Part shown: in pieces, positions 1 to 64,000 of the stretch | Layout: each line of letters begins with the position of its first letter | Position numbering within the stretch: the stretch's first letter is position 1 | Assembly: GCA_900469445.1 (NCBI GenBank) | Contig: UBXM01000002.1 | Span: forward strand, 1 to 64,000 | DNA length: 64,000 nt | Origin: Hyphomicrobiales bacterium | GTDB taxonomy: Bacteria; Pseudomonadota; Alphaproteobacteria; Rhizobiales; Rhizobiaceae | Reading direction: 5' to 3' | Made by a program: the position numbers and the translations under genes | The notes under the pieces: model-generated | Told to the model about the DNA's origin: nothing | The model's input: only the letters and a program-made list of their open reading frames with translations | Databases searched by the model: none

Positions 1-276
1 CACCGCCGTTTCCACCGCCGCCCCTCGCGAGTACCGGACTAGCGCTCGCAACAGTCTGCAACGCGATGAGGCTGGCTGGTCGCGCAGCGGTATGCAAAAA
101 AGCCAATCCAGCTATGAGCGATCTGCGTGAAATCATGGGTCACTCCATCTCAGACTACTTCCCGCTCGCTTGTTGATGATCTTGGGCGTCGCTCTGTTCC
201 CCTCTTCGAAAGGAAGGTCTTTCGCCCGCCCAACAAAGTCGTGGCTGCCCGCTTCGATAGAGCAGTGCCCTGAGGA

Positions 277-567
277 TCAGTGTATGGTCGCGTTCTCATA
301 TTCCGATGGGATAGCTTGAATGGTGAACTCGCAGGCAAGTTCCACGGCCATGACCATCGAGCAGCCCTGGGCGTCTTGAGGCACACGCTCGAAGAATTCT
401 AGGATTTCGGTGAGCTTCTGGGCTGAGGTGGCCCAGCGTCTTTGTGCTTGAGGATCGAGCATGCAGTAGCTGCGATTAACTTCACTTTTCAGCGCTGCGA
501 AAAGCAACTGTCTTTGCTGATACGTTAGACAGGTTAGGGCATTCCGCTCTGCATTTTCCAGCTGCAC
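277..567 (-). CDS. conserved hypothetical protein, 96 aa
   Basis: A small soluble protein without signal peptide or membrane segment. The GTG start at 567 is supported by a GGGGAG ribosome site about 8 bases upstream. The sequence is rich in charged and aromatic residues and ends with a stretch around 'ACEFTIQAIPSEYENA' that I associate with small rhizobial hypothetical proteins. No catalytic motif is visible and I do not assign a function. It stands alone, separated by about 180 bases from the terminator of the next minus-strand gene. Confidence 0.55.
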   Translation of the reverse strand: MQLENAERNALTCLTYQQRQLLFAALKSEVNRSYCMLDPQAQRRWATSAQKLTEILEFFERVPQDAQGCSMVMAVELACEFTIQAIPSEYENATIH

Positions 568-743
568 TTCGTTTCTCCCCTGTAGACCATCTTCATCCTA
601 GCAAAGGTATCGGTATTCGATAACCGACCAAGGTCTGAGCTAGAGTAGCTGATGTGCCCATACCGCCTACCTAGCTCATAGGTCTTCGAATAAGTCGCAC
701 TACCGACGTTATACGAGATGAAATCAGCTGTCGGGCGGCGAAA

Positions 744-765
744 GGGGCGCCTCTTAAGGCGCCCC
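744..765 (-). terminator. hairpin terminator after the general stress protein gene
   Basis: A perfect 9-bp stem (744-752 with 757-765) with a 4-base loop lies 10 bases past the stop of the gene ending at 775. On the minus strand it is followed by only three T residues, so it is a strong hairpin with a weak U tract. Confidence 0.6.
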
Positions 766-774
766 TCTCTGAGT

Positions 775-1374
775 TCAGATGCCGCCTCGGCGGTAGCGAA
801 GCCTTTCCTGTTCGACCTGTTGAGCATCATAGGGGTCGAGCGTTTCGTCGAACCTTGTCCATCCCTGCTGTTCGTAGGAAGTGCGACGTTCCATTGGATC
901 GACCCAGTTGGAGCGCTTGAGGATAGCTTCAGCTTCTGGTGCCAGAGCGTCCTCCACCTTGGCAGTGACGAGTGTGCCACCGCGACGGACGCCTTCTGCA
1001 TAGAAATGTGCATCGCGTTCCGGGACGCCGGAGCTCGTCAGCCCGCCGATGATACCGCCGGCGGCCCCACCAGCAACCGCGCCGGCTGCAGCGCCAGCGG
1101 CGGTTGCGGCAAGCCAACCCGCTGCCACGACCGGGCCGACGCCTGGGATTGCCATCAGGCCGAGACCGGTGAGCAGGCCACCTGCGCCACCGACGACCGC
1201 GCCGATCCCGGCGCCGGTTCCTGCTCCTTCCGCGGCGTTGGAGTCGCCATGCCGCTGATCCGCGTTGTTTGAAACAATGCTGATATCGTTGGACCGCACG
1301 CCCGCGGTTTCGAGCTCGCCAACCGCGGCGCTGGCATCGGCATAATCGTCAAAAAGTCCAGTAACAGTTCTCAT
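775..1374 (-). CDS. general stress protein 17M-like / glycine-zipper protein
   Basis: A 199-aa protein. The N-terminus (MRTVTGLFDDYADA, then a segment ending VSNNADQR) resembles the YflT / general-stress-protein-17M fold, in which a ferredoxin-like domain is followed by a Gly/Ala-rich hydrophobic hairpin. Residues about 55-120 are a long glycine-zipper stretch that could insert in a membrane. The C-terminus is hydrophilic. I chose the ATG at 1374 over one 33 bases upstream because GGGAGA lies at good spacing. It follows the small secreted protein gene by 16 bases and is probably cotranscribed with it. A broken, internally deleted paralogue lies at 25168-25447. The role in stress is inferred from family and context. 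Confidence 0.75.
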   Translation of the reverse strand: MRTVTGLFDDYADASAAVGELETAGVRSNDISIVSNNADQRHGDSNAAEGAGTGAGIGAVVGGAGGLLTGLGLMAIPGVGPVVAAGWLAATAAGAAAGAVAGGAAGGIIGGLTSSGVPERDAHFYAEGVRRGGTLVTAKVEDALAPEAEAILKRSNWVDPMERRTSYEQQGWTRFDETLDPYDAQQVEQERLRYRRGGI

Positions 1375-1390
1375 CGATAATCTCCCTTCG

Positions 1391-1708
1391 CTACTTGGCG
1401 ACGACATTGCCCTGATAGTCGAGTGCTATCGAAACGCTCTTGCCGTCTTTCATGCCCGCGGCGTTCCAGATGCCCTTGTCGTCCTTTTTAAGATCCTTGA
1501 CGCCGGTGTAGCCGGCCTCTTCGATCCGCTCCTTGGCTTGGTCTTCTGTAAAGCTGTTGGCGCCTTCTACAGGAGCTGTCGGGTTCTTGGTGTCGGGGGT
1601 CGCAACAGCAGGTGTGTTCCCCTCGGTGTTGGCTGCAGGCGCGGTCTGCGAGAATGCTGACAAAGCTGAAACGGAGACAAAGGCGGCGGTCAGAATAAGT
1701 CTACGCAT
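1391..1708 (-). CDS. secreted PepSY-like small protein
   Basis: A 105-aa exported protein with a clear signal peptide (about residues 1-20, cleavage after AFSQ). It then has a Thr/Pro/Ala-rich linker and a C-terminal domain of about 50 residues. That domain (FTEDQAKERIEEAGYTGV... followed by a WNAAGMKDGK turn and a beta strand) is typical of PepSY-like periplasmic proteins. An AGGAGG site precedes the ATG. It leads a two-gene unit with the general stress protein. No substrate is predicted. Confidence 0.7.
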   Translation of the reverse strand: MRRLILTAAFVSVSALSAFSQTAPAANTEGNTPAVATPDTKNPTAPVEGANSFTEDQAKERIEEAGYTGVKDLKKDDKGIWNAAGMKDGKSVSIALDYQGNVVAK

Positions 1709-1896
1709 GGTTTCCTCCTAGCTCGGATCTTCATCGACGAGATCCGCAGCGTTAGAATCCCTTGATGTTACGATCGTTCCAGCGTCGGACTTAAGGCCGA
1801 AGCTGTGGGAGAAGCCGCGGCCACGAAACAGCCGAATGCCTTTCTCGGTGCGCGGCAGGTTGCCCGTCTGCGCTCATACGCCAGACTTGTGGCTTC

Positions 1897-2340
1897 TCAC
1901 GGTTGCGGTAGCACCACGGTGCTGTCTGTGGTGCTCTTTACCGGCTTTTCGCCTGGCACATGGGACATGCTGCGTGTTCTGCTCTGAAGTTCATCGCCCT
2001 TTACGCGAGTCTTCGTCTGCGACTTACTAAAGGTGCCGCTATCCATGGCCTGGGCTTTGGATTGCGCGCGCAACTGGTTCGGGTTCTCGTTCACCTTCGT
2101 CTGGCTTTTCGACTTGCCGTCCACGGCGGCAGCACTAGAGCCAGAACCGATCGAGGTTGTCGTACCGCCGTCTGTCTGGCAGGCACCCGCTGTGCCAACC
2201 GTGCTGGCTGAGGTTCCGCCTGCAGCGGCGCTGCCAGCAGACCCCACAGTGCCCGCGGCACTACAATCTTGTGCGAGTACCGGCGTGGAGAACACCGTGG
2301 CGAGCAGGGCAATACCTGCGATCGAGATGATTTTCCGCAT
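1897..2340 (-). CDS. secreted Ser/Gly/Thr-rich protein
   Basis: A 147-aa exported protein with a signal peptide of about 23 residues ending VLAQ. The mature part starts with a Cys and a low-complexity segment of GTVGSAG / GTSASTVGTAG units. These match the repeat style of the larger protein encoded at 2801-3373. The C-terminal half is polar and basic (SKSQTK, TRVKGDE). I chose the start at 2340 because GAGGAGA precedes it and the signal peptide begins there. The gene follows a related exported protein by 13 bases. The function is unknown; a surface or periplasmic structural role is a guess. Confidence 0.65.
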   Translation of the reverse strand: MRKIISIAGIALLATVFSTPVLAQDCSAAGTVGSAGSAAAGGTSASTVGTAGACQTDGGTTTSIGSGSSAAAVDGKSKSQTKVNENPNQLRAQSKAQAMDSGTFSKSQTKTRVKGDELQSRTRSMSHVPGEKPVKSTTDSTVVLPQP

Positions 2341-2353
2341 GATGATTTCTCCT

Positions 2354-2746
2354 CTATTTCGTAGGTTTCGTGACGTCGCAGGTCCCGTCGGAGCGGCGGG
2401 TGATGATGGTCCCGTCAGGACGGGTGACGCTCGCTGTCGAAAAAGACTGCGTACCGGCGGTGCCGGTCGTAATCGACGAACCCGCGCTTGAAGATGTTGA
2501 GCCATTGCCTGACTGTACTGTTGTCGTCGTGCCGCCGGTCGTCGTCGAAGACGACACGCCACCGCCGCCAGCGGTAACTGACGTCGATGACCCATTTCCC
2601 GCCGAACTGCCGCTTTCAATGACGCTACACGTAGTGCCGTCGTTGAGCTTGATGGTTTCGTTGGCCAAAGCCGCACCGGCTATCAGTATCGCGAAAATCA
2701 GCGGCAGGGCGAAGGCGCTCTTATGTGAGAATGATGCCGAGGTCAT
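2354..2746 (-). CDS. secreted Ser/Thr/Gly-rich protein
   Basis: A 130-aa exported protein. The N-terminal hydrophobic signal ends at about residue 29 (AGAALA), followed by a short ordered segment (ETIKLNDGTTCSVIESG). A central Ser/Thr/Gly low-complexity region of about 60 residues leads to a C-terminus with a second Cys (RSDGTCDVTK). The two Cys-containing ends suggest a disulphide-closed protein with a flexible middle. The ATG at 2746 is preceded by AGGAGGA. It lies between two other Gly/Ser-rich exported proteins and is probably in the same transcript. No function is known. Confidence 0.65.
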   Translation of the reverse strand: MTSASFSHKSAFALPLIFAILIAGAALANETIKLNDGTTCSVIESGSSAGNGSSTSVTAGGGGVSSSTTTGGTTTTVQSGNGSTSSSAGSSITTGTAGTQSFSTASVTRPDGTIITRRSDGTCDVTKPTK

Positions 2747-2800
2747 ACCCGGTCCTCCTGAAGAAAGGACGGAAGCGCTATGGCTTCCGCCCATTGATGA

Positions 2801-3373
2801 TTAGCAGGAACTGCCGTCCTTTTTGGCTTGGCCAGGAGGGCACCCTTTTTTGCCTTTGCCATGATCGTCGCCGGATGCTCCCGCCGAACTCCCGCCAGTA
2901 CCCACCGAGCTTGAGGACTGGCCGCCGCCAGCCGAGGTGCCACCGGTTCCGAGCGTGGACGCCGAACCAGAACCACTACCTGATCCCGCAGCCGAACCAC
3001 CGGTTCCGACAGAACTGCTCGACTGCCCGTCACCGGCAGACGTGCCACCGGTACCAAGCGTCGAGGCGGAGCCCGAACCGCTGCCGGAGCCTGCGGCCGA
3101 ACCGCCGGTGCCCACGGAGCTGCTGGAGGTGCCGCCGCCGGCAGAGGTGCCGCCGGTACCAAGCGTCGATGCGGATCCGGAGCCGCAATCGGTGCCAGTC
3201 GCACAATTCGTACCGCCGGCGGAGCTGCCGCCGGTGCCAACGGAGCTGCTGGATGTTCCGCCACCCGCTGAAGTGCCCCCGGTACCGACCGTGCTGCTGG
3301 TCTGGGCATAAGCCGACAAGGCTGTACCTGTAAGAAGTGCTGCGGCCAACGCCGCACGTACTGCGATATTCAT
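2801..3373 (-). CDS. secreted Gly/Ser-rich tandem-repeat protein
   Basis: A 190-aa exported protein. Signal peptide residues 1-24 (cleavage after SAYAQ) are followed by four consecutive repeats of about 35 residues. Each is built from a TLGTGGTSAGGG block, an SSSSVGTGG block and an SGSGSGSA spacer. The first repeat carries an insert with two Cys. The tail is basic with two further Cys (KKGCPPGQAKKDGSSC). The start at 3373 is set by AAGGAG six bases upstream; an alternative ATG at 3379 would overlap that site. An EcfG-type promoter lies about 60 bases upstream. The low-complexity repeats suggest a surface, matrix or periplasmic role, but this is inference. Confidence 0.7.
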   Translation of the reverse strand: MNIAVRAALAAALLTGTALSAYAQTSSTVGTGGTSAGGGTSSSSVGTGGSSAGGTNCATGTDCGSGSASTLGTGGTSAGGGTSSSSVGTGGSAAGSGSGSGSASTLGTGGTSAGDGQSSSSVGTGGSAAGSGSGSGSASTLGTGGTSAGGGQSSSSVGTGGSSAGASGDDHGKGKKGCPPGQAKKDGSSC

Positions 3374-3435
3374 GCTCATCTCCTTGGTTTTCCTCCAGCT
3401 TCTGACGCACATCGCGTTCCCGAAGCTGGTTGAGA

Positions 3436-3460
3436 AACAGGAGATTGAGACTGTTGTTCC
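3436..3460 (-). promoter_or_regulatory. EcfG-type general stress promoter for the repeat-protein gene
   Basis: On the minus strand GGAAC (3460-3456) is followed after 17 bases by GTT (3438-3436). This matches the alphaproteobacterial EcfG consensus. It lies about 63 bases upstream of the start codon at 3373. Confidence 0.6.
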
Positions 3461-3468
3461 TGCTTGGG

Positions 3469-3487
3469 CCGTCAGTCGCACTGACGG
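3469..3487. repeat. perfect inverted repeat, possible operator or hairpin
   Basis: CCGTCAGT and ACTGACGG are separated by three bases, directly upstream of the EcfG-type promoter at 3436-3460. There is no T tract, so it is more likely a protein-binding site or a structured leader of something upstream than a terminator. Confidence 0.35.
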
Positions 3488-4020
3488 TCCGACCATAGGC
3501 CCTCGCTGTTTTGACCAATGTCCGAACGAGGTCATCATCCAGAAAACGGGTGCAATTGCGAACTCTAAATTGCCGTAAATTTTGGTATCCAATCTGCGGA
3601 TGTGCCTTTGGCAAATTCCGTCGCCACTGGTCCTGCGGACGCCGGGGAAGTTCTGCGACTATGTTGGGTCGACGCGAATGACCAGATGCGTTTTTGTGGT
3701 TTAGTGGGCCCTGGGATTGTTCGAAGGGTTCCAGAAATGCGTAGTCTCGTTCTTCTGAAGGTCGCAGGACCGCCGACTGCCCTTGACCCCGAGATTCGAT
3801 GTCTGATCTAGCGCGCAATCGACCCGATGCTGGCAAGAACGAGATTCGAGCCAGATATATCGGAGACGAGTGACAGATTGTATTCGGCCTTATCGCCACT
3901 CGGTTCCCGCCAATTTGACGGATGGGACACGTCCCCCGGCTGCTCGTCGGTGAGGGGCGTTTTGGCCGAAGATAAAGGCATGTGAAACTTCCGCTTCACA
4001 TGCTCAGATCGTGTTACTAC
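3488..4020. other. gene-poor stretch
   Basis: About 530 bases between the repeat-protein promoter and the lipoprotein gene. Only short open frames without ribosome sites or recognisable products were seen on either strand. Confidence 0.4.
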
Positions 4021-4272
4021 TTAGCAGCGGTCAACATACCGGCGTCCATATCGGTCACGGTAGTAGCAGCGGCCAGGCTGCTCTGCGACCCTGCCGATCA
4101 AAGCACCCGAGACACCGCCAATTGCGGCGCCGACTGCTGCGCCGCGGACATTGCCGGTGGCGACGCCGCCGATCACAGCCCCGGTGGCCGCTCCGACACC
4201 CGCTCCTTGCTCGGTTGCAGTGCAGGCGGCGAGAGATGCCGCCATGAGGCTGATGATAAAGATGCGTTTCAT
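4021..4272 (-). CDS. glycine-zipper lipoprotein
   Basis: An 83-aa predicted outer-membrane lipoprotein. The signal peptide ends in a lipobox (SLAAC, Cys at about residue 17). A glycine-zipper region follows (repeated GAAxGAxxGG units, residues about 24-65) and then a short Tyr/Arg-rich tail with a final Cys. This layout matches small 17-kDa-antigen / YMGG-type lipoproteins of rhizobia. The ATG at 4272 is preceded by AGGGAGGA. These proteins sit in the envelope and are thought to help stabilise it; that role is inferred from family. Confidence 0.75.
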   Translation of the reverse strand: MKRIFIISLMAASLAACTATEQGAGVGAATGAVIGGVATGNVRGAAVGAAIGGVSGALIGRVAEQPGRCYYRDRYGRRYVDRC

Positions 4273-4608
4273 GATTATCCTCCCTGTTGAGCCCACCATG
4301 CCTGCCTCAATCTGCGATTGGGAGGGGGTGACGATGCCCTTGGTCATATGTTGCGGCAAGGCTGAAAGTCCACTCCCGCTGGACCTTTGGCTCGAAATCT
4401 CAACCGAACGGCCGGCGGGCGATGGCAGAGGTTTCGCGCAAGGATCTAAGCAATTCCACCGAGGCTTTTTCGGTAAAACGAGAGAAAAAGCTAAACCTTT
4501 TCAACAATGCGACTGAGATCGTCGAAAACATTTTCCTAGCAGTTAAGCCGGACCTCGTAGGTCGCTCTGGCAGCGCAACAGCGCCATGTGGGACTGAAGT
4601 CCTACTCT
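4273..4608. other. intergenic stretch
   Basis: About 335 bases without a supported gene. Two overlapping open frames on opposite strands (about 4400-4690) have no ribosome site or recognisable product. Confidence 0.4.
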
Positions 4609-4633
4609 GGAACGAGCCGTGAGCATCTACGTT
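4609..4633 (+). promoter_or_regulatory. EcfG-type general stress promoter for the DUF982 gene
   Basis: GGAAC (4609-4613), 16 bases, CGTT (4630-4633): an exact match to the GGAAC-N16-CGTT consensus, 35 bases upstream of the DUF982 start codon. Confidence 0.65.
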
Positions 4634-4667
4634 CGAGGAAAAGGAGGCTGGGACCAGGAGCAAGTTT

Positions 4668-4913
4668 ATGCAAAACGACCTTTGGGAAGCCACTTATGAG
4701 ATCAGCCTCGATTGTGGCGACCACTTTAAACGCGTCGGCAATAGCCGTGAAGCCCTAGAAGTCTTGATGACCTGCTGGCCCCGACCCGCGGGGAAAAAAT
4801 TCAAGGTCGCGAAACTAGCTTGCCTTGGTGCGCTCAGGGGCAAGGTCAGCTCTGTGGTCGCGGCCCAAGCCTTTCTGAATGCGGCGAGAGAAGTAGGGCT
4901 GCTCAGGACTTAG
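4668..4913 (+). CDS. DUF982 family protein
   Basis: An 81-aa protein with the layout of DUF982, a family of small cytoplasmic proteins expanded in rhizobia. It has a VGNSREALEVLMTCWP segment, a Gly-Lys turn, a conserved KLACLGALRGKV helix, and a C-terminal FLNAAREVGLL helix. Its function is unknown. An AGGAG site and a close match to an EcfG promoter precede it, so stress induction is likely. Two decayed DUF982 copies lie elsewhere in the window (22900-23050 and 23555-23816). Confidence 0.8.
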   Translation: MQNDLWEATYEISLDCGDHFKRVGNSREALEVLMTCWPRPAGKKFKVAKLACLGALRGKVSSVVAAQAFLNAAREVGLLRT

Positions 4914-5061
4914 GCGAGCTTAGCCTCAAACTATCGGTCAGACTCTATTGAACAAAAATCTGAGTCGCGGTTATGTTTCGGTGAGGTCGTGCGATTGGCC
5001 GTGCGTCAGTGGGGCAAGCACGTTTGTGGTTGAACAAAGACTACTACGGAAGGGATGAGAG

Positions 5062-5346
5062 GTGAACAACCTAGAGTCGCTGCAAGATGCCGCTGCATTG
5101 CTTGGGATACTCGCAAACAAAAGTCGCATGCTCATTTTAAGTTTATTGTGCGAGGCCGAGTGGGACGTGACCTCGCTGGCCAGAGAGCTGCAGATGAGTC
5201 AATCGGCTCTATCACAACACCTAAAGAAAATGCGAGATTTGCAACTCGTCTCTACACGTCGGGTGGCCCAGACGGTTTACTATTCCTGCCGGCATGAAGG
5301 GGTAGGCAAGGTGCTCGATGCTCTCGAAAAGCTATACCGGGTGTAG
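5062..5346 (+). CDS. ArsR-family transcriptional regulator
   Basis: A 94-aa winged-helix repressor. Residues about 10-85 carry the ArsR fold, with the recognition helix around MSQSALSQHLKKMRDL and the wing around STRRVAQTVYYSC. The GTG start at 5062 is preceded by a GGAAGGGA site and gives the usual family length. The ELCVCDL metal-binding motif of true ArsR/SmtB sensors is absent, so the signal is unlikely to be bound at that site. It lies 480 bases upstream of nhaA on the same strand and is closely similar to the regulator just after nhaA. It may control nhaA, but this is inference. Confidence 0.85.
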   Translation: MNNLESLQDAAALLGILANKSRMLILSLLCEAEWDVTSLARELQMSQSALSQHLKKMRDLQLVSTRRVAQTVYYSCRHEGVGKVLDALEKLYRV

Positions 5347-5697
5347 GCCCGTCCGACACAGCCCAGCGTCACGCGCAGATAAAAGCTCCGCTGATAGTCT
5401 CAGTCCGATTTCTCAAGTAACAGCTTCGACGTCCCGCTATTGGAATGCGATTCGACAAATGATCTCTGGTAAAAGCGTAGGGGCGTGAGGCGCAGCGAAT
5501 TATCTTGAACAACTGTGAGATCTTGATCCCGCTTACTCATCTATGACCCGTCTTATCTCGACTGTGATCAAACCCGTCCCGTCATGCCTTATGACCTGAG
5601 ACATTTAAGTTCCAGGTTTCGTGGACAAGAGCGGGTCATCGGTCCGTACCCGTCCAAGAGCTTAAACACTGCGGGCTTCCGTCGCTACCGCGCGATT
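5347..5697 (+). other. intergenic region upstream of nhaA
   Basis: About 350 bases with no supported gene. It presumably holds the nhaA promoter. No EcfG-type site was found. Confidence 0.4.
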
Positions 5698-5781
5698 CCT
5701 CTCGCTACGCTATGGAAAATGAGAGGCCGGTACGCTAGATTGCTCATCACAGCGCGTGCTGCGGTGCTGCGGGTTCCCCCG
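5698..5781 (+). promoter_or_regulatory. structured nhaA leader, candidate cation riboswitch
   Basis: The 130-base leader of nhaA contains a 6-bp stem (5698-5703 with 5721-5726) and a short GC hairpin (CGGG 5770-5773 with CCCG 5778-5781) about 45 bases before the start codon. Structured nhaA-I and nhaA-II leaders that sense Li+ have been described upstream of nhaA genes. I cannot confirm the consensus by eye, so the call is a hypothesis. Confidence 0.25.
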
Positions 5782-5827
5782 AAATCCACGGAGACTTCGA
5801 TCAACCTCTCACAAGGAGCGCGAACCC

Positions 5828-7015
5828 ATGTCTTCGACACTCGCGAAGGGCCGCATTCAATCCACTCTCCGCCACTTTCTTGATAATGAAGCCTCTGGCG
5901 GCATCATCTTGATGTTCGTCGCAGCGTTGGCGATCGCGACAGCAAATTCGCCTCTGGCCGATGCCTATTTCCACATGCTTCATGTCTATATCGGCCCGCT
6001 TAGTGTCCAGCATTGGATCAATGACGCGCTGATGGCGGTGTTCTTCCTGTTGGTCGGGTTGGAGATCAAGCGCGAAATGCTCGATGGCCAGCTTTCGAGC
6101 TGGAGCAGACGCATTCTCCCAGGTGCTGCTGCAGCGGGTGGCATGCTGTTTCCGGCGCTAATTTACATCTATTTCAACTGGAATAACACAGCGGCGATCA
6201 GAGGGTGGGCTATTCCAACGGCGACCGATATTGCATTCGCACTCGGGGTCCTGTCGCTGTTTGGAAAGCGCGTCCCGGCCTCGCTCAAAATCTTCCTTGC
6301 CGCACTCGCGATCATCGACGATCTGGGTGCCGTCGTCGTCATTGCTCTTTTCTATACCGCTGACCTCAATCTGCTGGCGCTTGCCACCGCCGCCATCGTT
6401 GTCGGAAATCTCGTCATCTTCAATCGGATGGGCGTGAAGGCATTGTGGCCCTACCTTGTCCTCGGTGCCGTGCTCTGGGTGCTCGTTTTTGCCTCCGGCG
6501 TTCACGCGACATTGGCTGGTGTCATCCTTGCGCTGACAATTCCGCTCAAGCTGACACCTGGAACGCCCGAGGCGGCGCACGCAGAATCGCCGCTGCACAG
6601 GCTGGAGCACAAGCTGCACAAGCCCGTCGCTTTCGTCATCGTCCCAATATTCGGGTTCGCCAACGCGGGCGTCTCCTTCGTCGGCGTTTCCTTGTCGGTG
6701 CTGACAGAGCCGCTCACCATGGGCGTCGCAGCCGGGCTGCTGCTGGGTAAACTGGTCGGCGTTCTTGGTACCGTGGCGCTCCTCGTGAGGCTGAACCTCG
6801 CTGACTTGCCCGCGCATGCAAGTTGGGCGCAGATGACCGGTGTTGCGCTTCTGTGCGGTATAGGTTTCACCATGTCGTTGTTCATCGGCCTGCTGGCGTT
6901 TAACGACCCAGGGGTGCAGGACCATGTGAAGATCGGCATTCTGGTCGGATCTTTGACGTCGGGAATACTCGGCGCCATTTCACTTAGGGTGGCCGGTCGC
7001 CGTAGAGATACTTAA
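5828..7015 (+). CDS. nhaA: Na+/H+ antiporter NhaA
   Basis: A 395-aa inner-membrane antiporter that exchanges Na+ (or Li+) for protons and protects against salt and alkaline stress. The family signature is clear: EASGGIILM near the N-terminus, the [13 protein letters not shown] segment, and the [13 protein letters not shown] segment holding the paired aspartates of the cation site. The C-terminal GFTMSLFIG segment is also typical, and the length matches the family. I chose the ATG at 5828 (AAGGAG upstream, normal N-terminus) over an upstream ATG in the leader. It is flanked by two ArsR-type regulators. Confidence 0.95.
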
Positions 7016-7207
7016 GTGTTGCCTAAAGCAAGGAAAATGTCACCTCTGAACTCGTGCTTCGCCTGAGAGCGGGCCTTGTTATTGAATCATCTCGAGGGAG
7101 GGTCAAAGCGCGGCTCCTTTACCGTTATATACATATCACTAAAATCAGATATTCTCTCTGGGGCGCTCGAATCGCCTTGCGCCGTTACCAGTGATACGAG
7201 AATAATC

Positions 7208-7522
7208 GTGACCCCTGTCTATATGTTTGAGGTAGCTCATGCTGCCGGCCTTCTATCTCTTATGGCTAACGAGAAGAGGCTAGAGATCCTTGAATTGATC
7301 GTCGAACGGGAGTGGGACGTCAGCTCTTTGGCAACTCGGGTGGGACTAAGTCAGTCAGCGTTGTCGCAGCACTTGAAAAAGTTTCGCGACTTTAAACTCG
7401 TAAAGGTCAGGCGTGAGGCGCAGACGCTTCACTACTCCTGTACCTCGACTTCAGCTATGATCATTCTCGACGCGCTGCGAGACATATTTTGCGTACCAGG
7501 AGAACTTGCTCAGGCCGCTTAG
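7208..7522 (+). CDS. ArsR-family transcriptional regulator
   Basis: A 104-aa winged-helix regulator closely related to the one at 5062-5346; the core EWDVxSLA... SQSALSQHLKK is nearly identical. The GTG at 7208 gives the same N-terminal length as that paralogue; an ATG 15 bases downstream is possible, and the ribosome site is weak in both cases. The C-terminus is longer by about 8 residues. The metal-binding CxC motif is missing. Placement about 190 bases after nhaA suggests an antiporter-linked pair of regulators created by duplication. Confidence 0.8.
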   Translation: MTPVYMFEVAHAAGLLSLMANEKRLEILELIVEREWDVSSLATRVGLSQSALSQHLKKFRDFKLVKVRREAQTLHYSCTSTSAMIILDALRDIFCVPGELAQAA

Positions 7523-7539
7523 TTTCTGTTTTAGGTTTG

Positions 7540-8308
7540 GTTGGAGCGATCGGTGCCCAAGCAATTGGTGGTGCCGGTTACAAGCGCCACCATAGCCTGG
7601 CGCGGCAAGCGCCGCGAGAGAAAAAGCCGTGAAGGTCGTCATAGCCGAGTATTTCGAGAGCCGCTCGTTGCTCAATTGTCTCGACACCATCCGCGGTGAT
7701 CTCTTTTGCTCGAGCCATGTCGATGCGACAAAAAGGGCTCTGCTATCGCTGCGATGCATCTCATCGATAAAGGACTTGTCGATCTTGATACGGTCGATAT
7801 CGCCCTTCTGTACACGGCAAGTGACGAGTACCCCATCCCGAAGTCGTCAATCGCGAAGCAAACGTTTACTGCTCGCGACATCCAACACGACGGCGCCGAC
7901 TTTGCTGATGATTCCAATATCCTCCGCCAGCGGGATGATTAGGTTGGGGCTGATTTGACCAAGGTTCGGGTGGTTCAAGCGCGCAAGCGTCTCCAGTGAG
8001 CAGAGTACCCCGCTCCTTGCTGTAAACACGGGCTGGTAGATTGTTTCGATCTGAGGTCGGGTCTCGATGGCCAAACGTAAGCTGTTTTTCAACGCTCTGC
8101 GTCTGCGTAGCAGCTCATCCATATGCTCTCCGAACAGGGCATCATACGTATTCCTGCCTGCCGCCTTGGCGTGATAGAGAGCGATATCGGCCCGGCGGGT
8201 CAATTCACCAGGATCGCTAGAGCGGGTTGCAGAGGCTACGCCGATGCTTGCTCCGATAACGATATGCGTCGTCTCGTTCTCAAAGGGCGCTTTCAGGCGT
8301 TGGACCAT
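7540..8308 (-). pseudogene. truncated, frameshifted GGDEF-EAL protein
   Basis: The 5' part (8308-7850) reads as the end of a GGDEF domain (HIVIGASIGVASA..., then RRADIALYHAKAAGRN) followed by the start of an EAL domain (ETLARLNHP, FIPLAEDIG-like). The signature GGDEF loop and everything before it are missing. Further on, EAL segments recur in different frames: IDDFGMGYSSLA, then DRIKIDKSFIDEMH, then EITADGVETIEQ. At least three frameshifts are needed to read through. The fragment begins only 6 bases after the stop of the histidine kinase, so a deletion probably fused the kinase gene to it. It cannot make a working c-di-GMP enzyme. Confidence 0.8.
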
Positions 8309-8314
8309 CGAGAC

Positions 8315-11281
8315 TTAACTTGATCCGAAACCTGTCGTGGCCAAGGCTTCCCTAAGCTCTTCGATCTTGAACGGCTTTGTCAATCTGGGGAGATCCGGGG
8401 CGATGCCATCAACGTCTGCATATCCAGAAATGATCAGGCAAGGCAGATTCGGCCGGTTCAGCTTCACACGGCGCGCTAATTCTACCCCATCGATGCCTGG
8501 CATCAGGTGGTCGGTGACGAGCAGCTTCACGTCCGGCATACGGTCGAGCGCAACCAATGCGGCTTCTGCGCTCGGAGCTTCAACGACATCGAAACCGAGC
8601 TCGTCGAGCATATGGGCTGCGCTAGTGCGAACGACATCTTCGTCGTCGACGAGCAATACTGTCCCGCGATGGGTGAGGGATGCCGCGCTTCCTTCCGCGT
8701 TTTTTGGAAAAGGAACAGGAACGTCGTTGGCCTCGGGCAACCAGAGCTCAACATTCGTACCTACCCCTAGCCGGCTGAAGATCCGTATCGCGCCGCCCAG
8801 TTGCTGAGCGAGACCATGTACCATCGAAAGTCCGAGGCCAGTCCCTTGTCCCAAACCCTTCGTCGAGAAGAAGGGCTCGATTGCGCGCGCCATGGTCTCC
8901 TCGCTCATACCTTCACCAGTGTCGGCCACCGAGATTGTCACGTAGCGACCGCGCTTCAGATCACTCTGTTCAGTTGCATAGATCTCACGCGAACTCGCGC
9001 TAATGCGTAAAGTGCCGCCGGTTGGCATAGCGTCCCGGGCGTTGACGCTCAGGTTCAGGAGCGCCATCTCCACCTGGTTGTAATCAGCCCGCGCGGCCGG
9101 CAAATCTTCTGGTGTATCGATTGCGACCAGGATTTGCGGACCCGTCGTGCTACTGACCAATTCACCCATGCCGGTTACCAACGTTTTCACGTCGATCGCA
9201 GTGGGCTGAAGCGGCTGTCGCCGAGCGAAAGCGAGAAGGCGCTGGACGAGAATTCGGGCGCGCTCGGCCGACTGTAGCGCTCCACCGATCAGCTTGCGTT
9301 CACGATCGTTGCCAATTTGTCTGCGCACCAGCATGTCGAGAGAGCCGATAATCGGGGTCAGCAAGTTGTTGAAGTCATGGGCAACGCCACCGGTCAGTTG
9401 GCCGAGTGCCTCGACTTTCTGCGACTGTCGAAGCTGTTCCTCTGCATCCGCCAGGCGGCGTTGCTCTGCCAGGCGATCGGTGACGTCGTATGCGATCTGG
9501 TAAGCGCCGATTTGATGCCCCGCAGCATCTCGCAGAACATTGAAGTTAAGCTCGAAACAACGCTTCGACAGTCTGACGTCTCCGAACTCATCCAGCAATG
9601 TGAATTCTTCGCCCGCGAGTGCCCGCGACCAAGTGCGACGCACATGCTCTCGTTGCTCAGGCAGATGATCAAGCACGTCGAGCATGGAGGCGCCGATCAC
9701 CGGGTGCACGCCATAAACTTGTTCAAAAGCCTTGGCCCCTGCCTTGTTCATCGCCAACCAACGGTATTCATGGTCCGCCACAAAGATGATGGCTGTCGTG
9801 TTCTCAACCACATCAGCGAGAAGTTTGCGTTCCGCCAGACCCTCGGCGACGCGCGCTTCCAACGTTTCATTTAGTTCGCGAACGGCAAGCTCGATCTTCT
9901 TGCGTTCGGTAATGTCTATCGCGGTTCCGATGACCCGCAGACAGCGGTCCCCATTGAAAACGCCACGCCCCTTTGCCGCGACCCAGCGAACAATCCTATC
10001 TTCCTTACCGATCGTCCGATATTCGACGTCGTAGACGGCTCGCACCGTAGGGTCTGCAGCTGCCGCGTAGGCGGCCGAAGTGTGTTCGACGTCATCTGGA
10101 TGAATGCCGGCGTAATAGTCTTGCATTGAAACAGCCATGTCGGGTGAAATACCGAACATCGCCTTGACGCGCGGCGGCCAGAAAATGGTGTCGGCAACCA
10201 CGTCCACGTCCCAAAGGCCAATCTCGGCCGCATCGATGGCCAGTCGCAGTTGCGCTTCACTCGCGCGAAGGTTGGCTTCTGCCCCAACGCGCTCGACATG
10301 CGCCCATGATCTTTCCGTGACTTCGCGAATAAGATTCAGTTCATAGCCGGACCATTTATGCGGCTTCCTGTCATGAATAGCCATCAAAGCGGCTAACCGG
10401 CCGTTTTTTACCAGCGGCATGCAGATCGTCGCAGCGATGCCGATATCCTGAAAAGTCTTCGCCTCTTCAGGCGCGATCTCTGCCAGATTGTCGTTGATGA
10501 TCAGTGGTCGGCCTGCCGACAGTTCCTGAACCGCGAGCTCCCCGAAGTCGGCAAGGCTGTAATGCCCGATGATCGATGCCGATCCCGGCGCGTGCCAGTT
10601 GCCACGGATCGTAAAGCCGTCCTGATCGGGATCCATATCGGCGTAAGCGCAGTTGGAGAGGCACAGATGCGCGGCGACCATGCGTGTCGTGACGGCAAGA
10701 ACTTCATCTGCATCATGCAGGCCGGCGACAGCCTGGCCAAGATCGTCGAGGAACCGGTACAGTTCTTCGCTTTGCGCTAGTCGCCGTTCCGCGAGCACGC
10801 GCTGCGTGATATCGAAGACCATCGCAAGCGAGCCTATCGGCTGGCCGTTGCCATTCCGTATCGGCAGATACTCTAGGTCCATCCAGACCTGTTCAGCCCT
10901 TTCATGCCTCCAGAGCTCAAGCTCCTGAGCATGGAAGCTCAGCGGCTCACCACGCAAACCTGCAGCAATCACGCGTGCATTGAAGTCGGCAGCTTCAGGC
11001 CAGACTTCCAGCAGCTTGCTGCCGAGTGCGGCCGGGTGGCGCGGTCCGCAAATCGCCGCGTAGCCGTCGTTATAAATGAGTATCCCTTCAGGACCCCAGA
11101 GCACCGCCATCGGCACTGGTGAGGCCAGCATTGTCTGGACGTTAGCCCTTAAGTCCGCAGGCCATGAGCCGATTGGCCCAAGCGGTGTCGACCCCCAGTC
11201 CATCTTTCTAATAGCGTCGCCCATTTGACCGCCGCCAACGAGCGCTGAGCCTCCAAGGTATTGTTTCGCATCATCCATCAT
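8315..11281 (-). CDS. hybrid sensor histidine kinase with PAS, GAF and receiver domains
   Basis: A 988-aa cytoplasmic sensor. The order is an N-terminal PAS-like domain (about 30-165), a GAF domain (about 180-340), two PAS domains (about 350-470 and 490-620), and a HisKA dimerisation domain with the phospho-acceptor in [11 protein letters not shown]. An HATPase domain with DTGEGM and GTGLGLSM boxes follows, and a C-terminal receiver ends the protein (VLLVDDED pocket, phosphorylated Asp in LLVTDHLMP, conserved Lys in LTKPF). No membrane segment is seen. The input is unknown; GAF/PAS stacks often bind cofactors or small ligands. The stop lies 6 bases before a GGDEF-EAL remnant, so an output partner may have been lost. 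Confidence 0.9.
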
Positions 11282-12004
11282 ACAAAACTAACCTGCGCAT
11301 AATCGATTGGCCAGAGTGCTTACGACTCATCGTAGATTTCAAAGGAGACGAGGCGGAGACAACCTTGCGGACGCGCTTCGGTGCCTCATTCATAGATCAA
11401 TTATGGCCGCAGCAGCTTTATGGGTAGACCAACACTCAGGATGAGCCCAAGAGGCTCTCTCGCGCGCAGTCGCGGGCGTCACCTAAGCGTTTAAGGGCGC
11501 ATTTTAGGTTATTATTGTTCGGAACTGGATCTTATGCGGTCGGTTTCGCGGGCGCCGGATTTACCAATAAGCTCGTGGTCTGGCTGCCACTGGCTCTTCG
11601 GTGCCTTCCGTTGTCGCTGCCCATCGTTTGCCTGCGGGGGTCTTGATCTACACAGTGCGTTATGTTGGGCTGGACCCACTCCCCAATTCATCAATGCCCC
11701 ACAGAACGCCTGACCGGTTTCGTCGTGATCATAGCCCTCATAGGCGCTGGGCCGAAGAAAGATCGGCGCTTCTCGTTCGAACGATAGGGATACCTGGAGA
11801 GCATCGTGCAGCCGAGGAGCATCAAATGTTCGGCTTCGATCGGCCGGAGATGACCCGATTTTGAGTTCCTGCAAAAAGTTACCCTTTTGGAATTGCTGGC
11901 AGACAAGGTTCGATCTGTTCAAGACCTTAAACCGCGGATCCACCGTCCAGTTCCTCTCCACTAAAGGCAGGCGACGCCTTTGAGCCGCCGACCTCTACAT
12001 AATT
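11282..12004. other. gene-poor stretch between two histidine kinases
   Basis: About 720 bases. A 149-codon minus-strand frame (11512-11961) has no ribosome site and no family resemblance that I can see, and other frames overlap it. It may be degraded coding sequence. The promoter of the hybrid kinase is presumably in the part next to 11281. Confidence 0.35.
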
Positions 12005-13492
12005 CTACGAGACAGGCGATGTGGCCACAACATCTTCAGCCGGTATTCTGATCGAGCACGTTACACCGGATGGAGCGAAATCGATTTGCGCGCCGCCGGC
12101 GGGTGAATATTTCAGGCTTCGTTCGATGACGGTATGGCCAAACCCTCTTCGCGTCGGTGGCGAGACTTCAGGTCCTCCGCGTTCGATCCAACGGATCAGA
12201 CGGCTTTCACCTTCGGGCTCCGAATCAAGTTGCACCGCGATCGTTCCGCTTTCGCTTGTTAAGGCGCCATATTTGGCGGCATTTGTCGCCAGCTCGTGAA
12301 TTATCAGCCCAAGCGGGACCGCTGCTCGCGGCAGAATCTCCACATCGCTGCCATCTATCGAAAATCTCCGATGATAGTTTTCAACAAAAGGTGCAAGTTC
12401 TGCGGCCACTAGTTCACTGAGACGGATAGACGACCAAGACCGATCCGCAAGAATATTGTGAGTGGCCGCGAGCGCATGGATGCGGCCAGAAAATGACTCA
12501 CGAAAACCTTCGATGGTGTCTTCGGTTGACGCGGTCCGGTTAGATATCGACACGACGAGCGCGAGGGTATTTTTCACCCGATGATCGAGTTCGCGCATCA
12601 GAAGAAGTTGCTGGCGTTCGGCAGACTTTCTTGCCGAAAGGTCAACCAAGGTCGCCACTGCACCTTTCGTCTGGTTTTCAGCAACGCGCAAAGGAGCCGC
12701 ACTGACGAGAACGTCTCGGGATATGCGGCCTCGCGGCGCCAATGCTTCAACCCCTTGGACGGATTGGCCAGCTACAGCGAGCGCAATGAAATCGTCTCCC
12801 TGCATCAACCCGGTGGCTGCTGAAAATTCCAGACCGAAGGCTTCACCAAAAGACAGACCGACGGGATCACAGGATGCTAGGGTCATGGCTGCCGCATTTG
12901 CGTGTGATACGATGCCATCGATATCGGTAACGATAACCGCCTCGGCAGCGGAGGCGAGAATAGCGAGCGCCGTTCGTTCCGCCTCCTGACTTCGTTCGGC
13001 CTGGATGCGGTCGGTAATGTCGGTAAAAGTGACCGCGACTGCATCGTTGACGCCAAGCTGGAGAGCGTCGGAATTCAGCAAAAGGCGGCGCAGGTGACCA
13101 GAGACGCTGATCTGTACCTCGCAGGTGGTCTTTTGTTCGCGAGCCGCGCGCAAAGCGTTATTGACGATCGCGCGATTTACGTCATCGAAGGCGTTCCAGA
13201 ACCCGCTGTCGGCAACGGATGGTTTGGACACATCAAGCAGCGCGCACAAGGCCCCGTTGCAATAGAGGAGGTTCCCGTGGCTATCGAAAGCAGCAGCTCC
13301 AATGTCCATTGCCTCCATAAAGGACCGGTAGGAATCGTTGCCATCGAGCGTGAACACTTCGTCGGTGACAGAGCTCTTTCGTATCACAAGAGCATCAATC
13401 TCGCCCTCACGTATGGCGCGGATTATGTCTTCCGCCTCCTCCAACCGCCGATAGAGTTCATCTTTCGAAAGGTCAGGCCTGCCATTGCTCAT
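12005..13492 (-). CDS. PAS-domain HWE/HisKA_2 sensor histidine kinase of the kai operon
   Basis: A 495-aa soluble kinase. The N-terminus ([18 protein letters not shown]) is typical of kinases associated with kaiBC loci. Two PAS domains follow (about 45-160 and 175-290). The kinase core has the phospho-acceptor in [14 protein letters not shown], an N-box [11 protein letters not shown], and the W-x-E / GGP / RRGFG signatures of HWE-type kinases. It overlaps kaiB by 4 bases, so translation is coupled. Known rhizobial and Rhodopseudomonas kaiBC loci also carry a kinase; it probably takes output from, or gives input to, KaiB/KaiC. No cognate receiver is adjacent. Confidence 0.85.
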
Positions 13493-13794
13493 TCGTTTTC
13501 GCTTACCTGAAGATTGACCAGCACCTTTTCCGAATTTGAAAGGTCGCCAATAATTTTTCTGATCGGAGTAGGCAATTCCCGCACGAGGGTCGGGATTGCA
13601 ACAATATTGTGCTCGCGCGCAAGCTGGGGAGATTTCTTTAGATCGACAACCTCAATTACGTATTTTCCTGGCAGATTCTCGGTGCAAATCTTCTCCAGGT
13701 TTTTGATTGCAGCCAAGGACTTAGGCGTCTCACCAGCAACATAAAGGACGAGTTTCTTGGGGCCGCGCGCGTCTTGTGTTTCCGAGGTTTCCAT
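13489..13794 (-). CDS. kaiB: KaiB-like protein
   Basis: A 101-aa protein of the KaiB thioredoxin-like family. It has the [20 protein letters not shown] first strand-helix, the [11 protein letters not shown] segment and the [12 protein letters not shown] loop that matches the KaiB signature. In cyanobacteria KaiB switches fold and binds KaiC. Here there is no kaiA, so a full three-protein oscillator is not expected. It follows kaiC by 7 bases and overlaps the kinase gene by 4, making a tight operon. A timer-like or stress-related role has been proposed for such KaiBC systems in non-cyanobacteria. Confidence 0.92.
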
Positions 13795-13801
13795 GATCGT
13801 C

Positions 13802-15499
13802 CTAACCGTCTACGCGACGGCTTTTCTCCATTTGCTGTTGATCCATTGCGGATTGCTCGAGATACACCTCTTCAGCCTCCGTAACAGTGTTTAATTCAAT
13901 CTCATCAGCATCAAGCTCAGCCTGGAGTGCTTCAATCTGTGCCAACGCCTTGCGACGGCGATGCTTGATGCGCTCGGCCTGTCTTGTTACTTCAGCACGC
14001 CTTTCGACTTCGCTCCGTCGCGCTTTCGCCTCTTCCGACTGCCGCATGGATCCGGTCAGAGCCCTGCCATCGCCAATATAGGGCGCAAGCAAGGAAATTC
14101 CCGTATTGGACATGACGAATTCGCGAACCTGATTTGAGTGGGATAGCCCGCGTGCTTTAAGCAGGTAAAGTTCGCGATTGAACTCTCCACCTATCTCTCG
14201 GTTTAGTAGCAGGATCCATGCATCCATCAGCGACGAAAGGCCGACATCGGTCTCCGTTGAGCCCGTTTGTGAATGCATCAAGTGGGTGAAGACTGCTGTT
14301 GTCCCGCGAGATTTCAGAAAGTCGACCATCCGAAGGAGCATCGATTGCACTTCGAGCTGCTCACCACTTCCCATGAAAGCCGAAATAGGATCCAGCACAA
14401 CGATTGATGGCTCTACACGGGCGATTTCACGCAACATGACCGCCAGATGCATTTCGAGGCTGTAGAAAGTCGGCCGGGCCGCGACATAATGAAGAAGACC
14501 GCCATCTATGTGCTTTTGAAGGTCAGTTCCAATCGACCTCATGTTTCTCACTGTCTGATCGACCGATTCCTCGAAGGAGAAATAGATCGCTTTTTCGCCA
14601 CGTTCACATGCAGCCGCCGCGAATGAGGCCGAAAGAGAGCTCTTACCCGACCCTGCGACACCACTCAGCAATATGCTCGTGCCGCGGTGGAAGCCGCCGC
14701 CAGACAACATAGCGTCCAGGTCTTCGACACCGGAGGAAATACGCTCGTCCGATACTTTGTGGTTGAGGCCAAGACTGCTGATCGGAAGTACGCTAAACCC
14801 ATCCTGGTCTATCAGGAAGGGCACCTCATTGGTGCCATGCGCCGTGCCGCGGTACTTGACGATCCGAAGACGTCGCGTCGAAATTTGATTTTGCACGCGA
14901 TGGTCGAGAAGGATCACGCAATCGGAGACATACTCTTCTAAGCCTTGGCGCGTTAACGAGCCATCGCCGCGTTCACCCGTTATAATTGTCGTTAATCCCT
15001 TGTCCTTGAGCCAATCGAACAACCTGCGAATTTCAGCACGCAAAATGGCAGGGTTAGTAAAAGCCGAAAAAAGGCTCTCAATTGTATCAAGAACGATCCT
15101 TTTTGCTCCGACCTGATCAATGGCAAGCTCAAGCCGAAGAAATAGACCTTCGAGGTCGTAGTCACCAATCTCCTCAAGTTCGGACGGATCAATCGAAATA
15201 TGTTCAAGGTAGATTTTTCCTTGATCCACTAGCTGCTCGACATCAAAGCCTAACGAATTAACGTTGCTTATGATATCTGACGGACGTTCTTCGAAAGTCA
15301 CAAAGACGCCGGGCTCGTCCATGTCACGCGCACCATTCAACAGGAACGTCGATGCAAAAAGGGTTTTGCCGCAACCTGCGGTACCGCAAACAAGAGTGGG
15401 ACGACCCGTCGGCAAACCGCCAAGTGTCAACTCATCGAAACCGACGATGCCCGTGCGAGATTTGCTGATACCTTCCAAAACAGTCATTCGCCTATCCAT
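13802..15499 (-). CDS. kaiC: KaiC-like double-domain ATPase
   Basis: About 565 aa with two RecA-like domains. CI has the P-loop GTAGCGKT (about 39-46) and an EE pair in FEERP (70-71). CII has the P-loop GVAGSGKS (about 280-287) and EE in FEESV (310-311). The CII phosphorylation site aligned with S431/T432 of cyanobacterial KaiC reads Ser-Ser (about 422-423). Both phosphorylatable positions are kept, with Ser for Thr. A C-terminal Arg/Lys/Glu-rich coiled coil (about 490-560) replaces the cyanobacterial A-loop tail. The start at 15499 is preferred for its AAGG site; ATGs at 15487 and further upstream are possible. It is the first gene of kaiC-kaiB-kinase. Confidence 0.93.
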
Positions 15500-15947
15500 C
15501 ACCTTACATAAGTGCTCAATATCCCAGAAAATCAGTCGCGGCAATTTGCGAAACCGTACCATCACGAAAACAAGCGGATTAAATTGGGCGGCGCGTGACG
15601 CCGCACAAGAAGGGTGGATCGCTCTCCCGTCCTCAAGCCGACTGTGGCGGCATTCGGCAAGGATTTGAGTTTAAGCTCTACAGAGCCGCCGACGGTCACT
15701 GATTGGCTTGGCGGTAACGGTTACGACAGATCTCAATAGGGACTTGGGCCGAGTAGATTTTCCAGATTTTGTCTGAGATTAGAAGTTCCCGCCCAAGGAA
15801 TGCTGGTCGACGGTTCAGTTTCCTTCAAGCCCTTCACAGTGTCGGTGTCGCTTTTCATTCGTGCTGCGGATACGAAAATCGGTGATGTTCAGCACGAATT
15901 GACGAGATAGATCGACTTCACTCGAGGAAGACGCGCTTCAACATTAG

Positions 15948-16415
15948 CGCGAAATGCCCGTCCCGGCGAGGCGATAGGCAACCAGGAAAGAGGACTTGCC
16001 AGGGTGGTTGATGTCGAGGATGGCAAAGTCGAAAACCTCGGTTTCGATTGCCTTCAGTGCCGGTTCGACCCGCAGGGCCGTCCTACGACCTGATGACTGA
16101 GATCCAATACGGCATCCTAGATCAGCACCCGCCGCCGGCGGTTAATAGTTTGAAGCGCATTCTAAGTGTTGAAGATGATATTGTTGTAGGCAGGGCTCCC
16201 TTCGGCCAGCCCGACGTTCATGACGTGCAGTTAAATTCCGCCACTTCCGGCCAGCCTTTCCGGACATTGCTGCCCAAGAGGTCGGGATGGCCGCCGCCTG
16301 CGAAAATTGGATACGCATCGTTGTCGATCATTGCGCCTGTATCGCCCAAAAGCATGACGATTGGGACAGGCGGCTGAAGGATAAGCGCCGCGTTGCCCGC
16401 AGGCAAGGCGGCCAA
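15948..16415 (-). pseudogene. remnant of a PAS and receiver-domain signalling gene
   Basis: Two fragments on the minus strand read as parts of a signalling protein. At 16415-16218 a PAS-like stretch (PVPIVMLLGDTGAMIDNDAY, then FAGGGHPDLLG and GWPEVAEFN) resembles the N-termini of the intact kinases at 8315-11281 and 48319-49779. At 16080-15948 a receiver fragment reads FDFAILDINHPGKSSF. Nothing continuous links them, and stops interrupt both sides. The middle kinase region is missing, so this is the trace of a deleted hybrid kinase or of two genes. The 450 bases between kaiC and this remnant hold nothing else that I recognise. Confidence 0.65.
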
Positions 16416-16504
16416 TCTTCGACGCGGCCAACCGCTGACCGGTCATACTCGCGAATGATCGATCCCTGCCGCATTGCCACCATGGCCTCAAAAGCGCAAA
16501 GAGC

Positions 16505-19072
16505 TCAGCTTCCCGGCTGCTCGACGTTGCGCTTCGCTACGAACGCCTGTTCAAGAGCAAGTGCCAGAGTACCGTGCGCCACTGGCTTACGGACCACTGG
16601 AACGTGCGACAGCCCATCGGGAATGCTTACACTATCCCTATAGCCAGTAGCGAAAACGTAAGGTATCGCCAGTTTCTCCAATTCAAGGGCGACGGTTTCC
16701 GAAGTCGTGTTTCCAAGGTTCAAGTCCAGGACCGCGCAATCGGGCCTCTTTTCCTTTAGGGAGCGCAGGGCCGTGAACATTGTGGCGGCGACCCTAACGC
16801 TGGCAGCCCCCAGCTCGCGGAGCAGTTCTTCCGTGTCTATGGCGATCAGCGACTGGTCCTCTACAAGAAGGACATCAAGCTCGCTGACTGGCAGAAGCGG
16901 GACGGGCTGCTCGTCTTCGAAATCTGCGGATCGAGCCGCCACGGCTCGCAAGTGCGCTTTCGGGAGTACGATCCGTGCCTTCAGTCCCTCACGGGCGAAC
17001 TCGATATCGGCCGTCCCGTCGAGGTCATGCGTCACCGTTTTCTCGATAAGCTTAGACCCAAAGCCACGGCGCGTGGGTCTTGAGACTTCTGGACCACCGC
17101 TCTCGGTCCAATGCAGTTCGCAATCGCCGTTGTCGTCAAGCACCCAAGATATCTTCAGGCTACCAGAAGGGACCGACAGGCTACCGTATTTAGATGCGTT
17201 GGTCATCATCTCGTGGAGCAGCAGGGCGAACACGCCGAACGCCCGTTCGGTGAGGCCCACGGGTCTGCCCTCAATCATGATGCGGTCCGGCATCTGCGCG
17301 AAGCGATGCATGCCTGCCTCTGCCTCGATAAGGTCGCGAAGCTCGCCGCCCTCAGTGCCGGAAAACGACTGGTCGTGGGCGAAAGACAGCGCCCTGAGGC
17401 GGCCCTCAAACGATTTGGCGTAGTCATCGACTGACTCTGCGTTGGCTCCCGTCTGCGTGGCTATCGATTTGACCAGGGCCAGGATATTCTTCACCCGATG
17501 GTTCAGCTCGGAATTCAGCAAGACCCTCTGACTTTCTGTCTTCTCCCGACGCTCTTCAGTCGCGTCGTTGTGGGAAAGCATGACATCGCGAACATAGCTT
17601 CTGATCGAGTCCGCGACGACAATATCCGCGCTTGTCCAGGGCAGAGATTTGAAGCGAACGTCTTCCCGCCAGGTATCGAAACTGCCACGTGGGCTCAGGC
17701 GTTGCTGGTTGTCGGTCATCAACTCATGTTTGCGCGGCTCGCCCGCCCATTCGATCTGGTGAGCTTCCTCGCTCCGGAACATCACGAGATAGTCGGGCGA
17801 CGAGACGGAGATCGGGATTGCGATCAGCCCGGCGACCCGTGTTCCATAGGCCTTGCCTAACTCCTCTCTTAAAGATTGTGTATGCCAGATGCTTCTGCCC
17901 GCCTTCTCCGATATGCGCACCATCAGCTTGGGTACAAGTTCCTCCGCCGGTGTCACCCCAAAGGATGCCCATTGTCCGCGTGACCATAGGCCCGCGCCAT
18001 CGCTGTCGATGAGCGACGAGAATTCGCGAAGCCTTTCGCGCAGTGTGATCTCGACTGGAACCTCCGGGTCGACACCGTCGATGATAGCGTCAAGCTGGCC
18101 ACGCGTGGCGGCCGCGGACACCTTTTGCGTCCTGTTTTCAATTGACGTCACGTGGAGCGAGAAATATTGCGCAAAGAGTTCGGCGGCGATCCTGAGTGGG
18201 ATCGAGAGGTGTTTCGGCGTGTTGTGATGGCAGGCGATCAAGCCCCAAAGTTCCCCGTCCACGACAATGGAAATCGACATAGACGCAGCGACGCCCATGT
18301 TGCGGAGGTACTCGCAGTGGATCGGAGAAACGCTGCGAAGATGGGAGAACGACAAGTCCACGGCCGCGTCGCCTTCCTTGATGTCCGGAACAAGTGGGAC
18401 CGGCACGAAGGACGCATCACCGATGACGCGCACCCAGTTCTTCACGTAGAGTTCTCTCGCCTGAACCGGAATGTCGGAGACCGGGAAGTGCTGGCCTAGA
18501 AAACTCCCGAGCGAAGGGTCCTTGGCTTCGGCGACGACGCGACCCGCGCCGTTATGCAGGAAACGGTAGACCATAACACGATCGTAGCCGAGCATGGCGC
18601 GAACGAGACGTGCCACGGCCTTGAATAGCGGATCGAACTGCCTATAGCTGTCGACACGACGCACCAGTGACTGTGTCAGATGAAGCGCGACCTCACTGTC
18701 CGCGATCGAAGCGGGTTTCTCGAATTCAAGGTAAGTGCGCTCTTTGTAACGGTGAACCGTAATGTCGGCAGGATCAACGCTGTCTCCCACTTTTGCCTTT
18801 AGAACGACACCAGCGGTCTGACCGGTTCCGGCGCGGGCAATCGCATTGCCGATATCGTGGGCGACGGAATTGCCGACCACGTCAGAAAGTTCGGCGCCGT
18901 GATAGTCCTGATTGGTGTCTCCGAGGAACTCGGCGATGTTCTGCGACACGAACTCGACCAGTCCGTCCTCAGACAGAACGATCATTGCACCGTGGGGCTG
19001 GATGCTTCCTGGAATATGGATCGGCTCGCGATCGCAGTTCGTAAGATCAACCTTCGATCTGTCGTACACCAA
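16505..19072 (-). CDS. bphP: bacteriophytochrome with HWE kinase and fused receiver (Agp2-type)
   Basis: An 855-aa red/far-red photoreceptor kinase. Cys13 lies just before REPIHIPGSIQPHG and is the expected biliverdin attachment residue. Next come PAS (about 15-120), GAF (about 140-300, with SDIPVQARELY and SPIHCEYLRNMGV chromophore-pocket motifs) and PHY (about 320-500). An HWE kinase follows with the acceptor His in NSELNHRVKNILALV, N-box HEMMTNASKYG and GGPEVSRPTRRGFG. The C-terminal receiver (about 735-845) has LVEDQSLI and a phospho-Asp in CAVLDLNLG. This order matches Agrobacterium Agp2, a bathy phytochrome; whether this one is bathy cannot be read here. No heme oxygenase gene is next to it. 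Confidence 0.93.
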   Translation of the reverse strand: MVYDRSKVDLTNCDREPIHIPGSIQPHGAMIVLSEDGLVEFVSQNIAEFLGDTNQDYHGAELSDVVGNSVAHDIGNAIARAGTGQTAGVVLKAKVGDSVDPADITVHRYKERTYLEFEKPASIADSEVALHLTQSLVRRVDSYRQFDPLFKAVARLVRAMLGYDRVMVYRFLHNGAGRVVAEAKDPSLGSFLGQHFPVSDIPVQARELYVKNWVRVIGDASFVPVPLVPDIKEGDAAVDLSFSHLRSVSPIHCEYLRNMGVAASMSISIVVDGELWGLIACHHNTPKHLSIPLRIAAELFAQYFSLHVTSIENRTQKVSAAATRGQLDAIIDGVDPEVPVEITLRERLREFSSLIDSDGAGLWSRGQWASFGVTPAEELVPKLMVRISEKAGRSIWHTQSLREELGKAYGTRVAGLIAIPISVSSPDYLVMFRSEEAHQIEWAGEPRKHELMTDNQQRLSPRGSFDTWREDVRFKSLPWTSADIVVADSIRSYVRDVMLSHNDATEERREKTESQRVLLNSELNHRVKNILALVKSIATQTGANAESVDDYAKSFEGRLRALSFAHDQSFSGTEGGELRDLIEAEAGMHRFAQMPDRIMIEGRPVGLTERAFGVFALLLHEMMTNASKYGSLSVPSGSLKISWVLDDNGDCELHWTESGGPEVSRPTRRGFGSKLIEKTVTHDLDGTADIEFAREGLKARIVLPKAHLRAVAARSADFEDEQPVPLLPVSELDVLLVEDQSLIAIDTEELLRELGAASVRVAATMFTALRSLKEKRPDCAVLDLNLGNTTSETVALELEKLAIPYVFATGYRDSVSIPDGLSHVPVVRKPVAHGTLALALEQAFVAKRNVEQPGS

Positions 19073-19354
19073 CGTCGGCTACTCGCTTTCATACCGGGGT
19101 CGTAGCAGGTAAGCCAGACCAAGCCTTGCCAAAGAGCACCATGCCTATGCGGCGGGGTCGACCGACATTTAGTGCAATCAAACTCCTTAGCCACCCTCTG
19201 TCCAAAATAGTACCTGAGGACTGCTCCGCGCCGCCTGCCGTGTACTCGCCGACAAACGTCATGTCCGTTGGCCACGAATGCGATCGTCGCCGGTGGAAGC
19301 AGGACACGCATTTGACTTATAGCCGAGGAAGCGGACGGGCAAGAGTTTAAAATA

Positions 19355-20887
19355 CTATCGATGTTGGTATTTTTCTACCAGTTTATCAGGTTTTGTGCGT
19401 GCACGATCGCCGACGCCGCGTTCTTTCGCCCAAAGGATCGCGGCACCGCGGCGGTTTACGCCAATCTTGCGATAGAGTGACGAGACATGGTTACGCACGG
19501 TGTAGCTCGACAAACCGAGATGCTTGCTCATCTGCTGATCGTTCATGCCTTGGCAGATCAGCGCGAGGATATCCTGCTCGCGCTCCGTAAGGTCCGAGAC
19601 CCCCACTCCGGTGCTGGTGTCCGGGAGAAAAGACCTCTGGCGTAGGGCGGCTAGTTTTTCCACAATGCCGCGACTGAACCAGGAGGTGTCGGCCATGACC
19701 GACTCGATCGCCGACATCAGCTCTTCCTCGGATCGCTTCCGATCCGTGATGTCCTGTATCACCATCATGATGCAGGGAATGTCGTCAATTTTAATCTCAT
19801 CCGATGACAGAAGGCAATCCATTAACGCGCCATCACGCGACTTCAGGCGGAAGTCGATGTTGCGCAGCCTGCCATCCTTCAGCAAGGCCGTCTCGACAAC
19901 CTTTTGTACGTCCTTGTCGAGCCACATATCGAGGTCCGCTTGGCTTCGTCCCATTACCAGTTCCTCGGGCGATCCGATAAGCTTGAAAAATGCGGCGTTT
20001 GCCTCGATCACTTCGAAGTTGTCTGTCCGGACTATAACCGTTGGGACGGGCGACAGGCCGAAAGCCTTGGAGAAACGCTCCTCGCTTTGCTTCAGGACCT
20101 GCTGTGACTTTTTAAGTGGTTCAACATCCGCAAAAGAGAACAGCATGCACGGCTCACCCGATACGTCGATCGGTTCACCCGCGACGATAACGGGTTTTGC
20201 TCCATGCTCCGGCAATGGGATGATCGCTTCCATCTGCGGAATGGTGCGACCTTCCTTGAGCTTTGCCAGCGCTAGTTCCCGTTTCTCTGCAAACGCCAAC
20301 ACGTCGATCTCGTAGGTGCTCTTACCGACCAGGTCGCTACGACTGTACCCAGTCATCTCCAGGAAACCGGGGTTGACCCGCACGTAACGGAGATCGGAAA
20401 GCCTGCAGATCACCGCGGGCGCGGGATTGGCGTTGAACGCCGCTTCAAAACGATCCTCGGCTTCGTACCTGCGTGTCTCGTCCTGGATGATCCAAGCGAC
20501 ATAGGCATTCTTATCGTTCTCTGACACAATGAAACACCTGGAGTCGTGCATCCAGCTTCGATCGTCGCCCTCGGTTGGCCGTACCTCCAACGTGACTTCG
20601 GCCGCGCTCCCTGTTGTGATAACACGATCGACAGGGTGGTCGCAGTCTCCGACCTTGTGATTGTTTCGGTATTTGAGGTCGAAGCGCGAGCGGTACTCCG
20701 AAAGGGACGCCCCAAGCTGCTTCTGGTCGTCGAGGCCATGCATGGTCAAAGCCGCATCGTTCGCCCAGAGCAAATTGCGTTCAAGATCGAGGAGGATCAC
20801 CCCTTCCTTGAGCCCGGCAACGAGCTGGTGCACCTGTATGCGATCCTGTTTGGTATCCAACGCAAGCCTCCTGCCAACGGACTGCAA
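19355..20887 (-). CDS. PAS-PAS-PAS LuxR-type transcriptional regulator
   Basis: A 510-aa cytoplasmic regulator with three PAS domains (about 20-140, 145-260 and 275-390). A short linker leads to a LuxR/NarL helix-turn-helix (about 430-495) with LTEREQDILALICQGMNDQQ and the recognition helix SSYTVRNHVSSLYRKIG. No kinase or receiver domain is present, so a sensed signal acts directly on DNA binding. It lies 280 bases upstream of bphP on the same strand and may act in the same light or redox circuit. The cofactor of the PAS domains is unknown. Confidence 0.88.
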   Translation of the reverse strand: MQSVGRRLALDTKQDRIQVHQLVAGLKEGVILLDLERNLLWANDAALTMHGLDDQKQLGASLSEYRSRFDLKYRNNHKVGDCDHPVDRVITTGSAAEVTLEVRPTEGDDRSWMHDSRCFIVSENDKNAYVAWIIQDETRRYEAEDRFEAAFNANPAPAVICRLSDLRYVRVNPGFLEMTGYSRSDLVGKSTYEIDVLAFAEKRELALAKLKEGRTIPQMEAIIPLPEHGAKPVIVAGEPIDVSGEPCMLFSFADVEPLKKSQQVLKQSEERFSKAFGLSPVPTVIVRTDNFEVIEANAAFFKLIGSPEELVMGRSQADLDMWLDKDVQKVVETALLKDGRLRNIDFRLKSRDGALMDCLLSSDEIKIDDIPCIMMVIQDITDRKRSEEELMSAIESVMADTSWFSRGIVEKLAALRQRSFLPDTSTGVGVSDLTEREQDILALICQGMNDQQMSKHLGLSSYTVRNHVSSLYRKIGVNRRGAAILWAKERGVGDRARTKPDKLVEKYQHR

Positions 20888-21240
20888 GTATCGCTTTCAT
20901 GCGGATGTGCAAGGCTTAGGAGGCTGTCTCAGATCATGATCTTGGGCATCTGATCCGAATGACGGCTCAGCAATGTGGCTGTCGGTGTTGTGCCGAGCCA
21001 GCCAATACGAAGTCTTTTTCGTCAATCCATGGCGTGACGGGGCTGAGGGTAATTGAGCAAAGGTCGCTATATGAGGGTGCTTCTCCATCTCATTTCCCCG
21101 GGCAGCGGCACTCGACATCAAGTGTCCCGGTTGGCCAGTTTTGACAGGTTTTCACAATCCATCACACGCTTGACTTCTGTCGCGATCCTGCCGGGTTGCA
21201 GAAATTGCTAATCCAATCCTCGCCTGAACCGTGCCAGCTG
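20888..21240. other. intergenic stretch
   Basis: About 350 bases between the PAS-LuxR gene and the alcohol dehydrogenase remnant. No supported gene was seen. It may contain further degraded 5' parts of the dehydrogenase. Confidence 0.3.
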
Positions 21241-21421
21241 CATTCACTAAAAATCGGGCAGACCCGGGTCCGGCGGCATCTCGAAAGATAAGCTGTCGTC
21301 GACGGCAAGATCCGTCCATCGTTCCCTCAGCACCCACCGCATCAGTATCAAGGATGGTCCGGAAGCTTACAAGACATCCGGAGATGGATGCGTGAAGGTC
21401 GTCATCCGTCCAATCGGATGA
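21241..21421 (+). pseudogene. 3' remnant of a zinc-type alcohol dehydrogenase
   Basis: The plus strand reads as the last 55-60 residues of a GroES-like zinc-dependent alcohol/formaldehyde dehydrogenase. It has IGQTRVRRHLE, then GKIRPSF, then THRISIKDGPEAYKT and GCVKVVIRP before a TGA. A stop, one frameshift and a small deletion interrupt it, and no N-terminal catalytic or cofactor domain is present. It sits between two minus-strand regulators, so it is a leftover of an insertion or deletion event. Confidence 0.65.
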
Positions 21422-21459
21422 TGCCGAAAGTGGCCCGGCTCTTAAAATCGGAAGACGAG

Positions 21460-22164
21460 CTAGTATCGCCAATCGCGTGTGATGTGACGATCGTATTCAC
21501 TTTCGGGAATGCCATAGATGCGGCCAGCGATTTGCTTCAGTTTTTCGATGTCTTTCACGTGTATGAGGCTTCGCTCAGCCTTGATCGCCTGCTCGCCTTC
21601 GAGGCGATGCAAGGCATCCGTGACACTCGGGCGGCGCACACCGAGCATCAACGCCAGGAAGTCGTGCGTCAGTGGCAACTCGTATCCAATGCGGTCGCGT
21701 CCCATCAGGACCCAGCGCGCCAGTCTTTGTTCGACCCCGTATCGACCGTCGGCGAGGGCAGTTGTCGCTACCTGGATCAGGAATACATGAGCGTACCGCA
21801 TCAGGAGCTCGCGCATAGGACGGCTTTCATTCATCGCTTGCCGAAGGACCGTAACCTCGATCCGCAATGCCGGCCCGCCACATTGCATGAATGCGAAATG
21901 CGGCGTGCTGTCGACCCCCAGAATGGCGGGGACGGCGGAAAAACCTTCAAGACCAATGCAGCCGACCTCGATGTTTTTTTCACCCGCTCCTCCCGCGATC
22001 TCGGAAGACAATCCGCCTTCGAAGAAATGGACGAAGCGGATCGGCTGGTCCGGCTCGAACAGCCTTTCGCCCTGTTGCAAGGTCACTGGCTCGAGATGAG
22101 GCCGAACACTTGCAGCTACATCGTCGGAAAGCAGCGAGAGAATCCTGTTGTTCGTCCAGGCCAT
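21460..22164 (-). CDS. Crp/Fnr-family transcriptional regulator
   Basis: A 234-aa regulator with an N-terminal cyclic-nucleotide-binding-like domain (about 10-130) and a C-terminal winged helix (about 150-225). The helix-turn-helix is seen in LTHDFLALMLGVRRPSVTDAL. The cysteine pattern of Fnr iron-sulphur sensors is absent, and the phosphate-binding cassette of cAMP-binding Crp is not obvious. It belongs with the many rhizobial Crp/Fnr proteins of unknown signal. It is monocistronic, divergent from the DUF6894 gene with about 150 bases between. Confidence 0.85.
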   Translation of the reverse strand: MAWTNNRILSLLSDDVAASVRPHLEPVTLQQGERLFEPDQPIRFVHFFEGGLSSEIAGGAGEKNIEVGCIGLEGFSAVPAILGVDSTPHFAFMQCGGPALRIEVTVLRQAMNESRPMRELLMRYAHVFLIQVATTALADGRYGVEQRLARWVLMGRDRIGYELPLTHDFLALMLGVRRPSVTDALHRLEGEQAIKAERSLIHVKDIEKLKQIAGRIYGIPESEYDRHITRDWRY

Positions 22165-22317
22165 GTCGATCTTTCTCCTATCCCAGCGGCAACCGGTGGC
22201 ACCACTGCTCCAAGCGTAATTAGGGCGCGAAGAGCTTACATCTACTCAGCGCGCTGCAATCCCATGGGAAACTTATCGTCGTCATCGAAGTTCATATTAA
22301 AAAACAGGGAGTAGCCA

Positions 22318-22560
22318 ATGGCTCGTTACTTTTTTCACATCCGTGATGGTGAACGTCTTTCAAAAGATCCGGAGGGGGCCGACTTCGAAAATCTGGATGC
22401 GGCTCGCGTTGAAGCAGTGAAGTCCGCTCGTGAGCTTTTGTCCCAAAAGGTGCTCAACGGAGAAGAGGTAGATGGGCAAGCATTCGAACTCACTGCAGAA
22501 GACGGCACAGTGATCGACAGGGTGCCATTCCGCGATGTGCTTCGGCTTCACGAGGAGTGA
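22318..22560 (+). CDS. DUF6894 family small protein
   Basis: An 80-aa protein starting MARYFFHIRDGE, with a D-x-EGADFENLDAARVEA segment and a C-terminal VDGQAFELTAEDG turn. This is the layout of a small cytoplasmic family very common in Rhizobiales (DUF6894). A GGGAG site precedes the ATG. No enzymatic residue pattern is visible and the function is unknown. Confidence 0.8.
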   Translation: MARYFFHIRDGERLSKDPEGADFENLDAARVEAVKSARELLSQKVLNGEEVDGQAFELTAEDGTVIDRVPFRDVLRLHEE

Positions 22561-22899
22561 TCGACCGGGACACGAAACGTGAGGGGGTATTTGCCTGGGC
22601 AGATGCCGCCGGCCGTCAAACCCCGTCGGTCGATCGGCCAGTTAAACTGCGACGATGGCGAAGTCAGGCATTGTGGACGTTGCAACTAGATGGCCTCCGT
22701 GCTTGCGTCCCTCGCAGCGCCACACCTCTGGCGATGTCAGGGCCGTGGGTTGGCTACCGATAAGTTGCGATCCATCCATTCACGGCCTGCCTTGCCATGG
22801 GCTCAGCCGGGATCTTCGTGTGCCCTTCCTTTTTCTGTTGAATGACCTGGATCTCGCCAGCCCATACCTTCGGAAACTTGGGCAAGCGGGAGCGCGGGT
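22561..22899. other. stretch without a supported gene
   Basis: About 340 bases at the start of a 1-kb zone with remnants only. Overlapping short frames exist but none has a ribosome site or a recognisable product. Confidence 0.3.
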
Positions 22900-23050
22900 T
22901 CAAGGCTTTGCTTCGATGGAGGGAGAAGGCTGGCACTATTCCCAGGTCATTGCGGACTGCAAGCAGGCTGCAGAGGGGATGATTCCGGCCGAGGTAGCAA
23001 AAGAGTCATTCATTTCGGCTGCAATCGAGGCTCACGTTTATGCTCACTGA
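22900..23050 (+). pseudogene. DUF982 remnant
   Basis: The reading frame ending at 23050 contains GEGWHYSQVIADCKQAAEG and VAKESFISAAIEA, which correspond to the C-terminal half of DUF982 proteins. The expected N-terminal half is not in frame upstream, and no start or ribosome site is near. It is probably a truncated copy of the family also present at 4668 and 23555. Confidence 0.5.
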
Positions 23051-23554
23051 CTGCGGCATTTGATTTGGAGCCATGCCTGGTGCGATGGCACTTTCGTTTC
23101 TCCCAGGAGACCTGTTGCTGGACATGAACGCTTGGCTCAAGGGCTTGTGCAATATCACAAACGGTCGGCCACCGTCGTTTGGGAGCTTAAGCGTAACCAT
23201 TGGCAAGAACAAAAAGTAGGTAGGATGAGTTTTGCCGACGACCTCTGTGATCGGTGACGACAAGGTCTATTACCTCCCGCCCGATAATCTCAATGGCTTG
23301 CTTTACGAGGCTCGTCTCGACGCCCTGAAAAGAGAAGTGCCGGAAGCTATGAAGCCGCGCAAGATCGAGATCGCCGCTGAACCTGCCCTCAGCGAGTCCC
23401 TTCGGCTGGAAGCGGACCATCAGGTCGCCTGATAGGAAGTGCTCTCAGGTTGATGTTACGCTCGACCGAAGTACGTTGCATGTCGTTGCTTGGCCGGCCC
23501 CATCTCGGGGGCCCGTTTCTCAAACTATGTTACAGAGCAAAACAGGAGGTTGTG
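23051..23554. other. stretch without a supported gene
   Basis: A 66-codon plus-strand frame (23232-23432) has hydrophilic composition but no ribosome site or family match. An overlapping minus-strand frame is no better. I do not call either. Confidence 0.3.
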
Positions 23555-23816
23555 ATGCTACTCGCTTTGTTCGACAAACCGATCTACGCGCAGCGCCGGT
23601 ATTTCGTTCAGGAGGTTGCCGGACTGAATGATGTGTTCGACTATCTTGACGAATGGCCGCAGGCAAAGCGAAATCTCGCTTATGAGACCCTTCTCCGTTT
23701 ATTGCCTGGAAGCCGCTAACGGACACTGGCCAATCGATGCGGTCCGAGAGAACCTGCGTGTCTTTCTAAAGCAGGATGGCAAGCTTGCCGAACTCGAAGA
23801 CCTCCCACCCCATCTC
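23555..23816 (+). pseudogene. frameshifted DUF982 protein
   Basis: A good ribosome site (AGGAGG) precedes ATG 23555. The frame gives LFDKPIYAQRRYFVQEVAG and DVFDYLDEWPQAKRNLAYET and then stops early. One base over, the text continues as CLEAANGHWPIDAVRENLRV and GKLAELEDLPPHL. Removing a single T near 23700 would restore one DUF982-like protein of about 88 residues. Past 23816 the frame runs straight into a diguanylate cyclase remnant, so the natural 3' end is also gone. Confidence 0.7.
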
Positions 23817-23844
23817 CGCCGTGACGGTCGCGCTAAAATAAGGG

Positions 23845-24330
23845 GAGGGGCAGGCGGGACGGTTATACGATCGAGAAGCGGTATCTGCGTCCATGAAGAG
23901 AGATCGCTCAATTTTGCATCCATGTGGCCGCTGTGCGCCATGCTGAAGGTAGATGCCAGCTTGCTGAACGAACCGCTGGAGCTGGCGCTCGAGGCCGTTC
24001 CCGGCGGCTTTTGCATATGGACATCCTGACCGGCAAGTTCGAGACGTCCGATCAAATGGCTCATTTTATCGGTGGGCCAACCGCCGCAGGCTGGATCTTG
24101 AGCGCCACTTCAACCACGTCAACGTCGATGACAGCACCCATCTTGTGGCACGAAGTGAGGCAGCAGCCGAATGCATTCCCAAGCGGATGCGGAGCCGATT
24201 GCAATCGCCGATCAATACGATGACATCCGCACGAGCATCTGGGGAAACTGACAAATGCGAAGCGCGATGTGTCGGAGGTTCTGAAAGGGTCCGACGCGCT
24301 CCTTATGAAGCGAAACAGCAGGCCAGGATG
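23845..24330 (+). pseudogene. decayed copy of the PAS-GGDEF gene at 26448
   Basis: Short blocks match the intact PAS-GGDEF protein in order. GRDGYTIEKRYLRP is followed by LELALEAVPGGF, MDILTGKFETSDQMAHFIGG and a WILERHF-like segment. Near the end KRDVSEVL and a YEAKQQ-like block correspond to the close of the GGDEF domain. The blocks are in different frames and most of the catalytic domain, including GGDEF itself, is deleted. This is a second, dead copy about 2.5 kb upstream of the live gene. Confidence 0.75.
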
Positions 24331-24340
24331 CGGTTCGTTC

Positions 24341-24637
24341 TCAGCCTGCATCCTGGATAGAGTCAGAAAGGTCAGCCTCTCTATTCCGGCGAAGATCCGC
24401 TTCACTGTTCGACGGTGTGGTTTCGCCGCCATTCCTCGTGGACGTTGACCGCTGTGCGCGACGCGCAGTGAGATCGTTGTATCGAGACCGAAGTTCTGAC
24501 ATCTCGTAGTCGCCAGCGATCCACTGCTCAACCCAAACTAAAAACTCAGCGCTATCGTCAATCGGCAAGCCTCTCGACGCGGCTTTTAGCCGAACTTGTT
24601 CGAAAATCAATCGCCGTTTCTCGCTGCCGATCATCAT
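24341..24637 (-). CDS. conserved small hypothetical protein
   Basis: A 98-aa soluble protein. The N-terminal 65 residues (KRRLIFEQVRLKAASRGLPI, then EFLVWVEQWIAGDYEM and LRSRYNDLTARR) form a probable helical domain. The C-terminal 30 residues are Ser/Arg/Glu-rich and likely disordered. A related but damaged copy is at 47275-47460. No function is known. Confidence 0.6.
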   Translation of the reverse strand: MMIGSEKRRLIFEQVRLKAASRGLPIDDSAEFLVWVEQWIAGDYEMSELRSRYNDLTARRAQRSTSTRNGGETTPSNSEADLRRNREADLSDSIQDAG

Positions 24638-24663
24638 TCGTCAATTCTCTGTAATGGGAGCTG

Positions 24664-24903
24664 CTAAAGGAATACCGCGATGCCTTCCGCAGTGACGACG
24701 TGTATGAATTCGTCCCAAGCCTCTTGAGCGGATGCGAAGGTCTCATCCCAATCGGTGAGCTGGTCTTCTAGGGTGGTGACCTCCATCCGCCAACCGTCAC
24801 TTCCCAATGGACGGAAGATTTCTACGATGACGGTTATGCCGCTTTCGGTATAGCGACCGGAAAGCTGCGAACGTTCGCGAGTGGGCAGATCTGTCTCAGT
24901 CAT
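24664..24903 (-). CDS. small conserved hypothetical protein
   Basis: A 79-aa acidic cytoplasmic protein. After a short polar N-terminus it reads YTESGITVIVEIFRPLGSD, then WRMEVTTLEDQLTDWDETF and AQEAWDEFIHVV. This looks like a compact alpha/beta fold of a small rhizobial family. I chose the ATG at 24903 because AAGAGA precedes it; an upstream ATG would add 28 low-quality residues. The next gene on the strand starts 27 bases after its stop, so the two may be cotranscribed. Confidence 0.55.
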   Translation of the reverse strand: MTETDLPTRERSQLSGRYTESGITVIVEIFRPLGSDGWRMEVTTLEDQLTDWDETFASAQEAWDEFIHVVTAEGIAVFL

Positions 24904-25167
24904 CGATCTCTTACGGCTTATTGGCACGCTGCAGATTATCTGAGTGCTTTGATTAATTGCAAGTGGGCTAACGGTTTGACGGCGCATTTAGATGCTTGAG
25001 GAAGTTGATGTAGATATGGTCTCAAGCTTGGCGGCAGGGTGTGTGGCGCGCGATGGGCAGCAAGGGTGGCAAGCACGGCAACGTCGCCCTCCACTTGCAG
25101 GGGCACCTCACGATGGCGCGTTAAGCGGGCTTCGAACAACAAGAATAAAGATAATGCGGAAATCCCA

Positions 25168-25447
25168 ATGCGCACGATTACATGTCTTTCCCACTCCTAT
25201 GACGGCGCCCGCGATGCCGTGAAGGCTCTGGAAGATGCAGGCGTCCTCCGATCACATCAGCATCATCTCAAACAAGGACGGTAGGCAAGACATCGAAGGT
25301 CAAGGAAACAACGCTGCCGAAGGTGCTGGGACTGGCGCTGGTATCGGCGCGGTGGCTAGCGGCGCCGGTGGTCTCCTAACCGCCTCTCTCTATGCTGAAG
25401 GCGTTCGCCGCGGCAGCGCGGTGATCGCCGCCAAGGTGGAAGAATAG
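25168..25447 (+). pseudogene. broken general stress protein paralogue
   Basis: The 5' part (MRTITCLSHSYDGARDAVKA and LEDAGV) matches the start of the intact protein at 775-1374. A +1 shift at about 25235 leads to SDHISIISNKDG and NNAAEGAGTGAGIGAVA. The central glycine-zipper region, about 55 residues, is deleted: GGLLT is joined directly to SLYAEGVRRGS. The copy ends early at a TAG. It has a frameshift plus a large in-frame deletion, so it is not functional in the parental form. Confidence 0.8.
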
Positions 25448-25934
25448 AAGGTTGCTTCTGCGACGGTTCCCAAGCTTGCGAGCGCGCTCGAACTCGGGTG
25501 TCATTCAAGGCCAAGCACTGGTAAAGATCAGGTCATTTGGGGCAGGAGAGCAATTACCTTTCCATCTGTGCCGCGCTCGCTTCGGTCGGAGTCAAGAACG
25601 AGGCTCCTTAGCGCCTGCCGCACCTGCTGATCTGACCATCCTGCAGTTACGAGCGCCTCGAGAAGCGGGACGATTGGCAGACGCCCCGCGTTTAAAGGCA
25701 GACAAGGCTTGCCGCGTGCATCTAGTGGTAATGTAATCTCGTGCCGCTTCATTCCACAGACATGTGACAGCTGGGTGATAAAGCAAGAGAGTATTTCATT
25801 CCGATGAACAATGATGGAGGAGCGGCTCGCGCGACCCTCACGATCAAGGGAAAGCCGCAACGCCTGCGCTTTCGATAAAGCTGAGAACTACGGCCGGCAG
25901 CTGTTGTTTCAGTAAAAGCGATCTTTGAGACCTC
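25448..25934 (-). other. stretch with one doubtful minus-strand frame
   Basis: A minus-strand frame covering 25528-25860 has coding-like composition in its last 70 residues (KPCLPLNAGRLPIVPLLEAL, SDQQVRQALRSLVLDSD). It has no ribosome site and no known relatives, and the start is uncertain. I leave it as a possible gene or remnant. Confidence 0.3.
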
Positions 25935-25958
25935 GGAACGATCTCGGCTGAGCCGGTT
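25935..25958 (+). promoter_or_regulatory. possible EcfG-type promoter upstream of the CsbD gene
   Basis: GGAAC (25935-25939) followed by 16 bases and GTT (25956-25958). The spacing is one base shorter than in most sites of this window, and the distance to the CsbD start is long (about 115 bases). Confidence 0.35.
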
Positions 25959-26072
25959 AAGATTTCAGTCGGTCCGATCGGCAGCCGACGACGGACTTCT
26001 CCGGCGATCGCGACCGGGCAGCGATTTAATGCAGCCCGCACCGCTGATGAATAAAAATGAAGGAGATAAGCC

Positions 26073-26264
26073 ATGAGTTCGACATCCGACAAAATTTCAG
26101 GCGAGGCCAATGAATTGACGGGTAAAGCAAAGCAGGCGATTGGCGATGCCACTGACAATCGCAGCATGCAGGCTAAAGGCGCGGCTGAGCAAGCCAAGGG
26201 CGATGCCCAGCAGACAAAGGGCGAAGCTAAGGACGCCTTGAAGAGCGTCGTCGATCGCCGTTAA
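26073..26264 (+). CDS. CsbD family stress protein
   Basis: A 63-aa highly charged, Ala/Lys/Gln-rich protein with the CsbD layout: DKISGEANELTGKAKQAIG and repeated QAKGxAEQAKGDAQQTKG units. CsbD-like proteins are small, abundant, probably disordered or helical proteins made in general stress in many bacteria. AAGGAG precedes the ATG. An EcfG-like promoter lies upstream. Confidence 0.9.
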   Translation: MSSTSDKISGEANELTGKAKQAIGDATDNRSMQAKGAAEQAKGDAQQTKGEAKDALKSVVDRR

Positions 26265-26447
26265 ACGAACCTGCTGATCGAAACCTGTGTGGCTCGCTGT
26301 TCAGCGGCCTTTCCTTTTGGTGGTTTTGGGACGTGGCAGCTATCTTCGCTTGCAGGAGTCTTATCTCCGTAGATCCGCAATCTTCACCTTGATAATCATC
26401 TCCTGAACTACACCTATCGCGGTAATGCACCTGTCTCGGGAGGATAG

Positions 26448-27707
26448 ATGGAAGCTGAACCCTATACGGACGACGATCCCGGCACCCGACTGGCACTTTT
26501 CGATTTCGCCTTCGAAAACGCGCCGATCGGCATTGCCCTCGTAGACCTTGAGGGACGCATTATTCGCGGCAACTCAGCATTCGCCAAACTATTGGCCTTT
26601 CCGCCAGAGAAGGTGCCCGGAACGCACTTTAGAGACTTTACCCATCCCGACGATATCGAGGCCGATCTGATCCTGTTTCGACAGGTACTGCAGGGGAGAC
26701 GGGACGGTTACACGATCGAAAAGCGTTACTTGCGACCGTTTGGAGAGATCGTCCATGTCCTCATCCACGTGGCCGCCATGCGTAACGCCGATGGCAAAGT
26801 CGTGCGGTTCATATCTCAGATCGAGGACATCACTCGCCACAAGGACCATGAGCGGCAGCTGGCGGAGCGGGCGGCGCAACTCGAGCTGGCGCTCGAAGCC
26901 GTTCGCGGCGGTTTTTGGCATATGGACATCCTGACTGGCGTGTTTGAGACGTCGGATCGACTGGCAAAGTTCATTGGTGGGCCGACTGCAGCGCGTCTTG
27001 ATCTTGAGCGCTACGTCGACAGGGTCAACGTAAACGATGGCGCTCAAGCCGACCTGGCACCCCTGATCGCTGGTGACATCGATCAGAATGTGGCCGAGTA
27101 TCGTCTCGATACTATCCACGGCGAACGCTGGATGCGGTGCGACCGACGGCTTCTACGCGACAGTGACGGGCGGCCAGTAAAGATCGTTGGAATGGCGATC
27201 GACTTCACTGAAGAACGACGCCGGATTGAATTGCTTGAGGAAACGGCACGTACCGACGTTCTAACCGGGCTGTTAAACCGCCGTGGGCTATCAATTGAAT
27301 TCGCCCGCCTGAAGTCTGCAGACGGTTTTGCCGTCCTTGCACTAGACCTCGATGGGTTCAAGGAAGTGAACGATGGCCATGGTCACGCCATGGGAGATAT
27401 CGTGCTGCAGACCGCCGCTGCCAGAATTCGCTCGGCCGTCCGGGAGGATGATCTCGTTGCGCGGACCGGCGGAGATGAATTCGTGGTGGTTGTCGCGGGA
27501 AACCGATCGACGGGCGAGGCGGCTGCCGAACGGATCCTAGAGCGGATGAGAGAGCCAATTCCAGCCGCATACGGTATCGCGCACGTCCGTACCAGTATCG
27601 GCGCGGTGTGGACTGCTGCCAAGCGTGACGTTTCCAGTCTCATCAACGAGGCCGACGCACGTCTTTATGAAGTGAAAGCGGCAGGCAAAGACGCCGTCAG
27701 ATTTTAG
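26448..27707 (+). CDS. PAS-PAS diguanylate cyclase
   Basis: A 419-aa soluble sensor enzyme. Two PAS domains (about 12-130, with FDFAFENAPIGIALVDLEGR, and about 140-245) are followed by a GGDEF domain (about 255-415). The active-site loop RTGGDEFVVVVAG and the NRRG and DLDGFKEVND motifs are intact, so it should make c-di-GMP from GTP. An RxxD inhibitory site is not obvious. No EAL domain is present. A decayed copy lies at 23845-24330 and an unrelated GGDEF-EAL remnant at 7540-8308; this is the only intact GGDEF enzyme in the window. Confidence 0.9.
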   Translation: MEAEPYTDDDPGTRLALFDFAFENAPIGIALVDLEGRIIRGNSAFAKLLAFPPEKVPGTHFRDFTHPDDIEADLILFRQVLQGRRDGYTIEKRYLRPFGEIVHVLIHVAAMRNADGKVVRFISQIEDITRHKDHERQLAERAAQLELALEAVRGGFWHMDILTGVFETSDRLAKFIGGPTAARLDLERYVDRVNVNDGAQADLAPLIAGDIDQNVAEYRLDTIHGERWMRCDRRLLRDSDGRPVKIVGMAIDFTEERRRIELLEETARTDVLTGLLNRRGLSIEFARLKSADGFAVLALDLDGFKEVNDGHGHAMGDIVLQTAAARIRSAVREDDLVARTGGDEFVVVVAGNRSTGEAAAERILERMREPIPAAYGIAHVRTSIGAVWTAAKRDVSSLINEADARLYEVKAAGKDAVRF

Positions 27708-27892
27708 TCGCCATCGCGCATAGGAGACTGATTGGAGAGCTTGAGGCAAACGCAGCACCGGGAATTGTGATCGCGTTCTGACGAACGTGCTCAGTTTAAA
27801 CGCAGTTTGCGTCCGCAAATAGGATCCTGCCGCCACATTTCTGTTCTCTTTCTGATCGAAGGAGTGCTAAGGGCATCCGGAACAGAACGTGT

Positions 27893-28531
27893 ATGATCGA
27901 CCGAGCTACTCTAGATCTTTTATCCCAGGCAGCTCAAAATCCTGCGCATGACTGGCTTCAAGAAAACCGCAGCGAGCTCGCGTTTGCGCGGAGCAACCTG
28001 GTCGAATTTGCAGTGCGGTTGGTTGAAGATGCCAGCGAGGTCGATAGCCGCATTCGAGACTCTAATCCAGATCCGCGAAAGTGCCTTGCGGCTTCAATGC
28101 CCAGGGGCTGCGCCACGATCACCTTTCGCGTCTCACCGCTGAAAAATGCTGCGGCAACCTACTTTGTTAAAGTTGCGCCGCAGGGCTCGTATAGCGGAGG
28201 GGGCGCACTTTTACCGCCTGCAAGGCTCGCCCGAATACTGATGCAGACGATTGCGAGCCATACCGGGAAGTGGCGAGCGATCGTAGAAGGCCCGGTGTTC
28301 AGGAAGTATTTTCCGAACGGCCTGAGTGATGGCCTAGACATGACTTCCACGGGTTATGTCAAAAATCATGACGCGCTCGATTTCTTCAATCTCAGGCACT
28401 TCGGAGCGTGCCGTACCATTTCGGATGAGTTGCTGATATCTCCCCATCTCGTGGAAGAAACCGTGAGGTCTTTCGCGGCAGCGCGTCCTTTGATCGATTA
28501 CATCAACCGCTCGACGACAAGACTGGCCTAG
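27893..28531 (+). CDS. DUF2461 family protein
   Basis: A 212-aa soluble protein with the DUF2461 pattern. It has a WLQENRSEL segment near the N-terminus, SPLKNAAATYFVKVAPQGSY with GGGALLPPARLARI in the middle, and a late PKGY/STGYVKNHDALDFFNLRHF block. These proteins are conserved in many bacteria but their activity is not known. The ribosome site is weak. The 3' end overlaps the convergent zinc-ribbon-like gene by 29 bases. Confidence 0.75.
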   Translation: MIDRATLDLLSQAAQNPAHDWLQENRSELAFARSNLVEFAVRLVEDASEVDSRIRDSNPDPRKCLAASMPRGCATITFRVSPLKNAAATYFVKVAPQGSYSGGGALLPPARLARILMQTIASHTGKWRAIVEGPVFRKYFPNGLSDGLDMTSTGYVKNHDALDFFNLRHFGACRTISDELLISPHLVEETVRSFAAARPLIDYINRSTTRLA

Positions 28532-28772
28532 CCATAGACGAACTCGCTCCAGCCATCTGACGCTCTGCTAATCCATAGAACGCTCCAAGCACGCAAACCT
28601 CGTGGCATCGTTCACCCTCACCGTTGTTCAGGCGGCTGCAACCCATGGCGGCTAGTCGGCGCAGCCTCACGAAAGTCATTCCCACACCATGTTTGCGAAC
28701 CAGTATTTTTTGTGGAAGCGCATCTGAACGCCCGCATGCACTGCATTCAATGGTGATCACAGGGATCTTCAC
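28503..28772 (-). CDS. small Cys-rich (zinc-ribbon-like) protein
   Basis: An 89-aa protein with paired cysteines near the N-terminus (ECSACGRS) and a second pair later (GCSRL..., RCHEVC), separated by a basic helix KILVRKHGVGMTFVRLRRL. This is the layout of small zinc-binding rhizobial proteins of unknown role. The C-terminal 30 residues overlap the end of the convergent DUF2461 gene, and the last part is low complexity. Confidence 0.5.
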   Translation of the reverse strand: MKIPVITIECSACGRSDALPQKILVRKHGVGMTFVRLRRLAAMGCSRLNNGEGERCHEVCVLGAFYGLAERQMAGASSSMARPVLSSSG

Positions 28773-28974
28773 CTCTCTCAGTGTTGTGGTCAGATCGAGC
28801 CGCAGGCCTGTCAGACTTCACTTGACCGCCACATTGTATCCACAGCTGGCACGGCGTCCGGAAATTTTCTGCCATCCTGTATTCCTCTCACAGTCAAACG
28901 TAGCGAACTGATTCCAAACAAAGATTCTCCGGTTCTACTAAAATTGTGAGACTCTATTCCTATTTTTTAGCCGC

Positions 28975-29020
28975 TTGACTCTTTCCATCTAACGGAACAG
29001 ATACAGAACATCAACTGTTC
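28975..29020 (+). promoter_or_regulatory. imuA promoter with triple LexA half-sites
   Basis: GAAC at 28995-28998, GAAC at 29006-29009 and GTTC at 29017-29020 are spaced by exactly 7 bases. This gives GAAC-N7-GAAC and an overlapping GAAC-N7-GTTC, the alphaproteobacterial LexA box forms. A TTGACT -35-like hexamer at 28975-28980 would place the -10 inside the box, so LexA binding would block RNA polymerase. It lies 58 bases upstream of imuA. Confidence 0.75.
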
Positions 29021-29077
29021 TGGCGGCATGATGCCGTCCTTTTCCAACCACCGCGAACCGGAAGGATTCCGCGACCG

Positions 29078-29830
29078 ATGTCGGCTGTCCGTGCCCAAGT
29101 TTTGGCAGACCTGCGTGACCGCATCTCGGCCATAGAAGGCGAAAGCGCGAAGAAAGCTGGCTGTCTACCGTTTGGCGTTGCGGAGATCGATACAATCTTG
29201 CCCGGCGGCGGGCTTGCCCATGGCGCCCTGCATGAATTTGCCGGCGGCGGGGCTGGCACCGTCGATGGCGCAGCGGCTGCGTTGTTTGCTGCCGGCATCG
29301 CCGCCCGGACCGAGGGCCCGATCGTCTGGTGTCTGACCCGGCCGGACCTGTTTTTCCCGGCGCTGGCTCAAGTCGGTCTGCTTCCAAAACGCGTGATCTT
29401 CGTGGAGAGCGATAAGGAAGAAGATGTTGCTGCCAATATGGAGGAAGCGATCTCCTACGGCGGCTGTGGCGCCGTGGTCGGCGAGATGGTGAGGCTGCCG
29501 ATGGTTGTCAGCCGCAGGCTCCAGCTTGTGGCCGAGAAGACCGGCACCATCGCGCTTGCCGTGCGCCGATGGCGACGACAGACGGAGGCCAATGATTTCG
29601 GCCAGCCAACGGCATCGACGACACGGTGGAGGGTGAGCGTGTTGCCATCCGAGAGCCTGCCGGTGCCAGGCATCGGCCGGCCTCGATGGTTTTTAGAGTT
29701 GATGAGATCGCGTGCAGGCGAGTGTGCTGAGTTTTACGTCGGAGCGTGTGATGGCCAGGGTCGTATCGATATTTCTACCGGATCTGCCGACGGACAGGAT
29801 CAGACGGGACGATCCCGCTATTCCGGCTGA
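29078..29830 (+). CDS. imuA: ImuA, SOS mutagenesis cassette protein
   Basis: A 250-aa RecA-like accessory protein of the ImuA-ImuB-DnaE2 mutasome, which performs error-prone translesion synthesis after DNA damage. Residues about 25-190 resemble a degenerate RecA/SulA-like fold (LPFGVAEIDTILPGGGLAHGA, VESDKEEDVAANMEEAI). A Walker A motif is not clearly kept. The last 27 residues are coded by sequence that overlaps imuB by 80 bases. It is first in a three-gene operon under a LexA-type operator. Confidence 0.9.
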   Translation: MSAVRAQVLADLRDRISAIEGESAKKAGCLPFGVAEIDTILPGGGLAHGALHEFAGGGAGTVDGAAAALFAAGIAARTEGPIVWCLTRPDLFFPALAQVGLLPKRVIFVESDKEEDVAANMEEAISYGGCGAVVGEMVRLPMVVSRRLQLVAEKTGTIALAVRRWRRQTEANDFGQPTASTTRWRVSVLPSESLPVPGIGRPRWFLELMRSRAGECAEFYVGACDGQGRIDISTGSADGQDQTGRSRYSG

Positions 29831-31262
29831 TCAGCCGATCGCGGTGATTGCCAGGAGCGGCGCCAAGCGTTGGGTCGCGTCTGCCGATAAGGCTGCACGA
29901 CAGATCGGCGTGCGGGTTGGAATGCCGGCGGCAAAGGCGCAGGCGATTTTTCAGGGCTTGATGCTGGTCGATGCCGACCCCACCGCGGATGCCCTGGCGC
30001 TCGATCGGATCGGGCTTTGGGCGCTTGGACATTATTCGCCGATCGTTGCGGTCGACGGTATTGATGGCCTCGTTCTCGATACCGAAGGCGCTGATCATCT
30101 TCAGGGTGGAGAGCTTCCGATGATCACCGGCATGGTGAACATGTTTCGCGCCAGGAAGCTGACTGCCAGGATCGCGATCGCCGATACCTGGGGCGCAGCA
30201 CATGCATGCGTTCGTGCGATCAATCGCGATACGGTCATCGTTCCACGCGGTGAGATCATGCGAGCCGTCGAGAAACTCCCGATCTCGCTCTTGCGGTTGC
30301 AGGAAAAAGTCGTTCAGGATCTCAGGGTCCTCGGCTTCCAGTCTATCGGTGAACTGTCTGCGACGCCGAGAGCCCCGCTCGCACTCCGGTTCGGTCCGGA
30401 AGTCGGCCGCCGTCTCGATCAGACGTTCGGGCGCATGAATGAACCCATCGATCCGATCCGGACCACGGACCTTGTCGAAGTCTCACGATCGTTCCAGGAG
30501 CCGATCGGTGCTGCGGAAACCATCAACAAATATGTCGGCAGGCTGGTCGTCCAGCTCGTTGCCGAACTGGAGAAGCGAGGACTAGGCGCGCGCCGCACCG
30601 ACCTGATCGTCCACAAAATCGATAACACCATTCAGGCAATACGGGCAGGCACTGCCAAGCCCGCCCGCGATGTCGCCTGGCTGTCCAAGCTTTTTAAAGA
30701 CCGAACGGAAAAGATCGAACCAGGCTTTGGAATCGAAAAACTCGTCCTCGTCGCGGTATTGGCCGAGCCGCTTGTCGAGGAGCAGAAGGTCTCTTCGCTC
30801 GTTGAGGAAAAGACTAGCGACATGACCCCGCTCATCGATATCTTTGGAAACCGGGGCCAGCGGGTCTATCGTTTTGCCCCGTTCGCCTCTGACGTGCCGG
30901 AGCGCAGCGTGCAGCGCGTCTCGGCGGTGGCAGAAGCATTAGAGAATACCTGGGTCGGTCATTGGCGGCGGCCTGTCCGTCTGTTCGATCGGCCTGAGCA
31001 GATCCAGGCAATCGCGATGATGCCGGACTATCCGCCAGCCACGATCACATGGCGTGGCAAACGCCATCGTGTGAAGCGCGCCGATGGCCCGGAGCGCATT
31101 TTTGGCGAATGGTGGATGCGGCCTAACGAGCTTGAAGCCGTCAGGGATTATTTTGTGATCGAGAACGAAGACGGTGAGCGCTTCTGGATCTTTCGCTCCG
31201 GCGATGGTGTCGATCCCGAAACCGGATCGCACAAGTGGTTCATGCACGGGATTTTCGCATGA
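29751..31262 (+). CDS. imuB: ImuB, Y-family polymerase-like protein
   Basis: A 503-aa Y-family polymerase homologue (also called DinP-like). The N-terminus [14 protein letters not shown] replaces the acidic catalytic block of active polymerases, as expected for ImuB, which acts as a hub that docks DnaE2 to the beta clamp. Thumb and little-finger-like regions follow ([20 protein letters not shown] and [11 protein letters not shown]). The C-terminus carries the ImuB tail. The ATG at 29751 lies inside imuA; an upstream ATG is 39 bases earlier. The stop overlaps the dnaE2 start by 4 bases (ATGA). Confidence 0.92.
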
Positions 31263-34200
31263 AATACGCCGAGCTCCAGGTTACGACCCATTTCAGCTTC
31301 CTTCGGGGAGCGTCATCGGCGCAAGAGCTGTTCGCGACCGCCAGGGAGCTCGGGATCGAGGCTCTGGGTGTTGTCGACCGAAACTCCTTGGCCGGTATCG
31401 TGCGTGCGCTCGAGGCATCGCGGGATACAGGCCTGCGCCTCGTCGTCGGCTGCCGTCTGGATCTGCAGGACGGCATGTCGATTCTCGTCTACCCCACGGA
31501 CAAGTCAGCCTATTCGCGACTTACCCGGCTCATCACACTCGGCAAGGGCAGGGGTGGCAAGGACAACTGTATTTTGCATCTGGATGATTTGGCGCTCTAT
31601 TCCGAAGGCCTCATTGGAATTCTCGTTCCCGATCTTGCCGACGATGTTTGTGCGGTCCAGCTGCGCAAGATGGTTGAGATCTTTGGGCGCGGAGCCTATC
31701 TCTCGCTCAGCCTACGTCGCCGGCCCAACGATCAGATGCGGCTGCATCAGTTGTCGAACCTGGCGACACGGTTCATGGTGAAGACGGTTGTGACCAATGA
31801 CGTGTTGTTTCACGAGCCGTCACGCCGGCAGCTCCAGGACATCGTCTCCTGCATTCGCACCGGCACCACGATCGACAGCGTCGGCTTTGATCGCGAGCGC
31901 TTTGCTGACCGCTATCTAAAACCGCCTGAGGAAATGGAGCGTCTGTTCCCTCGATATCCCGAAGCATTAGCGCGGACGATGGAAATCGTCGAGCAGTGCC
32001 GGTTTTCGCTCGAGGAGCTCACCTACGAATATCCGGAGGAGGCGCTGATCGACGGCATGGATGCTCAGCAGTCTCTGGAGCAATGTGTCCGCGACTGCAT
32101 CCCCATCCGATATCCCGAGGGGCTTCCGCAAAAGGTTCTGCGGTCGGTTCGGCACGAGCTCGATCTGATCAAGGAGATGGACTACGCGCCTTACTTCCTC
32201 ACGGTTTACAGCATCGTCCGTTTCGCTCGCAGCCAAGGGATATTGTGCCAGGGCAGGGGATCGGCGGCAAACTCGGCTATCTGCTACATCCTCGGCATTA
32301 CATCCATCGACCCAGAGACCAACGACCTGCTGTTCGAGCGCTTTGTCAGCAAAGAGCGGAACGAACCGCCGGATATCGATGTCGACTTCGAACACCAGCG
32401 GCGCGAAGAGGTCATCCAATGGATCTACAAGACCTATGGCCGCGACCGGGCGGCACTGGTCTGCACCGTCACGCGGTATCGGGCCAAAGGTGCCATCAAG
32501 GATATCGGCAAAGCCATGGGGTTGCCTGAAGACGTGACCAAGGCATTGTCATCGGGCCTTTGGTCGTGGTCGGAGGAGATTACCGAGCGCAATGTCCGCG
32601 AACTGAACATGAACCCTGATGACTACCGCCTCGTCCTGACGCTGCGTCTGGCACGCGAGCTGATGGGAGCGCCACGGCATCTGGGTCAGCATGTCGGCGG
32701 CTTTGTCCTCACCCGCTCGCGGCTCGACGACCTCGTGCCGATCGAGCCGGCTGCCATGGAAGATCGCCAGGTGATCGAATGGGACAAGGACGATGTCGAA
32801 GCCTTAAAGATGATGAAGGTCGATGTGCTCGCCTTGGGCATGCTAACCTGCATGCAGAAGGCCTTCGATCTCATTCGCGAGCATAAAGGAGAAGACCTCG
32901 ATCTCGCCAGGGTCAAGCAGGAGGATAGCGCCACCTACGCGATGATCCGCAAGGCCGATACGCTCGGCACCTTCCAGGTTGAGAGCAGGGCACAAATGTC
33001 GATGCTGCCACGGCTGAAGCCCAGGACCTTCTACGACCTCGTCGTTCAGGTAGCGATCGTCCGACCCGGGCCGATCCAGGGCGATATGGTTCATCCATAC
33101 CTACGTCGCCGGGAGGGCAAGGAACCGGTCGAATACCCGACGCCTGAGCTCGAAGCCGTGCTCGGCAAGACCTTGGGTGTACCGCTTTTCCAGGAATCGG
33201 CAATGAAGGTTGCTATGGTATGTGCCGGATTCACAGCTGGCGAAGCAGACCAGCTTCGCAAATCGATGGCGACATTCAAGTTCACCGGCGGTGTCTCACG
33301 GTTCCAGGCCAAGCTGATCGACGGCATGATCAACAACGGTTACACGCGGGAATTCGCCGAACGTACGTTCAAGCAGCTTGAAGGCTTTGGATCCTACGGT
33401 TTCCCCGAGAGCCACGCCGCATCCTTCGCCTTGATTGCTTATGCATCCTGCTTCATCAAATGCCATTTCCCTGACGCATTCGCCGCCGCATTGATGAACT
33501 CCCTACCGATGGGATTTTACGCGCCCGCGCAGATCATCGGCGATGCACAAAAGCACGGCGTCGAGGTGCGACCGATTTCGGTTCAGCATTCGAGGTGGGA
33601 CTGCACGCTGGAGGAAATCCCAGGAAGCGACCGTCACGCGATCCGGCTGGGCATGCGACAAGTGGCGGGTCTTGCGGTGCGCGATGCCGCTCGGATTGTG
33701 GCAGCTCGTATCGAGCGCCCATTCGAGACCATCGACGATGTCTGGCGCAGATCGGAAGTGCCGGCCGAAGCGTTAGTTCAGCTCGCCGAGGCCGATGCAT
33801 TTCGCCCCGCCTTTGGTTTGGAGAGGCGCGATGCGCTGTGGGCAATCAAGGCCCTGCGCGATGAACCACTTCCCCTGTTTGTGGCCGCGGCCGAGCGAGA
33901 AATGACGACCGTCGCCGAACAGCAGGAGCCCGAGGTTGCGCTCAGGCAAATGACAGAAGGGCACAACGTCGTGGAAGACTATGCCCATGTCGGCTTGACG
34001 CTGCGGGCCCATCCGCTCTCGTTCCTTCGCCGGGACCTGACGGCACGCCGGATCGTGAGCTGCGCAGATGCGATGAATGCTCGGGACAAGAGTTTTGTCT
34101 GCGCTGCCGGACTGGTGCTTGTCCGCCAGAAGCCGGGAAGCGCCAAAGGCGTCATGTTTATCACCATCGAGGATGAGACGGGCATTGCCAACATCGTCGT

Positions 34201-34519
34201 ATGGCCAAGCCTGTTCGAAAAGCGGCGACGGGTCGTGCTCGGGGCGAGCATGATGGCTATCCAAGGGAAGATCCAGCGCGAGGGAGAGGTGGTTCATCTC
34301 ATCGCGCGTCAGCTCGAAGATCTTTCTGGAGACCTAGCAGCCCTTTCGGATCGCGATTCCGAATTCAAGCATCCGACCGGACGGGGCGACGAGTTCGCCC
34401 ATGGTTCCCCCGGTGGTGGCGATGCTCGGGATCGGCCGAAGCCAAACAAGGTTCGCGATATTTTCATACCTGATCTTCACATCGACACGCTGAAAGTGAA
34501 GAGCCGGAATTTTCATTAA
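31259..34519 (+). CDS. dnaE2: error-prone DNA polymerase DnaE2 (ImuC)
   Basis: A 1086-aa C-family polymerase that does translesion synthesis with ImuA/ImuB. The N-terminal PHP domain (about 1-210) begins [19 protein letters not shown]. The polymerase palm holds the acidic [13 protein letters not shown] block at about 370-380. Finger ([15 protein letters not shown]) and helix-hairpin-helix regions follow, and an OB-fold lies near 945-1030. It lacks the longer beta/tau-binding tail of the replicative DnaE1. Start coupled to imuB by a 4-base overlap. Length matches the family. Confidence 0.95.
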
Positions 34520-34552
34520 ATCGCCGCCTGATCGTAGCGAAGCGGGCAGGTC

Positions 34553-34625
34553 GTTGGACTGGGTGCTCCTCCCAAAGCAACCAGTCCAACGAGAGCCTCG
34601 GAAGGCAAGAGCCACGTCGAGGCTC
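34553..34625 (+). terminator. two consecutive hairpins after dnaE2
   Basis: A perfect 10-bp inverted repeat (34553-34562 with 34581-34590) is followed by an 8-bp one (34593-34600 with 34618-34625). They begin 34 bases after the dnaE2 stop. Neither has a T tract, so they may protect the transcript 3' end rather than terminate by themselves. Confidence 0.4.
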
Positions 34626-34680
34626 GGTGAACTTATGCGGTTGTAGCGCACTGTCAAGCTCACCGACGCCGACTGACGGT

Positions 34681-34705
34681 GGAACAATGAACTGCCCCTC
34701 CTGTT
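34681..34705 (+). promoter_or_regulatory. EcfG-type general stress promoter for the SnoaL-like gene
   Basis: GGAAC (34681-34685), 17 bases, GTT (34703-34705), 28 bases upstream of the start codon at 34733. Confidence 0.6.
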
Positions 34706-34732
34706 CTCTTCCAGACATTGAAAGGGAGAAAA

Positions 34733-35170
34733 ATGAATAAGCTCACGGCCGGATTCACTAATGCTCTTCATCTGCTCGAGAAGGCATCCGACGTCGATGG
34801 CATCGCCGCGCTCTTTTCTGACGATGCCGTCTTATCCAATCCGCTGGCAGTCCACGATGCTGATGAGGGTGGAGCCGCCAAGGCCTTCTGGACCGCATAC
34901 CGCGCGCCGTTCGAGGAGATTTCCTCCGAGTTCGTCAATATCGTCGAGGGAGACGGGACTGCGGTGCTGGAATGGCGGAGCGACGGCAAAGTCCGAGGCC
35001 AGGCCGTATCCTATAGCGGTGTCAGTGTTCTCGAATTCGCAAATAACCGGATATCGTCGTTCCGCGCTTATTTTGATCCCCGCGAAGTCGTGGCCCGTGT
35101 TGGACGTCCTCAAGGCTCCGATGACATGACCCCGAGTGATGTCGAGCCGACTAACCAAGAAGAACAGTAA
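34733..35170 (+). CDS. SnoaL/NTF2-like protein
   Basis: A 145-aa cytoplasmic protein with the NTF2-like cone fold pattern: an N-terminal helix pair around LLEKASDVDGIAALFSDDAV, then FWTAYRAPFEEI and the strands GTAVLEWRSDGKV and FANNRISSFRAYFD. Such proteins bind small hydrophobic ligands or act as isomerases or hydrolases. The active site cannot be read here. GGGAGA precedes the ATG and an EcfG-type promoter lies just upstream, so it probably belongs to the general stress regulon. Confidence 0.75.
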   Translation: MNKLTAGFTNALHLLEKASDVDGIAALFSDDAVLSNPLAVHDADEGGAAKAFWTAYRAPFEEISSEFVNIVEGDGTAVLEWRSDGKVRGQAVSYSGVSVLEFANNRISSFRAYFDPREVVARVGRPQGSDDMTPSDVEPTNQEEQ

Positions 35171-35359
35171 AGATCGGCATTGCCTCCCTGATCGGTTAGT
35201 TTCAGGAGGTCGCGGTGTGCCAATCGGACACGATGGAGATGGTGAACGCATCGGTTTTTCCGATTTCTCGATGCGGGCAACGAAGCGCCAGGCGAGCACC
35301 TTACCTGTCCGCCGCGATCTAACTTTCTCCGGATGATGTGCCGATAGACGAGGCCGTGT

Positions 35360-36028
35360 TTAGAGCGGGTTGAGCTCAGGCTTTCCTTGGAACCTCGATG
35401 AATTCACGTCTCTCGAAACCCGGTGAAACTCCAGGGCGCCGTCAAGATTCTGCGTTTCAAGAAGCTCTTTTGCGCGTGCTCCGCTTGTCGCGGGGTCGAG
35501 CCACTCCTCGTACACTGCGGGATCGAGAATAGCCGGTTGTCTGTCGTGTAGCTTTGTCATTGCCCCTGCGGCCGGCATGGTGACGATCGTGCAGCTCGTA
35601 ATGCCAAGCTTTTCGTTACGGGCCCATAGACCGGAAAACGAGAATGGCGTGCCACCCGGCAGGTAAATTAGCCATGGGTCCTTTTTGCCGTCGTCGGGAT
35701 TGACGGTCCATTCGTAGAACCCGTCAGCCGGGACCAGGCATCTCTTTGACTTGAAGGCATCGCGGAACGCTTGCGACGTGCCGATCGTTTCAACCCGCGC
35801 ATTGAACATCGCGACTTTCGGCAGCTCTTTCGCCCAGAATGGCACCAGCCACCAGCGCGCGGTCTCCGCTTTCTGATGGCCGTCGGCATCGTTATGGACG
35901 ATGAGGACGTCCTGTGTCGGGGCGATGTTGAAGCGAGCATGGGTGTTTCGGCCGCGTTCCTCAGCAGGCAGATCATAGAGATCGAGGAAGGCCGGCCACT
36001 CATGTTCAAACGTAAACCTTCCACACAT
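35360..36028 (-). CDS. SRAP-family (YedK/HMCES-like) DNA-protein crosslink protein
   Basis: A 222-aa protein of the SOS-response-associated peptidase family. These proteins use the Cys at position 2 to bond covalently with abasic sites in single-stranded DNA and shield them. MCGRF at the start, FNIAPTQD, the FYEWT segment with the conserved Glu, and the MTKLHDRQPAIL segment with the His are all present. I chose the ATG at 36028 because Cys2 must follow the initiator Met. The upstream small gene ends 4 bases before it, so they are cotranscribed. The genes around it are for DNA repair (Ku, ligase, DnaE2). Confidence 0.92.
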   Translation of the reverse strand: MCGRFTFEHEWPAFLDLYDLPAEERGRNTHARFNIAPTQDVLIVHNDADGHQKAETARWWLVPFWAKELPKVAMFNARVETIGTSQAFRDAFKSKRCLVPADGFYEWTVNPDDGKKDPWLIYLPGGTPFSFSGLWARNEKLGITSCTIVTMPAAGAMTKLHDRQPAILDPAVYEEWLDPATSGARAKELLETQNLDGALEFHRVSRDVNSSRFQGKPELNPL

Positions 36029-36032
36029 CCGG

Positions 36033-36266
36033 TCATAGCCTCCTGAGGATAGATAGGTCTCGGGCAAGGTCGCGGTTGGCGATCATGCCCAGCATCATGT
36101 GGTCGGCAAGTTCCACCATTGCAGAGGCGACCTCTTCAGGATTCCAGCCGGCTTTGACGGCCTCAAGTGCAACTTCCGAGACCGCACCAGCCATCGCTTC
36201 CTGACATTGCAGAAATCGGTCGGGATGCTTGTCGGTCGTGGGCGGCAATACTCGTTTCATAACCAT
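36033..36266 (-). CDS. small conserved hypothetical protein upstream of SRAP
   Basis: A 77-aa helical protein (FLQCQEAMAGAVSEVALEAV, GWNPEEVASAMVELADHMML). Small rhizobial proteins of this shape are common and have no known function. The start may be the ATG at 36266 or 36260. Four bases separate it from the SRAP gene, so it is the first gene of a two-gene unit. Confidence 0.6.
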   Translation of the reverse strand: MVMKRVLPPTTDKHPDRFLQCQEAMAGAVSEVALEAVKAGWNPEEVASAMVELADHMMLGMIANRDLARDLSILRRL

Positions 36267-36332
36267 GAGATGTCGTCTGCCAGGCAGCAGTCAAGGCACT
36301 GACGAAGTCGAATTTGCCACGCGTCCTATAGC

Positions 36333-36358
36333 GGAACTTTTTCGCTCTAGAAGGGGTT
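36333..36358 (+). promoter_or_regulatory. weak EcfG-like site upstream of the 59-aa gene
   Basis: GGAAC (36333-36337) and GTT (36356-36358) are separated by 18 bases, one more than in the strong sites. It lies 25 bases upstream of the start codon at 36384. Confidence 0.3.
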
Positions 36359-36383
36359 CGGCACGGACAGAGGAGATCCGACA

Positions 36384-36563
36384 ATGACCGACCCAAAAAA
36401 TCATCCTGAGCAGGATCCGGCAGAAGGATCGCGCAAGACAATCGAGCGCGATCTGCAGCGGCAAGCTGAGAAGAGCGGCGGCGTCAAGACTGTGCCACGC
36501 GAGGACCAGCTAAAAACCGGACAGGCCGGCGCGGAGGCGGCCGAGCCGTCGCCGGGAAGTTGA
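36384..36563 (+). CDS. 59-aa hydrophilic protein
   Basis: A short charged protein starting MTDPKNHPEQDPAEGSRKTI. It has a central RDLQRQAEKSGG segment and an Ala/Glu-rich end. AGGAGA precedes the ATG, and it sits alone between two head-to-tail transcripts. The composition suggests a disordered small stress protein of a type common in rhizobia. I do not assign a function. Confidence 0.55.
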   Translation: MTDPKNHPEQDPAEGSRKTIERDLQRQAEKSGGVKTVPREDQLKTGQAGAEAAEPSPGS

Positions 36564-36603
36564 GGCAGCGCCGGCAAGCAGGCATAGGGATAAGAGGTTT
36601 GGG

Positions 36604-36807
36604 ATGAGTGGTAACAACCGACCGAACAAACGGATGATCCGGATTGGAGCGACGGCCATGATCGTCGCGATAGCGGCCATTGCAGCAAGCCATCTCATTG
36701 AACCCGCCACAGATCCTCGGGCGACCTCGTCTGTGTCGGCGCCAGCGCAAGGCGGACCCGAAAACCTCGCGGCGCCCGCTAACCCGTCGGACGGCTCAAA
36801 GCCCTGA
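36604..36807 (+). CDS. small membrane or exported protein
   Basis: A 67-aa protein with a basic N-terminus (NRPNKRMIRIG) and one hydrophobic segment (about 15-32, ATAMIVAIAAIAAS). A polar Pro/Ala/Ser-rich tail follows. This suits either a single-pass inner-membrane anchor or a long signal peptide. It is 40 bases after the 59-aa gene on the same strand. Function unknown. Confidence 0.5.
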   Translation: MSGNNRPNKRMIRIGATAMIVAIAAIAASHLIEPATDPRATSSVSAPAQGGPENLAAPANPSDGSKP

Positions 36808-36839
36808 GTCAAACGCGTTATCTTTCGAATCATTCTTGA

Positions 36840-37032
36840 TAGGCCTGTTCTTGGCAAGCTTCGATTGTACTCCGGCTCGCCGTCGCTCCACCAAAGGGGG
36901 CCACGTTCCCCGAGACTGACTTTCGCGGCATCTACGCGCTGGCGTGCAAGCTTCATTCTCTCGAAGGCGCACTTGGCGGCCTTGACTGCTCTGCGTGCAT
37001 CCATCAGCTCCGTGACCAGGGCTTGTCGTTCG
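36840..37032 (-). pseudogene. frameshifted small rhizobial hypothetical protein
   Basis: The minus strand reads LVTELMDARRAVKAAKCAFE and then VDAAKVSLGERGPLWWSDG before EPEYNR. A KLAKNRP-like end, which should follow, is in another frame. Small rhizobial proteins of unknown function with LGERGPxWWxDG and NRxLxKNTPY blocks are the model. A single base change near 36860 breaks this one. There is no clear start codon with a ribosome site. Confidence 0.55.
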
Positions 37033-37127
37033 CAGCTGCAACCTGGGGATCGCTGAGTCTGCAGAACCTACCCCGCACAACCATGTAGCGGTCATCCAGC
37101 GTCTGAGGAATGGCTTGGTTTCGCTGC

Positions 37128-37451
37128 TCAAACCCGATCCAGAGTATGAACAGTCTGGCCTAGGACACCACGTGAGCCTTGAGCGGCAATCACATCGCTT
37201 TCGCGCACCCAGACTTTGCCGTCTACATCCTCGCCGCGTCGAATGGCTGCTGCCGCAAGGTTGCGATAAAATTCGGCATAGCGGACGAGCCGTCTCAGCG
37301 ATTTCTCCGGCGGACGCGCGGTCGCCTTCATCGCTTCGCAGGTGACGATGACCAGCCAGACGATCGAACCATCTGTCACGGCTATCTGCCCGTTCTCGAA
37401 ATAGATGAACGGTCTGGGCTCACACAGACGGATCCCGGTTTCTTCCTGCAT
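37128..37451 (-). CDS. small conserved protein cotranscribed with Ku
   Basis: A 107-aa soluble protein: FIYFENGQIAVTDGSIVWLV near the N-terminus, then EKSLRRLVRYAEFYRNLAAAA and a short acidic segment ending VWVRESDVIA. Its layout recalls the small DUF1488-type proteins of rhizobia but I cannot confirm membership. The ATG is 1 base after the stop of the upstream ku gene, so it is translated from the same message. A role with NHEJ is possible but not shown. Confidence 0.6.
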   Translation of the reverse strand: MQEETGIRLCEPRPFIYFENGQIAVTDGSIVWLVIVTCEAMKATARPPEKSLRRLVRYAEFYRNLAAAAIRRGEDVDGKVWVRESDVIAAQGSRGVLGQTVHTLDRV

Positions 37452-37452
37452 G

Positions 37453-38265
37453 TCAGCTTGCTTTCTTCTTTTTGAGATCTGCTTCGACGCTCTGGCGCAA
37501 AGCGTCCATGATGTTCACCACGTTCGAAGCTGGTGCGGCGTCCGCCTTTTTGCCCTTTGCAGTCTTCTTCGGCTTGAGCTGCTTTTTCTTCTGCTCGATC
37601 AACTTCAGCAGGCTTTCCTGGATCGGATCGCTGACCATGTCCGGTGACCAACGCGCCGTCTTCTGCTTTATCAGCTTCTGAACTAGGGGGATCAGTTCCT
37701 TGTCAGCTTCCGGCTCGATATCCTCGAAATAACTCTCTTCGGGCCGAACCTCATCGCCAAATCGCAGCGACCAGAGGACAATACCGTCGTCGCGCGGTTC
37801 GAGGACAACGGCCCGCTCGCGGCGACCGATCACCAGCTTCGAAATACCGACGACCTTGTCGGCCTTCATGGCATCCCGGATCACGGCAAATGCTTCGTGC
37901 CCGACCGGATCGTTCGGCATCAGGTAGTGGGGCTTTTCGAGATAGACCCACTCGATGCTGTCGGCCGGTGCGAACTTCTCGATGTCGATCGTCTTTACCG
38001 TGTCGAGGGCGACGGCATCGAGATCGTCGTCGGTCAGGATGACGTAGTCGTTTTCGCCGCGAGCATAGCCCTTGGCCTCATTGTCGTCCTTCACCGGCTT
38101 GCCGGTCACAGAGTCGATATACTGCGAGACGACGCGGTTACCGGTCTCCCTGTTCAGCGTGTGGAACCGCACTTTCTCCGCTTCCGACGTGGCCGGCATC
38201 ATCGACACAGGGCAGGTGACAAGCGAGAGTTTCAGATAGCCTTTCCAATAGGGGCGAAGTGCCAT
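37453..38265 (-). CDS. ku: Ku protein (first copy), NHEJ end-binding
   Basis: A 270-aa prokaryotic Ku. The Ku core is clear: YWKGYLKLSLVTCPV at the start, RVVSQYIDSVTGKPV, and the central EWVYLEKPHYLMPNDPVGHEAF block. The C-terminus is basic, Lys-rich and likely binds DNA or ligase. Ku forms a ring that clamps double-strand ends and recruits the ligase. It is 12 bases downstream of a second ku copy, so the operon has two paralogues. In sinorhizobia such pairs are thought to act together under stress. Confidence 0.93.
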   Translation of the reverse strand: MALRPYWKGYLKLSLVTCPVSMMPATSEAEKVRFHTLNRETGNRVVSQYIDSVTGKPVKDDNEAKGYARGENDYVILTDDDLDAVALDTVKTIDIEKFAPADSIEWVYLEKPHYLMPNDPVGHEAFAVIRDAMKADKVVGISKLVIGRRERAVVLEPRDDGIVLWSLRFGDEVRPEESYFEDIEPEADKELIPLVQKLIKQKTARWSPDMVSDPIQESLLKLIEQKKKQLKPKKTAKGKKADAAPASNVVNIMDALRQSVEADLKKKKAS

Positions 38266-38277
38266 GATCTTTGTCCC

Positions 38278-39183
38278 TCACCCGGCTTTGCGCTGCGGGG
38301 CAGCTTTCGAAGAGGCGGTCTTCGATGCCGCCCCGCGCGCGGCGCGCTGCCTGCCAGCGCCCGTGTTAGCGTTGGCTGCAGTGCGTTTCGGTTCGTCGTC
38401 TTTGGATTTGCCGAGACCCGCGCTTTCGCGCAGTGCCGCGAGCAGGTCATTCGGGTTGGAAACCTCGACCTTCTTTCGTTTCGGCAATGCCCTGCCTTCA
38501 ATCTTCGCTTTGACCAACTCCGCAAGCGCGGCCTCATAACGATCGTCGAAGGCGGCCGGATCGAAGTCGCCCTTCTTCGTCGAGATGATATGCTTGGCCA
38601 GATCGAGCATCTCGCCCTGGATCTTGATCTTCGGCATGTCCTCAAACGCCTTCTTCGAGGAGCGGACCTCGTAATCGTAGTTTAGTGTGGTGGCGATGAG
38701 GCCCTTGCCATGAGGGCGAATGAGAACGGTGCGCATCCGCCGGAACAGCACGGTCCTGGCGATTGCTGCGACCTTGGACTTGCGCATTCCGTCCCTCAAC
38801 GCAGCGAACGCATCCGTGCCCATCTTGTCCGGCGTGAGGTAATAGGGCTTGTCGAAATAGACATCGTCCACGTCGGAGCAGGGAATGAAGGCTTCCACCT
38901 CCAGCGTCTTGTTGCTTTCCGGTATGGTGGCCGCCACCTCATCAGGATCGATGATGATGTATTGCCCGTTCTCGATCTCAAAACCCTTCGTCTGGGCTTC
39001 CTTTGCGACCGGCTCTTCCGTGTCGCTGTCGATGAACACGCGGTTGACCCGGTTCCCGGTCGCGGTGTTGATCGTGTTGAATGTGATCCGCTCCGAGGTC
39101 GAGGCGGCTGTATAGAGAGCCACGCCACACGACACCTCGCCGAACTTGATAAAACCTTTCCACTGAGCACGCTGACCGGCCAT
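38278..39183 (-). CDS. ku: Ku protein (second copy), NHEJ end-binding
   Basis: A 301-aa Ku protein. Core blocks: WKGFIKFGEVSCGVALYTA, NRVFIDSDTEEPVAKEA, and DDVYFDKPYYLTPDKMGTDA. The C-terminal 60 residues are Lys/Arg/Ala-rich and long. I chose the ATG at 39183 because GAGGAG lies at good spacing; an ATG 48 bases upstream has none. The paralogue follows after 12 bases. A poorly spaced GGAAC/GTT pair (39246 to 39221, 18 bases) upstream could be a weak EcfG-type site. Confidence 0.92.
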   Translation of the reverse strand: MAGQRAQWKGFIKFGEVSCGVALYTAASTSERITFNTINTATGNRVNRVFIDSDTEEPVAKEAQTKGFEIENGQYIIIDPDEVAATIPESNKTLEVEAFIPCSDVDDVYFDKPYYLTPDKMGTDAFAALRDGMRKSKVAAIARTVLFRRMRTVLIRPHGKGLIATTLNYDYEVRSSKKAFEDMPKIKIQGEMLDLAKHIISTKKGDFDPAAFDDRYEAALAELVKAKIEGRALPKRKKVEVSNPNDLLAALRESAGLGKSKDDEPKRTAANANTGAGRQRAARGAASKTASSKAAPQRKAG

Positions 39184-39382
39184 ATCGAACTCCTCGCATG
39201 GGACGCAACCTATCCGATTCAACTGCGTCATCCGCGACTCGGTTCCGATTCGAAAAATGAATCATTTTCAATGGCTTGATTCGATTTTCCACTGCAACCA
39301 TAAGATTCAAATTAAGCCGCTGAATCCGATGCATCTTTTCGGGCGCGCGCGAGTTATCCGCGTATCACGAAGGAGAATTGGG

Positions 39383-39568
39383 ATGTCGAAGAGAGAGTTG
39401 ATCGATACCGGGACGGACAAGCGCTACGTCCGTCGTGATGAGAAGGGCCAGTTCAAGGAGAGTGTCGATGTCGGCCGGTCGCTCTCAACCGACAAGCGCC
39501 AGAAAGCCAAGACGGTCGCCGAGCCGGGCGAGGGCGACAAGGGCGACCATCGTCCTGCAAAGCATTGA
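39383..39568 (+). CDS. 61-aa charged protein
   Basis: A small basic and acidic protein: MSKRELIDTGTDKRYVRRDE, then QFKESVDVGRSLSTDKRQ and a Gly/Asp/Lys end. AAGGAG precedes the ATG. Similar short proteins are frequent in rhizobia near stress genes; no function is known. The next small gene starts 10 bases after its stop. Confidence 0.65.
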   Translation: MSKRELIDTGTDKRYVRRDEKGQFKESVDVGRSLSTDKRQKAKTVAEPGEGDKGDHRPAKH

Positions 39569-39578
39569 GGGTTTCACA

Positions 39579-39770
39579 ATGAACAATATCGCCGGCGACC
39601 TTCGCCTCAAGCTCGAACAGCTCGTCGATCACTACGTAACTGCCGGATCGAAAGCGCCCGACTTGATCGCAGCCATGGAGAAGGAACTCGCAGATATGCG
39701 GCGTGCGTACGACCAAGATCCGGATCCTGCCGATGCGCCAGGCGAGATCGACGAACCGGCGAATGACTGA
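39579..39770 (+). CDS. 63-aa acidic protein
   Basis: A small soluble protein with an N-terminal helix (LRLKLEQLVDHYVTAG), a second helix (DLIAAMEKELADMRRAYD) and a Pro/Asp/Glu-rich tail. It follows the 61-aa gene by 10 bases and ends about 175 bases before the convergent ligase gene. The ribosome site is weak. No function is assigned. Confidence 0.55.
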   Translation: MNNIAGDLRLKLEQLVDHYVTAGSKAPDLIAAMEKELADMRRAYDQDPDPADAPGEIDEPAND

Positions 39771-39946
39771 CCGGGGGCGACCTACCGCCATTGCCCCCAG
39801 ATGCGATTTGAGCATGGCTGTTCTGTTGCATCTCTAATTTTCGAAGCAGGTCCGGGCGGGTTGAACATTACACGACGAAACGACGCACCTCCTCCCAGCC
39901 GCCGTCGAAATCTTCCGAAAAGCCGCACCCCTCCCGCGGAAGGCTT

Positions 39947-41002
39947 TTAGTCTCTTGGTTTTTCCAGGATGTCGAACACTGCGGCATTGTCTTGAACCTC
40001 GCGCAATCCTTTGTAGGACGCATGGCGAAGGTTGCCGTCATAGGTCCAGCCCCGGAACTCGATCTCGGCGATCAGGGTCGGCTCGGCATAGACGAGGTTC
40101 TTGCCGTTGAGCGGCACAACCGGCTGTTTCGTCTTGAGCTTGTCGAGCGTCGTTTTCAGGAAAACGGCATCGCGTTCCTTGAACCCGGTCCCCACCGATC
40201 CGACAAAGAGCCAGCCTGATCCGCGCCGAGCGGCAAGAAGCAGGCTTCCTATCCCCCCGCGGGCTACCCGGGATTGTTCATACCCGACGATCATGAAGCT
40301 CTCGCTGTGAATGCATTTGATCTTCAGCCAGTCGCCCGTTCGGCCGGAGCGATAAGGTCGATCGCGATGCTTGGCGATGATGCCCTCGAGACCCATGCTG
40401 CAAGCATTGGCGAGAAGATCTTCCGGTTCACCGGTGATGTCTTCGGAAAGCTGGATGGCGCCGTCGTGGTCAGCAAGGAGGTCGCTGAGCAAGTGCCGGC
40501 GCACAGAAAGTTCCGTCCCCATCAGGTCATGCCCATCGAAATACATCAGGTCAAAAGCGTAGAGGACCGCTTCCGTTGAGGCCTTGTTACCGCCACGACC
40601 GCCTAACGACTTCTGCAGAGCCACGAAATCGGACCGGCCGTGTTCATCCAGGACCACGGCCTCGCCGTCGAGTATCGCGCTGCGAACGCCAAGTCGTGTT
40701 GCTGCGTCAGCGATCGCCGGAAACCTGCTCGTCCAGTCGTGGCCGCCTCTAGTGATGATCCTGACGCAGTCTGGTTCGATATGGATGGCGAGCCGATAGC
40801 CGTCCCATTTGACCTCATAAAGCCAATCAGGTCCCGTGGGAGGTGATGGTTTGAGGAGCGCCAGACACGGGTCGATTCGCTCGGGCATTGGGTCGAATGG
40901 CAGGTTTGGTTGAGTAGGGTCGCGCCGGCGACGCGGCTGCGACTGAGCCATCTGATCACTTTGCAGCAGCGGGCTGGAGCGACGCTTTCGGGACTGACGC
41001 AT
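39947..41002 (-). CDS. ATP-dependent DNA ligase (LigD ligase-domain type)
   Basis: A 351-aa ligase that seals breaks in NHEJ. The nucleotidyl-transferase domain begins around residue 60; the adenylated Lys is in EVKWDGYR (about Lys65). Further motifs are AILDGEAVVLDEHG and GLEGIIAKHRD, and WLKIKC precedes the OB-fold domain (about 250-345). The primase-polymerase and phosphoesterase domains of full LigD are missing, so gap filling would need another protein. It is near the two ku genes but separated by two small plus-strand genes. Confidence 0.9.
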   Translation of the reverse strand: MRQSRKRRSSPLLQSDQMAQSQPRRRRDPTQPNLPFDPMPERIDPCLALLKPSPPTGPDWLYEVKWDGYRLAIHIEPDCVRIITRGGHDWTSRFPAIADAATRLGVRSAILDGEAVVLDEHGRSDFVALQKSLGGRGGNKASTEAVLYAFDLMYFDGHDLMGTELSVRRHLLSDLLADHDGAIQLSEDITGEPEDLLANACSMGLEGIIAKHRDRPYRSGRTGDWLKIKCIHSESFMIVGYEQSRVARGGIGSLLLAARRGSGWLFVGSVGTGFKERDAVFLKTTLDKLKTKQPVVPLNGKNLVYAEPTLIAEIEFRGWTYDGNLRHASYKGLREVQDNAAVFDILEKPRD

Positions 41003-41267
41003 TTACACAACCCCCGTGACTGGAACACGATTCAAGTTAGTCGAGCTTAAATGGTTCCAGACATCCTTGCAGTTCGACCTACTGATCTTCACTCCCCTGT
41101 CTACGACCTTCCGAGCTCCATGTTGTGGACATCATCGCTTCTGCGGCTCGTTTAAAGCAGTCGCTGCTGACTGTGCACTTCAACAAGAGAAAAAGCTGTC
41201 GATTTTCTAAACTAAAACGAGGACTGCTATGACGAACCCGCCGCCTGGACTAATCGCGGGTGGCCAA

Positions 41268-41292
41268 GGAACTATCTGAATCTCCGTTTGTT
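41268..41292 (+). promoter_or_regulatory. EcfG-type general stress promoter for the membrane-stress operon
   Basis: GGAAC (41268-41272), 17 bases, GTT (41290-41292), 42 bases upstream of the first gene. The rest of the 330-base gap between the ligase and this operon holds no gene. Confidence 0.65.
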
Positions 41293-41333
41293 AGCACAGC
41301 GTCAGCAACAATAAGAGCAAGGAGTGCCTCACG

Positions 41334-41873
41334 ATGGACCAAGGCGAGAACGGATCTACGTCATCTGCAGCCGATTTAAGGCAGAAAGTTACCGATGATC
41401 TCCACGACGCGTCGGAATTTGCCAAACGCGAGGCTTCTGCCGCTGCAGACAAGGCCAAAGATGCCGCTGACGAACAGAAGAATTTCCTGGCGGGAAAGCT
41501 TGGCAGCGTAGCTCATGCGCTTGAAAAAGTGGCCGGCGAGCTGGAGCAGAGCGACGACCGTGAGATCGGGCGTATGACCAAGACGCTTGGCTCCAATTTG
41601 CGTAACGCCTCGGATAGCGTGCGTGATCGTAGCCTCAGCGAGATCGCCCGAATGGCCGAGGATTTCGGCCGCAAGCAGCCGCTTGCATTTTTGAGCATCG
41701 CGGCGGTCGCTGGCTTGGCTGCAAGTCGTTTCCTAACATCATCCTCTCCGGGAACTGACAACTCTACGGCTCCGCCAGCGACGAGCACCGGGGTCACACC
41801 GTCGTCGTCTGTACCTTCTACAAACGTGGCCACAACCAGTGTCAATCCTCAGGAGGTTCGCTTCAATGGCTAA
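41334..41873 (+). CDS. helical membrane-associated stress protein
   Basis: A 179-aa protein. Residues about 10-110 form a long amphipathic coil rich in Ala/Lys/Glu/Asp (FAKREASAAADKAKDAADEQ) like the plant LEA or apolipoprotein-like stress proteins. A hydrophobic segment (about 120-140, LAFLSIAAVAGLAASRFLTS) could cross the membrane. The tail is Ser/Thr/Pro-rich. It is first of three genes (with Holin-X-like and DUF3618 proteins); the next start overlaps its end by 8 bases. An EcfG-type promoter precedes it. Confidence 0.7.
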   Translation: MDQGENGSTSSAADLRQKVTDDLHDASEFAKREASAAADKAKDAADEQKNFLAGKLGSVAHALEKVAGELEQSDDREIGRMTKTLGSNLRNASDSVRDRSLSEIARMAEDFGRKQPLAFLSIAAVAGLAASRFLTSSSPGTDNSTAPPATSTGVTPSSSVPSTNVATTSVNPQEVRFNG

Positions 41874-42282
41874 CTCTTCCGACAATCGCTCGTTATCTGA
41901 GCTGGTAACCGGCTTGGTCGGGGACATATCTGGACTTTTTCGCAAAGAAATCGAGCTCGCCAAGACCGAGGCATCGGAAAAAATGTCCCGCGCCCTGACA
42001 GGTGTGGAAGCGTTTGCAGCCGGCATTGTTCTGGCGATCTGCGCGGTAGGGGTCCTTCTTGCAGCACTCGTGAAAGGGCTAACAGCGCTGCTCGTCGCTC
42101 AAGGGATGCGGGAACCGAACGCGGACGCTCTTTCGTCTGTTGTGGTTGGGATCGTGGTGGCCCTAATCGCGTGGGCCCTTGCTTCGCGTGGGCTCAAAGC
42201 TCTGAAAGGCGACAACCTGAAACTCGAGCGCACCTCCGCATCGTTGCAGCGTGACGCTCAAATTGTGAAGGACAGAACCTGA
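41866..42282 (+). CDS. phage-holin-like (Holin-X/DUF1469) membrane protein
   Basis: A 138-aa protein of the putative holin superfamily III / DUF1469. A cytoplasmic helix (LSELVTGLVGDISGLFRKEI) and two membrane segments (about 55-80 and 93-115) are followed by a short basic tail. These proteins are common in rhizobial stress operons; despite the name, they are not phage lysis genes there. AGGAGG sets the start. The stop overlaps the DUF3618 start by one base. Confidence 0.8.
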   Translation: MANSSDNRSLSELVTGLVGDISGLFRKEIELAKTEASEKMSRALTGVEAFAAGIVLAICAVGVLLAALVKGLTALLVAQGMREPNADALSSVVVGIVVALIAWALASRGLKALKGDNLKLERTSASLQRDAQIVKDRT

Positions 42283-43244
42283 TGCCCCATACATCGGAAA
42301 CTAACCGGTCGGCCACTATCGAAAACGAAATTGCACAGGATCGCCAGCGGATTGAGGAAAAGCTCGACGCTATTCAGCAGCGCATGTCTCCTGGCCAGCT
42401 TGTCGACGAAGCTCTCGCCTACGTCAAATCAAGTGGCGGTGGAGAGTATGCCTCAAACTTCGGATCAGCCGTAAAGAACAACCCTATACCCTTGGCATTG
42501 ATGGGCGTGAGCCTCGCTTGGCTTATGGCAGGTCCAAAGACCAATCCGGCATCTTATGCGCAAGCGCCCCAGAATGAGTATCCACTTGCGACGGTCTACG
42601 GTGAGCTCCGGCGGATGGGTCCACCCGAGGCCGATGGTCAAGTCCGCTATAGCCATTTCAGCGATACCAGCGGCAATCGGTTCAAAGCGCTAACCGACGA
42701 GACCGGCCGCCGTGCAGGGCACTTTATTGATGCCACTGGAAAAACCTATCGCGGGTTTGCTGACGCGTCTGGTCGTCGTATCCACGACATCCGCGACGAA
42801 GCTGGTAATCTTTTCGAGGAAGCGACGGGTTGGGTTTCCAGCACTTGGCAATCGATCACGGGCACAGCTGGAAAGGCAACCGAGAGCGTTTCAAATGCTG
42901 GGCGAGGCGCGGTAGACGCGGGTTCCCAGTTCAACGAAGCAATCGTGAAACATTTCAAGGATCAGCCTCTCGTGGGCGGGGCGCTTGCTTTTGCTCTTGG
43001 GGCTGCGATTGGCGCCGCACTCCCCTCGACACGTGCGGAGAACGATGTCATGGGCGAGGCCTCGGACCGCGTCAAGGATAAGGTTTCTGCCGAGGCGGCG
43101 AAAACGATCGACAAGGCAGGAGAGCTGGCTTCGGACGCATACGAAAGAGCTGTCTCCGCAGCATCTGATGTCCATGACGCCGCACGAGAGCGTGTCGTGG
43201 ATGGCCCAGCGCTGAATACCACAATAATTGAGCGGCCACAGTGA
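42282..43244 (+). CDS. DUF3618 family membrane protein
   Basis: A 320-aa protein. The N-terminus (ENEIAQDRQRIEEKLDAIQQRMSPGQLVDE) is the DUF3618 signature. A first hydrophobic segment (about 65-85, PLALMGVSLAWLMAGP) and a second, glycine-rich one (about 230-250, ALAFALGAAIGAALP) flank a long polar loop with ALTDETGRRAGHFIDATG-type repeats. The end is Ala-rich and helical. DUF3618 proteins are linked to envelope stress in rhizobia by context. It is the last gene of the three-gene operon. Confidence 0.8.
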   Translation: MPHTSETNRSATIENEIAQDRQRIEEKLDAIQQRMSPGQLVDEALAYVKSSGGGEYASNFGSAVKNNPIPLALMGVSLAWLMAGPKTNPASYAQAPQNEYPLATVYGELRRMGPPEADGQVRYSHFSDTSGNRFKALTDETGRRAGHFIDATGKTYRGFADASGRRIHDIRDEAGNLFEEATGWVSSTWQSITGTAGKATESVSNAGRGAVDAGSQFNEAIVKHFKDQPLVGGALAFALGAAIGAALPSTRAENDVMGEASDRVKDKVSAEAAKTIDKAGELASDAYERAVSAASDVHDAARERVVDGPALNTTIIERPQ

Positions 43245-43287
43245 TCGGAATACGCTGTTAGTTTACCGCATACATCGCCGTCAGGAT

Positions 43288-43310
43288 GGGGCCAGCTTGA
43301 ATTTGGCCCC
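43288..43310 (+). terminator. hairpin after the DUF3618 gene
   Basis: A 7-bp stem (43288-43294 with 43304-43310) and 9-base loop, about 45 bases after the operon. No T tract follows. Confidence 0.4.
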
Positions 43311-43429
43311 TCGCTGTGCGGAGGCCATATGATGCTTATGACCTCAATCGGAACGTTGATGAAAGTCATTAAACGCAATTCGGCATTCAGCGTGGGGATT
43401 GGCTAGACCGATCTATATCTTTTGACTTT

Positions 43430-43650
43430 AACCCTCGCTATCGAAAAGGCTCACTTGCCCCCGGCGCCGAGGCGCTGCCTCAGCCTCGGGCATAGTGCCC
43501 CCAAGGGCGGTCAGCCGTTTGCCGGATTCAACTCGTACCAAAGTCTCGAGTGCTTGACGCACAAGAGCCGCCGGCTTCCTTTGTGCCTGTAAGGGACTGA
43601 TGCTGACTGGCCTAGCCTTGAGCGTGTAGAGTATCAAAGAAATCCATTGA
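43430..43650 (-). pseudogene. frameshifted VapB-type antitoxin remnant
   Basis: The minus strand reads QSLTGTKEAG in one frame, then ALVRQALETLVRVESGKRL and ALGGTMPEAEAAPRRR in the next. That is the C-terminal two-thirds of a VapB antitoxin with a single frameshift. The N-terminal strand and the DNA-binding part are blurred. No VapC toxin gene is next to it. The end differs from a normal VapB, with an extra GQVSLFDSEG tail. Confidence 0.65.
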
Positions 43651-43726
43651 ACGTCGCACGGGTGAAAAATGCCGCGATCTCCCCTATGGGCGTTACATAA
43701 GTCCTGACGCGTCGATAGCATCCTCG

Positions 43727-43981
43727 GTGATTGCAGAAGAGAGCCCGTTCAGAAATGCGACCTCGACAGCGCAAGTCCTTGCTGCACTAGCTCGCGATGA
43801 GCTGGCCAGTCACAAGCTTCACGCCGCAGAGAACTGCGCGACCATGGCCGGGACGCAGGAACAGACGGCGCAGATCATGCGCGCCAGCGCGAGTGTCGGC
43901 AATCGCTTGGACGGCGTTCACGAGCGGCTTGATCGGATCTATGACTGTCAGCATTCGCGTCGCACAACACGGAATAGCTGA
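43727..43981 (+). CDS. possible 84-aa hypothetical protein
   Basis: A soluble Ala/Arg/His-rich frame from a GTG at 43727. The middle (AALARDELASHKLHAAENCA and then TAQIMRASASVGNRLDGV) looks helical. The ribosome site is weak and I see no known relatives. It ends about 20 bases before the terminator of the convergent porin gene. Confidence 0.35.
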   Translation: MIAEESPFRNATSTAQVLAALARDELASHKLHAAENCATMAGTQEQTAQIMRASASVGNRLDGVHERLDRIYDCQHSRRTTRNS

Positions 43982-44000
43982 TACGCAGCTAAAACAAAAA

Positions 44001-44022
44001 AAGGCCCCATGGAGAGGCCCTT
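44001..44022 (-). terminator. rho-independent terminator of the porin gene
   Basis: On the minus strand an AAGG-x-CC / GG-x-CCTT stem with one mismatch and a loop is followed by seven T residues. It lies about 20 bases past the porin stop codon. Confidence 0.7.
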
Positions 44023-44041
44023 CTTATTCGGCAAACTGGTA

Positions 44042-44683
44042 TTAGAACTTGACCGCAATGCCGGCCTTGACGACGTGCTGGTCGATGTCAACGTTAATGC
44101 CGTCGAAGTCCTTGTCGCCAAAGTCGTTGTAACGATACTCGCCGCGGAGGAAGACGTTGTCTGTGACTGCGAAGTCAACGCCGGCACCAACGGTCCAGCC
44201 GTTGAACGTCTCGTCGTCATTGCCCGCCGGGGTGTCGAGGAATGCGCGGGTGGCAGTCCAGCCGCCAGCAGCATAAACCAGTGCCCGGTCGAAGGCATAG
44301 CCTACACGACCACGAACCGAGCCAGCCCACTTGGTGCCTGCGTCAACGCCAGCGACGCCGAAGATGTTTTCTTCTTCGTTCCAGTTGTAGTCAACATCGC
44401 CTTCAATACCCAGAACGAAGCCGTTGCTCAGCTGCCAGTTGTAGCCAACAAAGCCACCAACGATCGCACCATTGAAATCTTGGTCGATGCTGGTGCCACC
44501 GGTGCTGAAATCGCCGTTGCCCCAGCCGTAGCCAGCGGAAATACCTGCGTACGCGCCTTCCCAAGAGAAAACTTGGGTTTCAATGGCGACTGGCGCGCTG
44601 GGAACCTGGTCAACTGCGTCTGCTGCGTAAGCCGCGGTCGAGGCGGATAGCGCAAACACTGCGAAAGCGATAGTTTTGATCAT
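44042..44683 (-). CDS. Omp25/RopB-type outer membrane beta-barrel porin
   Basis: A 213-aa outer-membrane protein. The signal peptide ends at about residue 21 (STAAYAA). The mature part has alternating beta strands (YAGISAGYGWGNG, GGFVGYNWQLSNGFVLGIEGDV, GRVGYAFDRALVYAAGGW) and ends in KAGIAVKF with a C-terminal Phe, as needed for barrel insertion. The sequence resembles the small Omp25/Omp31/RopB porins of Rhizobiales. The start at 44683 fits the signal peptide; a GAGGG site precedes it. Strong terminator downstream. Confidence 0.9.
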   Translation of the reverse strand: MIKTIAFAVFALSASTAAYAADAVDQVPSAPVAIETQVFSWEGAYAGISAGYGWGNGDFSTGGTSIDQDFNGAIVGGFVGYNWQLSNGFVLGIEGDVDYNWNEEENIFGVAGVDAGTKWAGSVRGRVGYAFDRALVYAAGGWTATRAFLDTPAGNDDETFNGWTVGAGVDFAVTDNVFLRGEYRYNDFGDKDFDGINVDIDQHVVKAGIAVKF

Positions 44684-44831
44684 ATTCAGCCCTCTGGTTA
44701 CGAGTGCTAGATGACTACGCTGAGCAGCAGACAAAGTCTGTAGTATTTGAGCAACTATCAACGTGTAGCCGGCTTTGTCATCTACCGTACAAGCGCCCGG
44801 CGGCTGGTACCTGCAATTCGGTCGTGCTGGC

Positions 44832-44957
44832 TCAAGTCGTCTGGGGCAAGAAGACGATCCAGAACCCTGCAATAACGATCAGAATTAGCATGATTAGTGC
44901 AAGCACAACGACCCCACGGCCGTACCCTGCTTTCGGTGGAATGTCGTCGTCTGCCAT
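44832..44957 (-). CDS. 41-aa single-pass membrane protein
   Basis: A tiny protein: MADDDIPPKAGYGRG, then a hydrophobic helix of about 22 residues (VVVLALIMLILIVIAGFWIV) and a short end. It lies 80 bases after the 60-aa small membrane protein gene on the same strand. A similar arrangement of two small single-pass proteins occurs at 61323-61659. The function is unknown; small proteins like these often modulate a larger membrane complex. Confidence 0.6.
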   Translation of the reverse strand: MADDDIPPKAGYGRGVVVLALIMLILIVIAGFWIVFLPQTT

Positions 44958-45039
44958 ACGGATGTGCCAGTTCTGAATCCGACGCCCTGCGGTTAAGCGT
45001 TGCTGCGGGCTGGTCTAGTTTGAAGGCTTTCGCGCAGCC

Positions 45040-45222
45040 CTAGTTTGCATTGGTAGGGTTCGAAGCCATGTATATCGAGACGAAAAGATACAACCCGAAG
45101 GCTATCGCGGCATAAAATGCCAGCGCCATGATGACGCCTCGGCCCATAAGCGCCCTCTTCTTTCGCTCTGTCGGTGGCGCTGACTTTTGTTCAAGCGCTG
45201 GTTCGTCCTCAGGTTTTATCAT
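45040..45222 (-). CDS. 60-aa single-pass membrane protein
   Basis: A small membrane protein: a charged N-terminus, then TERKKRALMGRGVIMALAFY as the start of a membrane helix (residues about 31-52), ending outside in MASNPTNAN. GAGGAAA precedes the ATG. The core KRxLMGRGxxxxLAxxAIAxF is shared with the protein at 61477-61659, so they are paralogues. A second tiny membrane gene follows in both places. Confidence 0.65.
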   Translation of the reverse strand: MIKPEDEPALEQKSAPPTERKKRALMGRGVIMALAFYAAIAFGLYLFVSIYMASNPTNAN

Positions 45223-45269
45223 CTACTTTCCTCGATTTCTTCCGCAACGTCGGTGAAGAGCAAGACTGA

Positions 45270-45548
45270 TCAGCAATTAGACACTGTCGTTCCTGAGCCG
45301 TCGGTAGTTCCAGCGGTAGAAGACGGTGCCCCGCTGTTACCTTGCTGGATACAGCTCCCACTCCAGGCCCCATCTTTCGGATCTTTGTTGTCTAACGACC
45401 CAGTGTTGTTGCTCTGGTGACCGTACGAGCCAGTGGTCGGGCTCTGGTTGATTGGTTTTCGCTGAGGTGATGCCGTATTATCTTGCGGCATGGCGACCGA
45501 AGATAGCGATGCGGAGACAACCGTCGCGACAATGAGTTTGAGCATCAT
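45270..45548 (-). CDS. secreted Ser/Gly/Thr-rich small protein
   Basis: A 92-aa exported protein with a signal peptide of about 20 residues and a low-complexity mature part (SPTTGSYGHQSNNTGSLDNK, then Ser/Gly/Thr with two Cys). It is similar in style to the three exported Gly/Ser-rich proteins near 2-3 kb. AAAGGA precedes the ATG. An EcfG-type promoter lies upstream. Confidence 0.65.
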   Translation of the reverse strand: MMLKLIVATVVSASLSSVAMPQDNTASPQRKPINQSPTTGSYGHQSNNTGSLDNKDPKDGAWSGSCIQQGNSGAPSSTAGTTDGSGTTVSNC

Positions 45549-45572
45549 ACGTCCTTTCCCAGAGAAACGTCT

Positions 45573-45597
45573 AACATGCCTGACTGCAATTCGTTCC
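45573..45597 (-). promoter_or_regulatory. EcfG-type general stress promoter for the secreted small protein
   Basis: On the minus strand GGAAC (45597-45593), 17 bases, GTT (45575-45573), about 25 bases upstream of the start at 45548. Confidence 0.6.
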
Positions 45598-45758
45598 GGT
45601 TACGCGGTTAGGGTTTGCTTTCGCTCAGACATCCGGGGAACCGCCACAAACGGCGCATCGCGTGTATGTCTGGTGGAATGGATGATGCGCGTGGCCGGCA
45701 GCACGCGGAGTGTCTGCCGATGCAAAGGACTTATCAACTGTCCGCCCCGACATCTAAG

Positions 45759-46037
45759 TCAGGGCGAAAAATTACGAAGCGTGAACAACACCAGCTTCTC
45801 CGGAAGGCCGGGAACAATTGAATATTGAATGTTTTTTCCCTTCTTTCGACTTGTCACAAGTTTGAGGTCTCGCAAACGCTTGAGATGCTGAGATAGCGGA
45901 GATTGATCAAGGCCTGTCAACTGGACAAGTTCGAAAACCATCAAGTCGCGCTCAGACAGCTCGACTAGAACTTGTAGACGAACAGGGCTTGAGACTAGGT
46001 CGAATACCTTAGCGGCGTCGATGTAATCAACTGTCAT
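45759..46037 (-). CDS. ArsR-family transcriptional regulator
   Basis: A 92-aa winged-helix regulator with recognition helix GLDQSPLSQHLKRLRDLKL and wing SRKKGKNIQYSIV. It is shorter and more distant than the two ArsR copies near nhaA. Metal-binding cysteines are absent. The ATG is followed upstream by an AT-rich run (TATATATA), which may be its own operator. Target genes are unknown. Confidence 0.8.
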   Translation of the reverse strand: MTVDYIDAAKVFDLVSSPVRLQVLVELSERDLMVFELVQLTGLDQSPLSQHLKRLRDLKLVTSRKKGKNIQYSIVPGLPEKLVLFTLRNFSP

Positions 46038-46295
46038 AAAGTATATATATACCCGTTAAACGCAGAAGCTACTATTCGTTTACGTCAACGGGGCGTCTCG
46101 CACTCGAAGGCCGCGAAAATCCTGATGCGTCATCTGAACCGCATGCTGTTTATTAGCCAGCGTACGATGACCATCAATGTCCTCGCGTACCTAGCTGGTT
46201 GGGTGTTGGCGGATTGGTCGTAACGCGCTCATTGAGCTACAGCACCAGCTTTCAGCGTCCCTGACCTCTGTGTCTTCCATTGCGTTGGTGACGTG

Positions 46296-46570
46296 AGTGC
46301 GCTGACTGGATTGTTCCTAAACAAAACTCTAATGGCGGCAAGGAGAAAACTCTACCGATTAGCAAGGCCAGACCGCCATTTGGGCAGTTACTGGTCGTTA
46401 GCGCGATGACGCTGATCAAGCGAGCAAAGCAGGTGGGCTGTACCCGCCATCCTTGGCTGGGACATTGACGGAGCGCCGATTTAGTGAAGTAGCCGCTAAG
46501 CGCTCGCCAGCACCGTGGCACGGGTTGCTTGAGCAATCATGAGCGGTTTCTGGCCAATAGTTGAGAGATA
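46296..46570 (+). mobile_element. decayed IS110/IS1111-type transposase remnant
   Basis: The plus strand reads WIVPKQNSNGGKEK followed by ISK, then LLVVSAMTLIKRAKQ with a PWL block, and later ALASTVARVA and AIMSGF. These are the successive C-terminal blocks of IS110-family transposases (G-x-x-P-x-x-x-S-G-G-K-E-K, L-L-V-V-G-A, A-L-A-N-K-x-A-R). Several frameshifts and stops separate them, and the N-terminal DEDD catalytic part is not visible. No terminal inverted repeats were found, as expected for the family. Confidence 0.65.
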
Positions 46571-46610
46571 GTCACTGGGATTTAATTTTGCCGAAAACTT
46601 CTTTTCCGCG

Positions 46611-46635
46611 GGAACCATAGCAGGGACAGCTCGTT
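46611..46635 (+). promoter_or_regulatory. EcfG-type general stress promoter for the PRC-barrel gene
   Basis: GGAAC (46611-46615), 16 bases, CGTT (46632-46635): an exact consensus match, 53 bases upstream of the start codon at 46688. Confidence 0.7.
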
Positions 46636-46687
46636 TTGTATCGCCACGAAAAAAGTCGTGGGATCAATTGCGTACGAGGAAATACCC

Positions 46688-47164
46688 ATGAAGACGATTA
46701 TCGCCGCCGCCCTTGCTCTTGGCACGATGAGCACCGCAGTTCTTGCTCAGCAGCCGGCGGCTCCCGCAGCGACCGCGCCTGCGGCAACGGCTGCTTCCGG
46801 CGCCGATGCGACGATCGTCGGTCCAGGCATCACCATGGGAACGGCAGCAACGATGCCGCTCAAGACGGTAGAGATCAAGGACACCGACCTCGTCACTTCG
46901 AAGCTCGTTGGTCTGAACATCTACAACAAAGAAAACGAAGAAGTCGGCGAGATTTCTGACGTCGTTATCGGTGATGGCAAGTCTGTCATCGGCGTCATTG
47001 CGAGCGTCGGCGGATTCCTTGGCATGGGTGCAAGCTACGTCGTGATCGATCCGGCTTCTATCGCACTTGCCGACGACAACGGCACCTGGAAAGCTTATGT
47101 CGACACCAACAAGGACGACCTGTCGAAGGTTCCGAAGTTCGATTACGACAAGCTGAAGAAGTAA
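46688..47164 (+). CDS. exported PRC-barrel protein
   Basis: A 158-aa exported protein with a signal peptide of about 20 residues (cleavage after VLAQ). An Ala/Pro/Thr-rich linker leads to a PRC-barrel domain (about 72-130): SKLVGLNIYNKENEEVGEI, DVVIGDGKSVIGVIASVGGF and YVVIDPASIALADDNG. PRC-barrel domains bind protein partners or occur in photosynthetic and RNA-processing complexes; the periplasmic rhizobial version is probably structural. An EcfG promoter and a good terminator bracket the gene. Confidence 0.85.
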   Translation: MKTIIAAALALGTMSTAVLAQQPAAPAATAPAATAASGADATIVGPGITMGTAATMPLKTVEIKDTDLVTSKLVGLNIYNKENEEVGEISDVVIGDGKSVIGVIASVGGFLGMGASYVVIDPASIALADDNGTWKAYVDTNKDDLSKVPKFDYDKLKK

Positions 47165-47219
47165 TCATCGCGCTCTGCCGGCGACCACGGATGTAATGGC
47201 GCTTGGTTAAGTTCGAGAC

Positions 47220-47256
47220 AAGGCCGGTGCGAGAAATCGCTCCGGCCTTTATGTTT
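47220..47256 (+). terminator. rho-independent terminator of the PRC-barrel gene
   Basis: An 8-bp stem (47220-47227 with 47242-47249) extended by a GCG/CGC pair inside, followed by a T-rich run. Confidence 0.75.
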
Positions 47257-47274
47257 TGCGGGAACGAAATCAAA

Positions 47275-47460
47275 GCTATCCTTCGATTATTCGCGCGGAC
47301 TTTGCTACCTGTGTTCGACGCGAAACGAGGTCGTTGTACCGTGACCTGAGCTCGGATATCTCGCACTCTACGTTGATCCAGAACTCTGCGCGGGTAAGGA
47401 ACTGAGGATCATCTTCGAATGGCGCAGCTCTCAACAAGGCCTTGGCCTGAAATAGCGAAG
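47275..47460 (-). pseudogene. damaged paralogue of the small protein at 24341
   Basis: The minus strand reads QAKALLRAAPFEDDPQFL, then AEFWINVECEISELRSRYND and VSRRTQVAKSARIIEG before a stop. This matches the core of the protein at 24341-24637 (EMSELRSRYNDL). The N-terminal start is lost behind an in-frame stop and there is no start codon. Confidence 0.6.
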
Positions 47461-47470
47461 ATCTCGACGA

Positions 47471-47797
47471 CTACGGTGATGCGGTTTTAGCGTCCACAGA
47501 GTTGTGAACGTTCAGGCTGGAGCAGGCTTTATTGGGATAAGCTTTGCGCATCAATTGCGGATCCGAGAATGTTGCAATTTCTTCAAGCAGGGCATGTGAG
47601 CATTTCGCGACTCGAGCGGCATCGAGCGACGCCAAGCCGACTTCGGCCTTGAAGAATTGACGGGTTGTATCAACCAAATTAACGAGGGCAATCGCCGCGC
47701 CGTATATGTCGGATGCAACTTGCGCAAGCTCGCCAAATTCCGACTCTCGGGGAGTGTCGAAGGATACCGTAGGCGCGGAGAGTAGCCGATCGCTCAC
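47471..47797 (-). CDS. truncated GAF-domain protein
   Basis: A 108-aa frame from a GTG at 47797. Residues about 18-65 (SEFGELAQVASDIYGAAIAL, then VDTTRQFFKAEVG) are the first half of a GAF domain as found in bacterial sensor kinases. The second half and any output domain are absent, and the end is unrelated. It is either a tiny orphan GAF protein or, more likely, a fragment of a deleted kinase. Confidence 0.45.
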   Translation of the reverse strand: MSDRLLSAPTVSFDTPRESEFGELAQVASDIYGAAIALVNLVDTTRQFFKAEVGLASLDAARVAKCSHALLEEIATFSDPQLMRKAYPNKACSSLNVHNSVDAKTASP

Positions 47798-47953
47798 TTT
47801 CAGTGCAGGGCCTGGGGGTTATTGAAACTCGGCCACTCGCCTGATGCTCATGCTTTATTTACTCGAAATCGTTTTCTGATGAAGCTCAGCGAAATCTCTT
47901 GCCGGTACATCAAATCGGCAAGCAATTAAGCACGGCTTTTTCGACACCGAACG

Positions 47954-48319
47954 TTAACGCTCTGTAATGCCGAGCTCAGCCAGGTTTCGCGCCACTGCTT
48001 CTTCGGAAACAGGCTTGGACAGAAACCGCGCCTTGGCAGGCAGTGCACCTTGCGAAGGTGAATATCGACCGGAAATCACGGCGATCGCGCATTCCGGGCG
48101 TGTTTCCGCGACATGACGGGCTAGTTCAAGCCCATTCATTGAACCTGGCATGTCGATGTCCGTCACCAAGGCATGGATCAGTGGGGTCTGCTCCATAATC
48201 TCGATTGCCTCATCTGCATTGCCCGCCTGCAGAACTGCGAAACCTCGATCGATCAAGATATCGACAAGGTCCATTCGAATGAGCCCGTCGTCTTCAACAA
48301 CAAGAATAGTGGTACTCAT
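47954..48319 (-). CDS. single-domain response regulator
   Basis: A 121-aa receiver-only protein. The acid pocket is Asp10/Asp11, the phosphorylated Asp54 is in LVTDIDMPG, and Lys102 in LSKP is the conserved lysine. There is no output domain, so it acts as a phosphate shuttle or sink, or by direct protein contacts. It overlaps the HWE kinase stop by one base and is clearly its partner. In alphaproteobacteria such kinase plus single receiver pairs often feed the PhyR/EcfG stress pathway; that link is inferred here. Confidence 0.9.
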   Translation of the reverse strand: MSTTILVVEDDGLIRMDLVDILIDRGFAVLQAGNADEAIEIMEQTPLIHALVTDIDMPGSMNGLELARHVAETRPECAIAVISGRYSPSQGALPAKARFLSKPVSEEAVARNLAELGITER

Positions 48320-49779
48320 TAGTGCTCCTTCTGAAAGCTTTCCAGGTCAGCAGTGATGAAGCATCTAAGCCCGTGTGGTTCGTAGACCATCTTCACGTTG
48401 CTGTTTACGGTGCCATTCAACCCAGCCGAAATAAGCCGCATTCCCGATCCTTGCGTCGATGGACCGGTGATTGCCGGTCCGCCGAGCTCTTTCCATTCCA
48501 TCTCGAACCGGTCTCTCGCGTTTCCGGCAACTCGCCAACTGATATCGATGCTGCCCTCAGGCGACGAGAGCGCGCCATACTTCAGGGCGTTTGTCGCCAG
48601 CTCATGCAAAATCAGCGAAACCGACAATGCCGGGCGTGACCCGACTTTGAGATTTGGGCCGACTATGCGTATCCGCGGCCGGGCGGGATCGTCATGCAAT
48701 GTGATCATCTGATCTACGAGTTGACGGACGGTCGAGGCTCCGCGACCTCCTTCCAGAATCGTATCGTGAGCATCGCTCAAAACTGCAATTCGCTCTGCTA
48801 GTCGTTTCCGGGCGGTCGAGATATCAGGGGCGTTTCGCAAGGTCTGAGATGCGATAGCCTGCACCATGGCAAGCTGGTTTTTGAGGCGATGGCCCAGCTC
48901 GTGGGAAAGCAACGCCTGCCGCGCCTCTTCTGCGCGCAGCTCCGTCACATCGCGAGCCTGAACCAAGATACCGTTTATAGCAGCTGTTTCGTTTCGCATT
49001 GGCTGGTAGACGAGATCGATCAGCCGACGCTGCATCTCGCCCTCTGGACCACGGTTTAGCTCGATCGGCAACGCCCGGGCGACAAAGGCTTCACCGGTTC
49101 GGTATACGTCATCCAAAATGCCGATGAATCCCTGCCGCACAACTTCAGAAACAGCTTCTGCGACGGTCTTGCCGATGATGTCGCGGCTTGCGCCGATCAT
49201 CGAATAATATTCTTCGTTCGCATATTCGAACCGGTGATCAGGGCCCGCCAGCATCGCGATCCCACCGGGACTAAGTTCGAAGACCTGCATGAACCGGTCC
49301 CTCAGCGTTTTTTCCGCCCGGCGGGTCATCACCTCAGTCGTTATCTCGGTGCAGGCGCAAAACATCCCGAGCACGGTGCCCCAAGGATCTCGAACCGGCG
49401 TATATGAAAACGCAAAATGGGTCTCCTCCGGATAGCCGTTTCGATGCATCGTGAACTCGATGTCATCCATCGATGTGCCGGCACCGCGATAGGCAGCAGT
49501 GATGATAGGCTCAACGTCCTCCCAAATATCGTGCCACAGCGATTGGAAGGACTGGCCAAAGGCCTTCGGATGGCGAGCTCCGCACATGGCAGCATAGCCA
49601 TCGTTGTACAAGGTCACCTGTGACGGTCCCCAAACGATCAGCATTGGCTGTAGGGAACCTAGCATGACGCTTGTCAGTGTCTTCAGTTCGACACTCCATT
49701 GATCCATCGCCCCCAATGGTGAGGTGGACCAGTCATGATCACGGAAGAGCCGGTGGCAATCCGGGTTGGCAAGCGGCAT
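48319..49779 (-). CDS. PAS-HWE sensor histidine kinase
   Basis: A 486-aa soluble kinase. Two PAS domains (about 20-150, starting RDHDWSTSPLGAMDQWSVEL, and about 165-285) precede an HWE kinase core with the acceptor His in SHELGHRLKNQLAMVQ. The N-box HELATNAL and the W-x-E / GGPAITGPSTQGSG motifs are present. There is no membrane segment. Its first PAS domain is like the N-terminus of the hybrid kinase at 8315-11281 and the remnant at 16218-16415. It is first in a two-gene operon with the single receiver. Confidence 0.9.
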   Translation of the reverse strand: MPLANPDCHRLFRDHDWSTSPLGAMDQWSVELKTLTSVMLGSLQPMLIVWGPSQVTLYNDGYAAMCGARHPKAFGQSFQSLWHDIWEDVEPIITAAYRGAGTSMDDIEFTMHRNGYPEETHFAFSYTPVRDPWGTVLGMFCACTEITTEVMTRRAEKTLRDRFMQVFELSPGGIAMLAGPDHRFEYANEEYYSMIGASRDIIGKTVAEAVSEVVRQGFIGILDDVYRTGEAFVARALPIELNRGPEGEMQRRLIDLVYQPMRNETAAINGILVQARDVTELRAEEARQALLSHELGHRLKNQLAMVQAIASQTLRNAPDISTARKRLAERIAVLSDAHDTILEGGRGASTVRQLVDQMITLHDDPARPRIRIVGPNLKVGSRPALSVSLILHELATNALKYGALSSPEGSIDISWRVAGNARDRFEMEWKELGGPAITGPSTQGSGMRLISAGLNGTVNSNVKMVYEPHGLRCFITADLESFQKEH

Positions 49780-50030
49780 ACATTTACCCGTCGAAGTTTG
49801 TTGCCTGCCAATAACTCCAATCAGACTGAAAGGTCGCTCATGGCTGCGATATTTTTGTAGATGAAAGAAAATAGGCTGCGGATCGGTCTTTGGTAGAGGT
49901 TACCCATAAGGCGATCGGTCGGAACGCAGAGCATTATCAGTTGCCCTTCACGGGAAGGAACAATTGCCTCCATCCAACGGAAATGCCTGGTTCGCGGGCA
50001 GGACGTTACGGAAAACTATTCGGGTGAAGG

Positions 50031-50055
50031 GGAACTCTGCCGTTCCCAGGTTGTT
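50031..50055 (+). promoter_or_regulatory. EcfG-type general stress promoter for the hydrolase gene
   Basis: GGAAC (50031-50035), 17 bases, GTT (50053-50055), 24 bases upstream of the ATG at 50079. The other 250 bases of the gap after the HWE kinase hold no gene. Confidence 0.6.
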
Positions 50056-50078
50056 CGTAGTCACGGACGGAGGTGACG

Positions 50079-50643
50079 ATGAACGATCAAGGCAACTGGC
50101 GGCACATCTGTGTTGATGCTCAGCGGATGTTCTCAGAGGACCCCCCTTGTCGTGTGCCATGGATGTCGCGCGTCCTGCCCCAGCTTCAAGATGCAAGAGA
50201 CCGCCACGCCGATCGGGCGATAGTTACGCGGATCATCCCACCTGTTCACCCTGACGATGCGGCCGGGAGCTGGAACGACAACTACCGCAAATGGTGGATG
50301 ATGACGGGCAAACATTTGCCGCAGGAATTGCTCCGTCTCGCACCTTCTACAAGCTCTGGTTCCACCCGCCCGCACTTTCGACAAGGCGACGTATTCGCCG
50401 TGGGTGGATAGGCGCATGAGTGTAGACACGGTCGTCATCACCGGAGGCGAGACGGATGTCTGCGTTCTCACCACTGTCCTCGGAGCCATCGATCTTGGCT
50501 TTCGTGTTCTCATGCTGAGTGACGCGGTCTGTAGTGGTGCCAACGAAACTCATGATGCTGCCGTCGATCTCCTCGGCGACCGTTTCTCTGTGCAACTCGA
50601 GCTGCGTAAAACCGAAGAATTTCTCTCGGCAGTCCCGGTTTGA
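50079..50643 (+). pseudogene. frameshifted isochorismatase-family cysteine hydrolase
   Basis: The first frame (to about 50340) reads WRHICVDAQRMFSEDPP, VPWMSRVLPQ and NYRKWWMMTGKHLPQELLRL. The second, one base over, reads LVPPARTFDKATYSPWVD followed by VDTVVITGGETDVCVLTTVL and AVCSGANETHDAAVDLLG. Together they make a nicotinamidase-like hydrolase with the catalytic Asp (VDAQRMF) and Cys (TDVCVL) in separate frames. A short helix before the VDT strand is also shortened. GGAGG and an EcfG promoter stand before the ATG, so the upstream signals are still intact. A sequencing error at about 50345 is the alternative. Confidence 0.75.
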
Positions 50644-50757
50644 ACGATACCAGCACTCACTGAATTTCTCAGGGAGAACTCGATTGGATGCCAGTGCGAT
50701 GCAGGACTGTTCAACCCGAGGCTACTGCCTCCCAGATCGTCGAAGGAAGGAAATAAT

Positions 50758-51375
50758 ATGCCCATCAAGGCCATTGCTTTCAACAGCACTCTGAAATCGT
50801 CTAATGCATCGGAGCCGTCTTCGACCGGGAAATTGCTGGATCTCATCTCTGTAGAATTCAAGAGACATGGCATCGAGACAGAAGTAGTCCGTCTCGCTGA
50901 TAACGATATCAAGCCCGGCGTGAGTTCGGACGAAGGCGAGGGGGATGCCTGGCCAGCGATCCGCGAGAAAGTCCTTCAAGCAGATATTCTCCTGGTTGGA
51001 ACGCCGATTTGGCTCGGGCAGCCTTCCAGTGTTTGCAAACGAGCGCTTGAGCGCATGGACGCATTCCTGGAGGAAACGGACGAGGAAGGGCGCATGGTGT
51101 CCTATGGCAAGGTTGCAGCGGTTGCCGTTGTCGGTAACGAAGATGGCGCTCACCATGTCTCGGCCGAAATCTATCAGGCACTGAATGATGTTGGGTTCAC
51201 AATTCCCGCCAACGCCGTTGCTTACTGGGTCGGAGAGGCAATGGGCTCGACGAACTTCGTCGATCTGGACGAAGTGCCAGAGGAGGTGCAGACAATGATT
51301 TCGATGCTCGCGCGCAACACGGCTCATCTCGCGAAGCTTTTGAAGAGCGCGCAATATCCCGGTGAAAAGAGCTGA
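50758..51375 (+). CDS. flavodoxin/NADPH-dependent FMN reductase family protein
   Basis: A 205-aa soluble flavoprotein. The N-terminal IKAIAFNSTLKSS holds the FMN phosphate loop. A TEVVRLADNDIKPGV segment and ADILLVGTPIWLGQPSSVCK (about 75-95, the second flavin-contact region) follow, and the protein ends with a long helix. It probably reduces quinones or other acceptors with NADPH and limits oxidative damage. It lies about 110 bases after the broken hydrolase gene on the same strand; AAGGAAA precedes the ATG. Confidence 0.8.
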   Translation: MPIKAIAFNSTLKSSNASEPSSTGKLLDLISVEFKRHGIETEVVRLADNDIKPGVSSDEGEGDAWPAIREKVLQADILLVGTPIWLGQPSSVCKRALERMDAFLEETDEEGRMVSYGKVAAVAVVGNEDGAHHVSAEIYQALNDVGFTIPANAVAYWVGEAMGSTNFVDLDEVPEEVQTMISMLARNTAHLAKLLKSAQYPGEKS

Positions 51376-51389
51376 GTTCCTGCGTCTAG

Positions 51390-51414
51390 GGAACTTCCTC
51401 CGATCGCAGCGGTT
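51390..51414 (+). promoter_or_regulatory. EcfG-type promoter upstream of the SDR/GH15 operon
   Basis: GGAAC (51390-51394), 17 bases, GTT (51412-51414), about 110 bases upstream of the start codon at 51523. Confidence 0.5.
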
Positions 51415-51522
51415 CACTCCCGCGTCCGACGACACATCCAGGTGGCCGCTCGTCTCGACATTCGGCGCGCGGAGCTGACCGGTTGGTCGGAAATCGCTCA
51501 CCCTAATTTTGCGAGGTAAATC

Positions 51523-51882
51523 ATGACAAACATCAAGGCCAAGGGCTTTGATAATGCCGAACAGCTTCGCGAGAATCTCGCAGAGCTTGATGACGAGGCT
51601 CCGGCCGACGACCCTGCCGTGGAGGACGAAGGGATCGATCCCCGCGACCAGATCGCTGCGCTACGGAAAGAAATTGCCGAGCTACATCAGCAGCTCGCAT
51701 CGACCCGGGGTTATTCCGATGGCGTCTCAGCGCCCACCGACTCCGATAAACCTTGGCGACAAATTGCGGTCACTGTCGCAGCAACGTTCATCTTTGGACG
51801 ACTTGTTCAGAAGTTGCGGCTCGGTGCCGCAGGCGCCGCAGCTGTACCGCATGTCGCGTCACAGCTCGGGCGCCGTTTCTGA
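51523..51882 (+). CDS. small single-pass membrane protein
   Basis: A 119-aa protein. The N-terminal 65 residues are acidic with a coiled coil ([19 protein letters not shown]). A single hydrophobic segment (about 82-98) and a basic Gly/Ala-rich tail follow. The layout recalls DUF883/ElaB-like ribosome- or membrane-tethered stress proteins, but the match is loose. It is the first gene of a run that includes SDR, GH15 and SMP-30 genes. Confidence 0.6.
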
Positions 51883-51919
51883 GCGCATCATTTTCCAAGC
51901 CAACATAAGGAATTGCAAC

Positions 51920-52819
51920 ATGGCATCTCCCAACCAGTTCGATATTCAAAACCCTCTTAACCAGTATCCTCAACCGGAATTCCCCAAACAGCCTCAACCC
52001 GTCCCGGGCCTTGCCAGCAAGATGCAGCCGGTTCCCGACCATGGAGAGACAAGCTACAAGGGCTTCGGCCGGCTCAACGGTCGCAAAGCGTTGGTAACCG
52101 GGGGCGATTCTGGAATTGGTCGGGCAGCAGCAATCGCATTCGCGCGCGAAGGTGCTGACGTTGTCATCAACTATCTTCCGGAAGAGCAGTCTGACGCCGA
52201 CGAAGTCATAACGCTTGTCGAAGCGGCAGGTCGCAAAGCCGTTGCTATACCAGGCGACCTGAAGAGTGAAGAGTTCTGCAAGCTCCTGGTTCAGAAAGCG
52301 CACGATGAACTCGGCGGTCTTGACCTGATTGCTAACGTCGCCGGTCGCCAGAAGGCGGTTGAAAGCATTGCGGATCTCACAACGGAGCAGTTCGACGAAA
52401 CTTTCAAGACGAACGTGTATGCGTTGTTCTGGATCTGCAAAGCGGCGCTGCCTTTGCTGCCGGAAGGCGCAACCATCATCAATACAGCATCCATTCAGGC
52501 TTACGAGCCATCGGCGAGCCTCCTAGATTACGCGCCGACCAAGTCCTCGATCGTCGCGTTCAGCAAAGCTCTCTCCAAACAGGTCGTCGAGAAGGGCGTG
52601 CGCGTCAACGTCGTGGCACCCGGTCCCGTCTGGACGCCGCTGCAAACATCTGGAGGCCAGCCTCAGGAAGCGATCGTAACCTTCGGGAGCCAGGTGCCGA
52701 TGAAACGCCCGGGCCAGCCGGCTGAATGCGGACCGCTCTATGTATTTCTTGCTTCGCAGGAGTCGAGTTACATCACCGGTGAGGTCTTCGGCGTCACCGG
52801 CGGCAACACCCTCCCCTGA
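51920..52819 (+). CDS. YghA-type short-chain dehydrogenase/reductase
   Basis: A 299-aa NAD(P)-dependent oxidoreductase. A polar N-terminal extension (about 1-50, with [14 protein letters not shown]) precedes the Rossmann start [20 protein letters not shown]. The catalytic set is Ser in TASIQAYEP, then Tyr-x-x-x-Lys in YAPTKSS. The extension and the sequence put it in the glucose/ribitol dehydrogenase-like YghA group, whose substrates are mostly unknown. It ends on the start codon of the GH15 gene. A paralogue is encoded at 57826-58689. Confidence 0.88.
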
Positions 52820-54600
52820 TGCTGGAAAATCTTCAGCCCCAACGCTCGGGCGGCTTTTTGCCGCTCGAGCATTACGCCGCGATTGGCGAGGGCAGGTCGG
52901 TTGCGCTGGTTGGTGCCGATGGCTCCATCGACTGGTGGTGCGCGCCAGACATGGATTCCCCGCCACTTTTTAACCGCTTGCACGATGCTCAAGGCGGGCG
53001 GTTTTCCCTCACGCCTATCGCACCTTTTTCAATCGAGCGACGATACCGCGAAGGCAGCAACGTCCTTGAAACGACGTTTATCACCGATACCGGCCGGGCC
53101 CGAGTTACAGAATCCATCAATAGTGGGGCTGGTGGAAGGCTGCCCTGGTGCGAGCTCGCCAGAAGGATCGAAGGCATTTCAGGCGAGGTGGAATTTGAGG
53201 TCGTCATTCAGCCTATCTGCGCTCAGGGAGACGTTAGCCGCGCCAACCACCCAAATGCCTGCATTCGCTATATCGGGGATCTGACAACGACATTCTGCCA
53301 CTCTGATGAGGTCCTGATCGTCGACGATGACGACCACAAGACAGTCGCGCGATACCGGACAAAGACGGGTTCGCGCATCTGTGTTGCCTATCTTGTTGCC
53401 GACAAAGCGCCGCTGGCTATTCCCGACTTGGCGGAAATCGACAACCGCATCGACTTCAGCGATGACGAGTGGCGACGCTGGTCTGACAAGCTATCTTACG
53501 AGGGGCCGTTTAAATCAGATTTTGTCCGTTGCGCCCTTTCACTCAAGTTCCTGCTCTACGCGAAAACTGGCGCGATCGCCGCAGCCGCGACCTCGGGGCT
53601 TCCGGAACGCATCGGTGGCGACAAGAACTACGATTACCGATATGCCTGGATTCGCGATGCGGCGTATACTATCAAAGCTTTCCTAAGGGCCGGTGCGCTA
53701 TCGGAAGCGATCGGCGCGTTTGGATGGTTGATCCGCACGATCGACGAGGATGGACCGAAACCATCGGTCGTCTACACCTTGGACGGCCGTGAAGTTCCTG
53801 ATGAACGGGTGATCAGGGTTCCCGGCTATCGGGGCTCGACGCCGGTGCGTACGGGCAACCGCGCCAAAAATCAAGTCCAGCTCAGTTGTTACGGCGATCT
53901 GCTGGAGACGGCTTTTTTATTCGCCGAAATGGGTCATGTGCTGGACCCGCCAACGGCACGCCTCATGGAACGATTGGCGGACCAGGTCGTCGATCGTTGG
54001 GAGGAGAAAGATTCAGGTCTCTGGGAGCTCGAGGATCAGCAGCATTATACGTTCTCCAAAATAGGGTGCTGGCTTGCTCTTGTCCGCGCATCGCATCTTG
54101 CCCGCCACGGTCACATAAAAGGCGATGCAGACCGATGGGAGGAGGAAAGTCGAAAGATCTGCGACTGGATCGATACCTACTGCTGGTCCGAAGAGAAAAA
54201 GGCCTACACTTTCTATGCCGGCACAGACAAGCTCGATGCAGCCCTGCTTCTGACGACCCGATTTGGATTTGAACACGAGGGTCGGCTGAGAACGACACGC
54301 GATGCCATCGAAAGAGAGCTCGCAACCGGCCCGCTGGTGTATCGTTACAGCGGTGCTGCCGATGAAGAGGGCGCCTTCGTTGCCTGCTCCTGTTGGTTGG
54401 TCGAAGCCTATGCTTTCCTCAGCGATGTCGACGAGGCGGAAAAAAAGCTGAAGGAGCTGCTGATACCGCTCGGAAACAACTTCGGTATCCTCTGCGAGCA
54501 GATTGATCCTGAGAGCGGAGCAGGGTTGGGCAACCTGCCACAAGGTCTCAGTCATCTCACACTCCTTCATGCAATTTTCTCACTCCAGGAGAACCAATGA
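52819..54600 (+). CDS. glycoside hydrolase family 15 enzyme (glucoamylase/trehalase-like)
   Basis: A 593-aa enzyme. An N-terminal beta-rich domain (about 1-230, GAIGEGRSVALVGADGSIDWW-like start) precedes an (alpha/alpha)6 barrel (about 250-590). NYDYRYAWIRDAAYTI, GLWELEDQQHYTFSK and GNLPQGLSHLTLL are GH15 landmarks, and the Glu in WELE is a catalytic candidate. In rhizobia GH15 proteins may act on trehalose, maltose-type oligosaccharides or storage glucans. Its operon with SMP-30 and an SDR suggests glucose release followed by oxidation. There is no signal peptide, so it is cytoplasmic. Confidence 0.88.
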   Translation: MLENLQPQRSGGFLPLEHYAAIGEGRSVALVGADGSIDWWCAPDMDSPPLFNRLHDAQGGRFSLTPIAPFSIERRYREGSNVLETTFITDTGRARVTESINSGAGGRLPWCELARRIEGISGEVEFEVVIQPICAQGDVSRANHPNACIRYIGDLTTTFCHSDEVLIVDDDDHKTVARYRTKTGSRICVAYLVADKAPLAIPDLAEIDNRIDFSDDEWRRWSDKLSYEGPFKSDFVRCALSLKFLLYAKTGAIAAAATSGLPERIGGDKNYDYRYAWIRDAAYTIKAFLRAGALSEAIGAFGWLIRTIDEDGPKPSVVYTLDGREVPDERVIRVPGYRGSTPVRTGNRAKNQVQLSCYGDLLETAFLFAEMGHVLDPPTARLMERLADQVVDRWEEKDSGLWELEDQQHYTFSKIGCWLALVRASHLARHGHIKGDADRWEEESRKICDWIDTYCWSEEKKAYTFYAGTDKLDAALLLTTRFGFEHEGRLRTTRDAIERELATGPLVYRYSGAADEEGAFVACSCWLVEAYAFLSDVDEAEKKLKELLIPLGNNFGILCEQIDPESGAGLGNLPQGLSHLTLLHAIFSLQENQ

Positions 54601-55442
54601 AAACATTAAACGCGCAGCCACTCGACCTCAATCTTTCCGCATGCCAACTCGGAGAGGGGATCCACTGGGATGCGCCAACTCTATCTCTTTGGTGGGTCGA
54701 TATCACCGGCAAGCGCATCCATCGATACGCTACTGCGAGCGGAAACCATCGATCGTGGCCCGTTTCGAAAGAAGTGAGCTTCGTCTTTCCAAATGCCGAC
54801 GGGAAAATACTCGTCGGGCTGAGCAACGGCGTCTACGTCTTTGACCCTGAAACAGGGGAAGAGCGTCCATTGGCTTTGCTTGATCTGCCGGCCGATCACA
54901 GGCTGAACGATGGCAAATTGGATCCTTCCGGCCGCCTTTGGGTCGGGACAATCAACACATCGGCCGATCCATCTGAAACGGCTGGTCTCTACCTTCTGCG
55001 AGGTGATAGGCTGGAGGAGGTTGAAGGTGGATACACGAACGCGAATGGCAAGGCATGGAGTGCGGATGCGGGGCTCATGTTCCACGCCGATACCGGTCGA
55101 GAGACGATCTGGGTATACGACTACTCCAACGATGAAGGCGTCGTGACAAACAAACGCGTGTTTACCAAGACGTCCAAGGGAAGTCCGGACGGACTGGAAG
55201 CCGATAGTGATGGCAATCTCTATGCCGCGATTTTCGGCGGCTCCCGTGTCGACATTTTCTCGCCACGTGGTGATCTTGTCGGTCGTGTCGATCTTCCGGT
55301 CCCAAATGTGACTAGTTGCTGCCTTGGCGGCGCAGGCCGCAAGAGGCTCTTCATCACGACTGCCTTCGACGGGTTGAGCCCCGAAGCGCGACGAAAGGCT
55401 CCAATGTCCGGGCATGTCTTTCAAGCTCACATCGAAGGGTGA
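54597..55442 (+). CDS. SMP-30/gluconolactonase family lactonase
   Basis: A 281-aa six-bladed beta-propeller of the SMP-30/gluconolactonase group. It would open sugar lactones (for example gluconolactone) with a divalent metal. The first ligand Glu is in LGEGIHWD, the Asn in HRLNDGKLDPSGRLWVGTIN, and the Asp in GSPDGLEADSDGNLY. It overlaps the GH15 gene by four bases (ATGA), so translation is coupled. Together with the GH15 enzyme and the SDR it could turn a glucan or trehalose into gluconate. Confidence 0.88.
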   Translation: MKTLNAQPLDLNLSACQLGEGIHWDAPTLSLWWVDITGKRIHRYATASGNHRSWPVSKEVSFVFPNADGKILVGLSNGVYVFDPETGEERPLALLDLPADHRLNDGKLDPSGRLWVGTINTSADPSETAGLYLLRGDRLEEVEGGYTNANGKAWSADAGLMFHADTGRETIWVYDYSNDEGVVTNKRVFTKTSKGSPDGLEADSDGNLYAAIFGGSRVDIFSPRGDLVGRVDLPVPNVTSCCLGGAGRKRLFITTAFDGLSPEARRKAPMSGHVFQAHIEG

Positions 55443-55510
55443 GAGTTACCGGCCGAAACCAATTGGAAGCTCTCAGCGTTAAAGGCTGAAATCGCAAAAC
55501 GGGTGATGCA

Positions 55511-56023
55511 ATGGGTTCGCTTGAACAACCAATCGTCCGCGAGGATGGACTACAGCTCGACGAGCACCGCAGATTTCAGGAACGTTTCTGGACGATCGAA
55601 CGGATAGCCTGGTGTGTCTTCGCGCTCATCATCGTCGCCGGCTTGTGCGGCGCCTTTGGCTCCGGCGGGCCACTCGCCACGAAAGTTACCGTCATAGACA
55701 GGGCAATCATCGAGCATCCCCGCATCGGTCGGTGGGAGGGTGCCGACGAAATGATGGTGCGGTTCAAACCCGACCATGCGGAACAAACGCGCTCGCTATT
55801 CCTATCGAATTCGTTTGCTGAAGTATTTCAGGTTGAGGACATTCAACCGTTGCCCATGCGCACAGTCATCGAGGCAGGCGGTCAGCGATTGTTCTTTGAC
55901 AATCCAGGCAACGACGGTGGCATGGTCACAATCCATCTTCGCGCGCAATCTGCTGGTTCGGCAAGCTTCAATCTCGGCATCGACAGCGAGTTGATGTCCC
56001 TTTCCAGCTTTATTTTTCCGTGA
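55511..56023 (+). CDS. single-pass membrane protein upstream of DUF421
   Basis: A 170-aa protein with one membrane segment (about 28-50, RIAWCVFALIIVAGLCGAF) and a C-terminal domain of about 115 residues that is mostly beta strands. It precedes a DUF421 gene by 7 bases and they form a pair; similar pairs are seen in other rhizobia, by my recollection. The function is unknown. Confidence 0.65.
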   Translation: MGSLEQPIVREDGLQLDEHRRFQERFWTIERIAWCVFALIIVAGLCGAFGSGGPLATKVTVIDRAIIEHPRIGRWEGADEMMVRFKPDHAEQTRSLFLSNSFAEVFQVEDIQPLPMRTVIEAGGQRLFFDNPGNDGGMVTIHLRAQSAGSASFNLGIDSELMSLSSFIFP

Positions 56024-56030
56024 GGGTGTA

Positions 56031-56474
56031 ATGGAAACTGTCCTACGCGGCGCAGCCATCTATTTCATTCTGCTGATAGCGTTGCGCCTGTCCGGCCGGC
56101 GGACGGTAGCGCAGATGACGCCGTTCGACCTGGTGCTGCTTCTCATTATTGCTGAAACGACACAACAAGCCCTGCTTGGCGATGATTTTTCGATCATCAA
56201 TGCGGCGCTTCTGATCATCGTACTATTCAGTCTGGATATTGGTCTCTCCTATCTCAAGCAGTGGGCACCAAGCGTCGCAAAGACTATCGACGGAACGCCG
56301 ACTGTTTTGATTTCCAACGGCAAGCCGGACCTACGCGCGTTTGCCCGGGCCCGCGTCAGTCTCGAGGGCGTGCTGACGACGGCGAGGGTCGAGCAAGGGT
56401 TGGAGCAGCTCGGTCAGATTAAATCAGCGGTCTTGGAGGCAGATGGTGCCGTGAGCATTATACCGAAGGATTAA
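56031..56474 (+). CDS. DUF421 (YetF-like) membrane protein
   Basis: A 147-aa protein. The N-terminal half has three short hydrophobic segments with the LRLSGRRTVAQMTPFDLVLLL signature. The C-terminal half is the small alpha/beta DUF421 domain (DGTPTVLISNGKPDLRAF, ARVSLEGVLTTAR). The protein is linked with membrane stress or spore-germination-type proteins in Bacillus; in proteobacteria its role is not known. It follows the membrane-anchored protein closely. Confidence 0.85.
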   Translation: METVLRGAAIYFILLIALRLSGRRTVAQMTPFDLVLLLIIAETTQQALLGDDFSIINAALLIIVLFSLDIGLSYLKQWAPSVAKTIDGTPTVLISNGKPDLRAFARARVSLEGVLTTARVEQGLEQLGQIKSAVLEADGAVSIIPKD

Positions 56475-56519
56475 AGACCAAAATGTCGAGCCGCATTTTT
56501 GTTTTGCAACACCGAAGTC

Positions 56520-56544
56520 GGAACTTTCTGCCAGGGCGCCTGTT
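56520..56544 (+). promoter_or_regulatory. EcfG-type general stress promoter for the DUF4142 gene
   Basis: GGAAC (56520-56524), 17 bases, GTT (56542-56544), 28 bases upstream of the ATG at 56572. Confidence 0.65.
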
Positions 56545-56571
56545 AGTGTGCGGCAAATAAGGGAGTTTCAA

Positions 56572-57102
56572 ATGAAAAAGATCGCACTCACCGTCGCCGC
56601 TTTGATGGCAGCGACTGCTGCGTTTGCGCAGTCGGCAACCGAGTCCACAGGCGTCAATTCCGCGTTGGGCGTGGCTCCAAAGACTGAGGACTTCATCATG
56701 CAGGCATCAGCCAGTGATGTATTTGAAATCGAGTCCAGCAAACTCGCCATGCAAAAGGGCGACGATGCAGTCAAGAAATTTGCAACGCAGATGATTGCCG
56801 ACCACGAGAAAACAACGGCAGAACTGACTGCGCTGCTCAACAGCGGAAAGGTCCAGGGCAAAGCTGAGACCGCCCTCATCGATGACCACAAGGAAAACGT
56901 TGACGAGCTTGCCAAACTTCAGGGCGCGGAATTCAACGAGGAATATATTGACGATCAGGTTGACGCGCATGAGGATGCTGTCGACCTGTTCAAGCGTTAT
57001 GCAGAGGGAGGCGAGAACGCAGATCTCAAGGCATTCGCTGCCAAACATCTTCCCGCTCTCGAGCATCACTACAAAATGGCTCAGGACATGGATAAGAACT
57101 GA
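56572..57102 (+). CDS. exported DUF4142 protein
   Basis: A 176-aa periplasmic protein. The signal peptide (about 1-19, cleavage after AAFA) is followed by a helical, ferritin-like DUF4142 domain: EDFIMQASASDVFEIESSKL, VKKFATQMIADHEKTTAEL and LKAFAAKHLPALEHHYKMAQ. The repeated His and Glu residues on the helices suggest a metal-binding four-helix bundle. Such proteins are common in rhizobial stress regulons. GGGAG precedes the ATG and a strong terminator follows. Confidence 0.85.
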   Translation: MKKIALTVAALMAATAAFAQSATESTGVNSALGVAPKTEDFIMQASASDVFEIESSKLAMQKGDDAVKKFATQMIADHEKTTAELTALLNSGKVQGKAETALIDDHKENVDELAKLQGAEFNEEYIDDQVDAHEDAVDLFKRYAEGGENADLKAFAAKHLPALEHHYKMAQDMDKN

Positions 57103-57125
57103 TCATCGCGTCGATTAAATAGAAG

Positions 57126-57148
57126 GGCGGCATTTCTGCCGCCTTTTT
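57126..57148 (+). terminator. rho-independent terminator of the DUF4142 gene
   Basis: A perfect 7-bp GC stem (57126-57132 with 57137-57143), 4-base loop, and five T residues (57144-57148). Confidence 0.85.
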
Positions 57149-57825
57149 GTTCGGACTTGAGCCTCTCGCAGTCGCGGCTCTTTCTGCTTCGGATCCTCGC
57201 TCTCTTCCTTGGGCGTTCTCGTCGTGTCGACGCTTTCGTCGATCGGCTGTTGTCCTCGTCATCAAGCATGGTGCGGTCGGCATTTTTACCGAAATTCAGG
57301 ATTTCAATCCTTCTTTTCACCACTCAGACTACACGGTAAAATGTGCCCGTCACAATATGAGCATTCACGGAACGAACGCTGCGGCCGGGCTGTGTCGGGC
57401 AAGTACGGAGCCAGAGCCTTGGAGAGCTTAGACTAACCAACAACTGCGATGAGTGCACCGGGGGCCAGACAAGGCGCGCGGGAAACCGAAAGTTCTCGGC
57501 GCAGCCTTGATCCTCCCAGCGATTTCCTGGGCCGGTGCAGAGTGGCTGGAGCAGGCGACCGATCCCCGGCTACACAAACAGGCCCTGGCGATCGACCAGC
57601 GAACCCTGCTTCGCCGAGCCTGGTCCGACACTTGGAACTTTTGACACCGCCCCCCCTAAGACAACGCCAGTCGCCCTAGTGGCATTGCCGTCCGGCCCGC
57701 GACAAATTCTTCAGGTACCACTCCCAAACGACCATAGTTGCGCTGCAACGGTGTATGTCACTGAAGCGGGGCTGAATGCTTCTCTCGACCACGCGGCACC
57801 GGCCTCCCTTCGCAATTAGATTGCG
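57149..57825. other. gene-poor stretch
   Basis: About 680 bases. A plus-strand frame at 57453-57644 (63 residues, with one weakly hydrophobic segment GAALILPAISWAGAEWL) has no clear ribosome site. I regard it as a possible but unproven small gene. Nothing else was recognised. Confidence 0.3.
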
Positions 57826-58689
57826 TCATATCATGATTTCGCCGCCGGTGACCGGGATAACCGCTCCTGTCATGTAGCTTCCAAGATCCGAGGCCAGCAG
57901 GACGTACGCCCCTGCAAGTTCCGCAGGCTGACCTGCCCGTTTCAACAGGGTCTGTTCGCCGAACTTCGCCGATTTTTCCGGCGGCATGGTTGAGGGAATA
58001 AGCGGCGTCCAAATCGGTCCCGGCGCGACTGCATTCACGCGTATGCCCTTGTCGGCTAACATCTCGGCCAATCCCGCGGTGAAGTTGGAGACGGCACCTT
58101 TTGTCGATGCGTAGGCGAGGAGCTGTGGAGACGGCTGGCGGGACTGGATGGAAGTAGTGTTGATGATGGCACTCCCTGGTTTCATGTGGGGGGCGGCGGC
58201 CTTTGAAAGGTAGAACGGCGCATAGATATTCGTCCGGAAGGTCTCATCCCATTCATCGGCGCTGATGTCGCTGATATCGGCATAGGTCCTCTGGAAAGCG
58301 GCGTTGTTCACAAGGATATCAAGACCGCCAAGTTCGGCCACCGTCCGTTCAACTAAGTCGATGCAGTGTTCCTCGGATTTGATGTCCCCGCGGATTACGA
58401 GGGCTTTGCGGCCGGCATCTTCCACCCACTTAGCCGTATCACCTGCATCGTCATCCTCGTTGAGGTAGGAAATTACAACGTCGGCCCCTTCGCGGGCAAA
58501 CGCGATCGCAACTGCCTTACCGATACCGGAGTCAGCGCCCGTGATGAGGGCAACCTTGCCTGCAAGCTTTCTGCTGCCCTGATAGGAATTCTCTCCGTGA
58601 TCGGGCACAGGCTTCATGAGCTTGGTTTCGCCCGGAGGCTGCTGCTGCTGTTCAGGCTGCGGCGGGGAAGGGCGACGTGGTTCGTTCAT
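57826..58689 (-). CDS. YghA-type short-chain dehydrogenase/reductase
   Basis: A 287-aa NAD(P)-dependent SDR. A Pro/Gln-rich N-terminus (about 1-35) and the MKPVPDHGENSYQG motif lead into the Rossmann start KVALITGADSGIGKAVAIAFA. NNAAF, a Ser in TTSIQS and Tyr-x-x-x-Lys in YASTKGA form the active site. A second enzyme of the same group is at 51920-52819, so the island has two. I chose the ATG at 58689 because AGGAGA precedes it. An EcfG-type promoter lies about 35 bases upstream. Confidence 0.9.
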   Translation of the reverse strand: MNEPRRPSPPQPEQQQQPPGETKLMKPVPDHGENSYQGSRKLAGKVALITGADSGIGKAVAIAFAREGADVVISYLNEDDDAGDTAKWVEDAGRKALVIRGDIKSEEHCIDLVERTVAELGGLDILVNNAAFQRTYADISDISADEWDETFRTNIYAPFYLSKAAAPHMKPGSAIINTTSIQSRQPSPQLLAYASTKGAVSNFTAGLAEMLADKGIRVNAVAPGPIWTPLIPSTMPPEKSAKFGEQTLLKRAGQPAELAGAYVLLASDLGSYMTGAVIPVTGGEIMI

Positions 58690-58720
58690 GGTTGTCTCCT
58701 GTATGTTGCAACACTGCGCT

Positions 58721-58745
58721 AACCAAACTTGAGCCTCACAGTTCC
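58721..58745 (-). promoter_or_regulatory. EcfG-type general stress promoter for the SDR gene
   Basis: On the minus strand GGAAC (58745-58741), 17 bases, GTT (58723-58721), 32 bases upstream of the start at 58689. Confidence 0.65.
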
Positions 58746-58886
58746 AAAACGGATCGTTTTCTCGAGCCATTTCGGGGTGAGCAAGCAGTGATAATGCCGA
58801 TCGCTACCTTGGCGCCCGTTATCGCAACCAGTGCCGGCTCTTAGCTTTCAATCAGTCTGCGCAGCCGGCAAACGCGGAGCTTTTCC

Positions 58887-59036
58887 CTAGCTGCCGAAGG
58901 TGGCGTAAAATGCAATCCAGACAAAAACTCCGCTCGTGGGGCTCGCAAGCATCGCATGAACGATACTCCCTGCAAGCGGGAGAAGGGCGATTGCGAGGAC
59001 CTGCGATACTTCTCTCCTCGACAGGTTCCATTTAAT
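58887..59036 (-). pseudogene. possible 49-residue membrane peptide gene lacking a normal start
   Basis: The minus strand has an open frame of 49 codons from an ATT at 59036. It begins KWNLSRREVSQVLAIALL and has two hydrophobic segments with a short SPTSG turn. No ATG, GTG or TTG is in frame near the beginning and no ribosome site is seen. An ATG one base out of frame (at about 59031) suggests a deletion in a former small gene. Confidence 0.3.
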
Positions 59037-59576
59037 TTATTTATTTCTGAATTTCCATCGAGGCAGGAGTAAGCCGCGGGTCCACTGCTTGCCGTTGCTC
59101 ATGATTAGGCGGGCAAAAGTGCAACTGGCGATTCCTGGCTCGTCTTAATCAGGCTCATCTGGGGAAATTTTTGACATGCCCACTCACGACAGCCAGACTT
59201 CTTCCGCTGCGTTATGCAAAGATCCGCGCCCTTAGCACGGCTCCAATTTCAACCGGTCGAATTGACGGCTGTTTTTTCGATTTGCTGACCGCCCTTTACG
59301 TGATGTTCATGCGAGCCACTCTGCCTCCCGCGCGTACGGACGGATTGGCTCTTGGAGCAGGAGGCTTTCACTGTCTCGCTCTTCGGCTCTGCTGGCCGGC
59401 TTTGACGTGCTGCTCGCGGCTTCCACCCTGGTCTACCATCCCGGTTTCCTTGGCTTTCCCGGCGACCGAATTGACCTCGCCCCCCAAACAAACAGCATGC
59501 GGACTGTTCCCCTGGCTCTATTGTAGTATCTAAGCGTTCCATCCGAAAATGAACGCCACTACCATCCGACTGTGCT
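59037..59576. other. stretch before the catalase promoter without a supported gene
   Basis: About 540 bases. Long frames on both strands overlap each other and none has a ribosome site or family match. A GGAAC-N16-GTT pair on the minus strand (59510 to 59487) has no gene to drive that I can support. Confidence 0.35.
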
Positions 59577-59601
59577 GGAACTTCTCAGGCTCGTCCCTGT
59601 T
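59577..59601 (+). promoter_or_regulatory. EcfG-type general stress promoter for the manganese catalase
   Basis: GGAAC (59577-59581), 17 bases, GTT (59599-59601), 50 bases upstream of the ATG at 59651. Confidence 0.65.
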
Positions 59602-59650
59602 TGCTGCCCGATATCTGCCCAGGTATCGGAATCCACACGAGGAGATAAAG

Positions 59651-60514
59651 ATGTTCAGTTTCGACAAGCGTTTGCAGTATCCGGTCAAGGTCGGCACCCC
59701 GGATCCTATTTTTGCACGGATGCTCCAGCAGGCGATCGGCGGCGTCGAGGGCGAGATCCGTGTCTGCATGCAGTACTTCTTCCAGGCTTGGGGCGCTCGC
59801 GGCCCGACCACGAAATACCGAGACATGCTTCTTCACACCGCAACCGAGGAAATCGGTCATATCGAAATGCTGGCCACCGCCGTCGCACTCAATCTTGACA
59901 AGGCCCCGGCCAGTCTCGCTGAAGCCGGCGCTGCAGACGGAATTGTCGGCGCGGTCATGGGAGGCGAAAACCCCCGCCACGTCGTTGAAGGCATGCTGCA
60001 CCGTCACATCCTTTCGACCGGTATGGCGGCCTTCCCGGGAAATTCGGAAGGTGTGCCGTTCGACATGTCGCATATTTATGCAAGCGGGAACCTCGCTGCC
60101 GACATGTATTGCAACGTGGCGGCTGAAAGCACAGGACGTGTCCTGGCAACCCGTCTCTACAACGCTGCGCATGATGATGGGATGAAGGACATGCTTCATT
60201 TCATGATCGCCCGCGACACAATGCACCAGCAACAGTGGCTGGCGGTTATAGAAGAGCTCGGCGGACACGAGGGCGCGCTGCCCATCCCCAATAGCTTCCC
60301 CCAGGACAAGGAAGATCAGACACACAACTACGATTTCTTTGCCACTGCATCGGATGGGTCCGTGCCCCCTCCAGCGCGATGGAACGATGGCCCGTCGATG
60401 GATGGCAAGGGTCAGTTCACGGTGTTCCAGAACGTCCCGATGGGCGACGAGCCAGTTCTTGGACCGGCGCGCCCGGATAGCGGTGCGCAGAACGAGCAGA
60501 TCGGAAAAGTCTAA
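59651..60514 (+). CDS. manganese (non-heme) catalase
   Basis: A 287-aa enzyme that splits hydrogen peroxide with a dimanganese site in a four-helix bundle. The ligand set is visible: Glu in GGVEGEIRV, Glu and His in TATEEIGHIEM, Glu in VAAESTGRV, and His in IARDTMHQQQW. Length fits the family. The start at 59651 is set by GAGGAGA; an in-frame ATG 102 bases upstream sits before the promoter's -10 and is not used in this model. An EcfG promoter directly upstream links it to general stress. The DUF2243 gene follows after 63 bases. Confidence 0.93.
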   Translation: MFSFDKRLQYPVKVGTPDPIFARMLQQAIGGVEGEIRVCMQYFFQAWGARGPTTKYRDMLLHTATEEIGHIEMLATAVALNLDKAPASLAEAGAADGIVGAVMGGENPRHVVEGMLHRHILSTGMAAFPGNSEGVPFDMSHIYASGNLAADMYCNVAAESTGRVLATRLYNAAHDDGMKDMLHFMIARDTMHQQQWLAVIEELGGHEGALPIPNSFPQDKEDQTHNYDFFATASDGSVPPPARWNDGPSMDGKGQFTVFQNVPMGDEPVLGPARPDSGAQNEQIGKV

Positions 60515-60521
60515 GCCGTTG

Positions 60522-60546
60522 GCCGGCCCGGCCACGCTGGGCCGGC
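60522..60546 (+). repeat. GC-rich hairpin between catalase and DUF2243 genes
   Basis: An 8-bp perfect stem (60522-60529 with 60539-60546) with a 9-base loop. No T tract. It may set the ratio of the two gene products or protect the catalase message. Confidence 0.45.
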
Positions 60547-60577
60547 TCATTCGCCTGCAAAATCTCAAAGGTCACCA

Positions 60578-61336
60578 ATGGCAAAACCGAACCGAGCAAT
60601 AGGAGCCCTGGCGCTTGGCTTCAGTCTTGGAGGCTTCTTCGACGGGATACTCTTGCATCAGATCCTGCAGTGGCACCACTTGCTGAGCGGGCTTGAGCAG
60701 GCCCGTCTGGATATTCGCTTTCTCATCGTGACTGACGGCCTCTTTCACGGCCTTATGTATGTGGTAACGATAGTTGGGCTGTATCTGCTTTGGACGTCAC
60801 CGGCTCCGAGGCCAAAAAGGAAAAACGAGCCTTTGCTCGCTCGTGCTATGATAGGCTTTGGTATCTGGCATATTATTGATGCCGCCCTTTCGCACTGGAT
60901 TCTTGGCCTTCACCGTGTCCGAATGGACGTCGAGCAGCCCTTGCTCTGGGACCTCTCCTGGTTGGCGGTCTTTGGATTGCTTCCTCTCGCGACTGGCTAT
61001 TATCTGATGAAGAGGCGCACAGGCAGCACATCGTTTCTGTGTTCTCCTGTCGTACTCGTTCTTGCAACCTTGATCGCGGGATCGATAGCAAGTTTCCCGG
61101 TGCCCCGCGGAGAAAGCGTTATCGTCGTGCTACGTCCAGGCGCGAGCGAGACCGCGATGATGGCAGGATTAGGCGCGGTCGATGGGCGTTTGGTGTGGAC
61201 CGACCGGTCGAATGAAGTATGGGCAATCGATGTTCCGGCCGATGCCGAGCTCGCTCGGCTGTATGGCTACGGTGCGCTACTCGTCAGCAATTCAATCGCA
61301 CCTGTCGGGTGCCTGGACTGGATTAGGACGAACTGA
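60578..61336 (+). CDS. DUF2243 membrane protein with C-terminal extension
   Basis: A 252-aa inner-membrane protein. Residues about 1-150 are DUF2243: GFSLGGFFDGILLHQILQWH, then DGLFHGLMYVVTIVGL and IGFGIWHIIDAALSHWILGLH, with conserved His residues near the membrane. Residues about 170-252 are an extra part: one more hydrophobic segment and a soluble domain (VVLRPGASETAMMAGLGAVD, VWAIDVPADAELARLYGYGA). DUF2243 is often next to cytochrome oxidase genes or catalase. The His-rich core could bind metal or heme. Extension domain function unknown. Confidence 0.8.
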   Translation: MAKPNRAIGALALGFSLGGFFDGILLHQILQWHHLLSGLEQARLDIRFLIVTDGLFHGLMYVVTIVGLYLLWTSPAPRPKRKNEPLLARAMIGFGIWHIIDAALSHWILGLHRVRMDVEQPLLWDLSWLAVFGLLPLATGYYLMKRRTGSTSFLCSPVVLVLATLIAGSIASFPVPRGESVIVVLRPGASETAMMAGLGAVDGRLVWTDRSNEVWAIDVPADAELARLYGYGALLVSNSIAPVGCLDWIRTN

Positions 61337-61472
61337 ACCAAATCGAGGCGAGTGCCGCGACCAGCAGCAGAACTCCGAGAAGTATAGCGAACCGCACGAT
61401 ACCGGCTTTGGCGTTCTGTGCGCCGATCAGGCGAAAATACCAATCTGGGCCTTGGTTTCCGGAGTGAGACAT
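61323..61472 (-). CDS. 49-aa single-pass membrane protein
   Basis: A tiny protein (MSHSGNQGPDWYFRLIGAQN...) with one hydrophobic helix (about 26-45, RFAILLGVLLLVAALASIW). It starts 4 bases after the stop of the 60-aa small membrane gene and overlaps the convergent DUF2243 end by 14 bases. It occupies the same position as the 41-aa protein at 44832-44957 relative to its own partner. Function unknown. Confidence 0.6.
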   Translation of the reverse strand: MSHSGNQGPDWYFRLIGAQNAKAGIVRFAILLGVLLLVAALASIWFSSS

Positions 61473-61476
61473 GGCG

Positions 61477-61659
61477 TCAGGTCCCAGTGATCAAGCCGCA
61501 GCCGGCGATGGAAATGTAAGGAGCAAAAGCTGCAATCGCGAACGTCGCTAGGAAAACGACCGCACCACGCCCCATTAACACCTTGCGCCTCTTCTCGCGC
61601 GGCAGGTCATTCGAAGGTGTGAAATCCGTCGGCGTGTCTGCATATTTATGGTCTGTCAC
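61477..61659 (-). CDS. 60-aa single-pass membrane protein
   Basis: A small membrane protein: polar N-terminus, REKRRKVLMGRGAVVFLATF, a helix of about 20 residues and a short end. The GTG start at 61659 has GGGAG seven bases upstream. The ATG at 61677 would lie almost at the transcription start of the EcfG-type promoter, so the GTG is preferred. It is a paralogue of the protein at 45040-45222 (shared KRxLMGRG core). It is first in a two-gene unit with the 49-aa protein. Confidence 0.7.
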   Translation of the reverse strand: MTDHKYADTPTDFTPSNDLPREKRRKVLMGRGAVVFLATFAIAAFAPYISIAGCGLITGT

Positions 61660-61685
61660 TGCGTTACTCCCTGACATGCCCAGCA

Positions 61686-61710
61686 AACCGACACATGCGG
61701 CTAAAGTTCC
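61686..61710 (-). promoter_or_regulatory. EcfG-type general stress promoter for the small membrane protein pair
   Basis: On the minus strand GGAAC (61710-61706), 17 bases, GTT (61688-61686), 27 bases upstream of the GTG at 61659. It is back to back with the promoter at 61721-61745. Confidence 0.7.
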
Positions 61711-61720
61711 TTGTTGAGAT

Positions 61721-61745
61721 GGAACTAATGACTTGCGCTCAGGTT
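61721..61745 (+). promoter_or_regulatory. EcfG-type general stress promoter for the NDH-2 operon
   Basis: GGAAC (61721-61725), 17 bases, GTT (61743-61745), 35 bases upstream of the GTG at 61780. The two -35 elements of the divergent promoters are only 10 bases apart. Confidence 0.7.
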
Positions 61746-61779
61746 AGCGCGGCTCGTCGAGGATAATCATGAGGGGCCT

Positions 61780-63081
61780 GTGCGTGAACGTTTCGTAATA
61801 ATCGGAGGAGGCTTTGGCGGACTTGCGTGCGCGCGCGAGCTTGGCGACACGAAACACTCCGTCACCGTGATTGACCGTCGTAACCACAACCTCTTCCAAC
61901 CGCTGCTATATCAGGTAGCGACCGCGGCACTTTCCCCCGCAGATATCGCCGAGCCTATTCGTAGGACCCTGGGGCGTTATCGCAACATCAACATGATCAT
62001 GGCCGAGGTGATCGGAATTGACGCGCAAAGCAGGCAGGTGCTGCTCGACGGCAATGACCGGGTCGATTTTGACCGTCTGGTCATCGCCACCGGCTCCGAA
62101 TACAATTATTTCGGCAAGGATGGTTGGCGCGCCAACGCACCGGGCATGAAGACGATTCACGAAGCACGCCAGATCCGGCAGCGTCTCTTATCGTCGTTCG
62201 AGAAGGCGGAGCGAGCCCACGACGAACAGGAAAAGCGTAACCTTCTCACCTATGTGGTGATCGGAGGAGGGCCGACCGGCGTTGAAATGGCCGGAGCGAT
62301 ATCCGAGCTTGGTCGCTTCATGATCAATCGGGATTTCAGAAACATTCAACTTGACCAGCTCAAGGTGATCCTGATCGAAGCGGGTCCCCGGATCCTCGCC
62401 GCGTTTCCAGAAAAGCTCACCGAATACGCGCGCCATTACCTTGAGAAGATTGGTGTCGAGGTGCGCACTGGCGAGAAGGTCCTGGATGTGACATCGGAGG
62501 GCGTCATGGTCGGATTCGAGTTCATTCGAACCGGCTGTATCGTCTGGGGCGCGGGCGTGAAGGCCTCGCCGGCCCACCGTTGGCTCGGCCTGGATGCCGT
62601 GCCAGGCGGGCGAATTCCGGTTGATCGTCGGTTGCAGGTCGTAGGCCACCGGAACATTTTCGCTCTTGGAGACACGGCTAATTTCACGGGGACCGATGGA
62701 AAGCCGCTGCCCGGTCTGGCGCAAGTTGCAAAGCAGCAAGGGATCTACCTTGGACGTCTGTTGAAAAACCAAGGTGCCGACTCAGCGGCGTTTGAGTTCA
62801 AGAACCGAGGCAACACAGCGGTAATTGGACGAAACGCGGCTATTTTCGATTTCGGCAACTGGACCTTGAAGGGAAGGGCCGCCTGGTTCCTATGGGCCTT
62901 CGTGCACGTGTACCTGCTGATCAATTTCGAAAAGCGCATCCTCGTAAGCATTCAATGGATATGGCGCTACCTTACCCGGCAGCGCGGCGCGCGCTTGATC
63001 GAGGAAGGCTCGATCGGAAAGATCGATGAAAGCGTGCCCTCTGTCGTTTACTCGGTGACTGGGCCAGGAGGAGATCGATGA
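61780..63081 (+). CDS. ndh: type II NADH dehydrogenase (NDH-2)
   Basis: A 433-aa single-subunit, non-proton-pumping NADH:quinone oxidoreductase. The first dinucleotide fold (FVIIGGGFGGLACARELG, FAD) starts at residue 2. The second (YVVIGGGPTGVEMAGAISEL, NADH) is at about 155-175. The quinone-site AKQQGIYLGRLL and a C-terminal membrane-anchoring helix region (LKGRAAWFLWAFVHVYLLIN) are typical. The start is GTG at 61780 with an AGGGG-type site. It lies under an EcfG promoter, so it may be used to dump electrons in stress. Two or three small genes follow in the same direction. Confidence 0.92.
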   Translation: MRERFVIIGGGFGGLACARELGDTKHSVTVIDRRNHNLFQPLLYQVATAALSPADIAEPIRRTLGRYRNINMIMAEVIGIDAQSRQVLLDGNDRVDFDRLVIATGSEYNYFGKDGWRANAPGMKTIHEARQIRQRLLSSFEKAERAHDEQEKRNLLTYVVIGGGPTGVEMAGAISELGRFMINRDFRNIQLDQLKVILIEAGPRILAAFPEKLTEYARHYLEKIGVEVRTGEKVLDVTSEGVMVGFEFIRTGCIVWGAGVKASPAHRWLGLDAVPGGRIPVDRRLQVVGHRNIFALGDTANFTGTDGKPLPGLAQVAKQQGIYLGRLLKNQGADSAAFEFKNRGNTAVIGRNAAIFDFGNWTLKGRAAWFLWAFVHVYLLINFEKRILVSIQWIWRYLTRQRGARLIEEGSIGKIDESVPSVVYSVTGPGGDR

Positions 63082-63275
63082 TGCAGTTCGGGTTCTTTGC
63101 TTTGGTGGCAGGGGCGACGCTTTTCGCTATAGCGATCTCCGTTGCATCGAAGAAAATGATGTGGCTTGGAGTGGTTCTGTCCGTCGTCGGCGTGCTCGGC
63201 GTCGGGTTCTATTTCTTTAACGGCAGCCAAGCGGGACCTGGTGACCCACCCGACGTCTCCGGCTCCACCCAGTGA
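63078..63275 (+). CDS. 65-aa small membrane protein
   Basis: A small protein with two hydrophobic segments (about 4-22 and 28-47, GFFALVAGATLFAIAISV and MMWLGVVLSVVGVLGVGFYF). A polar end with Pro/Gly/Asp follows. It overlaps the NDH-2 stop by four bases. It could be an accessory of the dehydrogenase, but this is inferred from position. Confidence 0.7.
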   Translation: MMQFGFFALVAGATLFAIAISVASKKMMWLGVVLSVVGVLGVGFYFFNGSQAGPGDPPDVSGSTQ

Positions 63276-63304
63276 AGGTCCGATATCCAAAGCGAGGATA
63301 CTCC

Positions 63305-63475
63305 ATGGCTCAACACGAAAAGGCTGCAAGCGGCATGATGCTGTTTGTTGCGCTCATATTGGTCGCGGCGCTGGCATTGGCCGCGCTCTATTTTTTCGTA
63401 CTAACTCCAGGAAATCCGGACAGCAACACAATCCAACGACCGCAAGAGGGGACGTTGGAACAGCACACGCGATGA
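63305..63475 (+). CDS. 56-aa single-pass membrane protein
   Basis: A tiny protein: MAQHEKAASG, one hydrophobic helix (about 13-35, MMLFVALILVAALALAALYF) and a polar tail. GAGGA precedes the ATG. It is 29 bases after the 65-aa gene and seems part of the NDH-2 operon. Function unknown. Confidence 0.65.
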   Translation: MAQHEKAASGMMLFVALILVAALALAALYFFVLTPGNPDSNTIQRPQEGTLEQHTR

Positions 63476-63562
63476 TGTGCCAGCTCGAATGCGTCGCAGT
63501 AAACACAGCGCCGGAACTCCGGGAGGGGAAAGCAGTTCGTGGTTCGTCAAAAGGAGGCAATG

Positions 63563-64000
63563 ATGTCTGACGATAAAACGAGAGATATTTTCATTACCGG
63601 TCTGAAGAACGCTCACGCGATGGAGAACCAGGCGCTCTCCATCATGAAACCTCAGGTCAAGCGAATTGAGAACTATCCAGATGTGGCAGCGAGGCTCGAA
63701 GAGCATATCCGGGAGACGGAAGGACAAATAAGCCGTCTGGATGAAATCCTGACATCCCTCGCCGAGGAAAGCTCCTCGTTGAAGGATGCTGCTCTGTCCT
63801 TCACCGGCTCGATGGCTGCACTCGGCCATACCGTCGCCCGGGACGAGATCCTCAAGAACAGCATGGCGAATTTCGCATTCGAGCACTTCGAAATTGCGGC
63901 TTACAAATCGCTGATCACCATAGCCGAACTGGGCGGCTTTGCAGCGATGGTCGATCCCTTACAAGCCAATCTCGGCGAGGAAATCGCGATGGCTGCCTGG
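63563..64000 (+). CDS. DUF892 (YciE/YciF-like) ferritin-fold protein, cut by window end
   Basis: The first 146 residues of a DUF892 protein. The signature helices are present: RDIFITGLKNAHAMENQALS, PDVAARLEEHIRETEGQISR and FAFEHFEIAAYKSLITIAEL. These proteins form a diiron-type four-helix bundle and are made in stress. AAGGAGG sits five bases before the ATG at 63563. The frame is open to the last base, so the C-terminus lies outside the window. Confidence 0.9.
   Translation, partial: MSDDKTRDIFITGLKNAHAMENQALSIMKPQVKRIENYPDVAARLEEHIRETEGQISRLDEILTSLAEESSSLKDAALSFTGSMAALGHTVARDEILKNSMANFAFEHFEIAAYKSLITIAELGGFAAMVDPLQANLGEEIAMAAW

Follow-up and report, generated by a model that had tools for sequence, protein, structure and literature searches.

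The protein encoded directly behind kaiC and kaiB carries at its N-terminus a module of about 50 residues. In 78 of 80 KaiC2 loci, the best 80 of the 537 relatives of one query, the gene that follows kaiB opens with this module. The best reading of this sequence pattern is that the module is a dedicated receiver of the KaiC2-KaiB2 state, which would couple an hourglass timer to exchangeable outputs by binding to the Kai proteins. We describe it from the window, the 64,000-nucleotide stretch of a soil bacterium analysed here. While the kaiC-kaiB-kinase arrangement itself has already been published and is known from purple bacteria, the kinase N-terminal module and its kaiBC linkage are new here.

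A KaiC2/KaiB2 operon with a histidine kinase as third gene

The five genes of the original prediction are real, lie on the minus strand and encode the domains described. The operon is transcribed in the order kaiC (13802..15487), kaiB (13489..13794; the sole KaiB match in the genome) and PAS-PAS-HWE histidine kinase gene (12005..13492), with exactly the predicted 7-base gap (13795-13801) and 4-base overlap (13489-13492). The kaiC open frame (13802-15565) extends to a GTG at 15565, and since M27 is the residue that aligns with the first one of the C. sphaeroides protein, translation probably starts at 15487. KaiC has both P-loops (one of them GTAGCGKT), both EE pairs (92-93 and 332-333) and the Ser444-Ser445 phosphosite, and it ends in a coiled-coil tail. 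The predicted lack of kaiA holds for the whole genome, which contains no KaiA match under a search that was positive for the S. elongatus control. The HWE_HK domain of the kinase scores 91.2 bits against a cut-off of 22.8. GC content is 0.48 in kaiB and 0.52 in kaiC, compared to 0.56 in the kinase gene and 0.56-0.59 in five neighbours.

By its sequence, the operon is of the KaiC2/KaiB2 hourglass type, which bears out the claim of a KaiA-less KaiBC timer and an HWE kinase within one operon. Over 557 aa, tail included, KaiC shares 73% identity with its counterpart in Cereibacter (Rhodobacter) sphaeroides 2.4.1. Besides the absence of KaiA, two marks of the hourglass type are present, namely a C-terminal extension of about 50 aa, which aligns with the C. 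sphaeroides protein as far as residue 583, and a double-domain KaiC with two Ser phosphosites (S444-S445), the SS pair being given as a KaiC2 mark in two papers (PMC5520375, PMC10076222). The best PDB matches are 8dba and 8fwi for KaiC and 8fwj_M for KaiB. Canonical cyanobacterial clock models were missed by both proteins (TIGR02655, KaiC, 355.4 vs 546.25 bits; TIGR02654, KaiB, 88.4 vs 145.3 bits), as was the PRK09301 KaiB model (93.4 vs 110); the broader PRK09302 KaiC model (739.8 vs 408) and Pfam KaiB (88.8 vs 27) were passed. Kai operons are also present on plasmids. Plasmid pB of C. sphaeroides carries a kaiC-kaiB-HWE kinase set whose kinase, WP_011331301.1, has the module at 65 bits and whose KaiB, WP_002725098.1, is that of the published reconstitution (PMC10076222).

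The window's operon shares gene order, SS phosphosite, C-terminal tail, lack of KaiA and a kinase in third place with the KaiBC hourglass of R. sphaeroides (PMC10076222) and with the kaiC-kaiB-PAS/HK operons that R. palustris and R. sphaeroides carry (PMC4794148). None of the words histidine kinase, operon, sensor, downstream and transcription appears in the accessible text of PMC10076222, and an output module is not described in the available portions of either paper. The kaiC-kaiB-HK-RR cluster of Bradyrhizobium ORS278 has the same gene order, but there a receiver gene follows the kinase gene (PMC3899966), whereas between the window's kinase and the next gene (11282-12004) the one 149-aa frame scanned gave no family match.

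A short module marks kinases and other proteins encoded at KaiC2 loci

The module spans residues 12-62 of the kinase (13307..13459, minus strand). Its predicted fold consists of a helix (residues 10-28) and a beta-hairpin (strands 34-38 and 44-48), after which the PAS domain starts; the hairpin is modelled with moderate confidence (block mean pLDDT 63-72 and 67-69). G30 and D33 of the window's kinase are among the most strongly conserved residues. Sequence searches of Pfam, NCBIfam and PDB gave weak matches only (best E 0.0018, 0.0084 and 0.062, respectively), and identification with a known domain was therefore dropped. Among the weak Pfam matches, LysR_substrate was hit by 4 of 27 members (best E 0.0018), which we take as chance. 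No description of the module was found in the open-licence PMC literature. In the model, the kinase N-terminus is a helix and hairpin followed by PAS and not the KaiB-like thioredoxin fold of SasA, and the protein has no KaiB family match. That the N-terminus of a kinase may read KaiC is an idea already attached to the KaiB-like domain of SasA and to RtaNt, the N-terminal domain of KaiC-linked kinases (PMC3164672). RtaNt comes from kaiC-HK pairs without kaiB and was compared there with SasA and KaiB (PMC3164672); the present module is set apart from it by description, as a sequence of about 50 aa with a predicted helix and hairpin, encoded behind kaiC-kaiB.

The 80 loci, the best 80 of 537 relatives, span many bacterial phyla and archaeal bins, and in this set the distance between the kaiB stop and the module is 12-207 nt, with a median of 42. 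Many of them, including all the archaeal ones, are metagenome bins, and some are close relatives or repeats (L086 is the contig of L045, part source of the first profile). In L105, kaiC and kaiB are present and the module is absent from its genome, so the module is not indispensable; the sequence of L127 stops right after kaiB. Strong copies (at least 80 bits) number at least 5 in 385 genomes of the class and at least 4 in 151 of the family, all beside KaiB matches; the window's own copy is counted in both totals, and up to 16 and up to 43 first-look candidates per genome, respectively, were scored, so that stray copies could be missed. In 36 of the 37 genomes behind the loci the module copy maps to the kai locus, and the two further strong copies belong to a tandem in the same operon (G569) and to a second kaiC-kaiB-kaiB operon (G561). 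Among the candidates scored in the whole-genome searches, no strong copy was found outside a kaiBC operon. Only 5 of the 14 class genomes with KaiB over the cut-off have the module, which tracks KaiC2 and not KaiB in general. At 21-23 bits, the weak matches in G443 and G332 probably arose by chance. A weak second match in G558 covers the helix only, and a weak match in G150 lies directly behind kaiB.

What follows the module is variable. Among 86 module proteins scanned, domain matches at E 0.001 or better comprise HWE (31), HisKA (36), receiver (23), GGDEF (4), EAL (4), sigma-54 (2) and HD (1), and even in the window's genus the same module heads an HWE body (L217) and HisKA-receiver bodies (L219 and L220). 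A PAS match was found in all 86. This constancy would suit a kinase that acts as input, its PAS domains sensing redox or another cue and the module adjusting KaiBC, and a redox signal from the R. sphaeroides kinase to KaiBC is a suggestion reported in PMC5520375. However, bodies that vary over kinases, GGDEF-EAL proteins and sigma-54 activators behave as exchangeable outputs would, and the KaiBC timer itself is already responsive to ATP/ADP (PMC11372060); we consider an input role unlikely.

Somewhat less likely still is that the module is a mere conserved N-cap and dimer helix of the PAS domain, retained by block inheritance of the operon and contacting neither Kai protein. Leader helices are common in kinases, and in the models the module runs straight into the first PAS domain. 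Yet its conservation exceeds that of the PAS domain behind it (2.64 bits per column, against 1.72 in PAS1 and 1.17-1.38 in the remainder), it has been retained while the rest of the protein was swapped, even within one genus, and among the candidates scored no strong copy lay outside a kaiBC operon.

Proposed mechanism

We regard as probable, from sequence comparison, an explanation in which the three genes kaiC, kaiB and kinase form a KaiC2/KaiB2 hourglass timer that moves laterally and has the kinase as its output, acting via the module. The lower GC of kaiB and kaiC and the kai operons on plasmids speak for such mobility. As shown by others for the R. sphaeroides orthologues, KaiC would autophosphorylate without KaiA through its coiled-coil tail, and binding of KaiB, along with the ATP/ADP ratio, would reset the timer. 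From the conservation of the module and its near-exclusive linkage to kai genes we infer that it acts jointly with PAS1, docking on KaiB and/or the CI ring of KaiC in one phosphorylation state and thereby gating the HWE kinase. The kinase may in turn, and here the case is weaker, phosphorylate receivers of the kind used by alphaproteobacterial HWE kinases, with the PhyR and FATGUY types the likeliest. The bphP-luxR pair would be a separate light-sensing unit, brought beside kai by rearrangement.

In its general form the proposal is somewhat probable: one undescribed module would be the general reader of KaiC2-KaiB2 timers, bacterial and archaeal alike, by docking on KaiB or KaiC. HWE and HisKA kinases, c-di-GMP enzymes and sigma-54 activators would each have been joined to it, with KaiC, KaiB and module kept as a set. 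The KaiBC hourglass has been rebuilt in the tube; for the study of its message to the cell, a short, separable module that marks the partner protein in almost all KaiC2 operons surveyed offers a handle. If the proposal is true, the control exerted by each timer can be predicted from the body that its module heads.

Possible relation to a stress regulon

A PhyR stress link of the kai kinase is plausible by analogy. Alphaproteobacterial HWE kinases feed PhyR and FATGUY regulators (PMC5964349), and the window's kinase shares their HWE catalytic class; unlike them it would be coupled to KaiBC, and phosphotransfer to PhyR or a FATGUY receiver is predicted from its kinase class. PhyR is encoded in the genome. 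Among the genome's receiver loci, the two phytochromes and a single-domain receiver (L058) have the FATGUY motif, whereas L002-L005, L007, L008 and L059 lack it, nor was it found in the receivers beside the kai kinases of L217, L046, L047 and L080.

The proximity to a stress regulon that had been proposed holds in a sequence sense: the window contains 25 copies of GGAAC-N{15,18}-GTT where 6.2 are expected, a number reached in 0 of 100 shuffles. Sixteen of the 25 sites have a 17-base spacer, compared to about 2 for each other spacer from 10 to 25; 7 of these 16 lie within 60 bases upstream of listed genes, and the genes behind them include DUF982, PRC-barrel, DUF4142 and NDH2-type. With the stricter ending CGTT the window shows no enrichment (4 vs 2.2, with 18 of 100 shuffles reaching 4), and genome-wide GGAAC-N16/17-CGTT shows no excess over the reversed control (64+67 vs 76+67). 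The local EcfG-like signal thus concerns N17-GTT only, counted within the window. Neither kai nor bphP nor luxR has an EcfG-like site ahead of it. The reading of kai as an EcfG target was rejected since the promoter site is absent upstream: GGAAC-N15-19-GTT does not occur in the 500 bp before kaiC, and the 2 of 31 alphaproteobacterial kaiC upstream regions with a site are within chance.

A separate phytochrome unit beside the kai operon

The bacteriophytochrome gene bphP (16505..19072, minus strand), which forms a separate unit, encodes PAS_2-GAF-PHY-HWE-receiver with a PYVFATGY motif. By domain layout it agrees with the predicted Agp2 type: the best solved relative by sequence is 6g1y, which we take to be Agp2, and the layout of PAS-GAF-PHY, HWE and fused receiver presumably defines that type. 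The adjoining luxR (19355..20887, minus strand) has the three PAS stretches expected of it and a GerE domain.

The claim that all these genes form one signalling block is not supported, and congener neighbourhoods and gene debris led us to reject it. Of eight congeners whose bphP shows 72% identity or more, four also have KaiC2, and kai and bphP lie on different contigs in G624, G591 and G594 and about 17 kb apart in G612. A phytochrome was seen in 1 of the 80 KaiC2 loci (L068; best 80 of 537 relatives, flanks up to 10 kb, many shorter). Between bphP and kaiC lie broken pieces of kinase and receiver genes that are intact behind bphP in G599: a fragment from the N-terminal region of a decayed kinase gene (16230..16499, minus strand; 50% over 96 columns to the HWE kinase L224:7186-8736) and a receiver gene remnant in two frames (15953..16128, minus strand; best piece 60% over 42 aa to L224:6837-7178).

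We therefore regard it as very improbable that kai operon, phytochrome and LuxR act as a single light- and time-gated stress block through PhyR. Such a block would fit their physical closeness, the FATGUY-type receiver of the phytochrome, the EcfG-like sites in the window, a PFVFATGY single-domain receiver (C48:67315-67707) that lies beside an ECF sigma gene 3.3 kb past the end of the window on its contig, the heme oxygenase and PhyR genes of the genome and the top fold match of the kai kinase, Brucella LOV-HK 6ph4; against it stand the separation in congeners, the debris and the lack of an EcfG-like site before any of the three. The bphP-luxR pair itself recurs as a unit, luxR adjoining bphP also in the congeners G624 and G623, and identities to G624 are 93-96% for the kai proteins, 85% for luxR and 83% for bphP.

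The kai operon

The five genes named in the original prediction, all on the minus strand, are present in the window, with kaiC-kaiB-kinase junctions exact to the base (kaiC 13802–15487, in a frame open to 15565; kaiB 13489–13794; PAS-PAS-HWE kinase 12005–13492), and the predicted lack of kaiA was borne out by a KaiA search of the whole genome, which gave no match. KaiC passed the cut-off of NCBIfam PRK09302, "circadian clock protein KaiC" (739.8 against 408 bits), and fell below that of the cyanobacterial equivalog TIGR02655, while KaiB passed the Pfam KaiB cut-off and was under those of both NCBIfam KaiB equivalogs. A genome-wide search found this KaiB alone, versus further KaiC-like genes on contigs C69 (75537–76925) and C61 (72337–73173).

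The operon is orthologous to one on plasmid pB of C. sphaeroides 2.4.1, which bears kaiC-kaiB-HWE kinase. The two KaiC proteins share 73% identity over 557 residues, a stretch that takes in the coiled-coil tail, and the KaiB of that strain has the accession given for KaiB of the reconstituted KaiA-less hourglass (PMC10076222). Among solved structures, KaiC is closest to 8dba and 8fwi and KaiB to 8fwj_M, and the full kinase most resembles Brucella LOV-HK (6ph4). Because orthologues and gene order have been published, as kaiC-kaiB-PAS/HK in R. palustris and R. sphaeroides (PMC4794148) and as kaiC-kaiB-kinase in Bradyrhizobium (PMC3899966), the operon is of an already known type; a 2011 survey remarks in general terms on kinases or GGDEF/EAL proteins downstream of kaiC or kaiB (PMC3164672). 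Its distribution is patchy: KaiB scored above cut-off in 9 of the 151 genomes searched in the family and 14 of the 385 in the class, and 12 of the 57 in the genus (this one included) had KaiC2 of at least 890 bits. Two features fit lateral movement: the window's kaiB and kaiC are GC-poor, and kai operons are plasmid-borne in C. sphaeroides, Sinorhizobium sp. B11 and Rhizobium sp. BG4.

A module that follows kaiB

When aligned with partners from other operons, the kinase is best kept in residues 12–62, ahead of the first PAS domain. This module is tightly linked to kaiB: among the best 80 KaiC2 loci (out of 537 relatives) in the named genome collection, it lies in the gene immediately 3′ of kaiB in 78, at 12–207 nt (median 42) from the kaiB stop. 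At one other locus (L105) the module is missing, as it is from the whole of that genome, and at L127 the contig stops after kaiB. Record titles assign the 78 to alpha-, beta-, gamma-, delta- and zetaproteobacteria, Bacteroidetes, Planctomycetota, a Nealsonbacteria bin and Methanoperedens archaea, although many are metagenome bins whose individual assignments may be wrong. Two or more tandem kaiB genes occur in 52 of the 80 operons (L060–L139), and four in L101; the later copies are mostly poorer matches to the window's KaiB. Four Methanoperedens bins (L083, L090, L107, L133) carry the full kaiC-kaiB-kaiB-module operon.

Within the searches made, the module is also specific. Strong copies (at least 80 bits) numbered five in 385 class genomes and four in 151 family genomes, with the window's own in both totals and at most 16 and 43 candidates scored per genome, respectively, and all were in kaiBC operons. 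In the 37 genomes behind the loci, where all candidates were scored, 36 have the module, each mapping by coordinates to the kai locus; extra copies were one in tandem within the operon and one within an additional kaiC-kaiB-kaiB operon; another genome gave a weak second match to the helix part only. Two weak matches outside the strong set look like chance, and one weak match, a partial module at a locus of the distant-KaiC kind (L053, genome G150), is also behind kaiB. The module is present in 5 of the 14 class genomes having KaiB over cut-off. Across the class and family sets, a strong module goes with a KaiC 52–76% identical to the window's; the remaining KaiB-bearing genomes, with KaiC matches of 28–39%, have no strong copy. 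The module was searched for without a match at the kaiB-kaiC-order loci L049–L052 and L054–L057, and the distant loci of kaiC-kaiB order (L017, L029, L031) are absent from the class and family module matches. What the module tracks is KaiC2.

The module is conserved while the bodies attached to it are exchanged. In an alignment of 86 proteins (A4, leaving out L086, which duplicates L045, and L053, a weak match), it held 2.64 bits per column, compared with 1.72 for the first PAS domain, 1.17–1.38 for the remainder and 1.94 for the best 50-residue stretch elsewhere. The same proteins have bodies with matches (E ≤ 0.001) to HWE (31), HisKA (36), receiver (23), GGDEF (4), EAL (4), sigma-54 (2) and HD (1) families. 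Within the window's genus, nine fetched operons (L210–L218, three on the same contigs as L061–L063) combine a single kaiB with an HWE body; in two others (L219, L220) kaiB is in tandem and the module leads into a HisKA-HATPase-receiver body. Module proteins of just 232–241 aa occur at several Bacteroidetes loci; among loci with such short proteins, a HisKA kinase gene comes next at L085, L087 and L089, and the next genes look unrelated at L082, L098, L100 and L103. A predicted helix, a two-strand hairpin (moderate confidence in both) and then PAS recur in two models, one for the window's kinase and one for the 237-aa L098 protein. Searches of Pfam, NCBIfam and PDB sequences with the module gave weak matches at best (E 0.0018, 0.0084 and 0.062).

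With the operon already known, the new part is the proposed role of the module as a general receiver of KaiC2-KaiB2 timers, of which we found no published account among open-licence papers. We propose that the module would dock on KaiB/KaiC, a predicted binding, that the kinase may be gated through it, and that the kinase could then pass phosphate to PhyR-type receivers.

Phytochrome and LuxR genes

The kai operon, bphP (16505–19072) and luxR (19355–20887) had been read as one signalling block, a view that comparison with congeners does not sustain. In G624 the kai operon is 95.6% (KaiC), 94.1% (KaiB) and 93.1% (kinase) identical to the window's, and the luxR-bphP pair (85.0% and 82.8%) is on a different contig; luxR and bphP are also adjacent in G623. 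The kaiC and bphP genes are on separate contigs in G591 and G594 and about 17 kb apart in G612. Behind bphP in G599 come a gene for an HWE kinase and then one for a receiver; in the window, broken fragments of both (16499–16230 and 16128–15953, respectively) lie between bphP and kaiC. Because the units are separate in congeners and gene fragments intervene here, the closeness of kai and bphP looks recent and tells little about joint function. The genome has further phytochromes on contigs C58 (45% identity) and C69 (36%, a partial match), and a heme oxygenase. A receiver-kinase pair lies at 47954–49779, its kinase 71% identical to that behind bphP in G594 (L226).

Possible links to the stress response

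The EcfG-like motif GGAAC-N17-GTT is strongly enriched in the window, occurring 16 times versus about 2 for other spacers, and seven of these sites are at most 60 bases ahead of listed genes, e.g. DUF982, SnoaL-like, PRC-barrel, DUF4142 and NDH2-type; one site is inside a Mn-catalase open frame, near its start. None was found ahead of kaiC, bphP or luxR in the window, and 31 alphaproteobacterial kaiC upstream regions held 2 versus 0.8 expected under a first-order model, 43 of whose 200 runs reached 2. With respect to the suggested PhyR/EcfG link, PhyR is above cut-off in this genome, and alphaproteobacterial HWE kinases often phosphorylate PhyR and FATGUY regulators (PMC5964349). A single-domain receiver with PFVFATGY (C48:67315–67707), on the kai contig 3.3 kb past the window end and about 50 kb from kai, is a candidate target of the kai kinase. 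Its gene and a small one for an ECF sigma factor matching PhyR_sigma2 are arranged convergently (the pair at L058:3316–4210, C48:67315–68209), and the two are possibly a second stress-response node on this contig. In Methylobacterium, KaiC proteins have been assigned a role in temperature-dependent UV resistance (PMC8069551, PMC12573494). Elsewhere in the window, a 153-aa open frame (7847–8308) with only partial GGDEF and EAL resembles a truncated gene.
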